Origin: Deltaproteobacteria bacterium | GTDB taxonomy: Bacteria > Desulfobacterota > GWC2-55-46 | Assembly: GCA_016234855.1 (NCBI GenBank) | Contig: JACRNO010000047.1 | Coordinates: 1-41,807, forward strand | Reading direction: 5' to 3' | Length of the DNA stretch: 41,807 bases | Part shown: one piece after another, positions 1 to 41,807 of the stretch | Layout of the letters: every line of letters begins with the position of its first letter | Numbering within the stretch: position 1 is the first letter of the stretch | Notes under the pieces: generated by a model | What the model was told of the DNA's origin: nothing | Seen by the model: the letters and a program-made list of their open reading frames with translations, nothing else | Databases searched by the model: none | Position numbers and translations under genes: made by a program

Positions 1-731
1 GGTTCCTTCACCACCTTCTTGATGTTGACAATAACCTTCTCCATATCTTTGAGGAACGCCTCGTAACTCTCCCAGAATGAATACTCCCTCTGGTTGAAAT
101 AGGGAGGCGACGTGATGACGAGGTTGGCCTTTTGACCGTTCATCAGCTTTTCGACGTCTGCCATGCCCGTAGAATTACCACAGAGAAGCCTGTGCCTTCC
201 GAGGGCGTAGATATCGCCTTTCTTAGTCTTGGGTTCAGCCGAGACGTCGGGGATTTCTTCTTCCTCGGGTTTGCCTTCTTCCGAGAAAAAGCAGGCCTCG
301 AACTCCTTAAAGTCGATATCCGGCAGCTCAAAGATGGCCAAGTCCTCAATCCCCAAGTCCATCTCATTCATGAACTGGTAGAGACCCTCGTCCGTGATGG
401 TCTGGTATTTGGAGTTGATGGCGAGAAGGATCTCTGCGGCCTCTTTCTTGGTCTGGGCTTCGATGTCAACGATGGAAAGGTCGCCTATCGTGAAGCCTTC
501 CTTCAGAAGCTCCCCGAGGACAAGGAGCCTGCCATGACCGTCGAGGATTTCATTTTTATTCCAGACGAAGACCGGGGCAACCCAACCGTACTTGAGGATG
601 GATGCCTTAAGCTTCCCGGCGTTGCCCTCCGACATCTCCTTCAAGTCACCCTGGAAGGTCTTGAGCCTGTCGAAGGGCAGATAACGGTTGCCCTTACAGC
701 GGACGGGTATCTGCTTATTATTTCTTTTCAC
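1..731 (-). CDS. ParB-like/DNA methyltransferase fusion (3' end outside window)
   Basis: Translation from GTG at 731 gives 243 residues without a stop and continues beyond the window. Residues about 15-110 look like a ParB/Srx-type domain (KYGWVAPVFVWNKNEILDGH, then GRLL). After a linker comes the usual fusion junction (GDIYALGRHRLLCGNST) and methyltransferase motif IV as TSPPY. With motif IV first and the SAM-binding motif expected later, this is the beta-class layout; SPPY is common in N4-cytosine enzymes but also occurs in N6-adenine ones, so the base is unknown. The GTG overlaps the end of the upstream broken methyltransferase (GTGA), indicating translational coupling. Likely role: modification of element DNA against restriction. 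Confidence 0.8.
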   Translation of the reverse strand, partial: MKRNNKQIPVRCKGNRYLPFDRLKTFQGDLKEMSEGNAGKLKASILKYGWVAPVFVWNKNEILDGHGRLLVLGELLKEGFTIGDLSIVDIEAQTKKEAAEILLAINSKYQTITDEGLYQFMNEMDLGIEDLAIFELPDIDFKEFEACFFSEEGKPEEEEIPDVSAEPKTKKGDIYALGRHRLLCGNSTGMADVEKLMNGQKANLVITSPPYFNQREYSFWESYEAFLKDMEKVIVNIKKVVKE

Positions 732-2081
732 GATTTCCCTCCGCGCTTCTTCTCTACCTCGGCAAAGGTCTTGCCGCATTCCAGTGACGCGGACTTTCCG
801 GTGTAGTCCTGCCATCGCCGCACGATCACGTCGCAATACTTGGGGTCGAGTTCGAGAAGACGCGCCTCGCGGTGCGTCTTCTCGCACGCAATGAGCGTTG
901 AACCAGACCCGCCGAAGGGGTCAAAGACTATGTCTCCCTTCTTGCTGGAGTTGCAGGCTTGACCTCGGCTTCTCTTCTAAAAAGACCGTGCCGTGCGCCG
1001 CCTCCACAGTCACATTGTCGCCCCTGACGATAAGCGTCGTCTCGCCCATGGGTATCTGCCACTCGTTGTCGGCTATCTGCTGGAAGGGCGCGCCGTCGAA
1101 CTCATGGATGGTCGTCTTGTCCCGGCCTCCGAACCAGCGGTGCGCGCCCGTATCCTTCCAGCCGTATAGGACAGGCTCGTGCTGCCAGTGGTAATCCGAG
1201 CGGCCGAGCACAAGGGCGTTTTTGCGCCATATCAAGCAGGATGACAGGTAGAAGCCAGCCACTTTTAGAGATGTCCTGAAGTTCACACCCTCGGTCTCTG
1301 CGTGGGCAACGTAGACGCTGGCACCGGATTTTGAAACGGCGTAGACGTTCGTGAACGCCATGAGCAGAAACTCATAAAACGCTTTGCTGTCCATGTTGTC
1401 GTTGAGGATGCGTGCCGTGTTCCTGTGCCCCTTCTGATATTTATCGAGCATCTCGGCCTTCTCGCCGTAGTTGACGTTATAGGGCGGGTCTGTCCACGTG
1501 CAGTCCACAAGCTCGCCGTTCATGAGCTTCTCCACGTCCGTAAGGACGGTCGAGTCCCCGCATACGAGGCGGTGTCTGCCGAGAATCCAGACGTCGCCGG
1601 GAGCGGTTATTGCTTCATCAAGCATCGGAGGCGTCGCGTCGTCATCCGCAAGTCCCGCGCCTTCAGGGTCAAGGAACTCGCTTATCTCGTCTCCAGAAAA
1701 ACCCGTAAGTTCCACATCGAACCCGTCCTCCTTAAGCGCCGCCAGCTCCCCGGCAAGCAGTTCCATGTCCCAGCCCGCGTCCAGCGCAAGACGATTGTCA
1801 GCGATGACGTATGCCCGCTTCTGCGCCTCGGTGAGATGCGTAAGCTCGATGACCGGAACCTGCTTGAGGCCGAGCTTCTGGGCGGCCATGAGTCGGCAAT
1901 GCCCGGCGATAATCCCTTGCTCGGCGTCAACCAAGATGGGGTTTGTGAAGCCGAACTCAACTATGCTGGCCGCGACCTTTGCCACCTGCTCAAGGGTATG
2001 CGTGCGCGGGTTCCGCGAGTATGGCTTTAGCTTCTCAAGCGGCCATAACGCTATCTGTTCAGCCATTGTTATTGAATCCAT
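728..2081 (-). pseudogene. ParB-like/DNA adenine methyltransferase fusion, frame-broken
   Basis: ATG at 2081 has a clear ribosome site (GGAGG, 7 bases away). The N-terminal ParB-like domain (LKPYSRNPRTHTLEQV, IIAGHCRLMAA) is followed by GDVWILGRHRLVCGDST and motif IV DPPY (CTWTDPPYNVNYG), as in phage ParB-methylase fusions. The open frame continues to a stop at 921, but after EEKPR (963-968) the family sequence is lost. The expected C-terminal SAM-binding part (GDIVFDPFGGSGSTLIAC, then ELDPKYCDVIVRRW) is present in another frame from about 952 to the stop at 728. The usual HPTMKP-type stretch between the two parts is missing, which suggests a small deletion plus frame change at about 950-965. 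This could be a real inactivation or an assembly error. Confidence 0.8.
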
Positions 2082-2183
2082 GTGGAAACCTCCGTGGAAA
2101 CTGGAAACTTGAAAATATGCCCTCACGCTGGAGATATTCCGCGCTCGGAAGCACCCGCACGGCCATGTGCGTGGAGGGACCCA

Positions 2184-2702
2184 TCATTTCTTACCCAACT
2201 CGTACTCGATCTCGTGGCCGAGGAGCTTATCCGCCTTCTCGTCTACGACCCGCTGCGCCGCGTCCTCGCCGACCTTGTTGACCATGCCGGGCACGTCCGG
2301 GCCGTAGAGCCTCTTTATGGGGAACCGTTCCTTGCCTACCCGCTTGTATATGCCGATTATCTTCCCCGGCATGAACGCGCCCTTTACCACCTTCCTTCCG
2401 CCGGTCTTCAAGACCCTCACGGTTACGCCCCTGTTGGTCGTGCGTGCGTCAAAGCGCTGAAGGCCGGGAGTCTTCCCGCTATACCGAAGGAGAACGGCAA
2501 GGTTCTCCCAAGTGGCCCGTCTCATGTAAAACCCGGCGTCGAGCCTGTCCTTCTTGATGTTGTAGGTATTGCGCACCTCACGGCTTATGGCCGTCTTACT
2601 TTGCGAGCCGAGTTTGTTGAGCACCCGGGTCGCAATCATCTTGTATCGCTTCGGGTTCAGAGCCTCTCTCAGTTCCTTAAGCCCCTTTACTTCTAACCGC
2701 AT
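2184..2702 (-). CDS. Prophage minor tail protein Z-like protein
   Basis: A 172-residue basic protein. The start at 2702 follows GGAGG by 6 bases. The N-terminus (MRLEVKGLKELREAL, then a helix with LNKLGSQSKTAISREVRNTYNIKKDRL) and the central strand-rich part (GVTVRVLKTGGRKVVKGAF) match what I know of the phage minor tail Z (GpZ-like) family, which joins tail tube and terminator in siphophages. It is odd here because neighbours are DNA-modification and replication genes and no other tail gene is visible; such genes are sometimes isolated in prophages. Identification is by eye from overall pattern only. Confidence 0.5.
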   Translation of the reverse strand: MRLEVKGLKELREALNPKRYKMIATRVLNKLGSQSKTAISREVRNTYNIKKDRLDAGFYMRRATWENLAVLLRYSGKTPGLQRFDARTTNRGVTVRVLKTGGRKVVKGAFMPGKIIGIYKRVGKERFPIKRLYGPDVPGMVNKVGEDAAQRVVDEKADKLLGHEIEYELGKK

Positions 2703-2755
2703 GGCAAGCCTCCTTTAACTGGAGCGGAGTGCCGGAACCGCCCCGACCCCTGGAG

Positions 2756-3442
2756 CTAGGGAAGCTCCCGGCTCTCTCTTGAGCCCTCCCCCGCGTCGAT
2801 GACCCATTTCAAATCCTTTTGCTTCGGATACACTAATGACCACTTGAAAGGTGACTCCCTCAGAAGCCTTTTTCTTTCCCCATGCGAGCACAGGAACCTC
2901 AGGTACCTGAACTGGTATCCGCGCACCTTTGAAAGTCCAAGCGCGAGCGTCGCTGACTTCTTCCTCGTGCCGTAACGGGTGATGAGCAACCTCGGGTGGA
3001 CAACCTCGCCCTCATCGGTCATGTAGAACTCCGACCAGATATGGCCTCCGTAGAGCCAGTTCGAGGCCTGATAGACGTAACCCGGCTTGCCCCTCAACCC
3101 GTCCGCCCAGCTGAACAAGAGCTTGACCTGCTGGAACCGCTCCTTCAGGTAGTCCGTCATCATGCCGATAAACCTGCTCTCCGTGTTCCGGGGCATCTCG
3201 TCCAGCACGCAGAGCCGGTTGAGTTCGAGATAGTCTTCCACGCCGAGGGATGGGAAAATCTTCTTTATCGTATGCAAGGGCCGTGTCCCGTATCCCCAGA
3301 GCGCAACGCCTACCAAGTCCTCACCGGCAAACAAGCCCAGCGACACCTTCGTTATGGGCGGGCAGATGACGGCGTAGTGGTGTTGAGCCACGAACCTTCT
3401 GCCAGTACTGTTCGATATCGGCATGACCTTGATGTCAAGCAC
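2756..3442 (-). CDS. Mom-like DNA modification protein (GNAT-like)
   Basis: I place the start at GTG 3442 because CCGGAGG lies 8 bases upstream and the family begins near here; an in-frame ATG further upstream would add a low-complexity leader. The resulting 228 residues match the length of phage Mu Mom (about 230-240). Pattern features shared with Mom-like proteins: HHY at 21-23, LFAGEDLVGVALWG at 37-50, EL-RLCVLDEMPRNTESRF at 73-91 and a YQASNWLYGG block at 124-133. Mu Mom places a carbamoylmethyl-type group on adenine N6 and protects phage DNA from many restriction enzymes; the same role is inferred here. A Com-like gene in the same element (10466-10651) supports this. Confidence 0.72.
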   Translation of the reverse strand: MLDIKVMPISNSTGRRFVAQHHYAVICPPITKVSLGLFAGEDLVGVALWGYGTRPLHTIKKIFPSLGVEDYLELNRLCVLDEMPRNTESRFIGMMTDYLKERFQQVKLLFSWADGLRGKPGYVYQASNWLYGGHIWSEFYMTDEGEVVHPRLLITRYGTRKKSATLALGLSKVRGYQFRYLRFLCSHGERKRLLRESPFKWSLVYPKQKDLKWVIDAGEGSRESRELP

Positions 3443-3739
3443 GTTCAATACCTCCGGTGACCGCAGTGGTGAAAGAAGCGAATGAAGCAAGAAAGATGAA
3501 TATAAAAAATACATATATATTAATAAGATATAACTTCTTTCCCTTACTTCCCTTCCTTCACCCACTGTCTCTTTATAAGCCATCGCGTGCGTATATATAC
3601 CTGCCCGTATATATGTGTATGAGAGAGGGTGGTGAAAGAAGGAAGTAAGTAGAGAAAATCCTTAGATAGTAAAATGTATTGCAAAATCAGCATATTGACT
3701 CCGTTCCTGTTTTTTCTTCCTTCACCCCTGTTACTTCTT
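3443..3739. repeat. Non-coding spacer with five GGTGAARGAAG repeats, possible origin
   Basis: No gene is supported here. The unit GGTGAARGAAG occurs on the plus strand at 3468-3478 and 3631-3641 and on the minus strand near 3552-3562, 3716-3727 and 3734-3744; copies at 3543-3562 and 3631-3649 also share the extension towards AAGTAAG. Between them lie AT-rich stretches (3490-3540, 3590-3615 and 3660-3700) with repeated TATATA. Iterons beside AT-rich DNA immediately after a primase-helicase gene fit a replication origin. A regulatory region for the Mom-like gene is the alternative. Confidence 0.5.
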
Positions 3740-5797
3740 TCACCCTCCAAGCTGGTAGCTGCGGGTCGGACGCCCAGCGGTTGATCGGGTCTGTACCTTG
3801 ATATCGCCGCGCTGCTCCAAAGTGGTAATCAACTCATGGAACGTCCTTGCATCGGTCTTCATACGTTTCAAGAGGACGCCATGAGGGAGCGTCTGTGCCG
3901 GAGACTCGCGGAGCTTACGCATGAGCTTCATGCACTCGGCGTGGAACGGGTTTTCGGCCACGTGCGCCTCGGCCTGAAAGAGCATGCGCCTTGTCTGATG
4001 AAGGACAAAGCATCTGGCCCAATCGACAGCGGCCTTGCTTATCTCCGGACGCTCAAAGTTCTCGCTCACCGCGTAGACGAGCGCGAGCTTGCGAACATGC
4101 TCGCTCACGCGGCCCCATACGGTCGTGCCGACCGCGTCGCTGATGCCTTCGGCCTTTGTATATTCGGCCTCAGCCTCCAAGCGGGTTTCGACCAAGATAG
4201 CCTTCGCGTCATCGGTATGCGGCACTATCTTCGGTGCGGGATGCCAGTTCTCGAGGTTCCCGGTTCCCGGCTGGAAGTCGGCCCACCATCTTGCCGTCTC
4301 CAGCACGCGCTCAGGCAAAGGTTGAATGCCCGGCTCCTGCCCGGGCGAACGGATGCCGCACTCAAGGACGATGGTTCTGGCGAAAAAGCCGTTGGTGAGC
4401 ATCCGCTCCGAGAGCGACTCATAGTAGTGGTTCGGTATCGCCGTGCCGAAGACCACGAGGCAGGGCTGGTCTATGGCACCGGGCGGCTCCTTACCGGCCT
4501 TGCGTCTCATGGGAAAGACCGAGTTAGCGGATGAGTACATGGTCAGGAGCGTGCCCATGATGGCCTCGTGCCGCGCCTCTTTAGACTTATTGATGGACTG
4601 GAGCATCCCGTCTATCTCGTCGGTCTGGAATAGCATGCATGGCTCTAAAAAGAGCGCATCCTGGACGCCTTCGCCCGAGGCAAAACGCCCGCCCACGCAA
4701 TTGGAGAGACCGACCGCATGCAATATCTCGGTGTTGAGCTTACGCGGCCTGTCCTTTCCGGCAGACGAATGCGCGAGGCCCAATAGATAAAGGTTCGTCC
4801 GGTTGTCACCCGGGTCGCGCACCTTGCGCCCTGCCAATATCGCCTGAAGAGCAAGCGCGCCGCAGAAGGCCATGACCGTGTTCGGATACGGCGCGGTAGC
4901 AAGGCAGTGGTCCATGACCTCGGAGACGAACCCGGGTACGCGGAGTAACTCATCAGGAACCGGCCCGGGGTCTTCGGTTGTATGGCGAGGCTCGTCGACA
5001 GAGACAGCGCCCCCGAAGTCCTGTGCGTAATGGTCTTCGACCACGGCAACGGCGACGCTGTCCGGTTCGTATCTGGCAATACTGTCCGCAATGCGTCCGA
5101 CCTCTCTCGCAGAAAGCGGAGGCTTGCACCTGTCCTTATTGGCCAGCTTCAAGCTGGCGAGAATCTCGTCCCGGCTCATGCCGACTCTACGCATGGCCCC
5201 GGCAAGACGGGCAAGCGTCGCGTTCCGCTGGCCGGAAGGGATGACGTTGCTATAGAGCGATGAAGCCGCATTCCCGGCAGGGTCGTCGAGTAGGGATACA
5301 AGCCAATCAGGAGGCTGTGACAACTCGTCCGGCGGAATGTCGAGTTCCATGGTCTCTGCCCAGCGGTATGTCTTTCCGTCCACGATTGACGGCGACGCCA
5401 CGAAGTAGCCGCCATCGGCTCGCGTATCGACCTTCGGCGCGATGACCCCGGTCGTATTCTTCCAGGTCTTTCCAGCAGGCTGTTTGAAGATGTAGTGCCG
5501 CCCGCCGTTCGGCGTAAGAGACATCGGGCCACGTGCAAGGTCCTGCGCCCTGTCCGGGTCGCCGGGCCAGGGGTTGGCTACGCCGTCCACGTCGATGACG
5601 AGAAGGCCAGCCGTCGAGATACCGATATTCGCGTCCGGATGCTCAGTCCACCACGCCTCTATCTGCGCGGCGTCCGTGGAGGCGTCCTTAAAGCCGTGCG
5701 GCGTTATCGGCACCTTGCCGCAGGGCACGCAGGGAAAGACCGGATAGCCCAGTTCGGCATACCGGAGCGCGGCGTCAAGGAGCTTAGCGCGTGTCAT
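3740..5797 (-). CDS. Primase-polymerase fused to DUF3987-type helicase/ATPase
   Basis: A 685-residue protein; the start at 5797 follows GAGAGG by 8 bases. Residues 1-170 form a bifunctional primase-polymerase (AEP/Prim-Pol) domain: GYPVFPCVPCGKVPIT, the acidic DVD at 69-71, GGRHYIFK at 98-105 and DTRADGGYFVASPS. A PriCT-like helical region follows (about 190-250). The C-terminal part resembles DUF3987/YfjI ATPases, with a Walker-A-like AHSSAGKDRPRK near residue 350 and LFQTDEIDGML as the likely Walker B. Such fusions prime and unwind DNA for replication of prophages and integrative elements. The last residues (TRSTAGRPTRSYQLGG) look like a winged-helix end. Confidence 0.85.
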   Translation of the reverse strand: MTRAKLLDAALRYAELGYPVFPCVPCGKVPITPHGFKDASTDAAQIEAWWTEHPDANIGISTAGLLVIDVDGVANPWPGDPDRAQDLARGPMSLTPNGGRHYIFKQPAGKTWKNTTGVIAPKVDTRADGGYFVASPSIVDGKTYRWAETMELDIPPDELSQPPDWLVSLLDDPAGNAASSLYSNVIPSGQRNATLARLAGAMRRVGMSRDEILASLKLANKDRCKPPLSAREVGRIADSIARYEPDSVAVAVVEDHYAQDFGGAVSVDEPRHTTEDPGPVPDELLRVPGFVSEVMDHCLATAPYPNTVMAFCGALALQAILAGRKVRDPGDNRTNLYLLGLAHSSAGKDRPRKLNTEILHAVGLSNCVGGRFASGEGVQDALFLEPCMLFQTDEIDGMLQSINKSKEARHEAIMGTLLTMYSSANSVFPMRRKAGKEPPGAIDQPCLVVFGTAIPNHYYESLSERMLTNGFFARTIVLECGIRSPGQEPGIQPLPERVLETARWWADFQPGTGNLENWHPAPKIVPHTDDAKAILVETRLEAEAEYTKAEGISDAVGTTVWGRVSEHVRKLALVYAVSENFERPEISKAAVDWARCFVLHQTRRMLFQAEAHVAENPFHAECMKLMRKLRESPAQTLPHGVLLKRMKTDARTFHELITTLEQRGDIKVQTRSTAGRPTRSYQLGG

Positions 5798-5990
5798 CTC
5801 GATGACCTCTCTGCTCTACCACCAGACTCTTTTTCACCCACTTGACAAAAGCCCCGCACCCGGAGCATAAAGCCTTCGCGTAATGAGGCCCGAAGGGGCC
5901 GGGTATCACGTCGCAAACCTGAACGCACCGGCACTTACGGCAAACAGCCTTGATATGGTTTATTTCAGAACGGGACGTCGTCGTACTCAT
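5784..5990 (-). CDS. Small zinc-ribbon protein
   Basis: A 68-residue product from ATG at 5990, chosen because AAGGAG lies 7 bases upstream; it overlaps the end of the helicase gene by 26 bases and the start of the primase gene by 14 bases, so the three are translated together. Cysteines are arranged as CRKCRC near the N-terminus and CSGC near residue 45, which is a probable zinc ribbon. Function is unknown; a replication accessory or nucleic-acid-binding role is inferred only from position. Confidence 0.65.
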   Translation of the reverse strand: MSTTTSRSEINHIKAVCRKCRCVQVCDVIPGPFGPHYAKALCSGCGAFVKWVKKSLVVEQRGHRDDTR

Positions 5991-7650
5991 CCGGCAACTC
6001 CTTTGCAAAAAGTTCTTTCGATGGAATCGGCGTCATCGAGGTCGGCTCGAATTCATACCGGATTATCCTTGGGAACTCCTCGCCGCTTACCTTCCGCACC
6101 GTAATAACCTGAGGCTCTTTAAGACAGCCGTTGTTTGCAAAGGCTACGGCGTCTTGCGACGATGACGGACATGGAACGGTAGAGCGCATATCCCACCAGT
6201 CCTCGGCCTTCTCACGAGCGAATCCGTCGTGCTCGAAGCATATCCATTCTGAATGAAAGAGGTTGAAGCCCACACGGTAATCAACGCGCATAGTCTTGGG
6301 GGCCGAAGCAGGCGCTCCGCGCTTCTGATGCACGGCGTAGAATGTCTCCTTCACCTCAAAATCGGTTATCGTAACCTTGCCGGATAGGATGTCCGCCGAG
6401 GTGGCCGTGGCATCATGCGTCTGTTCCTTAGGCAACGGAAAGGCGTAGCCGCAGTCCGGGCACGTCGAATACCCGGCCGCTATGACGCTCCGGCATCTGG
6501 GGCAAACTTTCACGGGAGCGTCGCCGTCGCCGGTAGAAGTCGAATCCTTTATCCTGATGGCGTCCACCGGGCCGTGCCGAAGGACGTTCCCTCCGAAATC
6601 CAGCACCAGACAATCCTTCTTCCCTTCATGAAGCCGGAACCCGCGCCCTACCATCTGGTAATAGAGACCGGGCGAAAGTGTCGGCCGAACCATGGCGACG
6701 CAGTCGATATTGGGCGCGTCGAAGCCCATGGTAAGCACGTTTACGTTCACAAGATACTTGAGCCATCCGGCCTTGAAGTCCGATATCATGCGGTCGCGTA
6801 TGAAGTTCAGGGTGTCGCCGAAGACCGTGCCGACCGCGGCGCCGTATCTCGTCCGCAGGACTTCAGCTATGTGCTCCCCGTGCCTTACCCCGGCGGCGAA
6901 GATCAACACTGCCTTGCGGTCGCGGGTCTTTTCGATAATCTCACGGCAGGCCGCTTCGACCAGCGAGTCGGTGTCCATCAGGTCCTCGACCTCGCCGGAT
7001 ATGAACTCACCAGCGCGGACGTGAAGGCCGGACGTATCTATCTCTTCCCTCGCCGCCTTTGTAATGAGCGGACAGATGTATCCCTGGACAATCAATTCCC
7101 TTACGCCGACATCAAAACAGACGTGGTTCAGGATGTTGTCCGGCTCGCATATCATGCCGCTCGAAGTCCGGAACGGCGTTGCCGTAAGTCCGATGACCCG
7201 AAGGTCGGGGTTGACCTTCCGGGCATCCTTCAAAAATGTCCGGTACATCCCGTCTCCGTCCGGCGGTATCATATGCGCCTCGTCTATGATGACAAGGTCG
7301 AAGGCGTCGAGCTCGCAAGCGCGCCTATGAACCGACTGGATTCCGGCGATGATGATGGGATGTTCGGTATCCCGCCTCTTGAGTCCGGCCGAATATACCC
7401 CGGTCTTCATGAACATATCCGGCGCGGCTTCATGAATCTTATTCATGGCCTGCTCAAGGAGTTCCTTCACGTGAGCGAGTATCAGGACGCGCCCGTTCCA
7501 TCTGCCTACCGCGTCCTTGCATACCGTGGCCATGACAGGCGTCTTGCCGCCTCCGGTCGGGATGACGACGCATGGATTGTCGTCGCGCTCCCGCAAGTGG
7601 CGATAAATCGATTCAACGGCTTCCTGCTGATATGGGCGAAGTTCGAACAT
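5965..7650 (-). CDS. Superfamily 2 DNA helicase (DEAH type)
   Basis: A 561-residue helicase with LRPYQQEAV Q-motif-like start, Walker A PTGGGKT at 31-37, DEAH at 123-126, TATPFR (motif III), and QMVGRGFRLHEG (motif VI). A four-cysteine zinc knuckle (CPRCR then CPDCG) follows the helicase core at about 385-405, and the last 150 residues form an accessory domain rich in aromatic residues. This is the SSL2/UvsW-like helicase common in phage replication cassettes, acting at forks or recombination intermediates. It starts at the stop of the nuclease gene (TAATG) and is followed by the zinc-ribbon and primase genes. Confidence 0.87.
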   Translation of the reverse strand: MFELRPYQQEAVESIYRHLRERDDNPCVVIPTGGGKTPVMATVCKDAVGRWNGRVLILAHVKELLEQAMNKIHEAAPDMFMKTGVYSAGLKRRDTEHPIIIAGIQSVHRRACELDAFDLVIIDEAHMIPPDGDGMYRTFLKDARKVNPDLRVIGLTATPFRTSSGMICEPDNILNHVCFDVGVRELIVQGYICPLITKAAREEIDTSGLHVRAGEFISGEVEDLMDTDSLVEAACREIIEKTRDRKAVLIFAAGVRHGEHIAEVLRTRYGAAVGTVFGDTLNFIRDRMISDFKAGWLKYLVNVNVLTMGFDAPNIDCVAMVRPTLSPGLYYQMVGRGFRLHEGKKDCLVLDFGGNVLRHGPVDAIRIKDSTSTGDGDAPVKVCPRCRSVIAAGYSTCPDCGYAFPLPKEQTHDATATSADILSGKVTITDFEVKETFYAVHQKRGAPASAPKTMRVDYRVGFNLFHSEWICFEHDGFAREKAEDWWDMRSTVPCPSSSQDAVAFANNGCLKEPQVITVRKVSGEEFPRIIRYEFEPTSMTPIPSKELFAKELPDEYDDVPF

Positions 7651-7955
7651 TACTCACCTTTTCTAAAACTGCCGAATAAATCCTCGAAGTCTTTAAGTTC
7701 CAGCATTACAAGGTCCTGACCGTGAGGCTTGTTGAGAATATGGATTATCACCGCCGGTATCTTGCCGCTACTGTGCCGCTTCGCCTGCGCCATGAATCTC
7801 TCGCCGACAAATCTTGCCCTGCTTTTAACCTCTATAGATAACAGTGGGTGCGATATGTCTTCTCCACCAAGGACGCCGGTTCTCCTGCCGTTGATGCGTC
7901 TTGCCAAGGCCCTCTCGGCGTCCTTCCCGCGCCTTCTGTTCCCCGCCGGGTTCAT
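7650..7955 (-). CDS. PD-(D/E)XK-type nuclease, Holliday-junction-resolvase-like
   Basis: A 101-residue protein beginning MNPAGNRRRGKDAERALARRING, with the nuclease core GGEDISHPLLSIEVKSR: the D of EDI and the E-K of SIEVKSR are the expected catalytic residues, and the N-terminal E of DAE the first acidic one. Size and motifs fit the small endonucleases found between DUF669 and helicase genes in phage operons, thought to act on branched DNA. It overlaps its upstream neighbour by four bases (ATGA) and touches the downstream helicase start. Confidence 0.7.
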   Translation of the reverse strand: MNPAGNRRRGKDAERALARRINGRRTGVLGGEDISHPLLSIEVKSRARFVGERFMAQAKRHSSGKIPAVIIHILNKPHGQDLVMLELKDFEDLFGSFRKGE

Positions 7956-8404
7956 TTGCGCGCCCAGGGCGGGGTGTTAATCTGCGCGGATGGCGTTGCG
8001 GCTACGGGTTCTTTCTTTGCGTAGCCCTTTATCTCGTTCACCACGTCGCCGGTATCCTCGCGGTTTTTGCACTTCACAGTCACCATGAGAGGCAGGTTGT
8101 GAAGCTCGATGGAATCCCTGGGCTGCATCACGCCTATCGCACGGCAGAGGGCTGAAAGTTCCCCCCGCGCTATCTGCACGGCCTGATCGCTCGGATTGTC
8201 CAAGTTGAGCCTCGACCAGAGAAGGCGGTTCTTGTATTGACCGTCTATCACCTGAAAGGTCAGCTCCAAGAAATGACCGTTATTGTTCTTCGTGGGCTTC
8301 ATCTCCGAGGCCGTGATGATGGCAAGATATTTTCCCGCCGGGATGGGGTCGAAGTCAGCATTTGGTTCTACGTTGTTTGCATTGAAACCGTTCAGGTCTG
8401 CCAT
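7952..8404 (-). CDS. DUF669 family protein, probable ssDNA-binding
   Basis: A 150-residue protein starting at ATG 8404 (GGAGGAAACTGACA upstream). The pattern FDPIPAGKYLAIITASEMKP, then GHFLELTFQVIDGQYKNR and a glycine/proline-ended tail (NTPPWARK) is that of DUF669, an OB-like phage family usually paired with a RecA-like Sak4 ATPase. The role inferred is single-strand DNA binding during recombination-dependent replication. It lies between the ATPase gene (2-base gap) and the nuclease gene (4-base overlap). Confidence 0.78.
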   Translation of the reverse strand: MADLNGFNANNVEPNADFDPIPAGKYLAIITASEMKPTKNNNGHFLELTFQVIDGQYKNRLLWSRLNLDNPSDQAVQIARGELSALCRAIGVMQPRDSIELHNLPLMVTVKCKNREDTGDVVNEIKGYAKKEPVAATPSAQINTPPWARK

Positions 8405-8406
8405 TG

Positions 8407-9165
8407 TCAGTTTCCTCCTTTGGTTTTTTCGTCGGTTATGTAATGGGCGTAGGCGTTCCACTCTAACGGCAATTCGTCAGGCAGATTGAGGCGGTTCTTC
8501 GCAACGTGTGCCGGGCGCTCTGCCGTGCGGATTATCCTCTCGCCCGTGCCGATGCCCTGAGTCCTCGTGCGGTCGAAGCCCTCCTTGGTCTGCTTGGTGT
8601 GGACTTTATAGGAAGCAAAAAGCACCTCGTCGCACCACTCCATGACCATCTGCGAAGCCAGCCGGTGCAGGCGCGGGGTGTATCGGTCATACGGGTCGGT
8701 CTCCGGGTTGTCGAAGCGTTCGATTCTGGCGTGGGCTATCAGTATGATGGTCATGCCCTTGTCGCTCCTGAGCGCCGAGAGGCCTTCGAGGAAGGTCTTC
8801 CAGTAAGTGAGTGAAAAGACGTAACCCTTGGCGTAGCCGATGTCCTCGATTGACCCGACGGCCTTCTCCTGACAAACCTCTTCCCATATCAAGCGCTCCA
8901 GCCAATCAAGAGAATCGACCACGACCGTCCGGTATGGATGCTCGTCGGTATAAAGGGCCTCCAGAGACTTCATTACCTGGTCGAACCTTGTTGCGAGCGG
9001 GAACTTGTCGCAGTCAATCTCGCCGAGGCCGTCCTCGGTCTGAATGAATATCGGCTTCGTCGCGCACGCGGTAAACGTGGACTTGCCGATGCCCTGCGTA
9101 CCGTAAAGCAAAACTCGCCTCGGGCTGGGTCGCCGCCCGCTTCTGACTTGTTCAAGCATTTTCAT
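8407..9165 (-). CDS. Sak4-like RecA-fold ATPase (phage nucleotide-binding protein)
   Basis: ATG at 9165 has GGGAGG 8 bases upstream; a GTG three codons earlier overlaps that site, so I reject it. The 252-residue product carries Walker A GTQGIGKST at 22-30, a Walker-B-like VVVDSLDWLERL near 80, and ILIAHARIERF near 140, the pattern of AAA_24/Sak4 proteins. Sak4 anneals single strands together with a partner SSB; the DUF669 gene right after it is the usual partner. The gene heads the recombination part of the operon. Confidence 0.8.
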   Translation of the reverse strand: MKMLEQVRSGRRPSPRRVLLYGTQGIGKSTFTACATKPIFIQTEDGLGEIDCDKFPLATRFDQVMKSLEALYTDEHPYRTVVVDSLDWLERLIWEEVCQEKAVGSIEDIGYAKGYVFSLTYWKTFLEGLSALRSDKGMTIILIAHARIERFDNPETDPYDRYTPRLHRLASQMVMEWCDEVLFASYKVHTKQTKEGFDRTRTQGIGTGERIIRTAERPAHVAKNRLNLPDELPLEWNAYAHYITDEKTKGGN

Positions 9166-9298
9166 CTGATGCACCTCCCTTTCGTTTTTGTTTGATGAAG
9201 TTCACAATCAGCTCGGCCATCGCGCTCACCAACTCGTCAGTCTCTTTTTCGGAGAGTTTCGCGTAATGGCGCTTGATATTCAGGGACTGCGTTTCCAC
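9152..9298 (-). CDS. Small protein, 48 residues, function unknown
   Basis: A GTG start at 9298 is preceded by GAGGAGG at 6 bases, and the frame runs to a stop at 9152, overlapping the Sak4-like gene start by 14 bases. The peptide (VETQSLNIKRHYAKLSEKET, then a helix with VSAMAELIVNFIKQKRKGG) is mostly helical with a basic end. It fits between the 9302 gene (3-base gap) and the ATPase gene with strong translation signals, so it is probably real. No family was recognised. Confidence 0.55.
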   Translation of the reverse strand: METQSLNIKRHYAKLSEKETDELVSAMAELIVNFIKQKRKGGASDENA

Positions 9299-9301
9299 GG
9301 A

Positions 9302-9559
9302 TTACCTCCTCAGATTCTGTAAAAAATCCTCGATGGCCGGATGAGGCTTGAGATTCGGCCCTCTCTCAGCGGTTTCGCTTTTGGAAGTCCTGTCTTCGAT
9401 GCGGCGCAAAGCCTTCCCGCGGATGACGTCGAGGTTCTTCATGAGCCTCCATACGAGGCCGTCATCCATCTCGTGGACTGCTACGAGACCTCCTATGACG
9501 AGAGCCTCCTCCTCGAAAAGGTCGTTTATCAGGTCTTTTGCTTCTTCTGTCGTAATCAT
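9302..9559 (-). CDS. Small acidic helical protein, unknown
   Basis: ATG at 9559 gives 85 residues starting MITTEEAKDLINDLFEEEAL and ending HPAIEDFLQNLRR. An AGAGGTGAG ribosome site lies 7-8 bases upstream; a longer reading to 9655 would overlap the sigma-like gene. It appears entirely helical with many acidic residues. It lies between the sigma-like regulator and the recombination genes. I do not recognise the family. Confidence 0.6.
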   Translation of the reverse strand: MITTEEAKDLINDLFEEEALVIGGLVAVHEMDDGLVWRLMKNLDVIRGKALRRIEDRTSKSETAERGPNLKPHPAIEDFLQNLRR

Positions 9560-9614
9560 CGTTCTCACCTCTTCCGGTTTAAATTGCCTACACCGTATAA
9601 AGGGGGGTATTGGC

Positions 9615-10376
9615 CTATTCATCGGGACATGTTTTGCAATTTTTTTCGTGTTCACGGATTACCGCCTCGACACGCAGACGGCGTTTCTTCACTGCCTCAT
9701 AATTGAGACCCATCTCCCGCGAGTAGCCTGGGAGAGGCTTTCCATATACACGCGTTCCAACCAGCATGAAGAAATCAGCTTCATTTATCCGCCCTTCCTC
9801 CATGTGTTTCTTCAGTTTCCTGATTTCAGACCTTTGGGCGTAGCCGAGATCTATCCGGGTGAAATCAATCCCCTCATTGCCACTGGTCATAAACTTGAAC
9901 CCGTTGTCCTCGAATTCAATTTCGAGGCACTTGGCCTTCCATATCTGGCTGTACTCATCATGAAGGTAGTGAATAGTGTCGTTTATGACTTTCTGCGCCA
10001 GACGGTCGGAGCGACGGCTTACATCGATGCGGCAGACGACCTGCAAGAATGTCCAGACGAGGTTCTGCCAGCGTTCTTCAATATCTGAATCCCAGCCTCT
10101 CTTGCGCCAATGAACAGACTCAAGCCCGGGCCAGAAGATAACAAGCAGTATCGTTCTCCATCGCCGGTCTCCGCTTTCCGTATGCGCCTTAAAGACGGGC
10201 CTGAGCACCTCATCCGTAAGCCGGTCGTTTGCTTCGCCGTCCCGCATGAAAGCCACAACGTCGGCCCATGTATCGTAGCGGCGTAAAAATTCTGCCTTCC
10301 CCTTGAGTTCCTGAAGCAGCGTTCTGTATTCCTCCCCCTGAAGTTCCTGCTCGAGCCGTGCATATTCCCTGCGCAT
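9615..10376 (-). CDS. Sigma-factor-like phage regulator (putative)
   Basis: A 253-residue protein. The middle (WRTILLVIFWPGLESVHWRK, then WQNLVWTFLQVV and IDVSRRSDRLAQKVINDTIHYL) resembles region 2 of divergent sigma factors, and the C-terminal MGLNYEAVKKRRLRVEAVIRE resembles a helix-turn-helix like region 4. A transcription role is therefore inferred, with low certainty. Its ATG lies inside one arm of a perfect 13-bp inverted repeat (10371-10408), and the gene directly upstream encodes a Com-like protein; translation may be controlled by that hairpin. Confidence 0.5.
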   Translation of the reverse strand: MRREYARLEQELQGEEYRTLLQELKGKAEFLRRYDTWADVVAFMRDGEANDRLTDEVLRPVFKAHTESGDRRWRTILLVIFWPGLESVHWRKRGWDSDIEERWQNLVWTFLQVVCRIDVSRRSDRLAQKVINDTIHYLHDEYSQIWKAKCLEIEFEDNGFKFMTSGNEGIDFTRIDLGYAQRSEIRKLKKHMEEGRINEADFFMLVGTRVYGKPLPGYSREMGLNYEAVKKRRLRVEAVIREHEKNCKTCPDE

Positions 10377-10408
10377 GACGTCCTGCCTTCCGGCCGGACG
10401 TCATGCGC
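10371..10408 (-). promoter_or_regulatory. Perfect 13-bp inverted repeat over the start codon of the sigma-like gene
   Basis: GCGCATGACGTCC at 10371-10383 and its exact complement at 10396-10408 flank a 12-base loop. In the leftward mRNA the ribosome-site-like GGAAGG is in the loop and the ATG of the 9615-10376 gene is in the 3' arm, so folding would bury the start codon. The stem is GC-rich and has no T-run, so it is not a terminator. It lies 57 bases after the com-like stop codon. A DNA operator for a dimeric protein is the other reading. Confidence 0.7.
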
Positions 10409-10465
10409 CTCAATGGGGCCTAATTTGGGGCGTCAAGCGCCTCTTGGTTTTTGAGTTGATTTCCG

Positions 10466-10651
10466 TTATTCTCGTGTTGCCTTTGCGACACCTCCTTCGT
10501 CGAGTTCATTCAACGCCCCGCAATCCCTGCACACGGTGCTCACAGGAAAGCCCGCCATGTACTGGTATCCCCGTGTGAACCGGATGTGCATCCGTCCGCC
10601 CTCAATGACCCCAAGCAGCTTTCCGCATTTACAGCGCCACTCCTGTTTCAT
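10466..10651 (-). CDS. Com-like zinc-finger regulator
   Basis: A 61-residue protein from ATG 10651 with GGAGG 9 bases upstream. It has the CxCGKLL start (WRCKCGKLLGVIEGG), a basic middle and a second pair CRDCGALNEL, which matches the Com family of Mu-like phages (RC-CGKLL ... C-RC-T-N). Mu Com is a zinc protein that binds the mom mRNA and opens a hairpin blocking its translation. Here the Mom-like gene is 7 kb downstream in the same direction, while a hairpin covers the start of the very next gene. Assignment rests on size and cysteine pattern. Confidence 0.6.
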   Translation of the reverse strand: MKQEWRCKCGKLLGVIEGGRMHIRFTRGYQYMAGFPVSTVCRDCGALNELDEGGVAKATRE

Positions 10652-10680
10652 GGTTTCTGCCCTCCTTTTTCGTTGTGTAT

Positions 10681-10729
10681 AAACAAAACCCCCTGAGAGA
10701 GAGGTCCGGCGAGGAATTCTCCCAGGGGG
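10681..10729 (-). terminator. Rho-independent terminator or attenuator upstream of com-like gene
   Basis: In the leftward transcript an 11-bp stem (CCCCCTGGGAG pairing with CTCTCAGGGGG, one G-U) is followed by TTTTGTTTA. It ends only about 30 bases before the com-like start, so it would either stop cargo-gene transcription or act as an attenuator inside the com leader. Confidence 0.6.
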
Positions 10730-10768
10730 CGATGTCCGGTTTTCCGGACATGTCTAACGCTGAAACGA

Positions 10769-10833
10769 ATTCGCCGAACCTCTTTCCCCTTACTGTCGAA
10801 ATTTCGCAGTAAGAGTAAAAATGTTCGGCGAAT
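10769..10833. repeat. Nested inverted repeat (11-bp outer arms, 7-bp inner arms, central palindrome)
   Basis: Outer arms ATTCGCCGAAC (10769-10779) and its exact complement (10823-10833) enclose CTTACTG (10789-10795) and CAGTAAG (10807-10813), which enclose the palindrome CGAAATTTCG (10797-10806). Three nested levels of symmetry within 65 bases suggest a set of operators for a dimeric repressor or a folded leader RNA. Confidence 0.65.
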
Positions 10834-11002
10834 AGAGATATCGAAAGGCGTAACTACTTTTATTACAACGGATTTTTATGGGCTTGGAAAGGAAAAAATA
10901 TGCGACTTTTTTCCAATGGGGTCAGCGAAATTTCGATGGAAAAGAAAAACGAGGCTATTCGATAAGATATGGAGAAGCGTGCCGTTGTTGCCGCAGGTTA
11001 GG

Positions 11003-11758
11003 TTAGCGGTTTTTTGCGTTCTTCAAGAATGAAATTAGACTCTCGGCTTCTTTCTCAGAAAGTGTCAACGCATTGTGCTGCCCCTTTGGTGTCTTGAGAG
11101 ATTTGAATATTCCAAGTTTACAAGCTATGTCTTCCCACGGAATAAGTAACTTGCCGATATCAATCCATTTTTCAGAGTTTGCGACAATATAATTTTCAAA
11201 TCTTTCTATCTGCCTATTTTTCTGACAAAAATTCGAATCAACGCATTTTTTAAATTGCCTTTTATCACAAATAAAAATCCTGCTGCATTTCCAATTATCT
11301 ATCTGATGCGTATCGGCAGGATTTTGGATATAATATTTTTCTTTTTCATCGATACAGGTAAACAAAAAATAAGGCACTTCCCCACCAAATTTTTTTCCAA
11401 CGTATTCCTTCCTTTCTTTGTAGCGCCATTCATAATCGTCTATTTTCTTTAGATACAAAGGTTTCTTCGGTACGGCTTTTAATAAAATATTCTTTCTGCT
11501 CGGGAATCTTTCAAGAGCTTTAATATGGCTTATTTTTTCTCCCACCTCAAACCAGCCCTTTATAAAATATTTATCCGGCTTACTATAACCAATAAAAAAT
11601 AAATTGACTTTAGTTCCATTATCGACAGCTTGAGCGATAGCACGCCTTATATTTGGCCGACAAATTCCCCAAGAAGGAATATTCTCAAAATTAGGGTCCT
11701 CACCGATATCTTTATTGTCATCCTCGATTACGTGGAATACAAGCAAATAATTTTTCAT
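11003..11758 (-). CDS. Unrecognised AT-rich cargo protein, possible Nmad2-like domain
   Basis: From ATG 11758 (AGGTAGGG upstream) the product has 251 residues; an alternative ATG at 11779 overlaps the previous stop as ATGA. The first 90 residues (YLLVFHVIEDD, PSWGICRPNIRRAIAQA, VNLFFIGYSKPDKYFIKGWF) resemble the C-KP-IRK layout of Nmad2 nucleotide-modification-associated domains, which have an EVE/PUA-like fold; this is a weak by-eye match. The rest is rich in lysine and aromatics with scattered cysteines. Base composition is much more AT-rich than its neighbours, so it was probably acquired separately as cargo. Confidence 0.4.
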   Translation of the reverse strand: MKNYLLVFHVIEDDNKDIGEDPNFENIPSWGICRPNIRRAIAQAVDNGTKVNLFFIGYSKPDKYFIKGWFEVGEKISHIKALERFPSRKNILLKAVPKKPLYLKKIDDYEWRYKERKEYVGKKFGGEVPYFLFTCIDEKEKYYIQNPADTHQIDNWKCSRIFICDKRQFKKCVDSNFCQKNRQIERFENYIVANSEKWIDIGKLLIPWEDIACKLGIFKSLKTPKGQHNALTLSEKEAESLISFLKNAKNR

Positions 11759-11775
11759 GTTGTCCCTACCTTTCG

Positions 11776-12834
11776 TCATTCAACATAGGAGATTTTGAAG
11801 CTGGCTTCCCAAGCCTTACCGTCCTTGGTCCAGCGGAAAGGATCTCCTTCAATACGGAAAAAGTTGTGAAGATTTTCAGCGAGAACCTCCCGGCGCTTCT
11901 GGTTTTTGCGTGTCGCGTCAGAGTGTTCCCAACTGAATTTGCCGTGTGCGGTGGCAAATGATTCCAGAAGTTTCCATTGTTTGGTAGGGTTGCCGTTTCT
12001 TTCATCAGCCATACCCATCTGGGTGTAGTTGTAAGTCCCGCTGGCGTTTCCGGCCTTGATGGAAACGGTATGTCCATCCTTGAATTTGATAGAGACATCT
12101 CCCCATGTCGCATCAGGTGGGGTAGGGAAAAAGACCATGGAGCCAGCGTCTTCCGGAGACGGAAGCACGACTGAACGGAAATCAGCGAGGATAATGTCGG
12201 CTGTTTTGTCTATGGGGAATAGACCGTCATCCTTGCAAACAAGAAGGTCAACGAGGGGAAAGAACCTTGCGTTCTTCCTTTGAAGCAGTTTCTCGCATTC
12301 CGGCCTGTAAAGGTCGTGCGTAGGCGCTATCAATATAAAAGGTCTATCCTCTCTCGATACAAGGCTTTCGACCACACGTTGAAACTCCTCGGGTTCAAGC
12401 TGTATGGTCAGGTATACGGGAAAACGGAAGCCCGCGTAAGGAGAATAGGTTCCAATACGGCGGGTCATGGGCAGGCCGTCAACCGGCACATCTTCCTGAA
12501 ACGCTTGAAGCACGGAAGCAACTACAGTACCAAGCGCGTTCCAGTTAAGCTCGTAAACGGCGATGTCCGTTCTTTTCAACTCCACCGTATCGCAACGTTT
12601 CGGCTCACACCGGCAGACGGCCACGATATCATCTGTGGAATGGGTGATCACCTTGTGGGCGCATCCGCAACCAGCGGGGCAGGGATATGAGGAGGCGTAT
12701 TTTCCGTTCGGTCTGAGGAGATTTTTTGCCAGTTCGTACTCCGGGCCAAGCAGAGCCATCCATTCGGCCTCCACCGCCGCCAGTCCCGGAACTCTTTCAA
12801 GAGTTTGCCAAAGACTATGCGGTTTTTTCATCAT
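11776..12834 (-). CDS. Unrecognised protein with Cys-rich N-terminus and C-terminal winged helix
   Basis: 352 residues, starting four bases inside the end of the upstream gene (ATGA). Residues 50-85 hold a dense cysteine set (CPAGCGCAHKV, then VCRCEPKRC), a likely metal site. The middle is a mixed alpha/beta domain (RPFILIAPTHDLYRP, ARFFPLVDLLV). The last 60 residues (WKLLESFATAHGKFSW, then a helix and FRIEGDPFRWTKDG) look like an OmpR-type winged helix. DNA binding is therefore plausible. I recognise no named family; the fixed pairing with the 12831-13988 gene suggests the two products act together. Confidence 0.6.
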   Translation of the reverse strand: MMKKPHSLWQTLERVPGLAAVEAEWMALLGPEYELAKNLLRPNGKYASSYPCPAGCGCAHKVITHSTDDIVAVCRCEPKRCDTVELKRTDIAVYELNWNALGTVVASVLQAFQEDVPVDGLPMTRRIGTYSPYAGFRFPVYLTIQLEPEEFQRVVESLVSREDRPFILIAPTHDLYRPECEKLLQRKNARFFPLVDLLVCKDDGLFPIDKTADIILADFRSVVLPSPEDAGSMVFFPTPPDATWGDVSIKFKDGHTVSIKAGNASGTYNYTQMGMADERNGNPTKQWKLLESFATAHGKFSWEHSDATRKNQKRREVLAENLHNFFRIEGDPFRWTKDGKAWEASFKISYVE

Positions 12835-13988
12835 CTTCCTGTTTTTCTTTTAATGACGAAATCTCGCTTCTCAAGCCATTTCTCGATAACCGTACTGTCA
12901 TGATCCCGTGTGTACTGGGCGATAGAGGAACGAATGGTAACGGTCCTCGGGGTATCAGAATCGACAAACTTGACCTGAAAACTGGCGCGGATTATCCGGG
13001 CCTTTGCAGGCATTGTGCGACTCCTGGCGGCGAGGGCGGCGAAGACGTCGTCAGCTTTACGGATTTCCCTTTCGTTTTCAGTTCCGCCCCAGAAAAATTG
13101 CACCTCCGTCAACTTGACCCACTCCATCCCTTCGACATCGGTGCAGACAAGCGACGCCGCCCCATCCACCCTCAAGGGGTCGAAAGTGTACTTGCTGGTT
13201 TTCGGGAAAAAGTCCTCGCTTCCGAAAAGATGAAGCCCGAACTGTTTCCGGTACAACTCCTTCTCGCCTTTTGAGCTCGCGTTTATGCGAAGTTCGCCGA
13301 GAGAAGGCAAATAAACCAGGATATCGTGTTTCTCCGGGCGATAGAAGACACTAGATGATTGTCCCGCCTCCATACTGCTTTCACGTTTATAAGGCTCGCC
13401 GTGCCGTACCAGAAACCATATTTCATCTTTTTTAGGATAGACGAAGACACGGGAATCCGGCCCCCGTTTTTTCTTCACGAACCATGCGTCCATGTCCATT
13501 TGCAAGGATCCCAAGGTGTTCCGAGACGGCGTTTTGAAAACCGGAACAGGTGAGGCATTCGTTTGGTAGTATTCGAATGAACGCGGCCGGGTCAGGTGCT
13601 GTTCGGCGTGCTTGCGCTCAAGGAGTTCCCTGTCCTGTAGCCAGACCTGGACGGCCACGTCGGCAGGCGTGGGGTCAAGATTGCCGTCCAGACGAAGTCC
13701 TTTCTTCTCCGCTTCGTCGAGAAGTTCATCCATACCTTCCGTGGTGGCCATTTCGTGGATGAAGTAAAGCGCGTTAGCGAGTTCCTTGGGGGTATCAGTG
13801 TCGGGGGACATGAAGACATGAATCAGCCTCTCGTAATCAAGACCGTCGGCTGACGTCTGTGGCGGTAACGTAACGCCTCGAGCGGATAGGAAGCTATCGT
13901 GAGACAGAAGAAGCGATAACAGGTGTTCTTTCTTGATAGCCTTGAGCCCTTCAGGATGTGAAAACCGTCGAAGGTTGTAAGTCGCCAT
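12831..13988 (-). CDS. Unrecognised 385-residue protein, partner of the 11776-12834 gene
   Basis: ATG 13988 is preceded by AGGAG at 8 bases and by a good promoter (14018-14046), so this gene opens the cargo operon. The N-terminal 110 residues are helical (IKKEHLLSLLLSHDSFLSAR); the central part has VFVYPKKDEIWFLVRHGEPY and repeated beta strands; the C-terminus ends with PRTVTIRSSIAQYTRDHDST and a helix (VIEKWLEKRDFVIKR). No catalytic motif stands out. Its place next to the recombinase, on the opposite strand, is where phage-like elements often carry accessory or defence genes; that function is only a guess. Confidence 0.6.
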   Translation of the reverse strand: MATYNLRRFSHPEGLKAIKKEHLLSLLLSHDSFLSARGVTLPPQTSADGLDYERLIHVFMSPDTDTPKELANALYFIHEMATTEGMDELLDEAEKKGLRLDGNLDPTPADVAVQVWLQDRELLERKHAEQHLTRPRSFEYYQTNASPVPVFKTPSRNTLGSLQMDMDAWFVKKKRGPDSRVFVYPKKDEIWFLVRHGEPYKRESSMEAGQSSSVFYRPEKHDILVYLPSLGELRINASSKGEKELYRKQFGLHLFGSEDFFPKTSKYTFDPLRVDGAASLVCTDVEGMEWVKLTEVQFFWGGTENEREIRKADDVFAALAARSRTMPAKARIIRASFQVKFVDSDTPRTVTIRSSIAQYTRDHDSTVIEKWLEKRDFVIKRKTGR

Positions 13989-14017
13989 TTCGAGTGCTCC
14001 TGTTTTTGACCTATTAC

Positions 14018-14046
14018 ATTATATCCTCACAACCGTTGGGAGGCAA
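14018..14046 (-). promoter_or_regulatory. Sigma-70-type promoter of the leftward cargo operon
   Basis: On the minus strand TTGCCT (14046-14041), a 17-base spacer and a perfect TATAAT (14023-14018) lie 30 bases ahead of the start codon at 13988. The 14047-14197 remainder of the spacer between the divergent genes is AT-rich and probably holds the recombinase promoter, where TTGACT at 14155 is a possible -35. Confidence 0.6.
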
Positions 14047-14197
14047 ATTTTTTCAGGAAGATGCCGCAGGCGAATTATCGTGTCATAAAATTATGGGGGA
14101 TTATGTCCCTTTTCTACTCAAAAAGGGGCCTTTATACTATGTGCGGTATCAGCTTGACTAATAACCACCCCTGCTTTAGGGTGTGATTTGGAGAATT

Positions 14198-15739
14198 ATG
14201 AATAGAAACGCCAAGATACAGAAGCCGAGGGTGGCCTTTTACATCCGCATCTCGACTGACGAGGATCACCAGAAATACTCACTCGGGGCGCAGACGGAGA
14301 GGCTTGAGGCCTTCTGCAAGGCCCAGCACGGAGACGACTGGCAGCTCCACAAGGTCTACCGCGACACCGAGTCCGGCACCCACATGAACCGTCCGGGACT
14401 TGAGGAGATGCTCTTCGATGCCGAGGCCAAGTCCTTCGATAGCCTCCTCGTCTTCCGCGTAGACCGGCTCTCCAGAAAAGTCCGCGAGCTCGCACAGATG
14501 GTCGACGAGCTGACGAAGAACGGTGTCGTCCTCAAGAGCATAACCGAGCCCTTTGACACCGCCAACGCCGCCGGAAAGATGATGCTCCAGATGCTCGGCG
14601 TCTTCGCCGAGTTCGAGCACGCGACTATCGTAGAGCGCACCAAGGTCGGCATGGAGAAGAAGGCCAAGAGCGGCAGGTTCGTCGGAGGCAACGTCCCCTA
14701 CGGCTACGACCTCGACCCGGAAAAAGGACTCGTCGTAAAAGAGGAAGAGGCGGTCATCGTAAAGAAGATGTTCAAGATGTATGCCTTCGGCAAAGAAGGC
14801 GCTTTCACCATATGCAACAAGCTGAACGAAATGGGCTACCGGAAACGCTCCGGCAAGAAGTGGGAAAGAAAGATTCTGCTCCATATCCTGAAAAGCCCGG
14901 TCTATGTCGGGAAACTCCGGTGGCGCGAGGTCCTCTACGAGGGTAGCCACGAGCCGCTCATATCGGATGAGCTTTTCGGAAAGGCGAAAGACGTCCTCGA
15001 CGAGCGCAACGATGACCTCAAAGGGCGGCAGTTCCACAACAACGATGAGAGGCTCTTTTCCGGCACCATGAAATGCGGCAAGTGCGGCTCCCACATGTTC
15101 GGAGGCGGAGGGTGCAAGAACGGAAAACACGTCCCCTACTATGTCTGCTCAAAAAGGTTCACGCAACACGAGTGCGAGCAGGACTACGTGAGGGCGGAAC
15201 TTCTCGAAAGCGCAATCATCCAGGACATCAAGGGCATGTTCCATGACGAGCAATTCATAGCCAGAATATGGGAGGAGGCAAACAAGCGTCTCAGCGCCGA
15301 AAAGCCGGATATGAAAAAGGAGATAAGCAAAGTCGAGGCCGTGATGGCCAAGACCATGGCCAGCCTTGACCGCTACTTCGAGGCCTTCGAGGCCGGGACA
15401 ATGAAGCCGACGCTCTGCAACGGGAAGATCGAAGACCTGAACGCAAGGACGGCGGAGCTGGAGGCTGAAAGGAAGGAGCTTGAGGAGAGAAGAAAACGCC
15501 TCGAACTACCACGCATGGATAAAAAAACGCTCGCGGCCCTGCTCGACAACTTCGAGGAGGTTATGGCCGCCGGGAACAACCCGCAAAAAAAGCACCTTCT
15601 CAAACGCATGGTCAAGAAGGTGCTCGTCCACGACAGAAGGACTATTGAAATATGGTATTGTTTACCGAACCCTCAACGGTTCGAAAACAGGGATATCTGG
15701 CTCCCAGGGAGGGATTCGAACCCCCGACCCGGTGATTAA
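14198..15739 (+). CDS. Large serine recombinase (phage integrase)
   Basis: ATG 14198 follows TTTGGAG; 513 residues. Resolvase catalytic domain at about 8-150 (VAFYIRISTDEDHQKYSLGAQ with the nucleophilic serine, LLVFRVDRLSRKVREL, FAEFEHATIVERTKVGM), recombinase domain to about 290 (NVPYGYDLDP, NKLNEMGYRKRSGKKW), a zinc ribbon (MKCGKCGSHMFGGGG, CSKRFTQHEC) and a coiled coil rich in E/K/R. It integrates and excises the leftward element by a serine mechanism. The C-terminal residues WLPGRDSNPRPGD and the TAA stop are encoded by the 45-bp copy of the tRNA-Asn 3' end, so the gene ends within its probable attachment site. Confidence 0.93.
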   Translation: MNRNAKIQKPRVAFYIRISTDEDHQKYSLGAQTERLEAFCKAQHGDDWQLHKVYRDTESGTHMNRPGLEEMLFDAEAKSFDSLLVFRVDRLSRKVRELAQMVDELTKNGVVLKSITEPFDTANAAGKMMLQMLGVFAEFEHATIVERTKVGMEKKAKSGRFVGGNVPYGYDLDPEKGLVVKEEEAVIVKKMFKMYAFGKEGAFTICNKLNEMGYRKRSGKKWERKILLHILKSPVYVGKLRWREVLYEGSHEPLISDELFGKAKDVLDERNDDLKGRQFHNNDERLFSGTMKCGKCGSHMFGGGGCKNGKHVPYYVCSKRFTQHECEQDYVRAELLESAIIQDIKGMFHDEQFIARIWEEANKRLSAEKPDMKKEISKVEAVMAKTMASLDRYFEAFEAGTMKPTLCNGKIEDLNARTAELEAERKELEERRKRLELPRMDKKTLAALLDNFEEVMAAGNNPQKKHLLKRMVKKVLVHDRRTIEIWYCLPNPQRFENRDIWLPGRDSNPRPGD

Positions 15740-15742
15740 CAG
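15698..15742. repeat. Attachment-site copy of tRNA-Asn 3' half (distal end of second element)
   Basis: These 45 bases are identical to 21167-21211, the CCA end, T arm and anticodon-arm 3' side of tRNA-Asn. Identity stops after GATTAACAG (anticodon loop). The two copies bound a 5.5 kb segment carrying an integrase, so they are the two recombined attachment sites of that element. This is not a working tRNA gene. Confidence 0.92.
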
Positions 15743-15793
15743 ACTGATTAATTGATTTCACTTAACCCGGCTTTCCGCCTGCACTTTTTTGAT

Positions 15794-16249
15794 TTATAAC
15801 GTTTTTTTGCAATTCCGTCCTTTCCACCCTGTCCTGTATTTTCCTGTGGATAAGGGCCTGTTGGTTACGATTTGGTTACGTTGCCCTCGCTGGTAGTAGG
15901 CCTTGCACCCGTGAAAGCACTTCGGGAAGGTCTGCTTTTTTCGGCCCTGCATGCAGTGATATTTTCCGCGCTGTGCGCGGAACAGGTAAAGGCACTTCTG
16001 CCACCGACGGCCCGGGCGAGTCGTCGCCGGTCGCTGACCGGCAAGCAACTCCTTGACGTAACCCTTTGCCGCCTTAAGGCGCGCTCGCAAGCGCGGCGGC
16101 TGAGGCTTCTTGTAGCTCACGATTCGCCCTTCGATAGCCGCCGCGATCGCGGCGCGAACAACCTCGGCCTTTTTCAAGCCCGTGCGTTCGGCTTCCGCGC
16201 AAAGCCGCTTGTGCAAATCGTCGTCAACGTAAACCGTGAATTCCTTCAT
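15794..16249 (-). CDS. Ribbon-helix-helix DNA-binding protein with basic tail
   Basis: Start at ATG 16249 (MKEFTVYVDDDLHKRLCAEA). The first 45 residues are a CopG/Arc-type ribbon-helix-helix: a strand KEFTVYVD followed by helices LHKRLCAEAERTGL and KAEVVRAAIAAAI. The remaining 100 residues are very basic with scattered cysteines, run across one of the 21-bp arm-type repeats, and may be partly read-through. The gene diverges from 16330. Likely roles are element transcription control or directing recombination. Confidence 0.6.
   Translation of the reverse strand: MKEFTVYVDDDLHKRLCAEAERTGLKKAEVVRAAIAAAIEGRIVSYKKPQPPRLRARLKAAKGYVKELLAGQRPATTRPGRRWQKCLYLFRAQRGKYHCMQGRKKQTFPKCFHGCKAYYQRGQRNQIVTNRPLSTGKYRTGWKGRNCKKTL
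15862..15882. repeat. 21-bp arm-type repeat, left copy
   Basis: Identical to 21100-21120. It consists of GGTTACG twice with a four-base ATTT spacer, i.e. an 11-base period of one helical turn. It lies 120 bases inside the left attachment copy, the expected position of an integrase arm-binding site. Confidence 0.6.
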
Positions 16250-16329
16250 GTGCGTATCATACACTTTTCGATATTGAATTTCACTTTCATTTGCGTTATC
16301 GTCATCCTGCGCGAGAGGAGGCGCACGAC

Positions 16330-16593
16330 ATGACCGAAAAGGAACTTGCTGAAAAGACGGAGATGGTAGACGCGATAGGTTCTTTAAGCGAAGGGCTGAA
16401 GGTTACGGAAGCTGATATCAAGCAGTTGAAGGCCAAAGTGATGCGTGGCCTGCGTCCCGGGCAGTACATCACGGGCCTCAGATACAAGGGCCTTAAAGTT
16501 CGCAAGCCTGCCTACTCACAGCCCGCGCATAGCGTCAAAGCGGTCTCATTCCTCGCTGTCTCTGAAATCTCACCTCAACCGTCCATGCATTAG
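16330..16593 (+). CDS. Small unknown protein
   Basis: ATG 16330 has GAGAGGAGG 8 bases upstream, which fixes the start. The 87 residues begin MTEKELAEKTEMVDAIGSLS and contain a helix (EADIKQLKAKVMRGL) followed by a strand-turn segment (GQYITGLRYKGLKVRKPAYS). The tail is serine-rich. It resembles small element-encoded proteins of unknown role; no family is recognised. It is transcribed away from the ribbon-helix-helix gene. Confidence 0.5.
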   Translation: MTEKELAEKTEMVDAIGSLSEGLKVTEADIKQLKAKVMRGLRPGQYITGLRYKGLKVRKPAYSQPAHSVKAVSFLAVSEISPQPSMH

Positions 16594-17169
16594 GACGCGA
16601 GCCGTAACCCGCAAGGCGCGCGCCGTCGCATGGAACCGCGTCGTCACGCGCCTTGCATCCCTCCCATGTTTTAAAGAAGACCAGCGACCGAACGACAGGG
16701 GCAGCGGTGATTTTACATAATTACTTTTATGCAACAGGCGAGCAAGCACGATTGCCTGTCGCATAAAAGGAAATTATGTATCCGGTCGCAAGGGCGCTCC
16801 CAAATCACCGCTGGGTTTCTTTTTTGGCTCCTGGCGGGAAACAAGACGGCGCGCGCGTAACTGACAAAACCAAAATCACAAGACATCGACAACTTGCAAC
16901 GACCGCCTACAATCGCCTATAAGCCGCCTGAAGGCATAACCCGCTACCTTCCCCCATGTCCCTTCTTTACTCACAGCTTAACCGCCCGCTTGAGAAAGAT
17001 TATCGGTAAAATACACGTCCCCTCCCTCCCGCCTCAAAGGCGCAAGATGCGCGCCGCCGCAAAATCGCGGCGGCACGATCTTGCAGGCCGCCCCCTTCCC
17101 CGATAGAAGATTTTTTTTCGGCCTAAGGATTGTGAAGGCCGAAAAATGTTTGAAAGGAGAAAAACCGAG
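16594..17169. other. 576-base non-coding stretch dominated by hairpins
   Basis: No convincing gene. It contains the nested inverted repeat at 16702-16813, a long GC-rich hairpin at 17042-17084 (GCAAGAT/ATCTTGC outer arms, GCCGCCGC/GCGGCGGC inner arms) and an 11-bp perfect hairpin TTTTTCGGCCT/AGGCCGAAAAA at 17114-17146 just before the next ribosome site. GGTAAAAT at 17005 matches motifs at the repressor and hicB control regions. Confidence 0.55.
16702..16813. repeat. 112-bp nested inverted repeat
   Basis: Outer arms CAGCGGTGATTT (16702-16713) and its exact complement (16802-16813) enclose 24 paired bases between 16714-16739 and 16754-16780 (TACATAATT, CTTTTATGC and ACAGGC blocks with one bulge and one mismatch) around a 14-base loop. 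A further pair, GCGACCG (16684) with CGGTCGC (16783), would cross the outer stem. No protein signal lies inside. Candidates are a replication or transfer origin, a structured RNA, or a miniature mobile element. Confidence 0.7.
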
Positions 17170-17367
17170 ATGGCAAAATGTCCGTTTCGCGCTGACAAGG
17201 TCTGCCGGTGGCCGCGCACCGGCTTTTTACCGTTCGTCTTTTGCCGCGCTTGCCCGGCGGTCTGCAACCGGCCTCTTGCCGGTTGGTCCGGGGGTCTCTT
17301 TCCACTGCACAGGTTCGCGCTGCGCAAGGGGTGTCGGCCGCCGCGTTCCGGCCGGCTTTTCAAGTAA
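17170..17367 (+). CDS. Small cysteine-rich protein (tentative)
   Basis: ATG 17170 follows AAAGGAG by about 10 bases; the 65 residues begin MAKCPFRADKVCRWPRTGFL and include CRACPAVC, giving six cysteines, then a basic tail. A hairpin sits just upstream. The reading could be accidental in this GC-rich region; the ribosome site and cysteine spacing are the only support. Confidence 0.35.
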   Translation: MAKCPFRADKVCRWPRTGFLPFVFCRACPAVCNRPLAGWSGGLFPLHRFALRKGCRPPRSGRLFK

Positions 17368-17369
17368 AG

Positions 17370-17401
17370 ACTTTACCGCGACGTATTCGCTATGGTAAAG
17401 T
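17370..17401. promoter_or_regulatory. Probable hicBA operator
   Basis: The inverted repeat ACTTTACC ... GGTAAAGT (8-bp arms, 16-base spacer) lies 20 bases ahead of the hicB start, where a HicB autorepressor would bind. The same ACTTTACC word recurs in the XRE operator region near 18437. Confidence 0.5.
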
Positions 17402-17420
17402 GAATGAAGGAGGTAAAAAC

Positions 17421-17630
17421 ATGAGACACGTAATACTTGAACATGCGGAAGAAGGCGGCTACACGGTTTATTGCCCGTCGCTGCGCGGTTGCGTGAGCCA
17501 GGGGGAAACGCGCGAAGAAGCGCTTGCCAACATCAAGGAAGCCATCGAGCTTTACATCGAAAGCCTCAACGCGCACAACGAGTTTGTGCCACCGGATATC
17601 GACGTGGAAATCGAGGCCATCGCGGTATGA
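17421..17630 (+). CDS. hicB: HicB-type antitoxin
   Basis: ATG 17421 has GGAGG 7 bases upstream. The 69 residues (HVILEHAEEGGYTVYCPSLRG, then SQGETREEALANIKEAIELYIES) form the short HicB fold of the partial RNase H type: a strand pair with GGYTVYCPSLRGC and the ALANIKEAIELY helix. It neutralises HicA and usually represses its own promoter. It is followed by hicA with a four-base overlap (ATGA). The pair probably stabilises the integrated element. Confidence 0.9.
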   Translation: MRHVILEHAEEGGYTVYCPSLRGCVSQGETREEALANIKEAIELYIESLNAHNEFVPPDIDVEIEAIAV

Positions 17631-17848
17631 GCAAGCTCCCGCAGATTACCGGCAAGATATGCGTCAAGGCGCTTAAGCGCGCCGGTTTCTACATCGACCG
17701 GCAGAAGGGCAGCCATGTTATCATGCTCAAGGACAACCCCCGGTTGCGCGCCTGCGTTCCGATGCACGGGGAAATTAAAAAAGGCACCCTCCACCAACTC
17801 CTCATGGACTCAGGCCTTTCCGTCGACGACTTCCTCAAGCTCCTGTAG
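17627..17848 (+). CDS. hicA: HicA-type mRNA interferase toxin
   Basis: A 73-residue protein with the dsRBD-like HicA pattern: VKALKRAGFYIDRQKGSHVIM with the catalytic histidine in GSH, then VPMHGEIKKGTLHQLLMDSGLSVDDFLKLL. HicA cleaves mRNAs when free of HicB. The start codon overlaps the hicB stop, so synthesis is coupled. Confidence 0.92.
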   Translation: MSKLPQITGKICVKALKRAGFYIDRQKGSHVIMLKDNPRLRACVPMHGEIKKGTLHQLLMDSGLSVDDFLKLL

Positions 17849-17883
17849 CACCCCGCCGCCCTGTGGATAACCCCGAAATGCGT

Positions 17884-17947
17884 GTTACCTATATAGGTTC
17901 ACCTTTGTAACCTGTATAGGTTCACCCTTGTAACCTATATAGGTTAC
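17884..17947. repeat. Three 23-bp iteron-like repeats with palindromic core
   Basis: Units start at 17884, 17907 and 17930, each containing TAACCTATATAGGTT or a one-base variant, followed by CACC(T/C)TTG in the first two. The core is itself palindromic. Direct repeats at exact 23-base spacing, upstream of a replication-type gene, suggest iterons of an origin or a tandem operator for the neighbouring XRE proteins. Confidence 0.7.
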
Positions 17948-18120
17948 AGGCACACCGGTTTCAGTTAATGCTGGCGCGGCGATTCGCATTCCTAAAGAGA
18001 TTCTTTAAAGAGATATATTAAAGAAATGGGATAAGTGGTGTTGAAAACCGCCTACGGTCGAGGTCTTTTTTTAAGACAAAGGACGTCGGTAAGGTATCGA
18101 GCTTGGAAAGGCAACGGCTT

Positions 18121-18432
18121 CTAACGCGGTTTGTACCGCGAGGGTTTTTCTTGTGCCCGGGTCGGCGTCTCGTCGTCGGCCAGGTCGTAGGTCGGCTTTT
18201 TCTCATTGCCCTTCTTGCGGGGCTTCATGTAGCCGGTGGCAAGAAGGAACTCGTCCCACTCCACGTCGAGAGCTTTTAAAAGGCGGGCGAGTACTTCAAG
18301 GGTCGGATTGCTTTCGTCGCGCTCGATGCGGGTAATATACCCGTACGAAATACCTGTGCTCTCCCAGATATCCCGCGAAGACAAACCGCACTCCTTTCTC
18401 TTCTCGCGTAAAAATTCGCCTATCGTTTTCAC
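18121..18432 (-). CDS. XRE-family repressor
   Basis: 103 residues with an N-terminal XRE helix-turn-helix (TIGEFLREKRKECGLSSRDI, then STGISYGYITRIERDESNPT and LEVLARLLKALDVEWDEFL) and a basic tail (EKPSRYKPR). It diverges from the 18528 XRE gene, giving the arrangement of a two-regulator switch controlling the replication and excision genes to the right. Direct repeats TAACTTTACC/TAATTTTACC lie just ahead of its start (18437-18460). Confidence 0.88.
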   Translation of the reverse strand: MKTIGEFLREKRKECGLSSRDIWESTGISYGYITRIERDESNPTLEVLARLLKALDVEWDEFLLATGYMKPRKKGNEKKPTYDLADDETPTRAQEKPSRYKPR

Positions 18433-18436
18433 GCCA

Positions 18437-18515
18437 TAACTTTACCACAGTAATTTTACCCTTGACAAGTAATCTGCTCGTGAGCTATATATAACTCATG
18501 CGCTATATTTAGCGC
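18437..18515. promoter_or_regulatory. Divergent promoter/operator region of the two XRE genes
   Basis: A rightward promoter, TTGACA (18462-18467), 18 bases, TATATA (18486-18491), overlaps two operator-like palindromes centred 18 bases apart: GAGCTATATATAACTC (18482-18497) and GCGCTATATTTAGCGC (18500-18515). On the other side are the direct repeats TAACTTTACC (18437) and TAATTTTACC (18451), facing the leftward gene. Two operator types suggest each regulator has its own site. Confidence 0.65.
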
Positions 18516-18527
18516 AACGGAGGCACC

Positions 18528-18728
18528 ATGAAAAAACAATTCAAGCCGCATAAGATCTTGCAGCGCCGCCTGGCGCTGAACCTGACACAGCAGGAGCTTG
18601 CAACGCGCGCGGGCGTTTCGGAATCGACCGTTTGCCTGCTTGAAGCAGGCAAGAAAGAGCCGCGCGTAAACACGCTTGCGGCAATAGCAACGGCCTTAAA
18701 ATCCGAGATGGTGGATTTTTTCAGGTAG
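18528..18728 (+). CDS. XRE-family regulator (Cro-like)
   Basis: ATG 18528 follows CGGAGG. The 66 residues are a single XRE domain: KILQRRLALNLTQQELATRA, GVSESTVCLLEAGKKEP, LAAIATALKSEMVDFF. Compact, without an extra domain, it would act as the Cro-like partner of the 18121-18432 repressor. Its promoter overlaps two palindromic operators, so autoregulation is likely. Confidence 0.9.
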   Translation: MKKQFKPHKILQRRLALNLTQQELATRAGVSESTVCLLEAGKKEPRVNTLAAIATALKSEMVDFFR

Positions 18729-18784
18729 AGTTTCAGACTTGCCCGCCGGGTGGAAGCGGGGCGGGCGAGATTACGCGGGGCGGG

Positions 18785-19222
18785 GTGCATCGGGGCAAGA
18801 CAACTCGAAGAAGCCGTCCCGCGTTTTTTATGATAAAACTCCTCTTCACAAAAATGCCGACGCTCTTTGTCAAGCGACTTTGCATGCTCAACCTGTCGAG
18901 CTACGAGACGCGCGTCTTCTTCTACGTCATGAGCGTGACGTACACCTTTCACAAACACGAAGCGCCTTTAAATATTTCTAAGGCCGCCGCTGAATGCGGC
19001 CTGCACCGTCAACACTTCCACCGCGCCTTTCAATCACTTTTAAACCGCCAAATCTTAAACGCGCGCACTAACGAGCGCGGACGCTTGCTCGTCTGCGTCA
19101 ACGTCGACGGCTGGTGCGCGGAGCCGCAACCAAAGCAGGCTGTCCTTGATTTCACGAACGGCCCGCCGGACGATGAAGCGATTGACGCGTTCGAGAAAAA
19201 AACGGGGAGGTCAATATCGTGA
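18785..19222 (+). CDS. Replication-initiator-like winged-helix protein
   Basis: The frame opens at GTG 18785 (145 residues); ATG 18830 or 18854 are possible later starts and none has a clear ribosome site. The core (RVFFYVMSVTYTFHKHEAPL, then ISKAAAECGLHRQHFHRAFQ and SLLNRQILNARTNERGRLLV) is a winged helix like phage replication protein O or plasmid Rep. It probably recognises an origin such as the 17884 iterons. It is coupled to the next gene by a GTGA overlap. Confidence 0.6.
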   Translation: MHRGKTTRRSRPAFFMIKLLFTKMPTLFVKRLCMLNLSSYETRVFFYVMSVTYTFHKHEAPLNISKAAAECGLHRQHFHRAFQSLLNRQILNARTNERGRLLVCVNVDGWCAEPQPKQAVLDFTNGPPDDEAIDAFEKKTGRSIS

Positions 19223-19446
19223 GACGTGAAACCGGCCCAAACGTACGTGAGCGCGCGCACTCAGCAGACGGCGGCGAGGCCGCGCTTTATGCCGCGCTGA
19301 CCGAGGAGCTGCGCAACCTGCGCGAGTATGACACTACAGGCGCGGCCTATCCGATAACCGACGACGTCCTCGCCCGCGCACTTGCGCGTCGGCTTTTTCA
19401 GCAACACGGATTCCGCAAGGTCTTTAAATCAGGGGGTGCAATATGA
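19219..19446 (+). CDS. Small unknown protein, translationally coupled
   Basis: GTG 19219 overlaps the previous stop (GTGA). The 75 residues include EAALYAALTEELRNLREYDT and PITDDVLARALARRLFQQHG, two helices. The gene also ends with a four-base overlap with the next one, so it belongs to a tight replication-region operon. No family recognised. Confidence 0.6.
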   Translation: MRRETGPNVRERAHSADGGEAALYAALTEELRNLREYDTTGAAYPITDDVLARALARRLFQQHGFRKVFKSGGAI

Positions 19447-19646
19447 CAAAAAAAAGAAGCCACACAAAAGCAGATTACATGCGGCGCAGGGCGGAGGCCT
19501 TAAAGATAAAACCTCCTGTTCCCGTACGCAAAGGCGGCGCAGGTTCAAAAGGCGCGCGATTCAATTTTGAGCCTGACCTTGACAACCAGTACCCGGGGCA
19601 AGTAGATAGCGACGGCGACCGGCAGCCGCGTAAAAAGAAAAAGTAA
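19443..19646 (+). CDS. Small very basic protein
   Basis: 67 residues starting at an ATGA overlap. It is rich in lysine and arginine (MTKKRSHTKADYMRRRAEAL, ending PRKKKK), which suggests nucleic-acid contact. Context places it between the replication-type gene and the excisionase. Function unknown. Confidence 0.55.
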   Translation: MTKKRSHTKADYMRRRAEALKIKPPVPVRKGGAGSKGARFNFEPDLDNQYPGQVDSDGDRQPRKKKK

Positions 19647-19653
19647 GGTCAGC

Positions 19654-19929
19654 ATGAATCTCTTAACGGTCAAAGACGTCGCCATCCGCCTCAAGGTCGG
19701 CAAGACTACGGTCTACGAGTGGGCCGCGCTCGGCCTCATCCCGTGCGTCCGGCTCAACGGCGTCCTGCGCTTCGACGAGTCGGAGCTACAAACGTGGGTT
19801 AACGGCTTTCGCCATCCAGCGCGACCGGCGGCGTCCGGCCTCGTCGGCCGCCTCGCGGCAAAGGCGGTAGAAGCCGCCGCAAGCGGCCTCGTCAGCGACG
19901 CAGTCAAGGGACTGACGGGCAAGCATTGA
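19654..19929 (+). CDS. AlpA/MerR-like excisionase
   Basis: 91 residues with the HTH_17 pattern: LLTVKDVAIRLKVGKTTVYE, WAALGLIPCVRLNGVLRF, DESELQTWVNGF. This winged helix is typical of excisionases (Xis/AlpA) encoded next to tyrosine integrases; it would bend DNA at the attachment site and favour excision. The alanine-rich C-terminus (LAAKAVEAAASGLVSDAVKG) is a helix without clear role. Confidence 0.82.
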   Translation: MNLLTVKDVAIRLKVGKTTVYEWAALGLIPCVRLNGVLRFDESELQTWVNGFRHPARPAASGLVGRLAAKAVEAAASGLVSDAVKGLTGKH

Positions 19930-20009
19930 GACGCCACAAAACAGGTCGTTCAAATTTTTCGCGCGCACCGCGCCGAGCCTGCCAACGCCGCATTATTAAC
20001 ACGCTCGAT

Positions 20010-20038
20010 TTGACTTTCCGTCTTTACGATGGTAAATA
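20010..20038 (+). promoter_or_regulatory. Probable integrase promoter
   Basis: TTGACT (20010-20015), 17 bases, TAAATA (20033-20038), 39 bases ahead of the integrase start. GGTAAAT over the -10 resembles the GGTAAAR motif at the XRE and hicB control regions, so the element repressor may act here. Confidence 0.55.
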
Positions 20039-20077
20039 TTGCATCGTGCAGGCGGACGGCCCTGAAGGAGGTGAACA

Positions 20078-21160
20078 ATGGGCTTGTACCGTCGAAAAGA
20101 TTCACCGTTTTACTGGATGAGCTTTCGCGCCAACGGGCACAGAGTCTATGAGAGCACGGGCACGGATAACAAGCGCATGGCCGAGCGGATCCACGCGCAG
20201 AAGGTCTTGGAGATTGCCGAGGCCAAGTTGACGGGCAAAGCCTCAAGCCGCACTGCAGACGGCTTGACGCCGTTCTCGTCGCTTGCTTCGCAATATCTCG
20301 TGTGGGCGGAAAGGCAAAAAGCCGTGCGAAACAAACGCACGTTTTGCCTATCGCTCAATGCCGCCTTCGGCACCCTTGCCTTACGCGAGCTGACGACGCA
20401 GCTCGCCGAACGTTATCAATCTACGTTAAGCGCAAGCGGCAAAAAGCCCGCGACGGCTAACCGGCATATTGCCTGCCTCAAGCACATGATCAGCAAGGCT
20501 GTTGAATGGGAGCTTGTTGACGAAACGGTCTTGAAGCGCGTTCGCCGCGCGAAGCTTCTACCCGAGCACAATCGACGGCTCCGGTACCTTTCGACCGAGG
20601 AGAGCGCCGCGCTCGTGGCCGCGTGCGACGCGCACCTTCGACCGGTCGTCGTCCTGGCCCTTAACACGGGCATGCGTAAAGAAGAGATTTTAAGCCTTGT
20701 GTGGGAGCGGCACGTCGATTTGCGCCACGGCTTCTTACTGCTCGACATCACGAAGAACGGAGAGCGACGGGAAGTGCCTATCAACACGACCTTGCGCCGC
20801 GAGTTAGGGCGCATCGTGCGTCGTCTCGATTGCCCTTACGTCTTCGCGGACGAGCAAGGCAAACGCTATCACAACGTCAAGCGGTCCTTTGCTTCAGCCT
20901 GCCGCAGGGCTGGCCTCAAGGACTTCCGGTTTCACGACCTGCGGCATACATTTGCGTCGCAACTCGTAATGGCCGGGGTGGACCTGACAACAGTCAGTCG
21001 CCTGCTCGGGCACAAGTCCTTGACCATGACCTTGCGTTACTCGCACCTTGCGCCCGCGCACCTCGCAAAGGCGGTTGCCGTGCTCGATGGACCCGATAGT
21101 GGTTACGATTTGGTTACGTTACAAAAAAGGGGCTTCGGCCTGAAAGCCGAAACCCCTTGA
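20078..21160 (+). CDS. int: Tyrosine site-specific integrase
   Basis: ATG 20078 has GGAGG 7 bases upstream; 360 residues. An N-terminal arm-binding/AP2-like part (LYRRKDSPFYWMSFRANGHR), a SAM-like core-binding domain (LASQYLVWAERQKAVRNKRT), and the catalytic domain with NTGMRKEEIL (Arg I), HDLRHTFASQ (His-x-x-Arg), LLGHKSLTMTLRYSHL (His and nucleophilic Tyr). It inserts this 5.5 kb element into tRNA-Asn. The last codons overlap one 21-bp arm-type repeat and the terminator of the convergent tRNA gene. Confidence 0.95.
   Translation: MGLYRRKDSPFYWMSFRANGHRVYESTGTDNKRMAERIHAQKVLEIAEAKLTGKASSRTADGLTPFSSLASQYLVWAERQKAVRNKRTFCLSLNAAFGTLALRELTTQLAERYQSTLSASGKKPATANRHIACLKHMISKAVEWELVDETVLKRVRRAKLLPEHNRRLRYLSTEESAALVAACDAHLRPVVVLALNTGMRKEEILSLVWERHVDLRHGFLLLDITKNGERREVPINTTLRRELGRIVRRLDCPYVFADEQGKRYHNVKRSFASACRRAGLKDFRFHDLRHTFASQLVMAGVDLTTVSRLLGHKSLTMTLRYSHLAPAHLAKAVAVLDGPDSGYDLVTLQKRGFGLKAETP
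21100..21120. repeat. 21-bp arm-type repeat, right copy
   Basis: Identical to 15862-15882 and placed 46 bases from the right attachment copy, inside the last codons of the integrase gene. Each copy contains two GGTTACG words one helical turn apart. Confidence 0.6.
21123..21156 (-). terminator. Rho-independent terminator of tRNA-Asn
   Basis: In the leftward transcript an 11-bp stem (GGGGTTTCGGC with GCCGAAGCCCC, one G-U) around TTTCAG is followed by six T. It starts 11 bases after the tRNA end and is encoded by the mobile element, within the integrase coding sequence. Confidence 0.85.
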
Positions 21161-21166
21161 TAAACA

Positions 21167-21211
21167 TGGCTCCCAGGGAGGGATTCGAACCCCCGACCCG
21201 GTGATTAACAG
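21167..21211. repeat. Attachment-site copy within tRNA-Asn (tRNA-proximal end of second element)
   Basis: The 45-bp identity with 15698-15742 covers the CCA end to the anticodon loop. The element supplies or preserves the 3' half so the tRNA stays intact. Confidence 0.9.
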
Positions 21212-21242
21212 TCACCTGCTCTGCCGGCTGAGCTACCTGGGA
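21167..21242 (-). tRNA. tRNA-Asn (GTT)
   Basis: The 76-base gene folds as a cloverleaf: acceptor TCCCAGG/CCTGGGA, D arm with AGCTCAGCCGG, anticodon arm GGTGA-CTGTTAA-TCACC with anticodon GTT, T arm GGGGGTTCGAATCCC-type loop, and encoded CCA. It is the integration target of the element to its left and probably of the serine-recombinase element beyond. A promoter lies at 21296-21325 and a terminator at 21123-21156. Confidence 0.97.
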
Positions 21243-21295
21243 ATAGTCGCGTCCATGCGCCGTGTGCGCGGGACGCCTCTTCAATAAAGGTTATT

Positions 21296-21325
21296 ATTCT
21301 ATTATTTTTAACCGCTCCAAGTCAA
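21296..21325 (-). promoter_or_regulatory. Promoter of tRNA-Asn
   Basis: Minus-strand TTGACT (21325-21320), 18-base spacer, TAGAAT (21301-21296), in an AT-rich stretch 54 bases before the tRNA. This is the only good promoter between the tRNA and the end of the his operon. Confidence 0.6.
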
Positions 21326-21419
21326 GTGATTTCAGGCCGCCACACACGCTAAACCGATACGCTGCAGAAGCCGCATGCATCCGTATTATTAACGGACTTT
21401 CACCTGGCTGAAACTAAAG

Positions 21420-21439
21420 CCATCGCTTGAAGGCGATGG
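21420..21439 (-). terminator. Probable terminator of the his operon
   Basis: CCATCGC/GCGATGG 7-bp stem with a 6-base loop, followed on the minus strand by CTTTAGTTT, 79 bases after the hisF stop. The T-run is imperfect. The rest of the 21243-21517 spacer shows only the tRNA promoter. Confidence 0.45.
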
Positions 21440-21517
21440 TCCTTTTCCCGTTCCCCAAGGAATACAATAATTTTAAAGAGACACCGGAACGCTATCAGAA
21501 ACAAACGGGTCAGCGCG

Positions 21518-22300
21518 TCACCTGCCGGGCGGCCTCATACACAGGCCGCGTCCAAGCAGATACTCTTTTGTCTGCGGGATGGTGAATTCGCCGAAGTGAA
21601 ATATCGACGCTGCGAGGGCAGCATCCGCGCCTCCAACCGTCAAAGCGTCATAGATATGCTCAAGGCTGCCCGCGCCGCCCGAAGCGATTACGGGTATGGC
21701 TACGGCGTCGGCAACCGCGCGCGTCAACGCAAGGTCGTAGCCGTCTTTTCTGCCGTCGCTGTCCATGCTCGTAAGGAGTATCTCTCCGGCGCCGAGCGCT
21801 TCCACGCGCCGCGCCCATTCCACCACGTCAAGCCCCCTCGGCTTTCTGCCGCCGTGGGTAAAGACCTCCCAGCGTGCAAGTTCTCCCTGCGTAGTTTCAG
21901 AGCGCTTTGCGTCTATGGCCACCACTATACACTGAGCACCGAAACGCTCGGAAGCGCGCCGGACAAAGTCCGGGTCTTCGACCGCCGTCGTATTTATCGA
22001 GACCTTGTCAGTGCCCGCGCGAAGGAGCTCTTTTATATCGTCCAGCGTCTTTATGCCGCCGCCTACGGTAAGCGGCATGAAGACGTTCGCGGCAGTCCGC
22101 TCGACCACGTCTATTATAGTCTTCCTGGCCTCGTGCGACGCGGTGATATCCAGAAAAACGAGTTCGTCCGCGCCCTGCGCCTCATATGCTGTCGCGGCCT
22201 CGACCGGGTCCCCGGCATCGCGCAACTCGACAAAGCTCACGCCCTTGACGACGCGCCCGCCTTTAACGTCAAGGCACGGTATAATCCGCTTGGTCAGCAT
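21518..22300 (-). CDS. hisF: Imidazole glycerol phosphate synthase cyclase subunit HisF
   Basis: Start chosen at ATG 22300, giving the family start [20 protein letters not shown] (260 residues). The TIM-barrel shows [31 protein letters not shown] and [11 protein letters not shown]; the two catalytic aspartates (LD near residue 11 and D in TSMDSDG) are present. HisF closes the imidazole ring and forms AICAR using ammonia delivered by HisH. It is the last gene of the his operon. Confidence 0.96.
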
Positions 22301-22361
22301 GATAACCCAATCCCTTATACGGGCATCCAATCTTCAGGATGCGCCGCCTTTTCCCTATTGG

Positions 22362-23087
22362 TTACGAGAGGTTCCTGGCCGCGGCTATCGCGTCCTTCAA
22401 CTCGATATTGCCCGCATAAAGGGCCTTGCCAACTATGATGCCTTCGAGCGGAACGCCCGCGTACGACTCGATATCCTTGATGGAGGAGATGCCGCCGGAG
22501 GCGATGACCGGTATATCAACCGACTCGGCAAGCTCTTTCGTTGCCGCGACATTCGGGCCGTTGAGCATGCCGTCGCGCGCGATATCGGTATAGATGATGC
22601 AAGCCGCACCCGCGCCCTCCAGCCTCTTTGCGAGCGCGCTTGCGCGCTCGTCCGTGACCTCGACCCAGCCCTTGATGGCGACCCTACCGTCCTTTGCGTC
22701 TATACCCACGACAACCCGGCCCGGGTACTTCGCGCCGAGCTCTTCTATAAAGCCGGGTGTCGTCAACGCTGCTGTGCCCACGATAACGCGCCTTACGCCG
22801 ACGGTATCGAGATAGAGCGCGGCCGTACGCATATCGCGTATGCCGCCGCCGACCTGCACGGGCGTCTTTACCACCCGGACGATATCTCTTATGACCTCAA
22901 GGTTCTTTGCGTTACCCTCGACCGCGCCGTCAAGGTCTACAAGGTGTATGAGCGCGGCGCCTGCCGCTTCCCAGCGTAACGCCACCTCGGCCGGGTTCGT
23001 TGAATAGACGGTCTCGGCGTCCATCCTGCCCTGCGTCAGGCGCACGCAGCGCTTGTCCTTGATGTCGATTGCAGGGATGATTATCAA
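22362..23087 (-). CDS. hisA: Phosphoribosylformimino-AICAR ribotide isomerase HisA
   Basis: I prefer TTG 23087, because GAGAGG lies 5 bases ahead and the family starts (M)IIIPAIDIKDKRCVRLTQG; GTG 23102, overlapping the hisH stop, is the alternative and adds five residues. TIM-barrel features: HLVDLDGA with catalytic Asp, VGGGIRDM, YTDIARDGMLNGPN with the second Asp, VIASGGISS. It isomerises ProFAR to PRFAR for HisHF. Confidence 0.95.
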   Translation of the reverse strand: MIIIPAIDIKDKRCVRLTQGRMDAETVYSTNPAEVALRWEAAGAALIHLVDLDGAVEGNAKNLEVIRDIVRVVKTPVQVGGGIRDMRTAALYLDTVGVRRVIVGTAALTTPGFIEELGAKYPGRVVVGIDAKDGRVAIKGWVEVTDERASALAKRLEGAGAACIIYTDIARDGMLNGPNVAATKELAESVDIPVIASGGISSIKDIESYAGVPLEGIIVGKALYAGNIELKDAIAAARNLS

Positions 23088-23098
23088 CTGCACCTCTC

Positions 23099-23713
23099 TC
23101 ACATTTCGCTAAAGTTCTTCAGGATTCGCAGCCCGGCCCGCTGGCTCTTCTCCGGGTGGAACTGACAGGCGAAGACATTGTCTCTTGCAATGCTGCTCGT
23201 AAACGCGCCGCCGTAATCGGTCGTGGTGAGCGTGACCCCGGCCTCAAGCGGGGCGCAATAGTATGAATGCACAAAGTAAAAATACGTTCCGTCGGGAATG
23301 CCATCCAGGAGCGGCGAGGGCTTTTTTATATTAACGTCGTTCCACCCGATATGCGGCACCTTGAGAGAACCGGGGGAGCCGGCAAACGGAAAGCGCACGA
23401 CTCGCCCCTTTATCACGCCAAGCCCCTTATGAAGCCCGAACTCCGTGCCCTCCTCAAAGAGCAGCTGCATGCCGAGACAGATGCCGAGAAACGGCCTGCC
23501 GGAATCGATATGTTTTATTATGGGCGCGACAAGCCCGTAGTCAATAAGGTTCCTCATGCAGTCCCTGAACGCGCCGACGCCCGGCAGCACCATGTGGCTG
23601 GCGCCTGCGATAACGCTGGGGTCGCGCGTTATGACGGAGGCGGCCCCGGCCTTTTCAAAGGCCTTGGAAACGCTCCGCAGGTTGCCCATGTCGTAATCTA
23701 TGATGGCTATCAT
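23099..23713 (-). CDS. hisH: Imidazole glycerol phosphate synthase glutamine amidotransferase subunit HisH
   Basis: 204 residues of class I amidotransferase: IDYDMGNLRSV start, LPGVGAFRDCM oxyanion strand, nucleophile in GICLGMQLLFE, and the His-Glu pair in CQFHPEKSQ. It releases ammonia from glutamine for HisF. Its stop overlaps the hisA frame, and a 168-base repeat-bearing spacer separates it from hisB. Confidence 0.96.
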   Translation of the reverse strand: MIAIIDYDMGNLRSVSKAFEKAGAASVITRDPSVIAGASHMVLPGVGAFRDCMRNLIDYGLVAPIIKHIDSGRPFLGICLGMQLLFEEGTEFGLHKGLGVIKGRVVRFPFAGSPGSLKVPHIGWNDVNIKKPSPLLDGIPDGTYFYFVHSYYCAPLEAGVTLTTTDYGGAFTSSIARDNVFACQFHPEKSQRAGLRILKNFSEM

Positions 23714-23715
23714 CA

Positions 23716-23875
23716 GGTTATCGGTTATCCGTTATAAGGTATCGGTTGCAGGTAAAGGCGGCCATAAACGAGAAAAAGGCCTCGGCAAACGGCTACCGGT
23801 CACGGGCATGTCAAAGACCCTTCCGGCGCAGCATAACGCCCATACCGGATGACCGATAACTGATAACCGATGACC
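23716..23875. repeat. Inverted repeat of GGTTATCGGTTATC type between hisH and hisB
   Basis: A 20-base arm at 23716-23735 pairs with 23856-23875 at 18 of 20 positions, and each arm contains shorter GGTTATC direct repeats. Such arrays lie in intergenic spacers of related bacteria. It would fold in the his mRNA between hisB and hisH. Confidence 0.6.
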
Positions 23876-23881
23876 CTCTTT

Positions 23882-24505
23882 TTACAGCCGCCCCTTGGTG
23901 GACATTACGCCCTTTATCCTATCGTCCTTTAAAACGGCCATGGCAAGCGCCCTGCCGAGGGCCTTGAATATTGCCTCTATCGAGTGATGGACGTCTTCTC
24001 CGTAATGGAGCGTCACATGCAAGTCGAGACCGGCGCTGTTGGACAGGGCCTTTAAAAATTCCTTTGTCAGGTCGAGGTCGAAGGCGTCGTCTATCGAGCC
24101 GCCCTTTGCCGCGCATATCTTCTTTTTTGCCGAGGCCGCGCCCGACGCGTCAAAGCGCAAGTATGGCCTGTTGCTGATATCGACGACGACGCTCGCCATC
24201 GAGTCCATCATGGGCACGCTCGATGAGGCGCACCTCCTGATGCCGGATGCGTCGCCGAGCGCCGCCTTGAACGCCTCACCAAGCCTGAGGCCCGTGTCCT
24301 CGACCGTGTGATGCAGGTCGACGTCCACGTCGCCTTTGGCCAAGAGCTTCAGGTCAAAGAGCCCGTGCCTGGCGAAGTTCGTCAGCATGTGCGTAAAGAA
24401 CGGAATGGGTGTGTCTATCTCGCCCATGCCGTAGCCGTCGAGCGTAAGCGTAACTGCTATATCCGTCTCTTTCGTCTTGCAGGTTATCGTTCCCGTGCGC
24501 TGCAT
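23882..24505 (-). CDS. hisB: Imidazoleglycerol-phosphate dehydratase HisB
   Basis: ATG 24505 has AGGG 8 bases ahead and starts the family sequence (MQRTGTITCKTKETDIAVTL); an upstream GTG at 24514 overlaps the preceding stop. 207 residues, single-function. The HHTVED metal site and the DVHHSIEAIFKALGRALA site are intact. Unusual: FFTHML where FxDHM is common, PMMDSM where PMDEAL is usual, GEDVHH where GxNxHH is usual. The protein is otherwise full length, so I call it functional but divergent. It is the first his gene after the inserted HEPN cassette. Confidence 0.93.
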   Translation of the reverse strand: MQRTGTITCKTKETDIAVTLTLDGYGMGEIDTPIPFFTHMLTNFARHGLFDLKLLAKGDVDVDLHHTVEDTGLRLGEAFKAALGDASGIRRCASSSVPMMDSMASVVVDISNRPYLRFDASGAASAKKKICAAKGGSIDDAFDLDLTKEFLKALSNSAGLDLHVTLHYGEDVHHSIEAIFKALGRALAMAVLKDDRIKGVMSTKGRL

Positions 24506-24510
24506 AATGG

Positions 24511-25002
24511 TCACCCTATAGCTATACCGGTTTTGAGTTTTTTGAAGGTATTATGTGCGAATGTTGCCCCTTCAATCTTCAATGATGCCTCGTCGGCAAA
24601 TATATTCAGGCCCAATGGTCTGAGGTCAAATTGAACAAAGGCGTTACCAAGCTTGTTGTCTATTCTAAAAATCACACGTCCTTCATGCTCGACGTTATGC
24701 ACATTAGGATTATCGACACTATCAAGTGCTAGCGCATGACCAATCGTGTCATAATATATTTTCACTGTTATAGAGGACGTGTCAACCGTCACATTACCAC
24801 TTTGCACCTTATTGTCTACGACACTAATTGAATTCTTTGCTGGTGGAGAGGTTATTTTGAAGGTGATTAACGGTGGCTCAAAAGGAATCCACTGATTAAT
24901 CATAACTGGTAATTTGTTTTTTATAGAGAATAACGATACTCCAGCAATGGTTATCTGGCTTTCACAATCGTCGAAAATATTTGTGCCTATTGATATCTTC
25001 AT
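24511..25002 (-). CDS. Unknown beta-rich protein, third gene of the cassette in the his operon
   Basis: 163 residues; starts four bases inside the previous gene (ATGA) and ends at the hisB ribosome site (GTGA). The sequence alternates short hydrophobic strands (MKISIGTNIFDDCESQITIA, then ITVKIYYDTIGHALALDS and VIFRIDNKLGNAFVQFDLRP), suggesting an all-beta fold. No motif or signal peptide is seen. Much more AT-rich than hisB. Probably works with the two preceding genes. Confidence 0.6.
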   Translation of the reverse strand: MKISIGTNIFDDCESQITIAGVSLFSIKNKLPVMINQWIPFEPPLITFKITSPPAKNSISVVDNKVQSGNVTVDTSSITVKIYYDTIGHALALDSVDNPNVHNVEHEGRVIFRIDNKLGNAFVQFDLRPLGLNIFADEASLKIEGATFAHNTFKKLKTGIAIG

Positions 25003-25400
25003 GCGGCAACCTTAAGTGGAATATATATGGTATCGTTAATCTCAATGCCGCAATAACTCTCAACGGACGAAAATAATAAAACATGAACTCTCTCTTTTTC
25101 TATGCAAACACCTTCGAGTCTTGGAAAAATATGAGCATAATGCCGCTTCGTTGCTTCAGGCGAGTGAAAAATAAAAAGGCACCTACTGCCAATCATTTCA
25201 TGTATTTTGTCACGAAGGTCTCGTATCCTGGCGAGGAAGTTAAGTTGTTCAGCAAGTGATATATTGAAAACGTCTATAGCGAAGTCGCGGCCATCAAACT
25301 CCCCAATGGAAGTCTTCTCGTCAACCCATCTCAACGGGTAGGTAAAACCGATCGCCTCTTCAAGAAGCCTTATTGTACCAAACCGCATATCGGCATTCAT
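24999..25400 (-). CDS. Unknown protein, second gene of the cassette
   Basis: 133 residues coupled by four-base overlaps on both sides. Contains RDFAIDVFNISLAEQLNFLA and RDLRDKIHEMIGSRCLFIFH, then SPEATKRHYAHIFPRLEGVC. It lacks the GSxxxG-D-D signature of MNT nucleotidyltransferases that often partner HEPN proteins, though the FLARIRDLRDKIHEMIG-type layout is reminiscent of degenerate ones. AT-rich. Function unknown. Confidence 0.6.
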   Translation of the reverse strand: MNADMRFGTIRLLEEAIGFTYPLRWVDEKTSIGEFDGRDFAIDVFNISLAEQLNFLARIRDLRDKIHEMIGSRCLFIFHSPEATKRHYAHIFPRLEGVCIEKERVHVLLFSSVESYCGIEINDTIYIPLKVAA

Positions 25401-25777
25401 TGAGCCCCCTTTTCCTCATCTAAAAAGTGCGCAATAAGCCCATTAGCTAAACTTATCGCTTGCAAGGCCTCATCTTTCTCAATAACATCAGTCTCATAAT
25501 CAGCTTTAATCCTGAGACATCTAAGCCATTCCCATTGTTCTTTTTCAATGTCACCTTCGAGGAGCTTATAATTATAGAGCATATCATGAAAGGTATCATG
25601 CTTCCAATAATAGCCTCCGTCTTTAGCTCTGTCAGGAGGTTTATCGCCATACCGGCCAATCATATACCACCCCATCAAATACAATGCATAATATGCACGC
25701 GACGCGACGGAATCATAGAATGCGTTATCAGCCAGCAGACCCGCTGCCTTTATATTTGCAAGCGCCTTATCCTTCAT
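25397..25777 (-). CDS. HEPN-domain protein, first gene of the cassette
   Basis: Start at ATG 25777, because TTAGGAG overlaps the hisD stop 10 bases upstream; 126 residues. The four-helix HEPN pattern is clear: KDKALANIKAAGLLADNAFY, DSVASRAYYALYLMGWYMIG, HDTFHDMLYNYKLLEGDIEK, IEKDEALQAISLANGLIAHF. The Rx4-6H ribonuclease motif is not evident. HEPN proteins of this kind occur in toxin-antitoxin or RNA-targeting defence pairs. The gene is inserted immediately behind hisD. Confidence 0.7.
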   Translation of the reverse strand: MKDKALANIKAAGLLADNAFYDSVASRAYYALYLMGWYMIGRYGDKPPDRAKDGGYYWKHDTFHDMLYNYKLLEGDIEKEQWEWLRCLRIKADYETDVIEKDEALQAISLANGLIAHFLDEEKGAQ

Positions 25778-25790
25778 CCTTGCACAACTC

Positions 25791-27152
25791 CTAACTTTTC
25801 CCGCTCCTGCGAACGTCAGCGCTAAGGCCGTGCGCCTCAAGCCCTTCGATATCGGCAAACCGTTTGATGTTACGCGCGTGTTTATTTATTGCCGCTGAAG
25901 AAAAATTCATAAAGCTCGTGCGCTTGATGAAATCCTCTACCCCGAGCGGGGATGAAAAACGCGCTGTGGTGCTTGTCGGAAGCGTATGGTTCGGCCCGGC
26001 AAGATAATCGCCTGCGGCAACCGGCGTATTCCTGCCAAGAAATATCGCGCCGGCGTTTGTTATCTGCTCCATCAACTCTTCCGGCTTCTCGACAAAAAGC
26101 TCAAGGTGTTCAGGAGCTAAATAGTTCGATAACTGTGCGGCTTGTTTCAGGGTTTCAACAACACCAATTCGGCCAAAAGAGTTAAGCGACGCTTTAGCTA
26201 TGGCGCGTCTCTTAAATTTCTGCATAATCTTTTCGATTTGCTCGTTAACGGCGACCGCCATCTCTTCCGACGTCGTAATAAGTATGGACGAAGCAAGCTC
26301 GTCGTGCTCGGCCTGCGCCAAGAGGTCGTATGCAAGCCAGAGCGGGTCGCCTTTGCCGTCGTCTATAATCATGATTTCACTTGGCCCGGCAATCATGTCG
26401 ATATCAACGGTGCCGTAGACGAACCGCTTGGCCGTTGCAACGTAGATATTGCCCGGGCCGGTAATCTTGTCTACCTTTGGAATCGTTTCAGTGCCGTGTG
26501 CAAGCGCGGCAATTGCTTGCGCCCCGCCGACGCGAAAAACCCTGTCAACGCCGGCTATCTTTGCGGCGGCCAGGACGTACGGATTAATGCCGTCTTTACC
26601 CGGGGGCGTAACCATTGCAATCATGCCGACGCCCGCGACCTTCGCCGGAATGGCGTTCATAAGGACGCTCGACGGATAGACTGCCTTGCCGCCCGGCACG
26701 TATATGCCTGCGCGGGCAAAAGGGGTCACTCGCATACCCATAACAGTGCCGTCAGCTTCTGTCATTGACCATGAATCCTGAATTTGTTTTTTATGAAATG
26801 CCTCGATGCGCGAAGCGGCAAGCTCAAGCAGAGCGCGGTCTTCTTTTGAAATGGAGTTTAAAGCGGCGTCTATATCTTGCTTGCTGACTTCAATACGGCC
26901 TGTGACATCAACGCCGTCAAATTTTTTTGTATAATTGATAACTGCCGCGTCTTGGCGTTGTAATACTTGACTGAGTATTTCCGTAACTTTTTTATCAATC
27001 TCTAATGAACCCTTATCAACACGGCTACCGGAGTCAAGAATTAAAAGAAAATCCAATAATGAATCACATAACTTGGAAACGGCGAGATTGCCCTTGTCAA
27101 GGGCATCAATGTTTTTAGAGTCATCAGCGGAATTTAATTTGATTATCTTCAT
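25791..27152 (-). CDS. hisD: Histidinol dehydrogenase HisD
   Basis: 453 residues. Family blocks: RAGIYVPGGKAVYPSSVLMN, NPYVLAAAKIAGVDRVFRVG, GAQAIAALAHGTETIPKVDK, ITGPGNIYVATAKR, AGPSEIMIIDD, AEHDE, PNHTLPTS, GLEAHG. It oxidises histidinol to histidine in two NAD-dependent steps at a zinc site. The N-terminal 25 residues (NSADDSKNIDALDKGNLAVS) are longer than usual, and the gene is more AT-rich than hisG and murA, like the cassette following it, so this part of the operon may have been exchanged as a unit. Confidence 0.96.
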   Translation of the reverse strand: MKIIKLNSADDSKNIDALDKGNLAVSKLCDSLLDFLLILDSGSRVDKGSLEIDKKVTEILSQVLQRQDAAVINYTKKFDGVDVTGRIEVSKQDIDAALNSISKEDRALLELAASRIEAFHKKQIQDSWSMTEADGTVMGMRVTPFARAGIYVPGGKAVYPSSVLMNAIPAKVAGVGMIAMVTPPGKDGINPYVLAAAKIAGVDRVFRVGGAQAIAALAHGTETIPKVDKITGPGNIYVATAKRFVYGTVDIDMIAGPSEIMIIDDGKGDPLWLAYDLLAQAEHDELASSILITTSEEMAVAVNEQIEKIMQKFKRRAIAKASLNSFGRIGVVETLKQAAQLSNYLAPEHLELFVEKPEELMEQITNAGAIFLGRNTPVAAGDYLAGPNHTLPTSTTARFSSPLGVEDFIKRTSFMNFSSAAINKHARNIKRFADIEGLEAHGLSADVRRSGKS

Positions 27153-27160
27153 TCAGTCTC

Positions 27161-27232
27161 GTAGGATGGGCTGCGCCCACCATTTTTGCAGGTCAATGCG
27201 ACTGGTGTTTTGATGGGCTGCGCCCACCCTAC
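27161..27232. repeat. REP-like palindromic repeat between hisG and hisD
   Basis: GATGGGCTGCGCCCAC occurs twice (27165-27180 and 27212-27227). The outer ends GTAGGATGGGC and GCCCACCCTAC pair with one mismatch, making the whole 72 bases an imperfect inverted repeat. GTAGG(G)TGGGC-type repeats are widely dispersed in bacterial chromosomes. Confidence 0.75.
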
Positions 27233-27241
27233 AAAAACAGC

Positions 27242-27940
27242 CTACCCCTTCGCCTTCGCGCCAACTGCCTTGCCGAGCCGCTCGACCAGTTCCTTGACCC
27301 TCTTCGGCTTTGTCTTGAGCGAGGCCCTGTTGCAGATGAGCTTGGACGTTACCTGCATGATGTCCTCGACCTCGACAAGCCCGTTCTTGCGGAGCGTCTC
27401 GCCCGTCTGAACGAGGTCCACGATGCGCTCGGAGAGGCCAAGGAGCGGCGCAAGCTCGATGGAGCCATAGAGTTTTATTATCTCGGCCTGGATTCCCTTG
27501 TTGAGGAAGTGCTTGAGCGTGATATTCGGGTACTTCGTTGCAACGCGGATATGCGTCCAGTGCCTGGGGTTGTCGCGCTTGACAAGCTCGGCAGGCTCGG
27601 CCACCATCATCCGGCACGCGCCGATGCCGAGGTCGAGCGGCTCGTACAGGTCTTTCGCCTGCTCGATGAGTATGTCCCTGCCCGCGATGCCGAGGTCGGC
27701 CGCACCGTACTCCACATAAGTCGGTATGTCCTGATTACGCAGTATCATGAAACGCAGGCCCTCTACCGGGTCTTCATAGAGGAGTTTTCTGTCGTCCTGC
27801 AGAAGCTCGCTGAAGTCAAAGCCCGCTGCCTTGAAAAGGGCGGCGGTCTCCTTGAGTATGCGCCCCTTGGGCAGCGCAATGGTCAGGGTCTCTTCCCACG
27901 ACTTGTTTGTTTTTATCCCGGTCTTTTTCATCTCACCCAT
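27242..27940 (-). CDS. hisG: ATP phosphoribosyltransferase HisG, short form
   Basis: 232 residues: LTIALPKGRILKETAALFKA, YVEYGAADLGIAGRDILIEQ, RVATKYPNITLKHF, IVDLVQTGETLRKNGLVEVE. The C-terminal regulatory domain of the long form is absent, so by family knowledge a HisZ partner should exist elsewhere in the genome. It catalyses the first, feedback-controlled step of histidine synthesis. It starts 7 bases after the murA stop. Confidence 0.95.
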   Translation of the reverse strand: MGEMKKTGIKTNKSWEETLTIALPKGRILKETAALFKAAGFDFSELLQDDRKLLYEDPVEGLRFMILRNQDIPTYVEYGAADLGIAGRDILIEQAKDLYEPLDLGIGACRMMVAEPAELVKRDNPRHWTHIRVATKYPNITLKHFLNKGIQAEIIKLYGSIELAPLLGLSERIVDLVQTGETLRKNGLVEVEDIMQVTSKLICNRASLKTKPKRVKELVERLGKAVGAKAKG

Positions 27941-27946
27941 GCCTGC

Positions 27947-29206
27947 TTACGCCTTGACGCGCTTGATATCGGCGCCGAGCGCCCGGAGTTTTGATTCTAT
28001 ATGGTCGTAGCCGCGGTCAAGATGATATATCCTCGAGACCTCGGTCGTGCCGTCGGCAACGAGCCCGGCCAGGACGAGCGATGCGCTCGCGCGAAGGTCC
28101 GTGGCCATAAGCGGCGCGCCTGAAAGCCGCCTCACCCCGCGCACCACCGCGCACCTGCCGTCCACGCTTATATCCGCGCCCATGCGCCTGAGCTCGCCCA
28201 CGTGCATGAAGCGGTTCTCGAAGACCGTCTCGGTTATCACGGACAGGCCGTTCGAGACCGTCATCATCGCCATTATCTGCGCCTGCATATCAGTTGGAAA
28301 ACCCGGATACGCCAGCGTCTTTACGTCCACGCTCCCTATGGGCCAGTCTCCGATGACGCGCGCGCCGCTGTCCTCGGCCGTTACAGACGCCCCTGTCGCC
28401 CTAAGCTTTATGGCAAGCGCGTCAAGCTGAGCGAGCGGGCACTCCTTTATCAGCACGTTGCCTCTGGTCATGGCTGCTGCGACCATGAAGGTGCCCGCCT
28501 CGATCCTGTCCGGTATCACGGCCACGCTAACCGGCCTTAAAGGAGCGCCGCCTTCTATGGTTATCGTATCCGTGCCTTCGCCGCGTATGACCGCGCCCAT
28601 CTCTCTGAGCACGCGGGCAAGACAAACGACCTCAGGCTCGAGCGCGGCGTTCTCAAGCACGGTCACTCCTTCGGCCTGCGTTGCCGCGAGCATGAGATTT
28701 TCCGTGCCCGTTACCGTGGAGGTCTCCATGAGAATCTTCGCGCCGCGAAGCCGCGGCGCGCTGACATTCACGTAGCCGCGGTCTATGGATATCTCGGCGC
28801 CCATCCTCCTGAGCCCGTCGATATGCAGGTTTATGGGGCGCGCGCCTATGGCGCACCCGCCGGGCAGCGAAACCCGCGCCCGCTTGAAACGGCCGACGAG
28901 CGGGCCGAGCACGAGTATGGCCGCGCGCATCGTCTTGACGAGTTCGTACGGCGCAACCGGCTCCGTTACATCGCGCGTCCTGATACGAAGGGAACCGGCG
29001 TCCGGTCCGGCCTCAACGTCCGAGCCAAGGTGAGCAAGCAGCTTCTTGAAGGTCTCAATATCCTGAAGTCCGGGGACATTGGTTATAGTATTCCAGTCAT
29101 CAACAAGCAAAGAGGCCGCCATGAGCGGCAGCACCGCGTTCTTCGCGCCGCTTACCGTGACCTCACCGACGAGCCTTACCCCGCCTTCTATGATAATCTT
29201 GTCCAT
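27947..29206 (-). CDS. murA: UDP-N-acetylglucosamine 1-carboxyvinyltransferase MurA
   Basis: 419 residues, full length. [20 protein letters not shown] start, [10 protein letters not shown], and the loop [18 protein letters not shown] with the catalytic, fosfomycin-sensitive cysteine. Later repeats of the inside-out barrel ([36 protein letters not shown]) are intact. It catalyses the first committed step of peptidoglycan synthesis in the cytoplasm. The 160-base spacer upstream has CCCCCTTTG/CAAGGGGG hairpin arms (29320-29367) but no prmC gene, which many relatives carry between prfA and murA. Confidence 0.97.
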
Positions 29207-29366
29207 TGTTATATTTTTGCCGTACCGGCTTGAATCTTATTATTGCATTGACACGTTGCCGAAAAACTCAGAATCTGACCAGACAGCAGTATGAGTGAGA
29301 CAAATCCCCCTCAATCCCCCTTGTGCGCTAACGTTATGTCTTTGGCGCCTTTTGCAAAGGGGGAAG

Positions 29367-30446
29367 TTACGCCGCCGGACTCTCCGCGCCCTTCAAGGCC
29401 TCGGTCTGGTAATAAGTGATGACGGAATCCGTCAACTCCGCAAGGTCGCCTTCCATTATCTCCGCCAGCCTGTGCAGTGTCACGCCGATACGGTGGTCGG
29501 TAACGCGGTTTTGCGGGAAGTTATACGTGCGTATCTTCTCGCTCCTGTCGCCGGTGCCGACCTGCTGGCGCCGCTCCAATGCAATCTTCTTCTCCTGCTC
29601 CTGAATCTTGGCGTCGAGTATCTTCGACCTCAACATGCGCAGCGCCGTTGCGCGGTTCTTGTGCTGGCTCTTGTCCTCCTGGCAGGCGACCACGAGGCCG
29701 GTCGGGATATGCGTCATGCGCACGGCCGTCTCGACCTTGTTGACGTTCTGGCCGCCGTGGCCGCCGGAACGATAGGTATCTACGCGGATATCGTCCATCC
29801 TGACGTCCACCTCGACCTCGTCGGCCTCGGGCATGACGGCGACCGTGACCGTGGAGGTGTGCCGCCTTCCCGCGGCCTCGGTCTCAGGCACGCGCTGGAC
29901 GCGGTGCACCCCGCTTTCATACTTCAAGCGCGAATACGCGCCCTTGCCCTGTATGGAGGCGATGACCTCTTTTACGCCGTTCGGCCCGGCCTGACTCATG
30001 CTCATGACCTCGACCTTCCACCTGACGCGCTCTGCGTAGCGCGAATACATCCTGAAGAGCTCGGCCGCGAAGAGCGCGGACTCGTCCCCGCCCGCGCCCG
30101 CCCTTATCTCGATGACAACGCTCTTGTCGTCGTTCGGGTCTTTCGGCAGCAGGAGGAACTTGAGCCTGGTGACGATGGCGTCCTTGCGCCCCTGCAGAAG
30201 CGGCAGCTCCTCCTTTGCAAGCTCGCGCAGCTCTTCGTCCTTGCCCTCGAGTATGGATTTATACTCGGCCAACTCCCTGTCCGTCTTCTTATAATCAGCA
30301 AAGGCCTCGACGATATCGTGCAGGCCGGAGCGCTCTTTGGCGAACTTCTGGTACTGCTCCTGGTCGGATACGACCTCGGGCCGCGCAAGAAGCTCGCTCA
30401 ATTCGTCGTATCTCTTTTCCAGACCTTCGAGGCGTCTTTCAAGCAT
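29367..30446 (-). CDS. prfA: Peptide chain release factor 1
   Basis: 359 residues with the GGQ loop ([20 protein letters not shown]), the upstream RF block [20 protein letters not shown], and [17 protein letters not shown]. The length and the E-x-AAGRRH context indicate RF1 rather than RF2; RF2 would also show a programmed frameshift. It terminates translation at UAA and UAG. The usual neighbour prmC, which methylates the GGQ glutamine, is missing downstream. Confidence 0.96.
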
Positions 30447-30575
30447 GGTTGAACGGGAATGCCATTGCGAGGAGCAACGACTGATTTAAGGTTTTTCAGC
30501 GCCCTGACAATATTCGATGAAAATCAGGGTTGGGCGCCTTTCTTCTCTTTCACTTCTTCCCGAGGCTGCGCGTGA

Positions 30576-31277
30576 TCAAGACCCGGGAGCAACAAGCCCC
30601 TTGAACTTCTCGCGTATCTCCTGCGGCCGGCCGCAGGTCATCTTGCCCTCGCTGCACGCGCCACCGACGCAGGCCGGGCCCGCGTCGCTGAATATGAACG
30701 GCGCTTCCACCTTGACGAGCGCGAGCATCCTCGTGGCCATATCGCGTATCTCCCACTGCGCCCGCTCGCAGCAGCGTAGCCTGAAAAAATGCAGCAGCTC
30801 GCGCGCGTTCATCGTGACGATTATCTTCGTCTCGGCAGCGTTCGGCAGGATGAAACGCGCGTCCTCGGCCGGTATGTCAGCGTCGAGCATCTCCTGATAG
30901 ACCTTGTAAGCGTGGGCGACCGCCTCGGCATAACGCCGTTTGACGTCCGCGTTCGCGGCTATAGTCGCCGGGGTCACGTATTCAGGCTCCTGAATTTTGA
31001 CGTAGCGCTGGCTCTGCTGGGAGTACGAGGCAAGGCGATGGCGGACAAGCTGGTGGGATGCCGCCCTCGATATCCCTTCAATCCCGAAGGTGAAAGAGGC
31101 ATGCTCAAGGACCGAGTGATGACCCATCTTGAGTATCTTGCCGAGGAACTTCCCGTACGAGATACCCGCGACGTTGTCTTCCAACTCGCGGATGGAGTTG
31201 TCCGAATAGCACAGCCTCGCCGCAAGGGCGACGGTCTTTTCAGGTTCAGGGGTGGATTTCAACAGGACTACTAGCAC
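30576..31277 (-). CDS. thyX: Flavin-dependent thymidylate synthase ThyX
   Basis: 233 residues with the ThyX signature as RHRLASYSQQSQRYV, the GHHSVLEHASFTF block, and FFRLRCCERAQWEIRDMA. It makes dTMP from dUMP using FAD and methylenetetrahydrofolate. The C-terminal tail has four cysteines (CVGGACSEGKMTC), an extension seen in some anaerobes. It lies 18 bases after rpmE, so the two are probably cotranscribed. Confidence 0.94.
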   Translation of the reverse strand: MLVVLLKSTPEPEKTVALAARLCYSDNSIRELEDNVAGISYGKFLGKILKMGHHSVLEHASFTFGIEGISRAASHQLVRHRLASYSQQSQRYVKIQEPEYVTPATIAANADVKRRYAEAVAHAYKVYQEMLDADIPAEDARFILPNAAETKIIVTMNARELLHFFRLRCCERAQWEIRDMATRMLALVKVEAPFIFSDAGPACVGGACSEGKMTCGRPQEIREKFKGLVAPGS

Positions 31278-31295
31278 TGTATACCCCCTGATGCG

Positions 31296-31502
31296 TCAGG
31301 CTTTCTGCTTGCCGTACTTCCTGTTGAACTTCTCTATCTTGCCCGCGGTATCCATGAACTTCTGCTCGCCGGTGTAGAACGGATGGCACTGGGAGCATAT
31401 TTCCACGGAGATATCCTTCTTCGTCGAGCGCGTCTCGACGATGTTGCCGCAAATGCAGTGTACCTTGGTCGGCTCATAGACCGGGTGGATTCCTTCCTTC
31501 AT
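31296..31502 (-). CDS. rpmE: 50S ribosomal protein L31, zinc-binding type
   Basis: 68 residues: [60 protein letters not shown]. The CxC and CxxC pairs mark the zinc-containing (C+) paralogue. In many deltaproteobacteria rpmE directly follows rho; here a restriction island has been inserted between them. Confidence 0.96.
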
Positions 31503-31685
31503 GACTGCTCTCCTTTGACGTGTTGATGGACTAACCCCTCTGCCTTAAAGGGTAATATCATATATTATCAATTCCGGGGATTCAAGGCAAGCGAAAAACC
31601 CTGCGGAAACGAATAACGGCGAAAAGGCGTCTGCCGGGCAAAAAACGGGGCGACGCCTCATGACAGATAAGCACTATACAACTAC

Positions 31686-32090
31686 TCAAGACATAATCAG
31701 ACAACTCTTTAACTTATCAATTGTTTTTTTGGATTCAATCTTATGTTCCCATATTCGTAAAACTTTCCAATGCTTTTTTTTCAATTCCTGATTCACTTTT
31801 TTGTCTCTTTTTTTGTTTCCCTCTATCTTTTTTATCCAATACTCATTATTGTTTTCTGGCATCCTACATAGCTTCGAATGACCATGCCAAAAGCACCCAT
31901 CCACAAAAACTGCCACTCTTTCTTTTGGAAATACAAAATCTGGCTTTCCAAATAATGGGTATTTTCTCCTCCAACCTTTAACTTTATTTTCTTTAAAAAC
32001 TACAATCATCTTTTGTTCTGTAGACTTATTCCCCGATGAACGGACTTGCGCCATTGTCCATGCTCGCTTTTGCGCACTAATCTTATCCAT
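31686..32090 (-). CDS. vsr: Very short patch repair endonuclease Vsr
   Basis: Start at ATG 32090 (MDKISAQKRAWTMAQVRSSG), since the longer reading begins at TTG inside the preceding gene; 134 residues. Vsr features: NKSTEQKMIVVF, the nuclease strand FGKPDFVFPKERVAVFVDGC, FWHGHSKLC zinc/active-site block, and KKHWKVLRIWEHKI. Vsr nicks T:G mismatches made by deamination of 5-methylcytosine, matching the cytosine-5 methyltransferase of the same island. Confidence 0.93.
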   Translation of the reverse strand: MDKISAQKRAWTMAQVRSSGNKSTEQKMIVVFKENKVKGWRRKYPLFGKPDFVFPKERVAVFVDGCFWHGHSKLCRMPENNNEYWIKKIEGNKKRDKKVNQELKKKHWKVLRIWEHKIESKKTIDKLKSCLIMS

Positions 32091-32095
32091 TTTAT

Positions 32096-32830
32096 TTATT
32101 TCAAAATTTTTATCCAAGACGGATCGAAATTTAACGCTTTCAAAACGTCTTCCTGCTTTAATGTTGGCGCCCTTTGAATCCGAATTGCAAGCCTATCTTT
32201 AGGAACATCCTCAACAATGGTAAACTGTGACCCATGCGGTTGCCATGTAAAACGATGCTCTCCGCTTTTTTTATCAGTTCCCTCAAGATTCTTATTCCGA
32301 TTCCATCTCCACTCAAATTCTTCCATTTGATAACGCACCGTATCAAATTCAAAAGCCGCAAGCTCTAACAGGTCATCTGACTTTATCAAAACAACCGTCC
32401 GTAAATGCTCATACTTAGAACGAATGTCTGAAACTCTTGCATTCCATATTGCAAGCACCATCTCACCTATTGCGATTGGATTCTCTTGAAAAATATTATC
32501 AGCTTCAAAAGAGTACTGCGGCGCATTCCTTCCCGAAATCAATCTAACCTTTTTAGCCTTTGAAGGATTGGCATTCTTAACGGTTTTTGCGCTCCACGCT
32601 GTCCGTTCAAGTAAAACATCATCAAGCCCAACATTAGAAGGCTTCCACCTTCCTCCAATTATCCGCGCAAAAATTTCTTCCCAGTCCGGGCCTTCAAGAC
32701 GGGACGTAACCCGAGTAGCAAGAAGATACACTATTTCTCGCCCAAGGCCTAAATGAAAACCAGCAGGAAAATTATTTAACGGATATGGAGGACGATATTT
32801 TTCTACTGTTCTTAACTTTGGCTCTTTCAT
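32096..32830 (-). CDS. Type II restriction endonuclease (putative)
   Basis: Start chosen at ATG 32830, which overlaps the methyltransferase end by 59 bases; 244 residues. The block VGLDDVLLERTAWSAKTVKN fits a PD-(D/E)XK core (D of LDD, then A-x-K), and VRLISGRNAPQYSF follows. I do not know the recognition sequence. Placement between a cytosine-5 methyltransferase and vsr is the main support for restriction function. Strongly AT-rich, as is the whole island. Confidence 0.75.
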   Translation of the reverse strand: MKEPKLRTVEKYRPPYPLNNFPAGFHLGLGREIVYLLATRVTSRLEGPDWEEIFARIIGGRWKPSNVGLDDVLLERTAWSAKTVKNANPSKAKKVRLISGRNAPQYSFEADNIFQENPIAIGEMVLAIWNARVSDIRSKYEHLRTVVLIKSDDLLELAAFEFDTVRYQMEEFEWRWNRNKNLEGTDKKSGEHRFTWQPHGSQFTIVEDVPKDRLAIRIQRAPTLKQEDVLKALNFDPSWIKILK

Positions 32831-33836
32831 CGTTATATTTTTTCCCCTCTTCAAGCAATCGTAACTGAGGTTCTACCTGATTACGCTGATATTCACAATT
32901 TTTTGATTTACCTAACTGTAACGTCTCAAAAACGCTATCGATAACAGCTTCCGCAACATTGACAGGAAGACTATTACCAGCTTGTTTTCTAGTTTGTGAA
33001 TCATTACAAACAATCTTGAATGACTCTGGGAATCCCTGCAAACGCAGCATTTCTCGCGGAGTCAATCTTCTTTCACCATTTACAAGCAGATAGTTGTATG
33101 AAGCACCAGCACGCAAAGCGCAAGAAAACGGATATGCGCTTATGTGCCCTGCCTTATTCTCATGCCAAATAGTATGTTCTTTGGTGGGCTTCAACACACT
33201 CCACCTTTTATTCTTTATGCGTTCAGACACATAAAACTTTTCAGGAACAACCTTTTCTAAAACATCAGATAAAGGTCTCATGGCTTTACCACCAGTTGGC
33301 CATTGAATATACTTCATTTCTTTAAAGCCTACTATCCAAATCCTTTCTCTTTTTTGAGGCAAACCAAAATTTAACGCATTCAAGATTCTATACTCGGTAT
33401 AATAGCCTAAATCTGATAATTTCTGGAGTATCCTCTTTAATGTTCTTCCTTCATTATGACCTTCAAGTAACTTGACATTCTCTAACACAAAAGCCGTTGG
33501 TTTCTTCGCCTCTAAAATTCTAGCTATATCAAAAAATAATGTTCCTCTTATATCTTCAAAACCCTTCATCTGTCCGATAATACTAAACGGCTGACAAGGA
33601 AAACCCGCCAGAAGTATGTCATAATCGGGAATATCATCGGCATTTACTTTGGTTATATCGCCATCGGGCAACTCTCCAAAATTTGCTTTATATGCTTTTT
33701 GACATTCCTTATCTATATCACTTGAAAAAACACATTCCAATGGAATTTTTCTAACCATTCCTATGGTTTCAATTGCTGACCTGAACCCACCAATGCCACA
33801 AAACAGATCAATAAATTTGATTTTTTTGTGTGCCAT
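32772..33836 (-). CDS. DNA cytosine-5 methyltransferase
   Basis: Start at ATG 33836 (MAHKKIKFIDLFCGIGGFRS); 354 residues. Conserved motifs: I FIDLFCGIGGF, IV LLAGFPCQPFSIIG with the catalytic cysteine, VI VLENVKLL, VIII QKRERIWIVG, X QAGNSLPVNVAEAV. The target-recognition region (about 230-300) should set specificity but cannot be read by eye. It protects host DNA from the adjacent endonuclease. Spacers of 78 bases separate it from rho. Confidence 0.95.
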   Translation of the reverse strand: MAHKKIKFIDLFCGIGGFRSAIETIGMVRKIPLECVFSSDIDKECQKAYKANFGELPDGDITKVNADDIPDYDILLAGFPCQPFSIIGQMKGFEDIRGTLFFDIARILEAKKPTAFVLENVKLLEGHNEGRTLKRILQKLSDLGYYTEYRILNALNFGLPQKRERIWIVGFKEMKYIQWPTGGKAMRPLSDVLEKVVPEKFYVSERIKNKRWSVLKPTKEHTIWHENKAGHISAYPFSCALRAGASYNYLLVNGERRLTPREMLRLQGFPESFKIVCNDSQTRKQAGNSLPVNVAEAVIDSVFETLQLGKSKNCEYQRNQVEPQLRLLEEGKKYNDERAKVKNSRKISSSISVK

Positions 33837-33913
33837 AACTAGGTTATCCGCGTGGAATGTGTTAATTACCAAAATGCCAGAACGGCGCATTATGAAAACC
33901 CTTTACGCCCCGC

Positions 33914-35164
33914 CTACTTGCTCATGGAATCAAGGAAGGCCTTGTTCGACGGGGTATGCGCCATCTTGTCGAGCAGGAACTCCATGGACTCTATGGGGTT
34001 CAGAGGCTGGAGGACCTTCCTGAGTATCCATATCCTGTTGAGCGCTTCCTTGGTAAGCAGCAACTCCTCCTTCCTCGTGCCGCTCTTGTTGATGTCGATG
34101 GCCGGGAATATCCTGCGCTCGGAGAGCTTCCTGTCGAGGACGATTTCCATGTTGCCCGTGCCCTTGAACTCCTCGAATATGACCTCGTCCATGCGGCTGC
34201 CGGTCTCTATGAGCGCGGTCGCGATGATGGTGAGGCTGCCGCCTTCTTCTATATTCCTCGCGGCTCCGAAGAACCTCTTAGGCTTGTGAAGGGCGTTGGA
34301 ATCCACGCCGCCTGAGAGGACCTTGCCGCTCGGGGGCACGACGGTGTTATACGCGCGCGCGAGCCTGGTGATGGAGTCGAGCAGTATGACGACGTCTTTC
34401 TGGTGTTCGACGAGCCTCTTTGCCTTCTCGATGACCATCTCGGCGACCTGCACGTGGCGCTGCGGCGGCTCGTCAAAGGTGGAGCTTATGACCTCGCCCT
34501 TGACAGAGCGCTGCATGTCCGTGACCTCTTCCGGCCGCTCGTCTATGAGGAGGACGAGCATGACGACCTCCGGGTGGTTCTCGGTTATGGAGTTCGCGAC
34601 CTTCTGCAGGAGCATCGTCTTGCCGGCGCGCGGCGGGGAGACGATAAGGCCCCTCTGCCCCTTGCCGATGGGCGTAAAGAGGTCCATTATCCGCGTCGCT
34701 ATGGCGGCGTTCGGCGGGACTTCGAGGTTTATCTTCTCCTGCGGATACAGCGGCGTGAGGTTGTCGAAGAGTATCTTTTCGCGGGCTACTTCCGGGTCTT
34801 CGTAATTGACCTTCTCGACCTTGAGGAGGGCGAAGTAACGCTCGCCCTCTTTCGGCGGCCTTATCTGACCGGAGACGATGTCGCCGGTGCGCAGATTGAA
34901 CCTTCTTATCTGCGATGGCGAGACGTATATGTCGTCCGGTCCGGGCAGATAGTTGTAATCCGGGGCGCGGAGAAAGCCGAAGCCGTCGGGCAGCGTCTCG
35001 AGGACGCCTTCGCCGTATATCAAACCGTTCTGGTCGCTTTGCGATTGAAGGAGCGCGAATATCAAGTCTTGCTTGCGCAGACTCGCCGCGCCTTCGATAT
35101 TATATTTCTTCGCGAGAAGCGTCAACTCGTTTATCTTTTTTTCCTTGAGTTCCTTGAGGTTCAT
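33914..35164 (-). CDS. rho: Transcription termination factor Rho
   Basis: 416 residues: N-terminal Rho_N helices ([20 protein letters not shown]), OSB-type RNA-binding domain ([20 protein letters not shown]), Walker [13 protein letters not shown], Walker [15 protein letters not shown], and the R-loop region [18 protein letters not shown]. The ring helicase ends transcription of untranslated RNA. A promoter at 35366-35394 implies a leader of about 195 bases, consistent with the autoregulated long rho leader known in other bacteria. Confidence 0.97.
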
Positions 35165-35365
35165 ACGATACTCCTGTGGTGGGTTTGGCGGGCGAAGCTG
35201 GCCGTCGGCGGCTTTTCCGCGGATATGTGGAGGTTGTGTGGGGCTGTGGTCACGTTATTCGGCTATATAAGGTTTTGTTCCTCAGGGCTCAAACCTGCTT
35301 ATTATGGCGGAGAACTCTATGAGGTATGGGTGTTTGCTCTTGAGTTAGTAGGATAGGTAATATCA

Positions 35366-35394
35366 ACTTAGCACGGTTGTCTATGGCTGTCAAC
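35366..35394 (-). promoter_or_regulatory. Promoter of rho
   Basis: Minus-strand TTGACA (35394-35389), 17 bases, TAAGTT (35371-35366). It lies about 200 bases before the rho start; the leader shows no gene. Confidence 0.55.
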
Positions 35395-35424
35395 TGGTTT
35401 TTTATATATCGCCCCTCTCGCCTC

Positions 35425-36039
35425 TCAAAAGGACTGCGCCTTTAACTCGGCCCAGACCCTGGCTGCGGCCTCAAGCGTTGCTTCACGAGACCCGGCATTG
35501 TCTATCACATAATCCGCATAGCTCCGTTTTTCATCAAGCGGCATCTGCGCGGCAAGGCGCGCCCTGGCCTGCTCTTCCGTCAGACCGTCGCGCAACTTCA
35601 TGCGCTCTATGAGCGTCTCTTCAGGCGCATCGACCACAATCACCCTGTCGAGGGCCTTGTAGAGGCCGCCTTCGACAAGAAGGGCCGCGTCTATTACGAT
35701 AAACGGCCTGTCGGCAACGCGGCAATACTCGTCAATCAACTCGTTTATGCGGCCGCGTATGGCCGGATGGGTTATCCTGTTGAGGGCCGCGCGCCGGTTT
35801 GCGTCCGAAAATATCAGGTCAGCGAGGGCCTTACGGTCGATGGAGCCGTCCGCAAGCAAAAAGCCCGGCCCGAACTCCGCGACAATCTCGCGGAATATCA
35901 AACTGCCCTTTGCCACGACCTCGCGCGCAACGACGTCGGCGTCGATGAGATACGCGCCGAGCCTTACGAACTCGGCGGCAACGAGGCTCTTGCCGGCGGC
36001 AACGCCTCCGGTGAGGCCTATCAGGACCGGCTTATTCAC
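35425..36039 (-). CDS. coaE: Dephospho-CoA kinase CoaE
   Basis: 204 residues with P-loop GLTGGVAAGKSLVA, the substrate region LIDADVVAREVV, THPAIRGRI and lid RMKLRDGLTEEQARARLAAQ, followed by DYVIDN. It phosphorylates dephospho-CoA in the last step of CoA synthesis. It lies 9 bases after pgeF and is probably cotranscribed with it. Confidence 0.95.
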   Translation of the reverse strand: MNKPVLIGLTGGVAAGKSLVAAEFVRLGAYLIDADVVAREVVAKGSLIFREIVAEFGPGFLLADGSIDRKALADLIFSDANRRAALNRITHPAIRGRINELIDEYCRVADRPFIVIDAALLVEGGLYKALDRVIVVDAPEETLIERMKLRDGLTEEQARARLAAQMPLDEKRSYADYVIDNAGSREATLEAAARVWAELKAQSF

Positions 36040-36048
36040 GCTCAGCGC

Positions 36049-36837
36049 TCACCTGACCATTATGAAGCTCAACTGCCTGCCGGTCTTGCCGCCTTCCTTC
36101 CTGTACGAATAGAAGCGGTCCGTGTGACAAGCCGTGCACGGGGCGTCCGTGGTTATGTGGTTGACGTCGAGACCCACGCCGACCATCTGACGCAGGTTCG
36201 CCGCCCTAAGGTCAAGGCGCAGGCCAACCGCGTCAATATGAAAGAGATTGTCTATCTCTCCGAAACTGGCGGCAAACGCCTCGCGAACGTCGTCCCCCAC
36301 GCGCAAGCAGCACTCGCGTATGTGCGGGCCTATCGCCGCCCTCAGGTCGGCCGGGCTTGAGTCGAATCTCCCGCTCATGGCCTTGACGGCCGCGACAACG
36401 ACGCCCTTGACCGTCCCTTTCCACCCGGCGTGAACCGCCGCCGCAACGTTCTTTACCGGGTCATAGATGAGTATGGGCACGCAGTCTGCCGTAAGAACGC
36501 CTATCGGGATATCCGGCAGGGCGGTGATGATGGCGTCGGCGTCAACAGGACTGTCATACCATGCAAGCGTCTTTTCATCAAGGCACAGGACGGTATCTCC
36601 GTGCACCTGATTGACGGTAACTATCTTTTCGATGGGGCAATTGCAGGCGATTGCGGCTATCGCCTTATTACGCTTGATATTCCCGGGCAGGTCGCCGTCG
36701 CGCCCGTCGAAGTTCAGGGATTTAAACGGCCCAACGCTCACCCCGCCGTGGCGCGACAAGAACCCGTGCCTCACCCGGTCGGACGAGGCGTTCAGGAGCG
36801 CGGAGACTGTATATTGAATCATACTCGATACAAGCAT
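36049..36837 (-). CDS. pgeF: Peptidoglycan editing factor PgeF (laccase-domain, YfiH family)
   Basis: 262 residues; ATG 36822 (MIQYTV) is an alternative start. The zinc-site residues appear in VNQVHGDTV, GVLTADCVPILIYD and AAVHAGWKGTVKG; the C-terminal CTACHTDRFYSYRKEGGKTG is typical. PgeF proteins remove mis-incorporated residues from muropeptide precursors and also have purine-nucleoside activity. The upstream neighbour rluD is its usual partner. Confidence 0.93.
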   Translation of the reverse strand: MLVSSMIQYTVSALLNASSDRVRHGFLSRHGGVSVGPFKSLNFDGRDGDLPGNIKRNKAIAAIACNCPIEKIVTVNQVHGDTVLCLDEKTLAWYDSPVDADAIITALPDIPIGVLTADCVPILIYDPVKNVAAAVHAGWKGTVKGVVVAAVKAMSGRFDSSPADLRAAIGPHIRECCLRVGDDVREAFAASFGEIDNLFHIDAVGLRLDLRAANLRQMVGVGLDVNHITTDAPCTACHTDRFYSYRKEGGKTGRQLSFIMVR

Positions 36838-36849
36838 CTTTTACCCTGT

Positions 36850-36885
36850 CAGGCTGCTCAAAAAACACCATCTGCTTCGTTGTCC
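36850..36885 (+). repeat. Dispersed repeat, copy A
   Basis: About 36 bases (CAGGCTGCTCAAAAAACACC start, ending TCTGCTTCGTTGTCC) match the reverse complement of 38289-38324 at most positions. The two copies face each other across rluD. The remainder of the 36838-37213 spacer contains the 37087-37162 hairpin and short hairpins such as CCCACG/CGTGGG near 36980 and CCCATTGC/GCAATGGG near 37012-37041. Confidence 0.65.
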
Positions 36886-37086
36886 ACCGTCTAAAACCTG
36901 CGGGGGCAGGCCGACCCGCGCCACTTGGCGTGGGGCGGGGGATTTGCCTCATTCCCCGCTCCTCGACGCCTCGGGAAACCCACGTGAAAAGCGTGGGTCT
37001 ATGGCTGGGTTCCCATTGCGTTTTCATTATTGCAATGGGAAGATTGCGGGCTATGTCTGCTGGCAATGAAGTTATTCATTTGTATT

Positions 37087-37162
37087 GCTCGTCCAGCACC
37101 ACTTTTTGGTTCAAACTTCCGTTGCCTTACAAACGCATAGGCAAAAGTGGTGCTGGGCGAGC
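37087..37162. repeat. Long hairpin repeat, copy 1 (left of rluD)
   Basis: 20-bp arms (GCTCGTCCAGCACCACTTTT at 37087-37106 and its complement at 37143-37162, one mismatch) around a 36-base loop. About 26 bases ending at 37169 are the exact reverse complement of the start of copy 2 at 38209. Confidence 0.8.
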
Positions 37163-37213
37163 GGCCAGACAGCAACCTGCTGCAATAACACCGCAAACCG
37201 CGCCCCTTACGGC

Positions 37214-38167
37214 TCAATCAGCCTCAAGCGCGTCTATGACCCGTCCCATGTCAGCCGGAAGCGGCACGCTCCACTCCATGTACATGCCCGTGCCCGGATG
37301 AATAAAGCCAAGGGTTGCGGCGTGAAGGAGCTGACGGCCCGCCGCTTTTATCGCGTCCCCTGCCTCTTTTCCTACGCCCGCGGCCTTGCGCCTGCCGCCG
37401 TAGACAGGGTCAGCCGCAACCGGGTGATGGATGGACGCAAGATGAGCGCGCACCTGGTGTGTTCTGCCGGTCTTAAGTGTAAGCTCGACGAGCGTAAGGC
37501 CGCGATACCTTTTAAGCACCCTGTAGCGCGTCTCGGCGCTCCTGGCCTTACGCGTCCTCGCTGATATCTTCTTCCTGTGCGTGACGTCGCGACCGAGCGG
37601 AATATCTATCACCCCGGCGTCGTCTTTCATCGCGCCCCAGACAAGCGCAAGGTAACGCCTGACCGTTGAATGTTCCTTGAATTGAGCGGCAAGGCTTGCA
37701 TAGCTCGCGCCGTTCTTCGCGACGACAAGCACGCCGCTCGTATCCATATCAAGGCGGTGGACTATACCGGGCCTGTCCGGCGCGCTGCCCGGGGCCAGAG
37801 AGCTTGTATGCGCAAGGAGCGCGTTTACGAGCGTGCCGCTCTTTCGCCCCGCGCCCGGATGCACGGCCATGCCTGCGGGCTTATTTATGACGATTACGTC
37901 GGAGTCCTCATAAAGGATATCGAGGGCGAGGGCCTCGGCCTTCGTATCATCCGCGCCGCCAACAACAGGCACGGCCGCAGTAACGATATCATCCGGCCTG
38001 AGCCTTTGCCCGGGTTTGGCAGGCCTGGAATTGAGCGTTACCGAGCCCGCATCCATCAGCCGCTTGATACCCGAGCGCGTAAGACCGGCAAGCCGCGAGG
38101 CGAGAAAGACGTCCAGACGCACATCGGCGTCAGGCGCCTCGACGACAAAGTTCAGCAGATTAGTCAT
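37214..38167 (-). CDS. rluD: Ribosomal large-subunit pseudouridine synthase, RluD family
   Basis: 317 residues: S4 RNA-binding domain (RLDVFLASRLAGLTRSGIKR), then the catalytic block PGIVHRLDMDTSGVLVVAKN with the essential aspartate, and GLTLVELTLKTGRTHQVRAH. It converts uridines of 23S rRNA helix 69 by family analogy. A basic insertion (GRRKAAGVGKEAGDAIKAAG) precedes the final QLLHAATLGFIHP. The gene is flanked on both sides by the same repeat pair in opposite orientation. Confidence 0.93.
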   Translation of the reverse strand: MTNLLNFVVEAPDADVRLDVFLASRLAGLTRSGIKRLMDAGSVTLNSRPAKPGQRLRPDDIVTAAVPVVGGADDTKAEALALDILYEDSDVIVINKPAGMAVHPGAGRKSGTLVNALLAHTSSLAPGSAPDRPGIVHRLDMDTSGVLVVAKNGASYASLAAQFKEHSTVRRYLALVWGAMKDDAGVIDIPLGRDVTHRKKISARTRKARSAETRYRVLKRYRGLTLVELTLKTGRTHQVRAHLASIHHPVAADPVYGGRRKAAGVGKEAGDAIKAAGRQLLHAATLGFIHPGTGMYMEWSVPLPADMGRVIDALEAD

Positions 38168-38208
38168 TGGCAGTTTGCTGAAAAACTCAAAATTTATTCA
38201 GGCTGCTC

Positions 38209-38324
38209 TCTGGCCGCTCGCCCAGCACCACTTTCCAACGAAACCCTGTTGGTTCACTGGTGCCGAATGGAAAGTGGTGCTGGGCAAGCGACGAAGCAGA
38301 TGGAGCTTTTTCAGCAGCCTGTCA
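38209..38324. repeat. Long hairpin repeat, copy 2, plus dispersed repeat copy B (right of rluD)
   Basis: 21-bp arms at 38216-38236 and 38269-38289 (GCTCGCCCAGCACCACTTTC core, one mismatch) around a 32-base loop, then the reverse-oriented counterpart of copy A (38289-38324). The layout mirrors 36850-37169. Confidence 0.8.
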
Positions 38325-38459
38325 GTAGGATATTATATCGGCGGACAGGAAGACCGCGCGATAAAAAAAACGGGTGGCGCGCCCTTCGGGCTCTTGAACA
38401 AGGAGATGGTGAAGCCGTCACATGCTCGTACTGAAAAGACGGTTACAAAACCAGCCGGA

Positions 38460-38726
38460 CTACCAGATGTCCGATTTGATATCGCCGTGCCTCTTTATAA
38501 GGATATCGACTATGGCCTTGTTGTAAAAGAGGTTCTTCTTGTCGACCTCCGCGTCTATCCTGCTCTTGTATAGCTTGAGCCCCTCTTCAAGCTCCCTTTC
38601 CAGAAGCTCGAAGATATTGTCGTTCTTAATCCCGTTCTGGATCTTTTCCTTGTTGTAAAGGGCGATATCGGAGACTATCGTCCTTGCAAGGCGGTATGCG
38701 GCATCGGGCATGCTAATCAGCGCCAT
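38460..38726 (-). CDS. Conserved small helical protein, unknown
   Basis: ATG 38726 has AAGG 6 bases upstream and overlaps the end of the GntR gene by 14 bases; 88 residues. Helical and charged (MALISMPDAAYRLARTIVSD, IALYNKEKIQNGIKNDNIFE, LLERELEEGLKLYKSRID). Looks like a conserved deltaproteobacterial hypothetical; no catalytic motif. Coupled to the regulator, so possibly in the same response. Confidence 0.7.
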   Translation of the reverse strand: MALISMPDAAYRLARTIVSDIALYNKEKIQNGIKNDNIFELLERELEEGLKLYKSRIDAEVDKKNLFYNKAIVDILIKRHGDIKSDIW

Positions 38727-39411
38727 ATCTGACCTTATCCTTGAGGATTTCTTCAACCAGGACGTCTCTGCCGCGCTCGGCGTTGGCCCTTACGAGCCGC
38801 TCCACGCAGTCGACGTCGTTTTTTCGGAAGGCCTCTATTATCTCGGCGTGCTGCAGGAGCGAATCCTTCATGCGCCCGGGCAGCGCCAGAGCGGTTATCC
38901 TGAAACGTTCGAACTGCCGAACGAGATGATTAAGGAAGGTTTGCAGCTTATCGTTGCCGCACGCCGCCAGGAACGTATCGTGAAATTCGGCGTCGAGCTT
39001 GAAGAACGTCTTTACGTCGTCCTTGGCCGCCGCCCTCCCCATCTGCTCGTTCAGGGACTCAAGCCTCTTGATATCCTTTACGGTGAGCTTCGGGCAGGCC
39101 GTCTTTGCGGCATGGCCCTCAAGCAGGCTCTTTATCTCGTAGAACTCGCTTACGTCCTTATCCGTTATCGGGCTCACCACGGCGCCCTTTCGCGGGGTGA
39201 CCGTTATGAAACCCTCGGACTCAAGCTGCCTGAAGGCCTCGCGTATAGGGGTCCTGCTGATGCCGAAATTCTCGGCGATCTCCTGTTCGGGCACACGCTC
39301 GCCCGGCTTGAGATTGCCGCTCACTATAGAGTCTTTGATAAAATCGGCTATCCGCTCCCTGAGGGTAAGCGGTTTTTCCTGCGGATATTCGAGTATGCGG
39401 GCCTTTTCCAT
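38713..39411 (-). CDS. GntR-family regulator with FCD domain
   Basis: 232 residues: N-terminal winged helix (LRERIADFIKDSIVSGNLKP, GERVPEQEIAENFGISRTPI, REAFRQLESEGFITVTPRKG) and C-terminal FCD helical bundle with metal-type residues (DAEFHDTFLAACGNDKLQ, HAEIIEAF). FCD regulators sense small acids or metals. It diverges from the CbiR-like gene with the operator-like site at 39488-39502 between them; the ligand is unknown. Confidence 0.93.
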   Translation of the reverse strand: MEKARILEYPQEKPLTLRERIADFIKDSIVSGNLKPGERVPEQEIAENFGISRTPIREAFRQLESEGFITVTPRKGAVVSPITDKDVSEFYEIKSLLEGHAAKTACPKLTVKDIKRLESLNEQMGRAAAKDDVKTFFKLDAEFHDTFLAACGNDKLQTFLNHLVRQFERFRITALALPGRMKDSLLQHAEIIEAFRKNDVDCVERLVRANAERGRDVLVEEILKDKVRYGAD

Positions 39412-39487
39412 CGGTCTTCTTGTCAGAATAGCCGGCCTCCATACGGATACGGACGGGATTGACGGTATATGAACATAGAACTCTTAT

Positions 39488-39502
39488 AGTATATTGTATA
39501 CT
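39488..39502. promoter_or_regulatory. Palindrome, possible GntR operator
   Basis: AGTATA-TTG-TATACT, a perfect 6-bp inverted repeat, resembling GntR/FCD sites that contain TTGTATAC. It lies 77 bases before the GntR start. The remaining spacer to 39723 shows no gene. Confidence 0.5.
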
Positions 39503-39723
39503 GTGAATCCCCTTAAAAGTCAAGGCGTTTTTGCCCGTCGGTCACCCGCTTTACAGGAAACATACGGAACGGGCACTATGAATTATTATAACATAATAGC
39601 GTCCGGACGTCTCGCGCCTGATGAAATCCCTCTTGTTGCCGGCCCCGCCTCCCCGCAGCCGGGTTTTTCCCCTTGCGAACCATATTAATTCACGATTTAA
39701 TGTGGATGGAAAAGGAGTTCGTA

Positions 39724-40494
39724 ATGAATATACAGGTCCACATACCCTACCCGCTGCTGGTAGAGCGGCTCGACGAGATACTCCGGAGGGAAATCAGCCC
39801 GGAGATATACATGGACGCGGCATCCCTGAAGATTGCCAGCGGCGAGGAGCTTGAAGAAATAGGCAAGGCATTTACGTGGGCCGGTCTTTCAGTGACCGTG
39901 CACGGCCCATACATCGACCTCAACCCGGGCGCGCCGGACGAAAAGACGCGGCTTCATACCGTCGAGGTCTATCAGGCGGCCTTTGACGCGGCCGCGCGTC
40001 TGGCACCGAAGACCATCGTCCTGCATGCCGGTTATCGCGCAAGCCTTTTTAAAGGCGGCCCTGAGTTGTGGCTTTCCCAGAGCAGAAAGACCTGGCCGCG
40101 TTTCGTGCGCCTTGCCGAGCCGCTAGACATGACCATCGCAGTTGAAAATATATACGAAAAGAACCCGCAGACCCAACTGGCGCTCATTAAGGATATCGCC
40201 TCTCCCAACTTCGGCGCCTGCCTTGACACAGGCCATCTGAACGTCTTTTCAAGCGTTGCAACCGAAGAATGGCTCCGCGCCCTCGGAGCGCATCTCGCCG
40301 AGGTTCACCTGCACGACAATAACGGCAAGAACGACGAGCACCTGCCGATCGGCGAAGGCACCTTCGACTTCAAGACCTTCATGCGTCTGCTTGGCGAACA
40401 CGCCGATTCACCTGTCCTGACCATAGAGCCGCACGGAGAGGAGATGCTCGACAAGGCCATGAAGGCTGTCCGGCGCATTATACCCGCCTGCTAA
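39724..40494 (+). CDS. cbiR: TIM-barrel protein, probable cobamide remodelling enzyme CbiR
   Basis: ATG 39724 has AAAGGAG 6 bases upstream; 256 residues. AP-endonuclease-2/sugar-isomerase fold: VHGPYIDLNPGAPDEKTR, TIVLHAGYRASLFK, MTIAVENIYEKNP, FGACLDTGHLNVFS, LAEVHLHDNNGKNDEHLPIG, LTIEPHGEEM, with the metal ligands H, E, D-x-GH, H and E in place. CbiR belongs to this superfamily and opens the nucleotide loop of foreign cobamides; the adjacent cobalamin riboswitch, cobO and cobU favour it over a plain sugar isomerase. Confidence 0.6.
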   Translation: MNIQVHIPYPLLVERLDEILRREISPEIYMDAASLKIASGEELEEIGKAFTWAGLSVTVHGPYIDLNPGAPDEKTRLHTVEVYQAAFDAAARLAPKTIVLHAGYRASLFKGGPELWLSQSRKTWPRFVRLAEPLDMTIAVENIYEKNPQTQLALIKDIASPNFGACLDTGHLNVFSSVATEEWLRALGAHLAEVHLHDNNGKNDEHLPIGEGTFDFKTFMRLLGEHADSPVLTIEPHGEEMLDKAMKAVRRIIPAC

Positions 40495-40569
40495 AATAAA
40501 CCTTGACGGCCAATCCGCAAACCTGTTAGCCTTAATACCGTCGGCTCCGGCGCATACGCCGTAGTCATG

Positions 40570-40745
40570 TTGATAAGGTGTTCCGGAGCGCGCAAGCGGC
40601 CGGACAAGAGGGAATCCCGTTAAAAATCGGGAGCTGCCCCGCAACTGTAAGCGGCCTTGAAATTGATATCCGCAACCGCCACTGGTCATAACCGGGAAGG
40701 CGGCGGATAGCAGTATAAACCGCGAGCCAGGAGACCTGCCTTATC
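40570..40745 (+). ncRNA. Cobalamin riboswitch
   Basis: Conserved elements occur in order: AAGGTGTTCCGGAGC, GGGAATCCCGTT, GCCCCGCAACTGTAA and the B12 box GCCAGGAGACCTGCC (40726-40740). It is the aptamer that binds adenosylcobalamin. The downstream region forms a GC-rich GGTGTT/AACACC-flanked structure and then a terminator at 40834, so control is probably by premature termination ahead of cobO. Confidence 0.93.
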
Positions 40746-40833
40746 TCAACGGGTGTTGGTCCCTCGAGGGAGGGGGCCGCCTGCGGCCGCTCTCCGTACG
40801 CGGCCGCTAAACACCACGACGCCTTGACCAGGA

Positions 40834-40869
40834 CCCATCCCTTGTTCAATTACGGGGATGGGTTTTTTT
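40834..40869 (+). terminator. Riboswitch-linked terminator before cobO
   Basis: CCCATCCC/GGGATGGG stem with a 13-base loop followed by seven T, ending 24 bases ahead of cobO. It is the off-state of the riboswitch. Confidence 0.88.
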
Positions 40870-40892
40870 GTTGTCCGGAGGAGACTCAGAGG

Positions 40893-41429
40893 ATGGCCGC
40901 AAAGGGACTCATACACATCTATACGGGCGAAGGCAAGGGCAAGACAACGGCGGCCATCGGCCTTGCCGTGCGCGCCGCTGGCTGGGGCGCTACCGTGCTC
41001 TTTGTCCAGTTCTTCAAGGAGGACTCGGCAGCCTCGGGCGAGAAGGAGTTTTTCAGGCGCGCGGGCATCGAGCTTATAAGATCGAACTGCCGCCACCCGA
41101 TATTCACGAAGGGGCGCACGGACGAGGCCGGAGTCAAGGCGGCCATCAGGGGGACATTCGATGCGGTAAAGGCCCGCCTTGCCCTTGCTGAAGGCATACC
41201 CGGCCTTCTCGTCCTGGACGAGGTCATGGCGGCAATAAGAGGCGGCTGGCTTTCCGCGGAAGAGGTTGTCGAACTCCTGGCCGAGAGACCGGCCGGTGTC
41301 GAGGTCGTGCTCACCGGAAGGGACGCGCCTGTCGAACTGATGCAGGTCGCGGACTACGTCACCGAGATGCTCAAGATAAAACACCCGTTTGACACGGGCA
41401 CAACAGCCCGTAAGGGCGTTGAGTATTGA
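40893..41429 (+). CDS. cobO: Cob(I)yrinic acid a,c-diamide adenosyltransferase
   Basis: ATG 40893 follows GGAGGAG; an upstream in-frame ATG lies within the terminator and is rejected. 178 residues: GLIHIYTGEGKGKTTAAIGL P-loop, VLFVQFFKEDSAASGE, GLLVLDEVMAAIRGGW, VVLTGRDAPVELMQVADYVT, ending MLKIKHPFDTGTTARKGVEY, all typical of CobO/BtuR. It adenosylates the corrinoid cobalt. Its stop overlaps the cobU start (TGATG). Confidence 0.95.
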   Translation: MAAKGLIHIYTGEGKGKTTAAIGLAVRAAGWGATVLFVQFFKEDSAASGEKEFFRRAGIELIRSNCRHPIFTKGRTDEAGVKAAIRGTFDAVKARLALAEGIPGLLVLDEVMAAIRGGWLSAEEVVELLAERPAGVEVVLTGRDAPVELMQVADYVTEMLKIKHPFDTGTTARKGVEY

Positions 41430-41807
41430 TGCGGGACGCGCGCGGGGACGGCCCGCACGGATTCACCTTTGTCCTCGGAGGAGCGCGCAGCGGCAAGAGC
41501 GCGTTTGCCCAGGGCCTTGCGCTCAAGGCCGGAAGCCCGCGAGTCTATCTCGCCACGGCCGAGGCGCTGGACGCGGAGATGGCCGGGCGCATTGCAGCCC
41601 ACAGGCTCTCAAGGGGCGACGGGTGGCTCACCATCGAAGAACCCCTCGACTTGACAGGCCGCATCATGAAAATGGAACTCGGCTCAGGGGTCATGCTCAT
41701 CGACTGCATTACCCTCTGGATTACAAACCTCATGGCTGCGGGACGCACGGATGAGGAAATATTAAAAGAGGTTGACGGGCTTGTGGCTGCCTGCGGACGC
41801 ACGAACG
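41429..41807 (+). CDS. cobU: Adenosylcobinamide kinase/guanylyltransferase CobU (3' end outside window)
   Basis: ATG 41429 overlaps the cobO stop. The 126 visible residues include P-loop FVLGGARSGKSAFAQGLALK, YLATAEALDAEMAGRIAAHR with the guanylylated-histidine region, and MLIDCITLWITNLM. CobU phosphorylates adenosylcobinamide and transfers GMP to it, the step before adding the lower ligand; it is coupled to cobO under the riboswitch. Confidence 0.93.
   Translation, partial: MRDARGDGPHGFTFVLGGARSGKSAFAQGLALKAGSPRVYLATAEALDAEMAGRIAAHRLSRGDGWLTIEEPLDLTGRIMKMELGSGVMLIDCITLWITNLMAAGRTDEEILKEVDGLVAACGRTN

Follow-up and report, generated by a model that had tools for sequence, protein, structure and literature searches.

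What are three small AT-rich genes, one of them coding for a HEPN protein, doing inside a histidine operon? The question was raised by a stretch of 41,807 nucleotides from a Deltaproteobacteria bacterium (contig JACRNO010000047.1), hereafter the window, in which the initial annotation had placed a HEPN gene and two further genes between hisD and hisB. The coordinates and the matches to PF05168, PF00815 and PF00475 confirm this arrangement on the minus strand, with the cassette and the his genes transcribed in the same direction. The features concerned are as follows.

25791-27152, minus strand: hisD, directly upstream of the HEPN gene (PF00815, E 9e-166)
25788-25792, minus strand: Shine-Dalgarno AGGAG of the HEPN gene, read from the sequence and overlapping the hisD stop codon
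25397-25777, minus strand: HEPN gene, first gene of the cassette, 126 aa, ATG start
24999-25400, minus strand: ORF2, second gene of the cassette, 133 aa
24511-25002, minus strand: ORF3, last gene of the cassette, 163 aa
23882-24505, minus strand: hisB, directly downstream of ORF3 (PF00475, E 8e-51)

The three genes form one unit. The HEPN/ORF2 and ORF2/ORF3 junctions are both ATGA overlaps of 4 bases, as first described, and 13 bases separate the hisD stop from the HEPN start. The ribosome site of the HEPN gene had been said to include the hisD stop, and its AGGAG indeed shares two bases with the TAG. An overlap of ORF3 with the start of hisB had also been claimed, and this did not hold: the conserved start of hisB (MQRTG.., which aligns with MARKA/MPRKA of relatives) is the ATG at 24505, 5 bases past the ORF3 stop, the sole start that would overlap ORF3 being an alternative in-frame GTG at 24514. 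Promoter-like sites for the triad number 5, versus 4.4 in shuffles (sd 2.6); without an excess, an internal promoter is unsupported, and the proposed dependence of the cassette on his-operon transcription is supported as an apparent one.

The AT-richness is real as well. The triad has a GC of 41% (GC3 0.38-0.40), versus 58-61% (GC3 0.73-0.80) for hisB, hisH, hisA and hisG, hisD being intermediate in composition (GC 50%, GC3 0.535); measured against the window only, about 5% of the stretches of equal size reach a GC as low as that of the triad. This atypical GC and the overlapping genes support the description of a foreign-looking, tightly coupled module. The stretch of lowest GC is a second AT-rich cassette (31.7-33.9 kb; 31686-33890, minus strand), which is flanked by the L31 gene (31296-31502) and rho (33914-35164). 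It codes for a C5-cytosine DNA methylase (PF00145, E 5e-87), a Vsr endonuclease (PF03852, E 1e-15) and a protein of 252 aa that fits no family, a content that probably makes it a type II restriction-modification set. The matches of one relative (G011) to the window rho and L31 proteins are only about 350 bases apart, which suggests that this second cassette is absent there. As a separate observation, hisD of the window has a divergent N-terminus and a long branch; its identity with hisD of a relative of the same genus (G001) is 62%, hisB of the same pair reaching 81%.

Searches with each protein placed all three genes in one and the same set of 6 genomes out of 147, namely the window and 5 of 146 relatives. 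In these five relatives the gene order is identical and the triad always occupies the hisD-hisB slot, in three genera; its GC there is 37-51%, versus 54-61% for the flanks (window excepted). Among the 27 genomes of the family with a readable hisD-hisB junction, the triad is present in 6 and absent from 21, hisD and hisB being adjacent in most of the triad-less ones. Gaps of 15-316 bases were listed at 14 triad-less junctions besides that of G005 (L055), where the slot holds an unrelated lipoprotein-like open frame, a sign that this junction took insertions more than once. In another genome (G026), 20 residues of the C-terminus of ORF3 remain just before the hisB start (E 1.5e-6), which points to loss of the cassette. 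The triad is thus not conserved as a his-operon component across the lineage (6 of 27 readable family operons). The initial annotation would have been refuted by conserved his-operon members of normal composition, and half of this applies: the triad is a recurrent resident of the slot, present in 6 of 27 operons with one further remnant, and no one-off insertion, but its composition is atypical in all six genomes. The presence and absence of the triad on the hisD tree require at least four changes, and on the triad tree the six his-type sets fall on one side with weak support (78/78). A single gain with later losses at hisD-hisB would be the simplest candidate history. Pairwise dN/dS is 0.13-0.42 in every pair with an estimable dS, which leaves out the HEPN pair L068/L133, and indicates purifying selection on the cassette genes. 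Here and below, statements about every copy, or the only copies, cover samples of 147, 297, 396 and 395 genomes and the named collections; many of these genomes are metagenome assemblies.

When a collection and 396 genomes were queried with ORF2, further sets came to light in Nitrospirota. Intact triads in the same order occur at four different non-his loci in four genomes, adjoining VapB/PIN, UPF0758 and ParE genes (L068), before type II secretion genes (L133), near a type III restriction fragment (L134) and before pyrR and pyr genes (L135, its ORF2 partly masked by N). A clear toxin-antitoxin cluster surrounds only one of the four free-standing copies, and housekeeping genes follow two. The initial annotation had proposed to look for co-occurrence outside his operons, and these intact triads supply it; the triad is thus an independent mobile cassette and no conserved his gene set. 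The recurrence of the three genes with the same gene order, in 5 of 146 relatives and in Nitrospirota, is more than would be expected by chance. Overall, the triad is spread over two phyla and five kinds of locus, with presence and absence within genera.

Decayed copies were found too. L065 and L066 have one deletion in common, by which ORF2 lost its end and ORF3 its greater part, and their HEPN genes carry different lesions, a 5-base frameshift in the former and a stop at codon 26 in the latter; L071 retains an ORF2 fragment alone. Every intact HEPN of the triad type that was found, in Nitrospirota by way of its neighbour ORF2, has intact partners. That the HEPN lesions differ while the deletion is common is as expected if HEPN is harmful without its partners; there are two such cases, both in metagenome-assembled genomes, and the pattern could be plain decay instead.

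The HEPN protein of the window matches PF05168 (HEPN-T) at 30.0 bits (cut-off 22, E 6e-7), that of L068 at 37.8 bits, and a profile search matched it to a "HEPN domain-containing protein" of the PDB (9xbd/9xbc, E 1.7e-5). A scan of genome contigs with the HEPN protein alone gave no confirmed match. A helix with SR.YYA..Y, W58/H60 and R89-x3-D93-Y94 are invariant in the HEPN of all ten intact triads. The catalytic motif Rx4-6H, which is not universal in the HEPN superfamily, is absent from all ten, R89-x3-D-Y standing in its place, and RNase action is uncertain for this reason. The invariant H60 sits elsewhere in the protein, which is the D-for-H arrangement of a 2013 survey: there, PF05168 members with D replacing H and a conserved H elsewhere were described, several of them clustering with restriction-modification operons (PMC3710099). 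Among three close relatives compared (L028 8654-9052, L030 1246-1644 and L031 8727-9122), the HEPN gene of G023 diverges in one central block (about nt 120-240, 40-63% identity) between flanks of mostly about 80-95% identity, which looks like a local allele replacement.

ORF2 has no match in Pfam, PADLOC, NCBIfam, PHROGs or PDB sequences. Its conserved segments are DFDG..IDVF and FIFHS-x-E-x-T, and in the genomes searched all its convincing matches either adjoin HEPN and ORF3 or belong to the decayed remains of such sets; none was found in plasmids, phages or viral contigs. Two further, weak matches, one in G295 (E 0.0075) and one in G489, antisense within a coding gene, were treated as chance.

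Could the triad be a remodelled HEPN-MNT (type VII) module, with ORF2 as a degenerate nucleotidyltransferase-fold antitoxin that would bind HEPN but not AMPylate it, and ORF3 as a later addition? ORF2 does follow a PF05168 HEPN, and this class is paired with MNT in Class II modules, defined in a 2020 study as PF05168/PF01909 pairs of a HEPN without Rx4H and an MNT with GSx10DxD (PMC7641770). The AlphaFold2 model of ORF2, of modest confidence (mean pLDDT 61), has weak fold matches (Foldseek, VIA-align) that are rich in nucleotidyltransferase-fold proteins, among them TdT, Cid1, CutA, TUTs, RelA/SpoT, AadA and the MNT antitoxin 8xeo. However, no Foldseek E-value is better than 0.18 and no Z exceeds 4.6, values inside the stated noise; a profile-profile comparison (hhalign) of ORF2 with ten MNT-type proteins gave a probability of 0.2%; PF01909 matches neither ORF2 nor ORF3 (E up to 5); and GSx10DxD is found neither in the ORF2 alignment nor in ORF3. 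In HEPN-MNT systems the MNT gene lies almost always upstream of the HEPN gene, whereas the triad has HEPN first. The identification of ORF2 as an MNT, hinted at by the weak fold matches and unsupported by the profile comparison, was rejected, and we consider such a remodelled module unlikely. By its motifs, with neither MNT nor Rx4-6H, the triad is not a classical HEPN-MNT toxin-antitoxin.

ORF3 has no match in Pfam, PADLOC or NCBIfam, and its structure model is poor (pLDDT 38), but it matches the phage family phrog_12462 (E 9e-8). The wider, unnamed family has a C-terminal signature, LDLRPLGLNI..L.IGG..[LF]S.N; a profile of the triad ORF3s alone recovers its phage, plasmid, G121 and Septu-linked members (E 8e-12 to 2e-9), and the reverse search, from the wider family to the triad ORF3s, matches too (best shuffle E 2.9). 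In Acinetobacter prophages, a plasmid and Pseudomonas phages such as JBD68, a membrane protein with two helices (as read by eye from the sequences) lies directly upstream of the ORF3 relative. The same partner is found in another viral contig and in G121, which holds the lone ORF3 relative of the 147-genome search. On the Acinetobacter lwoffii plasmid pALWED3.3, the single plasmid with a Septu association, an ORF3 relative stands directly before PtuA1 and PtuB1 (PADLOC E 1.8e-82 and 4e-74), and in G091 a relative is fused as C-terminal domain behind a membrane segment. The superinfection-exclusion genes of Pseudomonas phage Fc02 were considered as such an ORF3 pair and set aside, as nothing in the paper's description links them.

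It may be speculated that the anti-phage systems of one undescribed family share ORF3 as their sensor or adaptor while their killers are exchangeable, and that one such system has here come under the transcription of a core operon for biosynthesis. HEPN with ORF2 would be the killer in Desulfobacterota-type and Nitrospirota genomes; phages and plasmids would use the two-helix membrane protein, and one plasmid PtuA/PtuB. We regard this as a tentative proposal, possible rather than probable.

Members of the ORF3 family occur in other settings as well. Stand-alone proteins are found in one Desulfobacterota-type family (L139, L140, L141 and L142), where a GAF-type regulator gene and a livF-like gene flank them at three of the four loci; others recur in four Nitrospirota genomes (L147-L150; 4.0-4.8 Mb), each time at the same conserved position, adjoining a membrane-transporter-like gene. 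As these relatives stand alone beside housekeeping genes, some members may not be conflict proteins.

How, then, might the cassette work? On balance, and with reserve, we lean towards a mobile three-gene cassette of a toxin-antitoxin or abortive-infection-like kind, in which ORF2 and ORF3 would restrain HEPN until a trigger sets it free. The initial annotation had called the module toxin- or defence-like, a character to which the evidence points indirectly, through the HEPN membership, the link of ORF3 to Septu and phages, the toxin-antitoxin neighbourhood of one copy and the decay pattern. Small overlapping genes with a patchy, mobile distribution are also a general trait of toxin-antitoxin systems, which the triad shares. 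Toxicity, who inhibits whom, the sensing of a trigger and phage defence are what we infer beyond this. Counting against the reading are the absence of Rx4-6H, the clear toxin-antitoxin cluster around just one of the four free-standing copies and the housekeeping genes that follow two, the single plasmid behind the Septu link, the ORF3 relatives that stand alone, the small number of decay cases and the gene order. The cassette would have settled between hisD and hisB in the family, most simply once, and would borrow his transcription and translation there. HEPN would act as the effector, probably as a toxin of the D-for-H PF05168 type that cleaves or binds RNA, and ORF2 and ORF3, made right after it by coupled translation, would keep it inactive. 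ORF2 is the likelier direct antitoxin; ORF3 is the likelier sensor or adaptor, its relatives accompanying other candidate effectors (the membrane protein, the Septu ATPase-nuclease pair). A trigger, probably phage infection, would free HEPN, and growth would stop. In toxin-antitoxin operons the antitoxin gene usually comes first, and the HEPN-first order of 10/10 intact copies is unusual for such pairs; translational coupling would still supply the partners at once.

The patchy distribution, the AT-rich composition and the remnant and truncated copies would also suit a purely selfish addiction cassette, kept by its costly loss and by sharing an essential transcript, with no benefit for the host. 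We find this rather improbable, since the association of the ORF3 family with Septu, phages and plasmids points to a role in phage-host conflict, and the change of partners of ORF3 would be left unexplained. Least probable is a domesticated regulator of the his operon, with which the same hisD-hisB slot in three genera, the tight coupling, the purifying selection and the precedent of MtlR, a HEPN-type repressor of the mannitol operon (PMC3710099), would agree, but which is contradicted by the distribution: 21 of the 27 readable family operons have no triad, one of them keeping a remnant only, and intact copies lie outside his operons in another phylum.

If the mobile toxin-antitoxin or abortive-infection-like reading is true, the cassette is a HEPN module with non-MNT partners, and bears on the action and the control of PF05168 HEPNs that lack Rx4-6H. 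Through the sequence of the ORF3 family, HEPN cassettes can be linked to a Septu operon and to orphan gene pairs of phages, and one experiment on ORF3 could therefore inform several unknown families. Biosynthetic operons were already known to take up HEPN modules: the lysine operon of Thermus thermophilus HB8 has an inserted MNT-HEPN module that is missing from that of HB27 (PMC2701414). Here, what would be a conflict-type module occupies one slot of such an operon in each of three genera, where searches centred on defence islands would miss it.

The statement that no described system has this gene set stands, with no counterpart in Pfam, PADLOC, NCBIfam or the literature searched, in which (few subscription journals being covered) neither the HEPN-ORF2-ORF3 set nor the ORF3 family was found to be described. 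Four known systems come near it. HEPN-MNT (HepT-MntA, type VII; Class II, PF05168/PF01909) likewise forms small, mobile and patchily distributed operons that include a PF05168 HEPN; the triad differs from it by having no MNT, three genes and HEPN first. Septu (PtuA/PtuB) is approached through the ORF3 relative directly before PtuA1/PtuB1 on pALWED3.3; the triad, however, is without ATPase and HNH nuclease, the candidate effector being HEPN instead, and PtuA/PtuB had no PADLOC match among the window proteins. With the phage pair phrog_12462 and phrog_12702, the triad shares a distant phrog_12462 member, ORF3, and genes that abut or overlap, but the partner in phages is the two-helix membrane protein rather than HEPN and ORF2. 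The MtlR-type HEPN repressors, finally, resemble it as HEPN proteins of a metabolic operon that lack Rx4-6H in a subset, yet MtlR occurs with the genes that it regulates, whereas the triad cassette occurs at unrelated loci.
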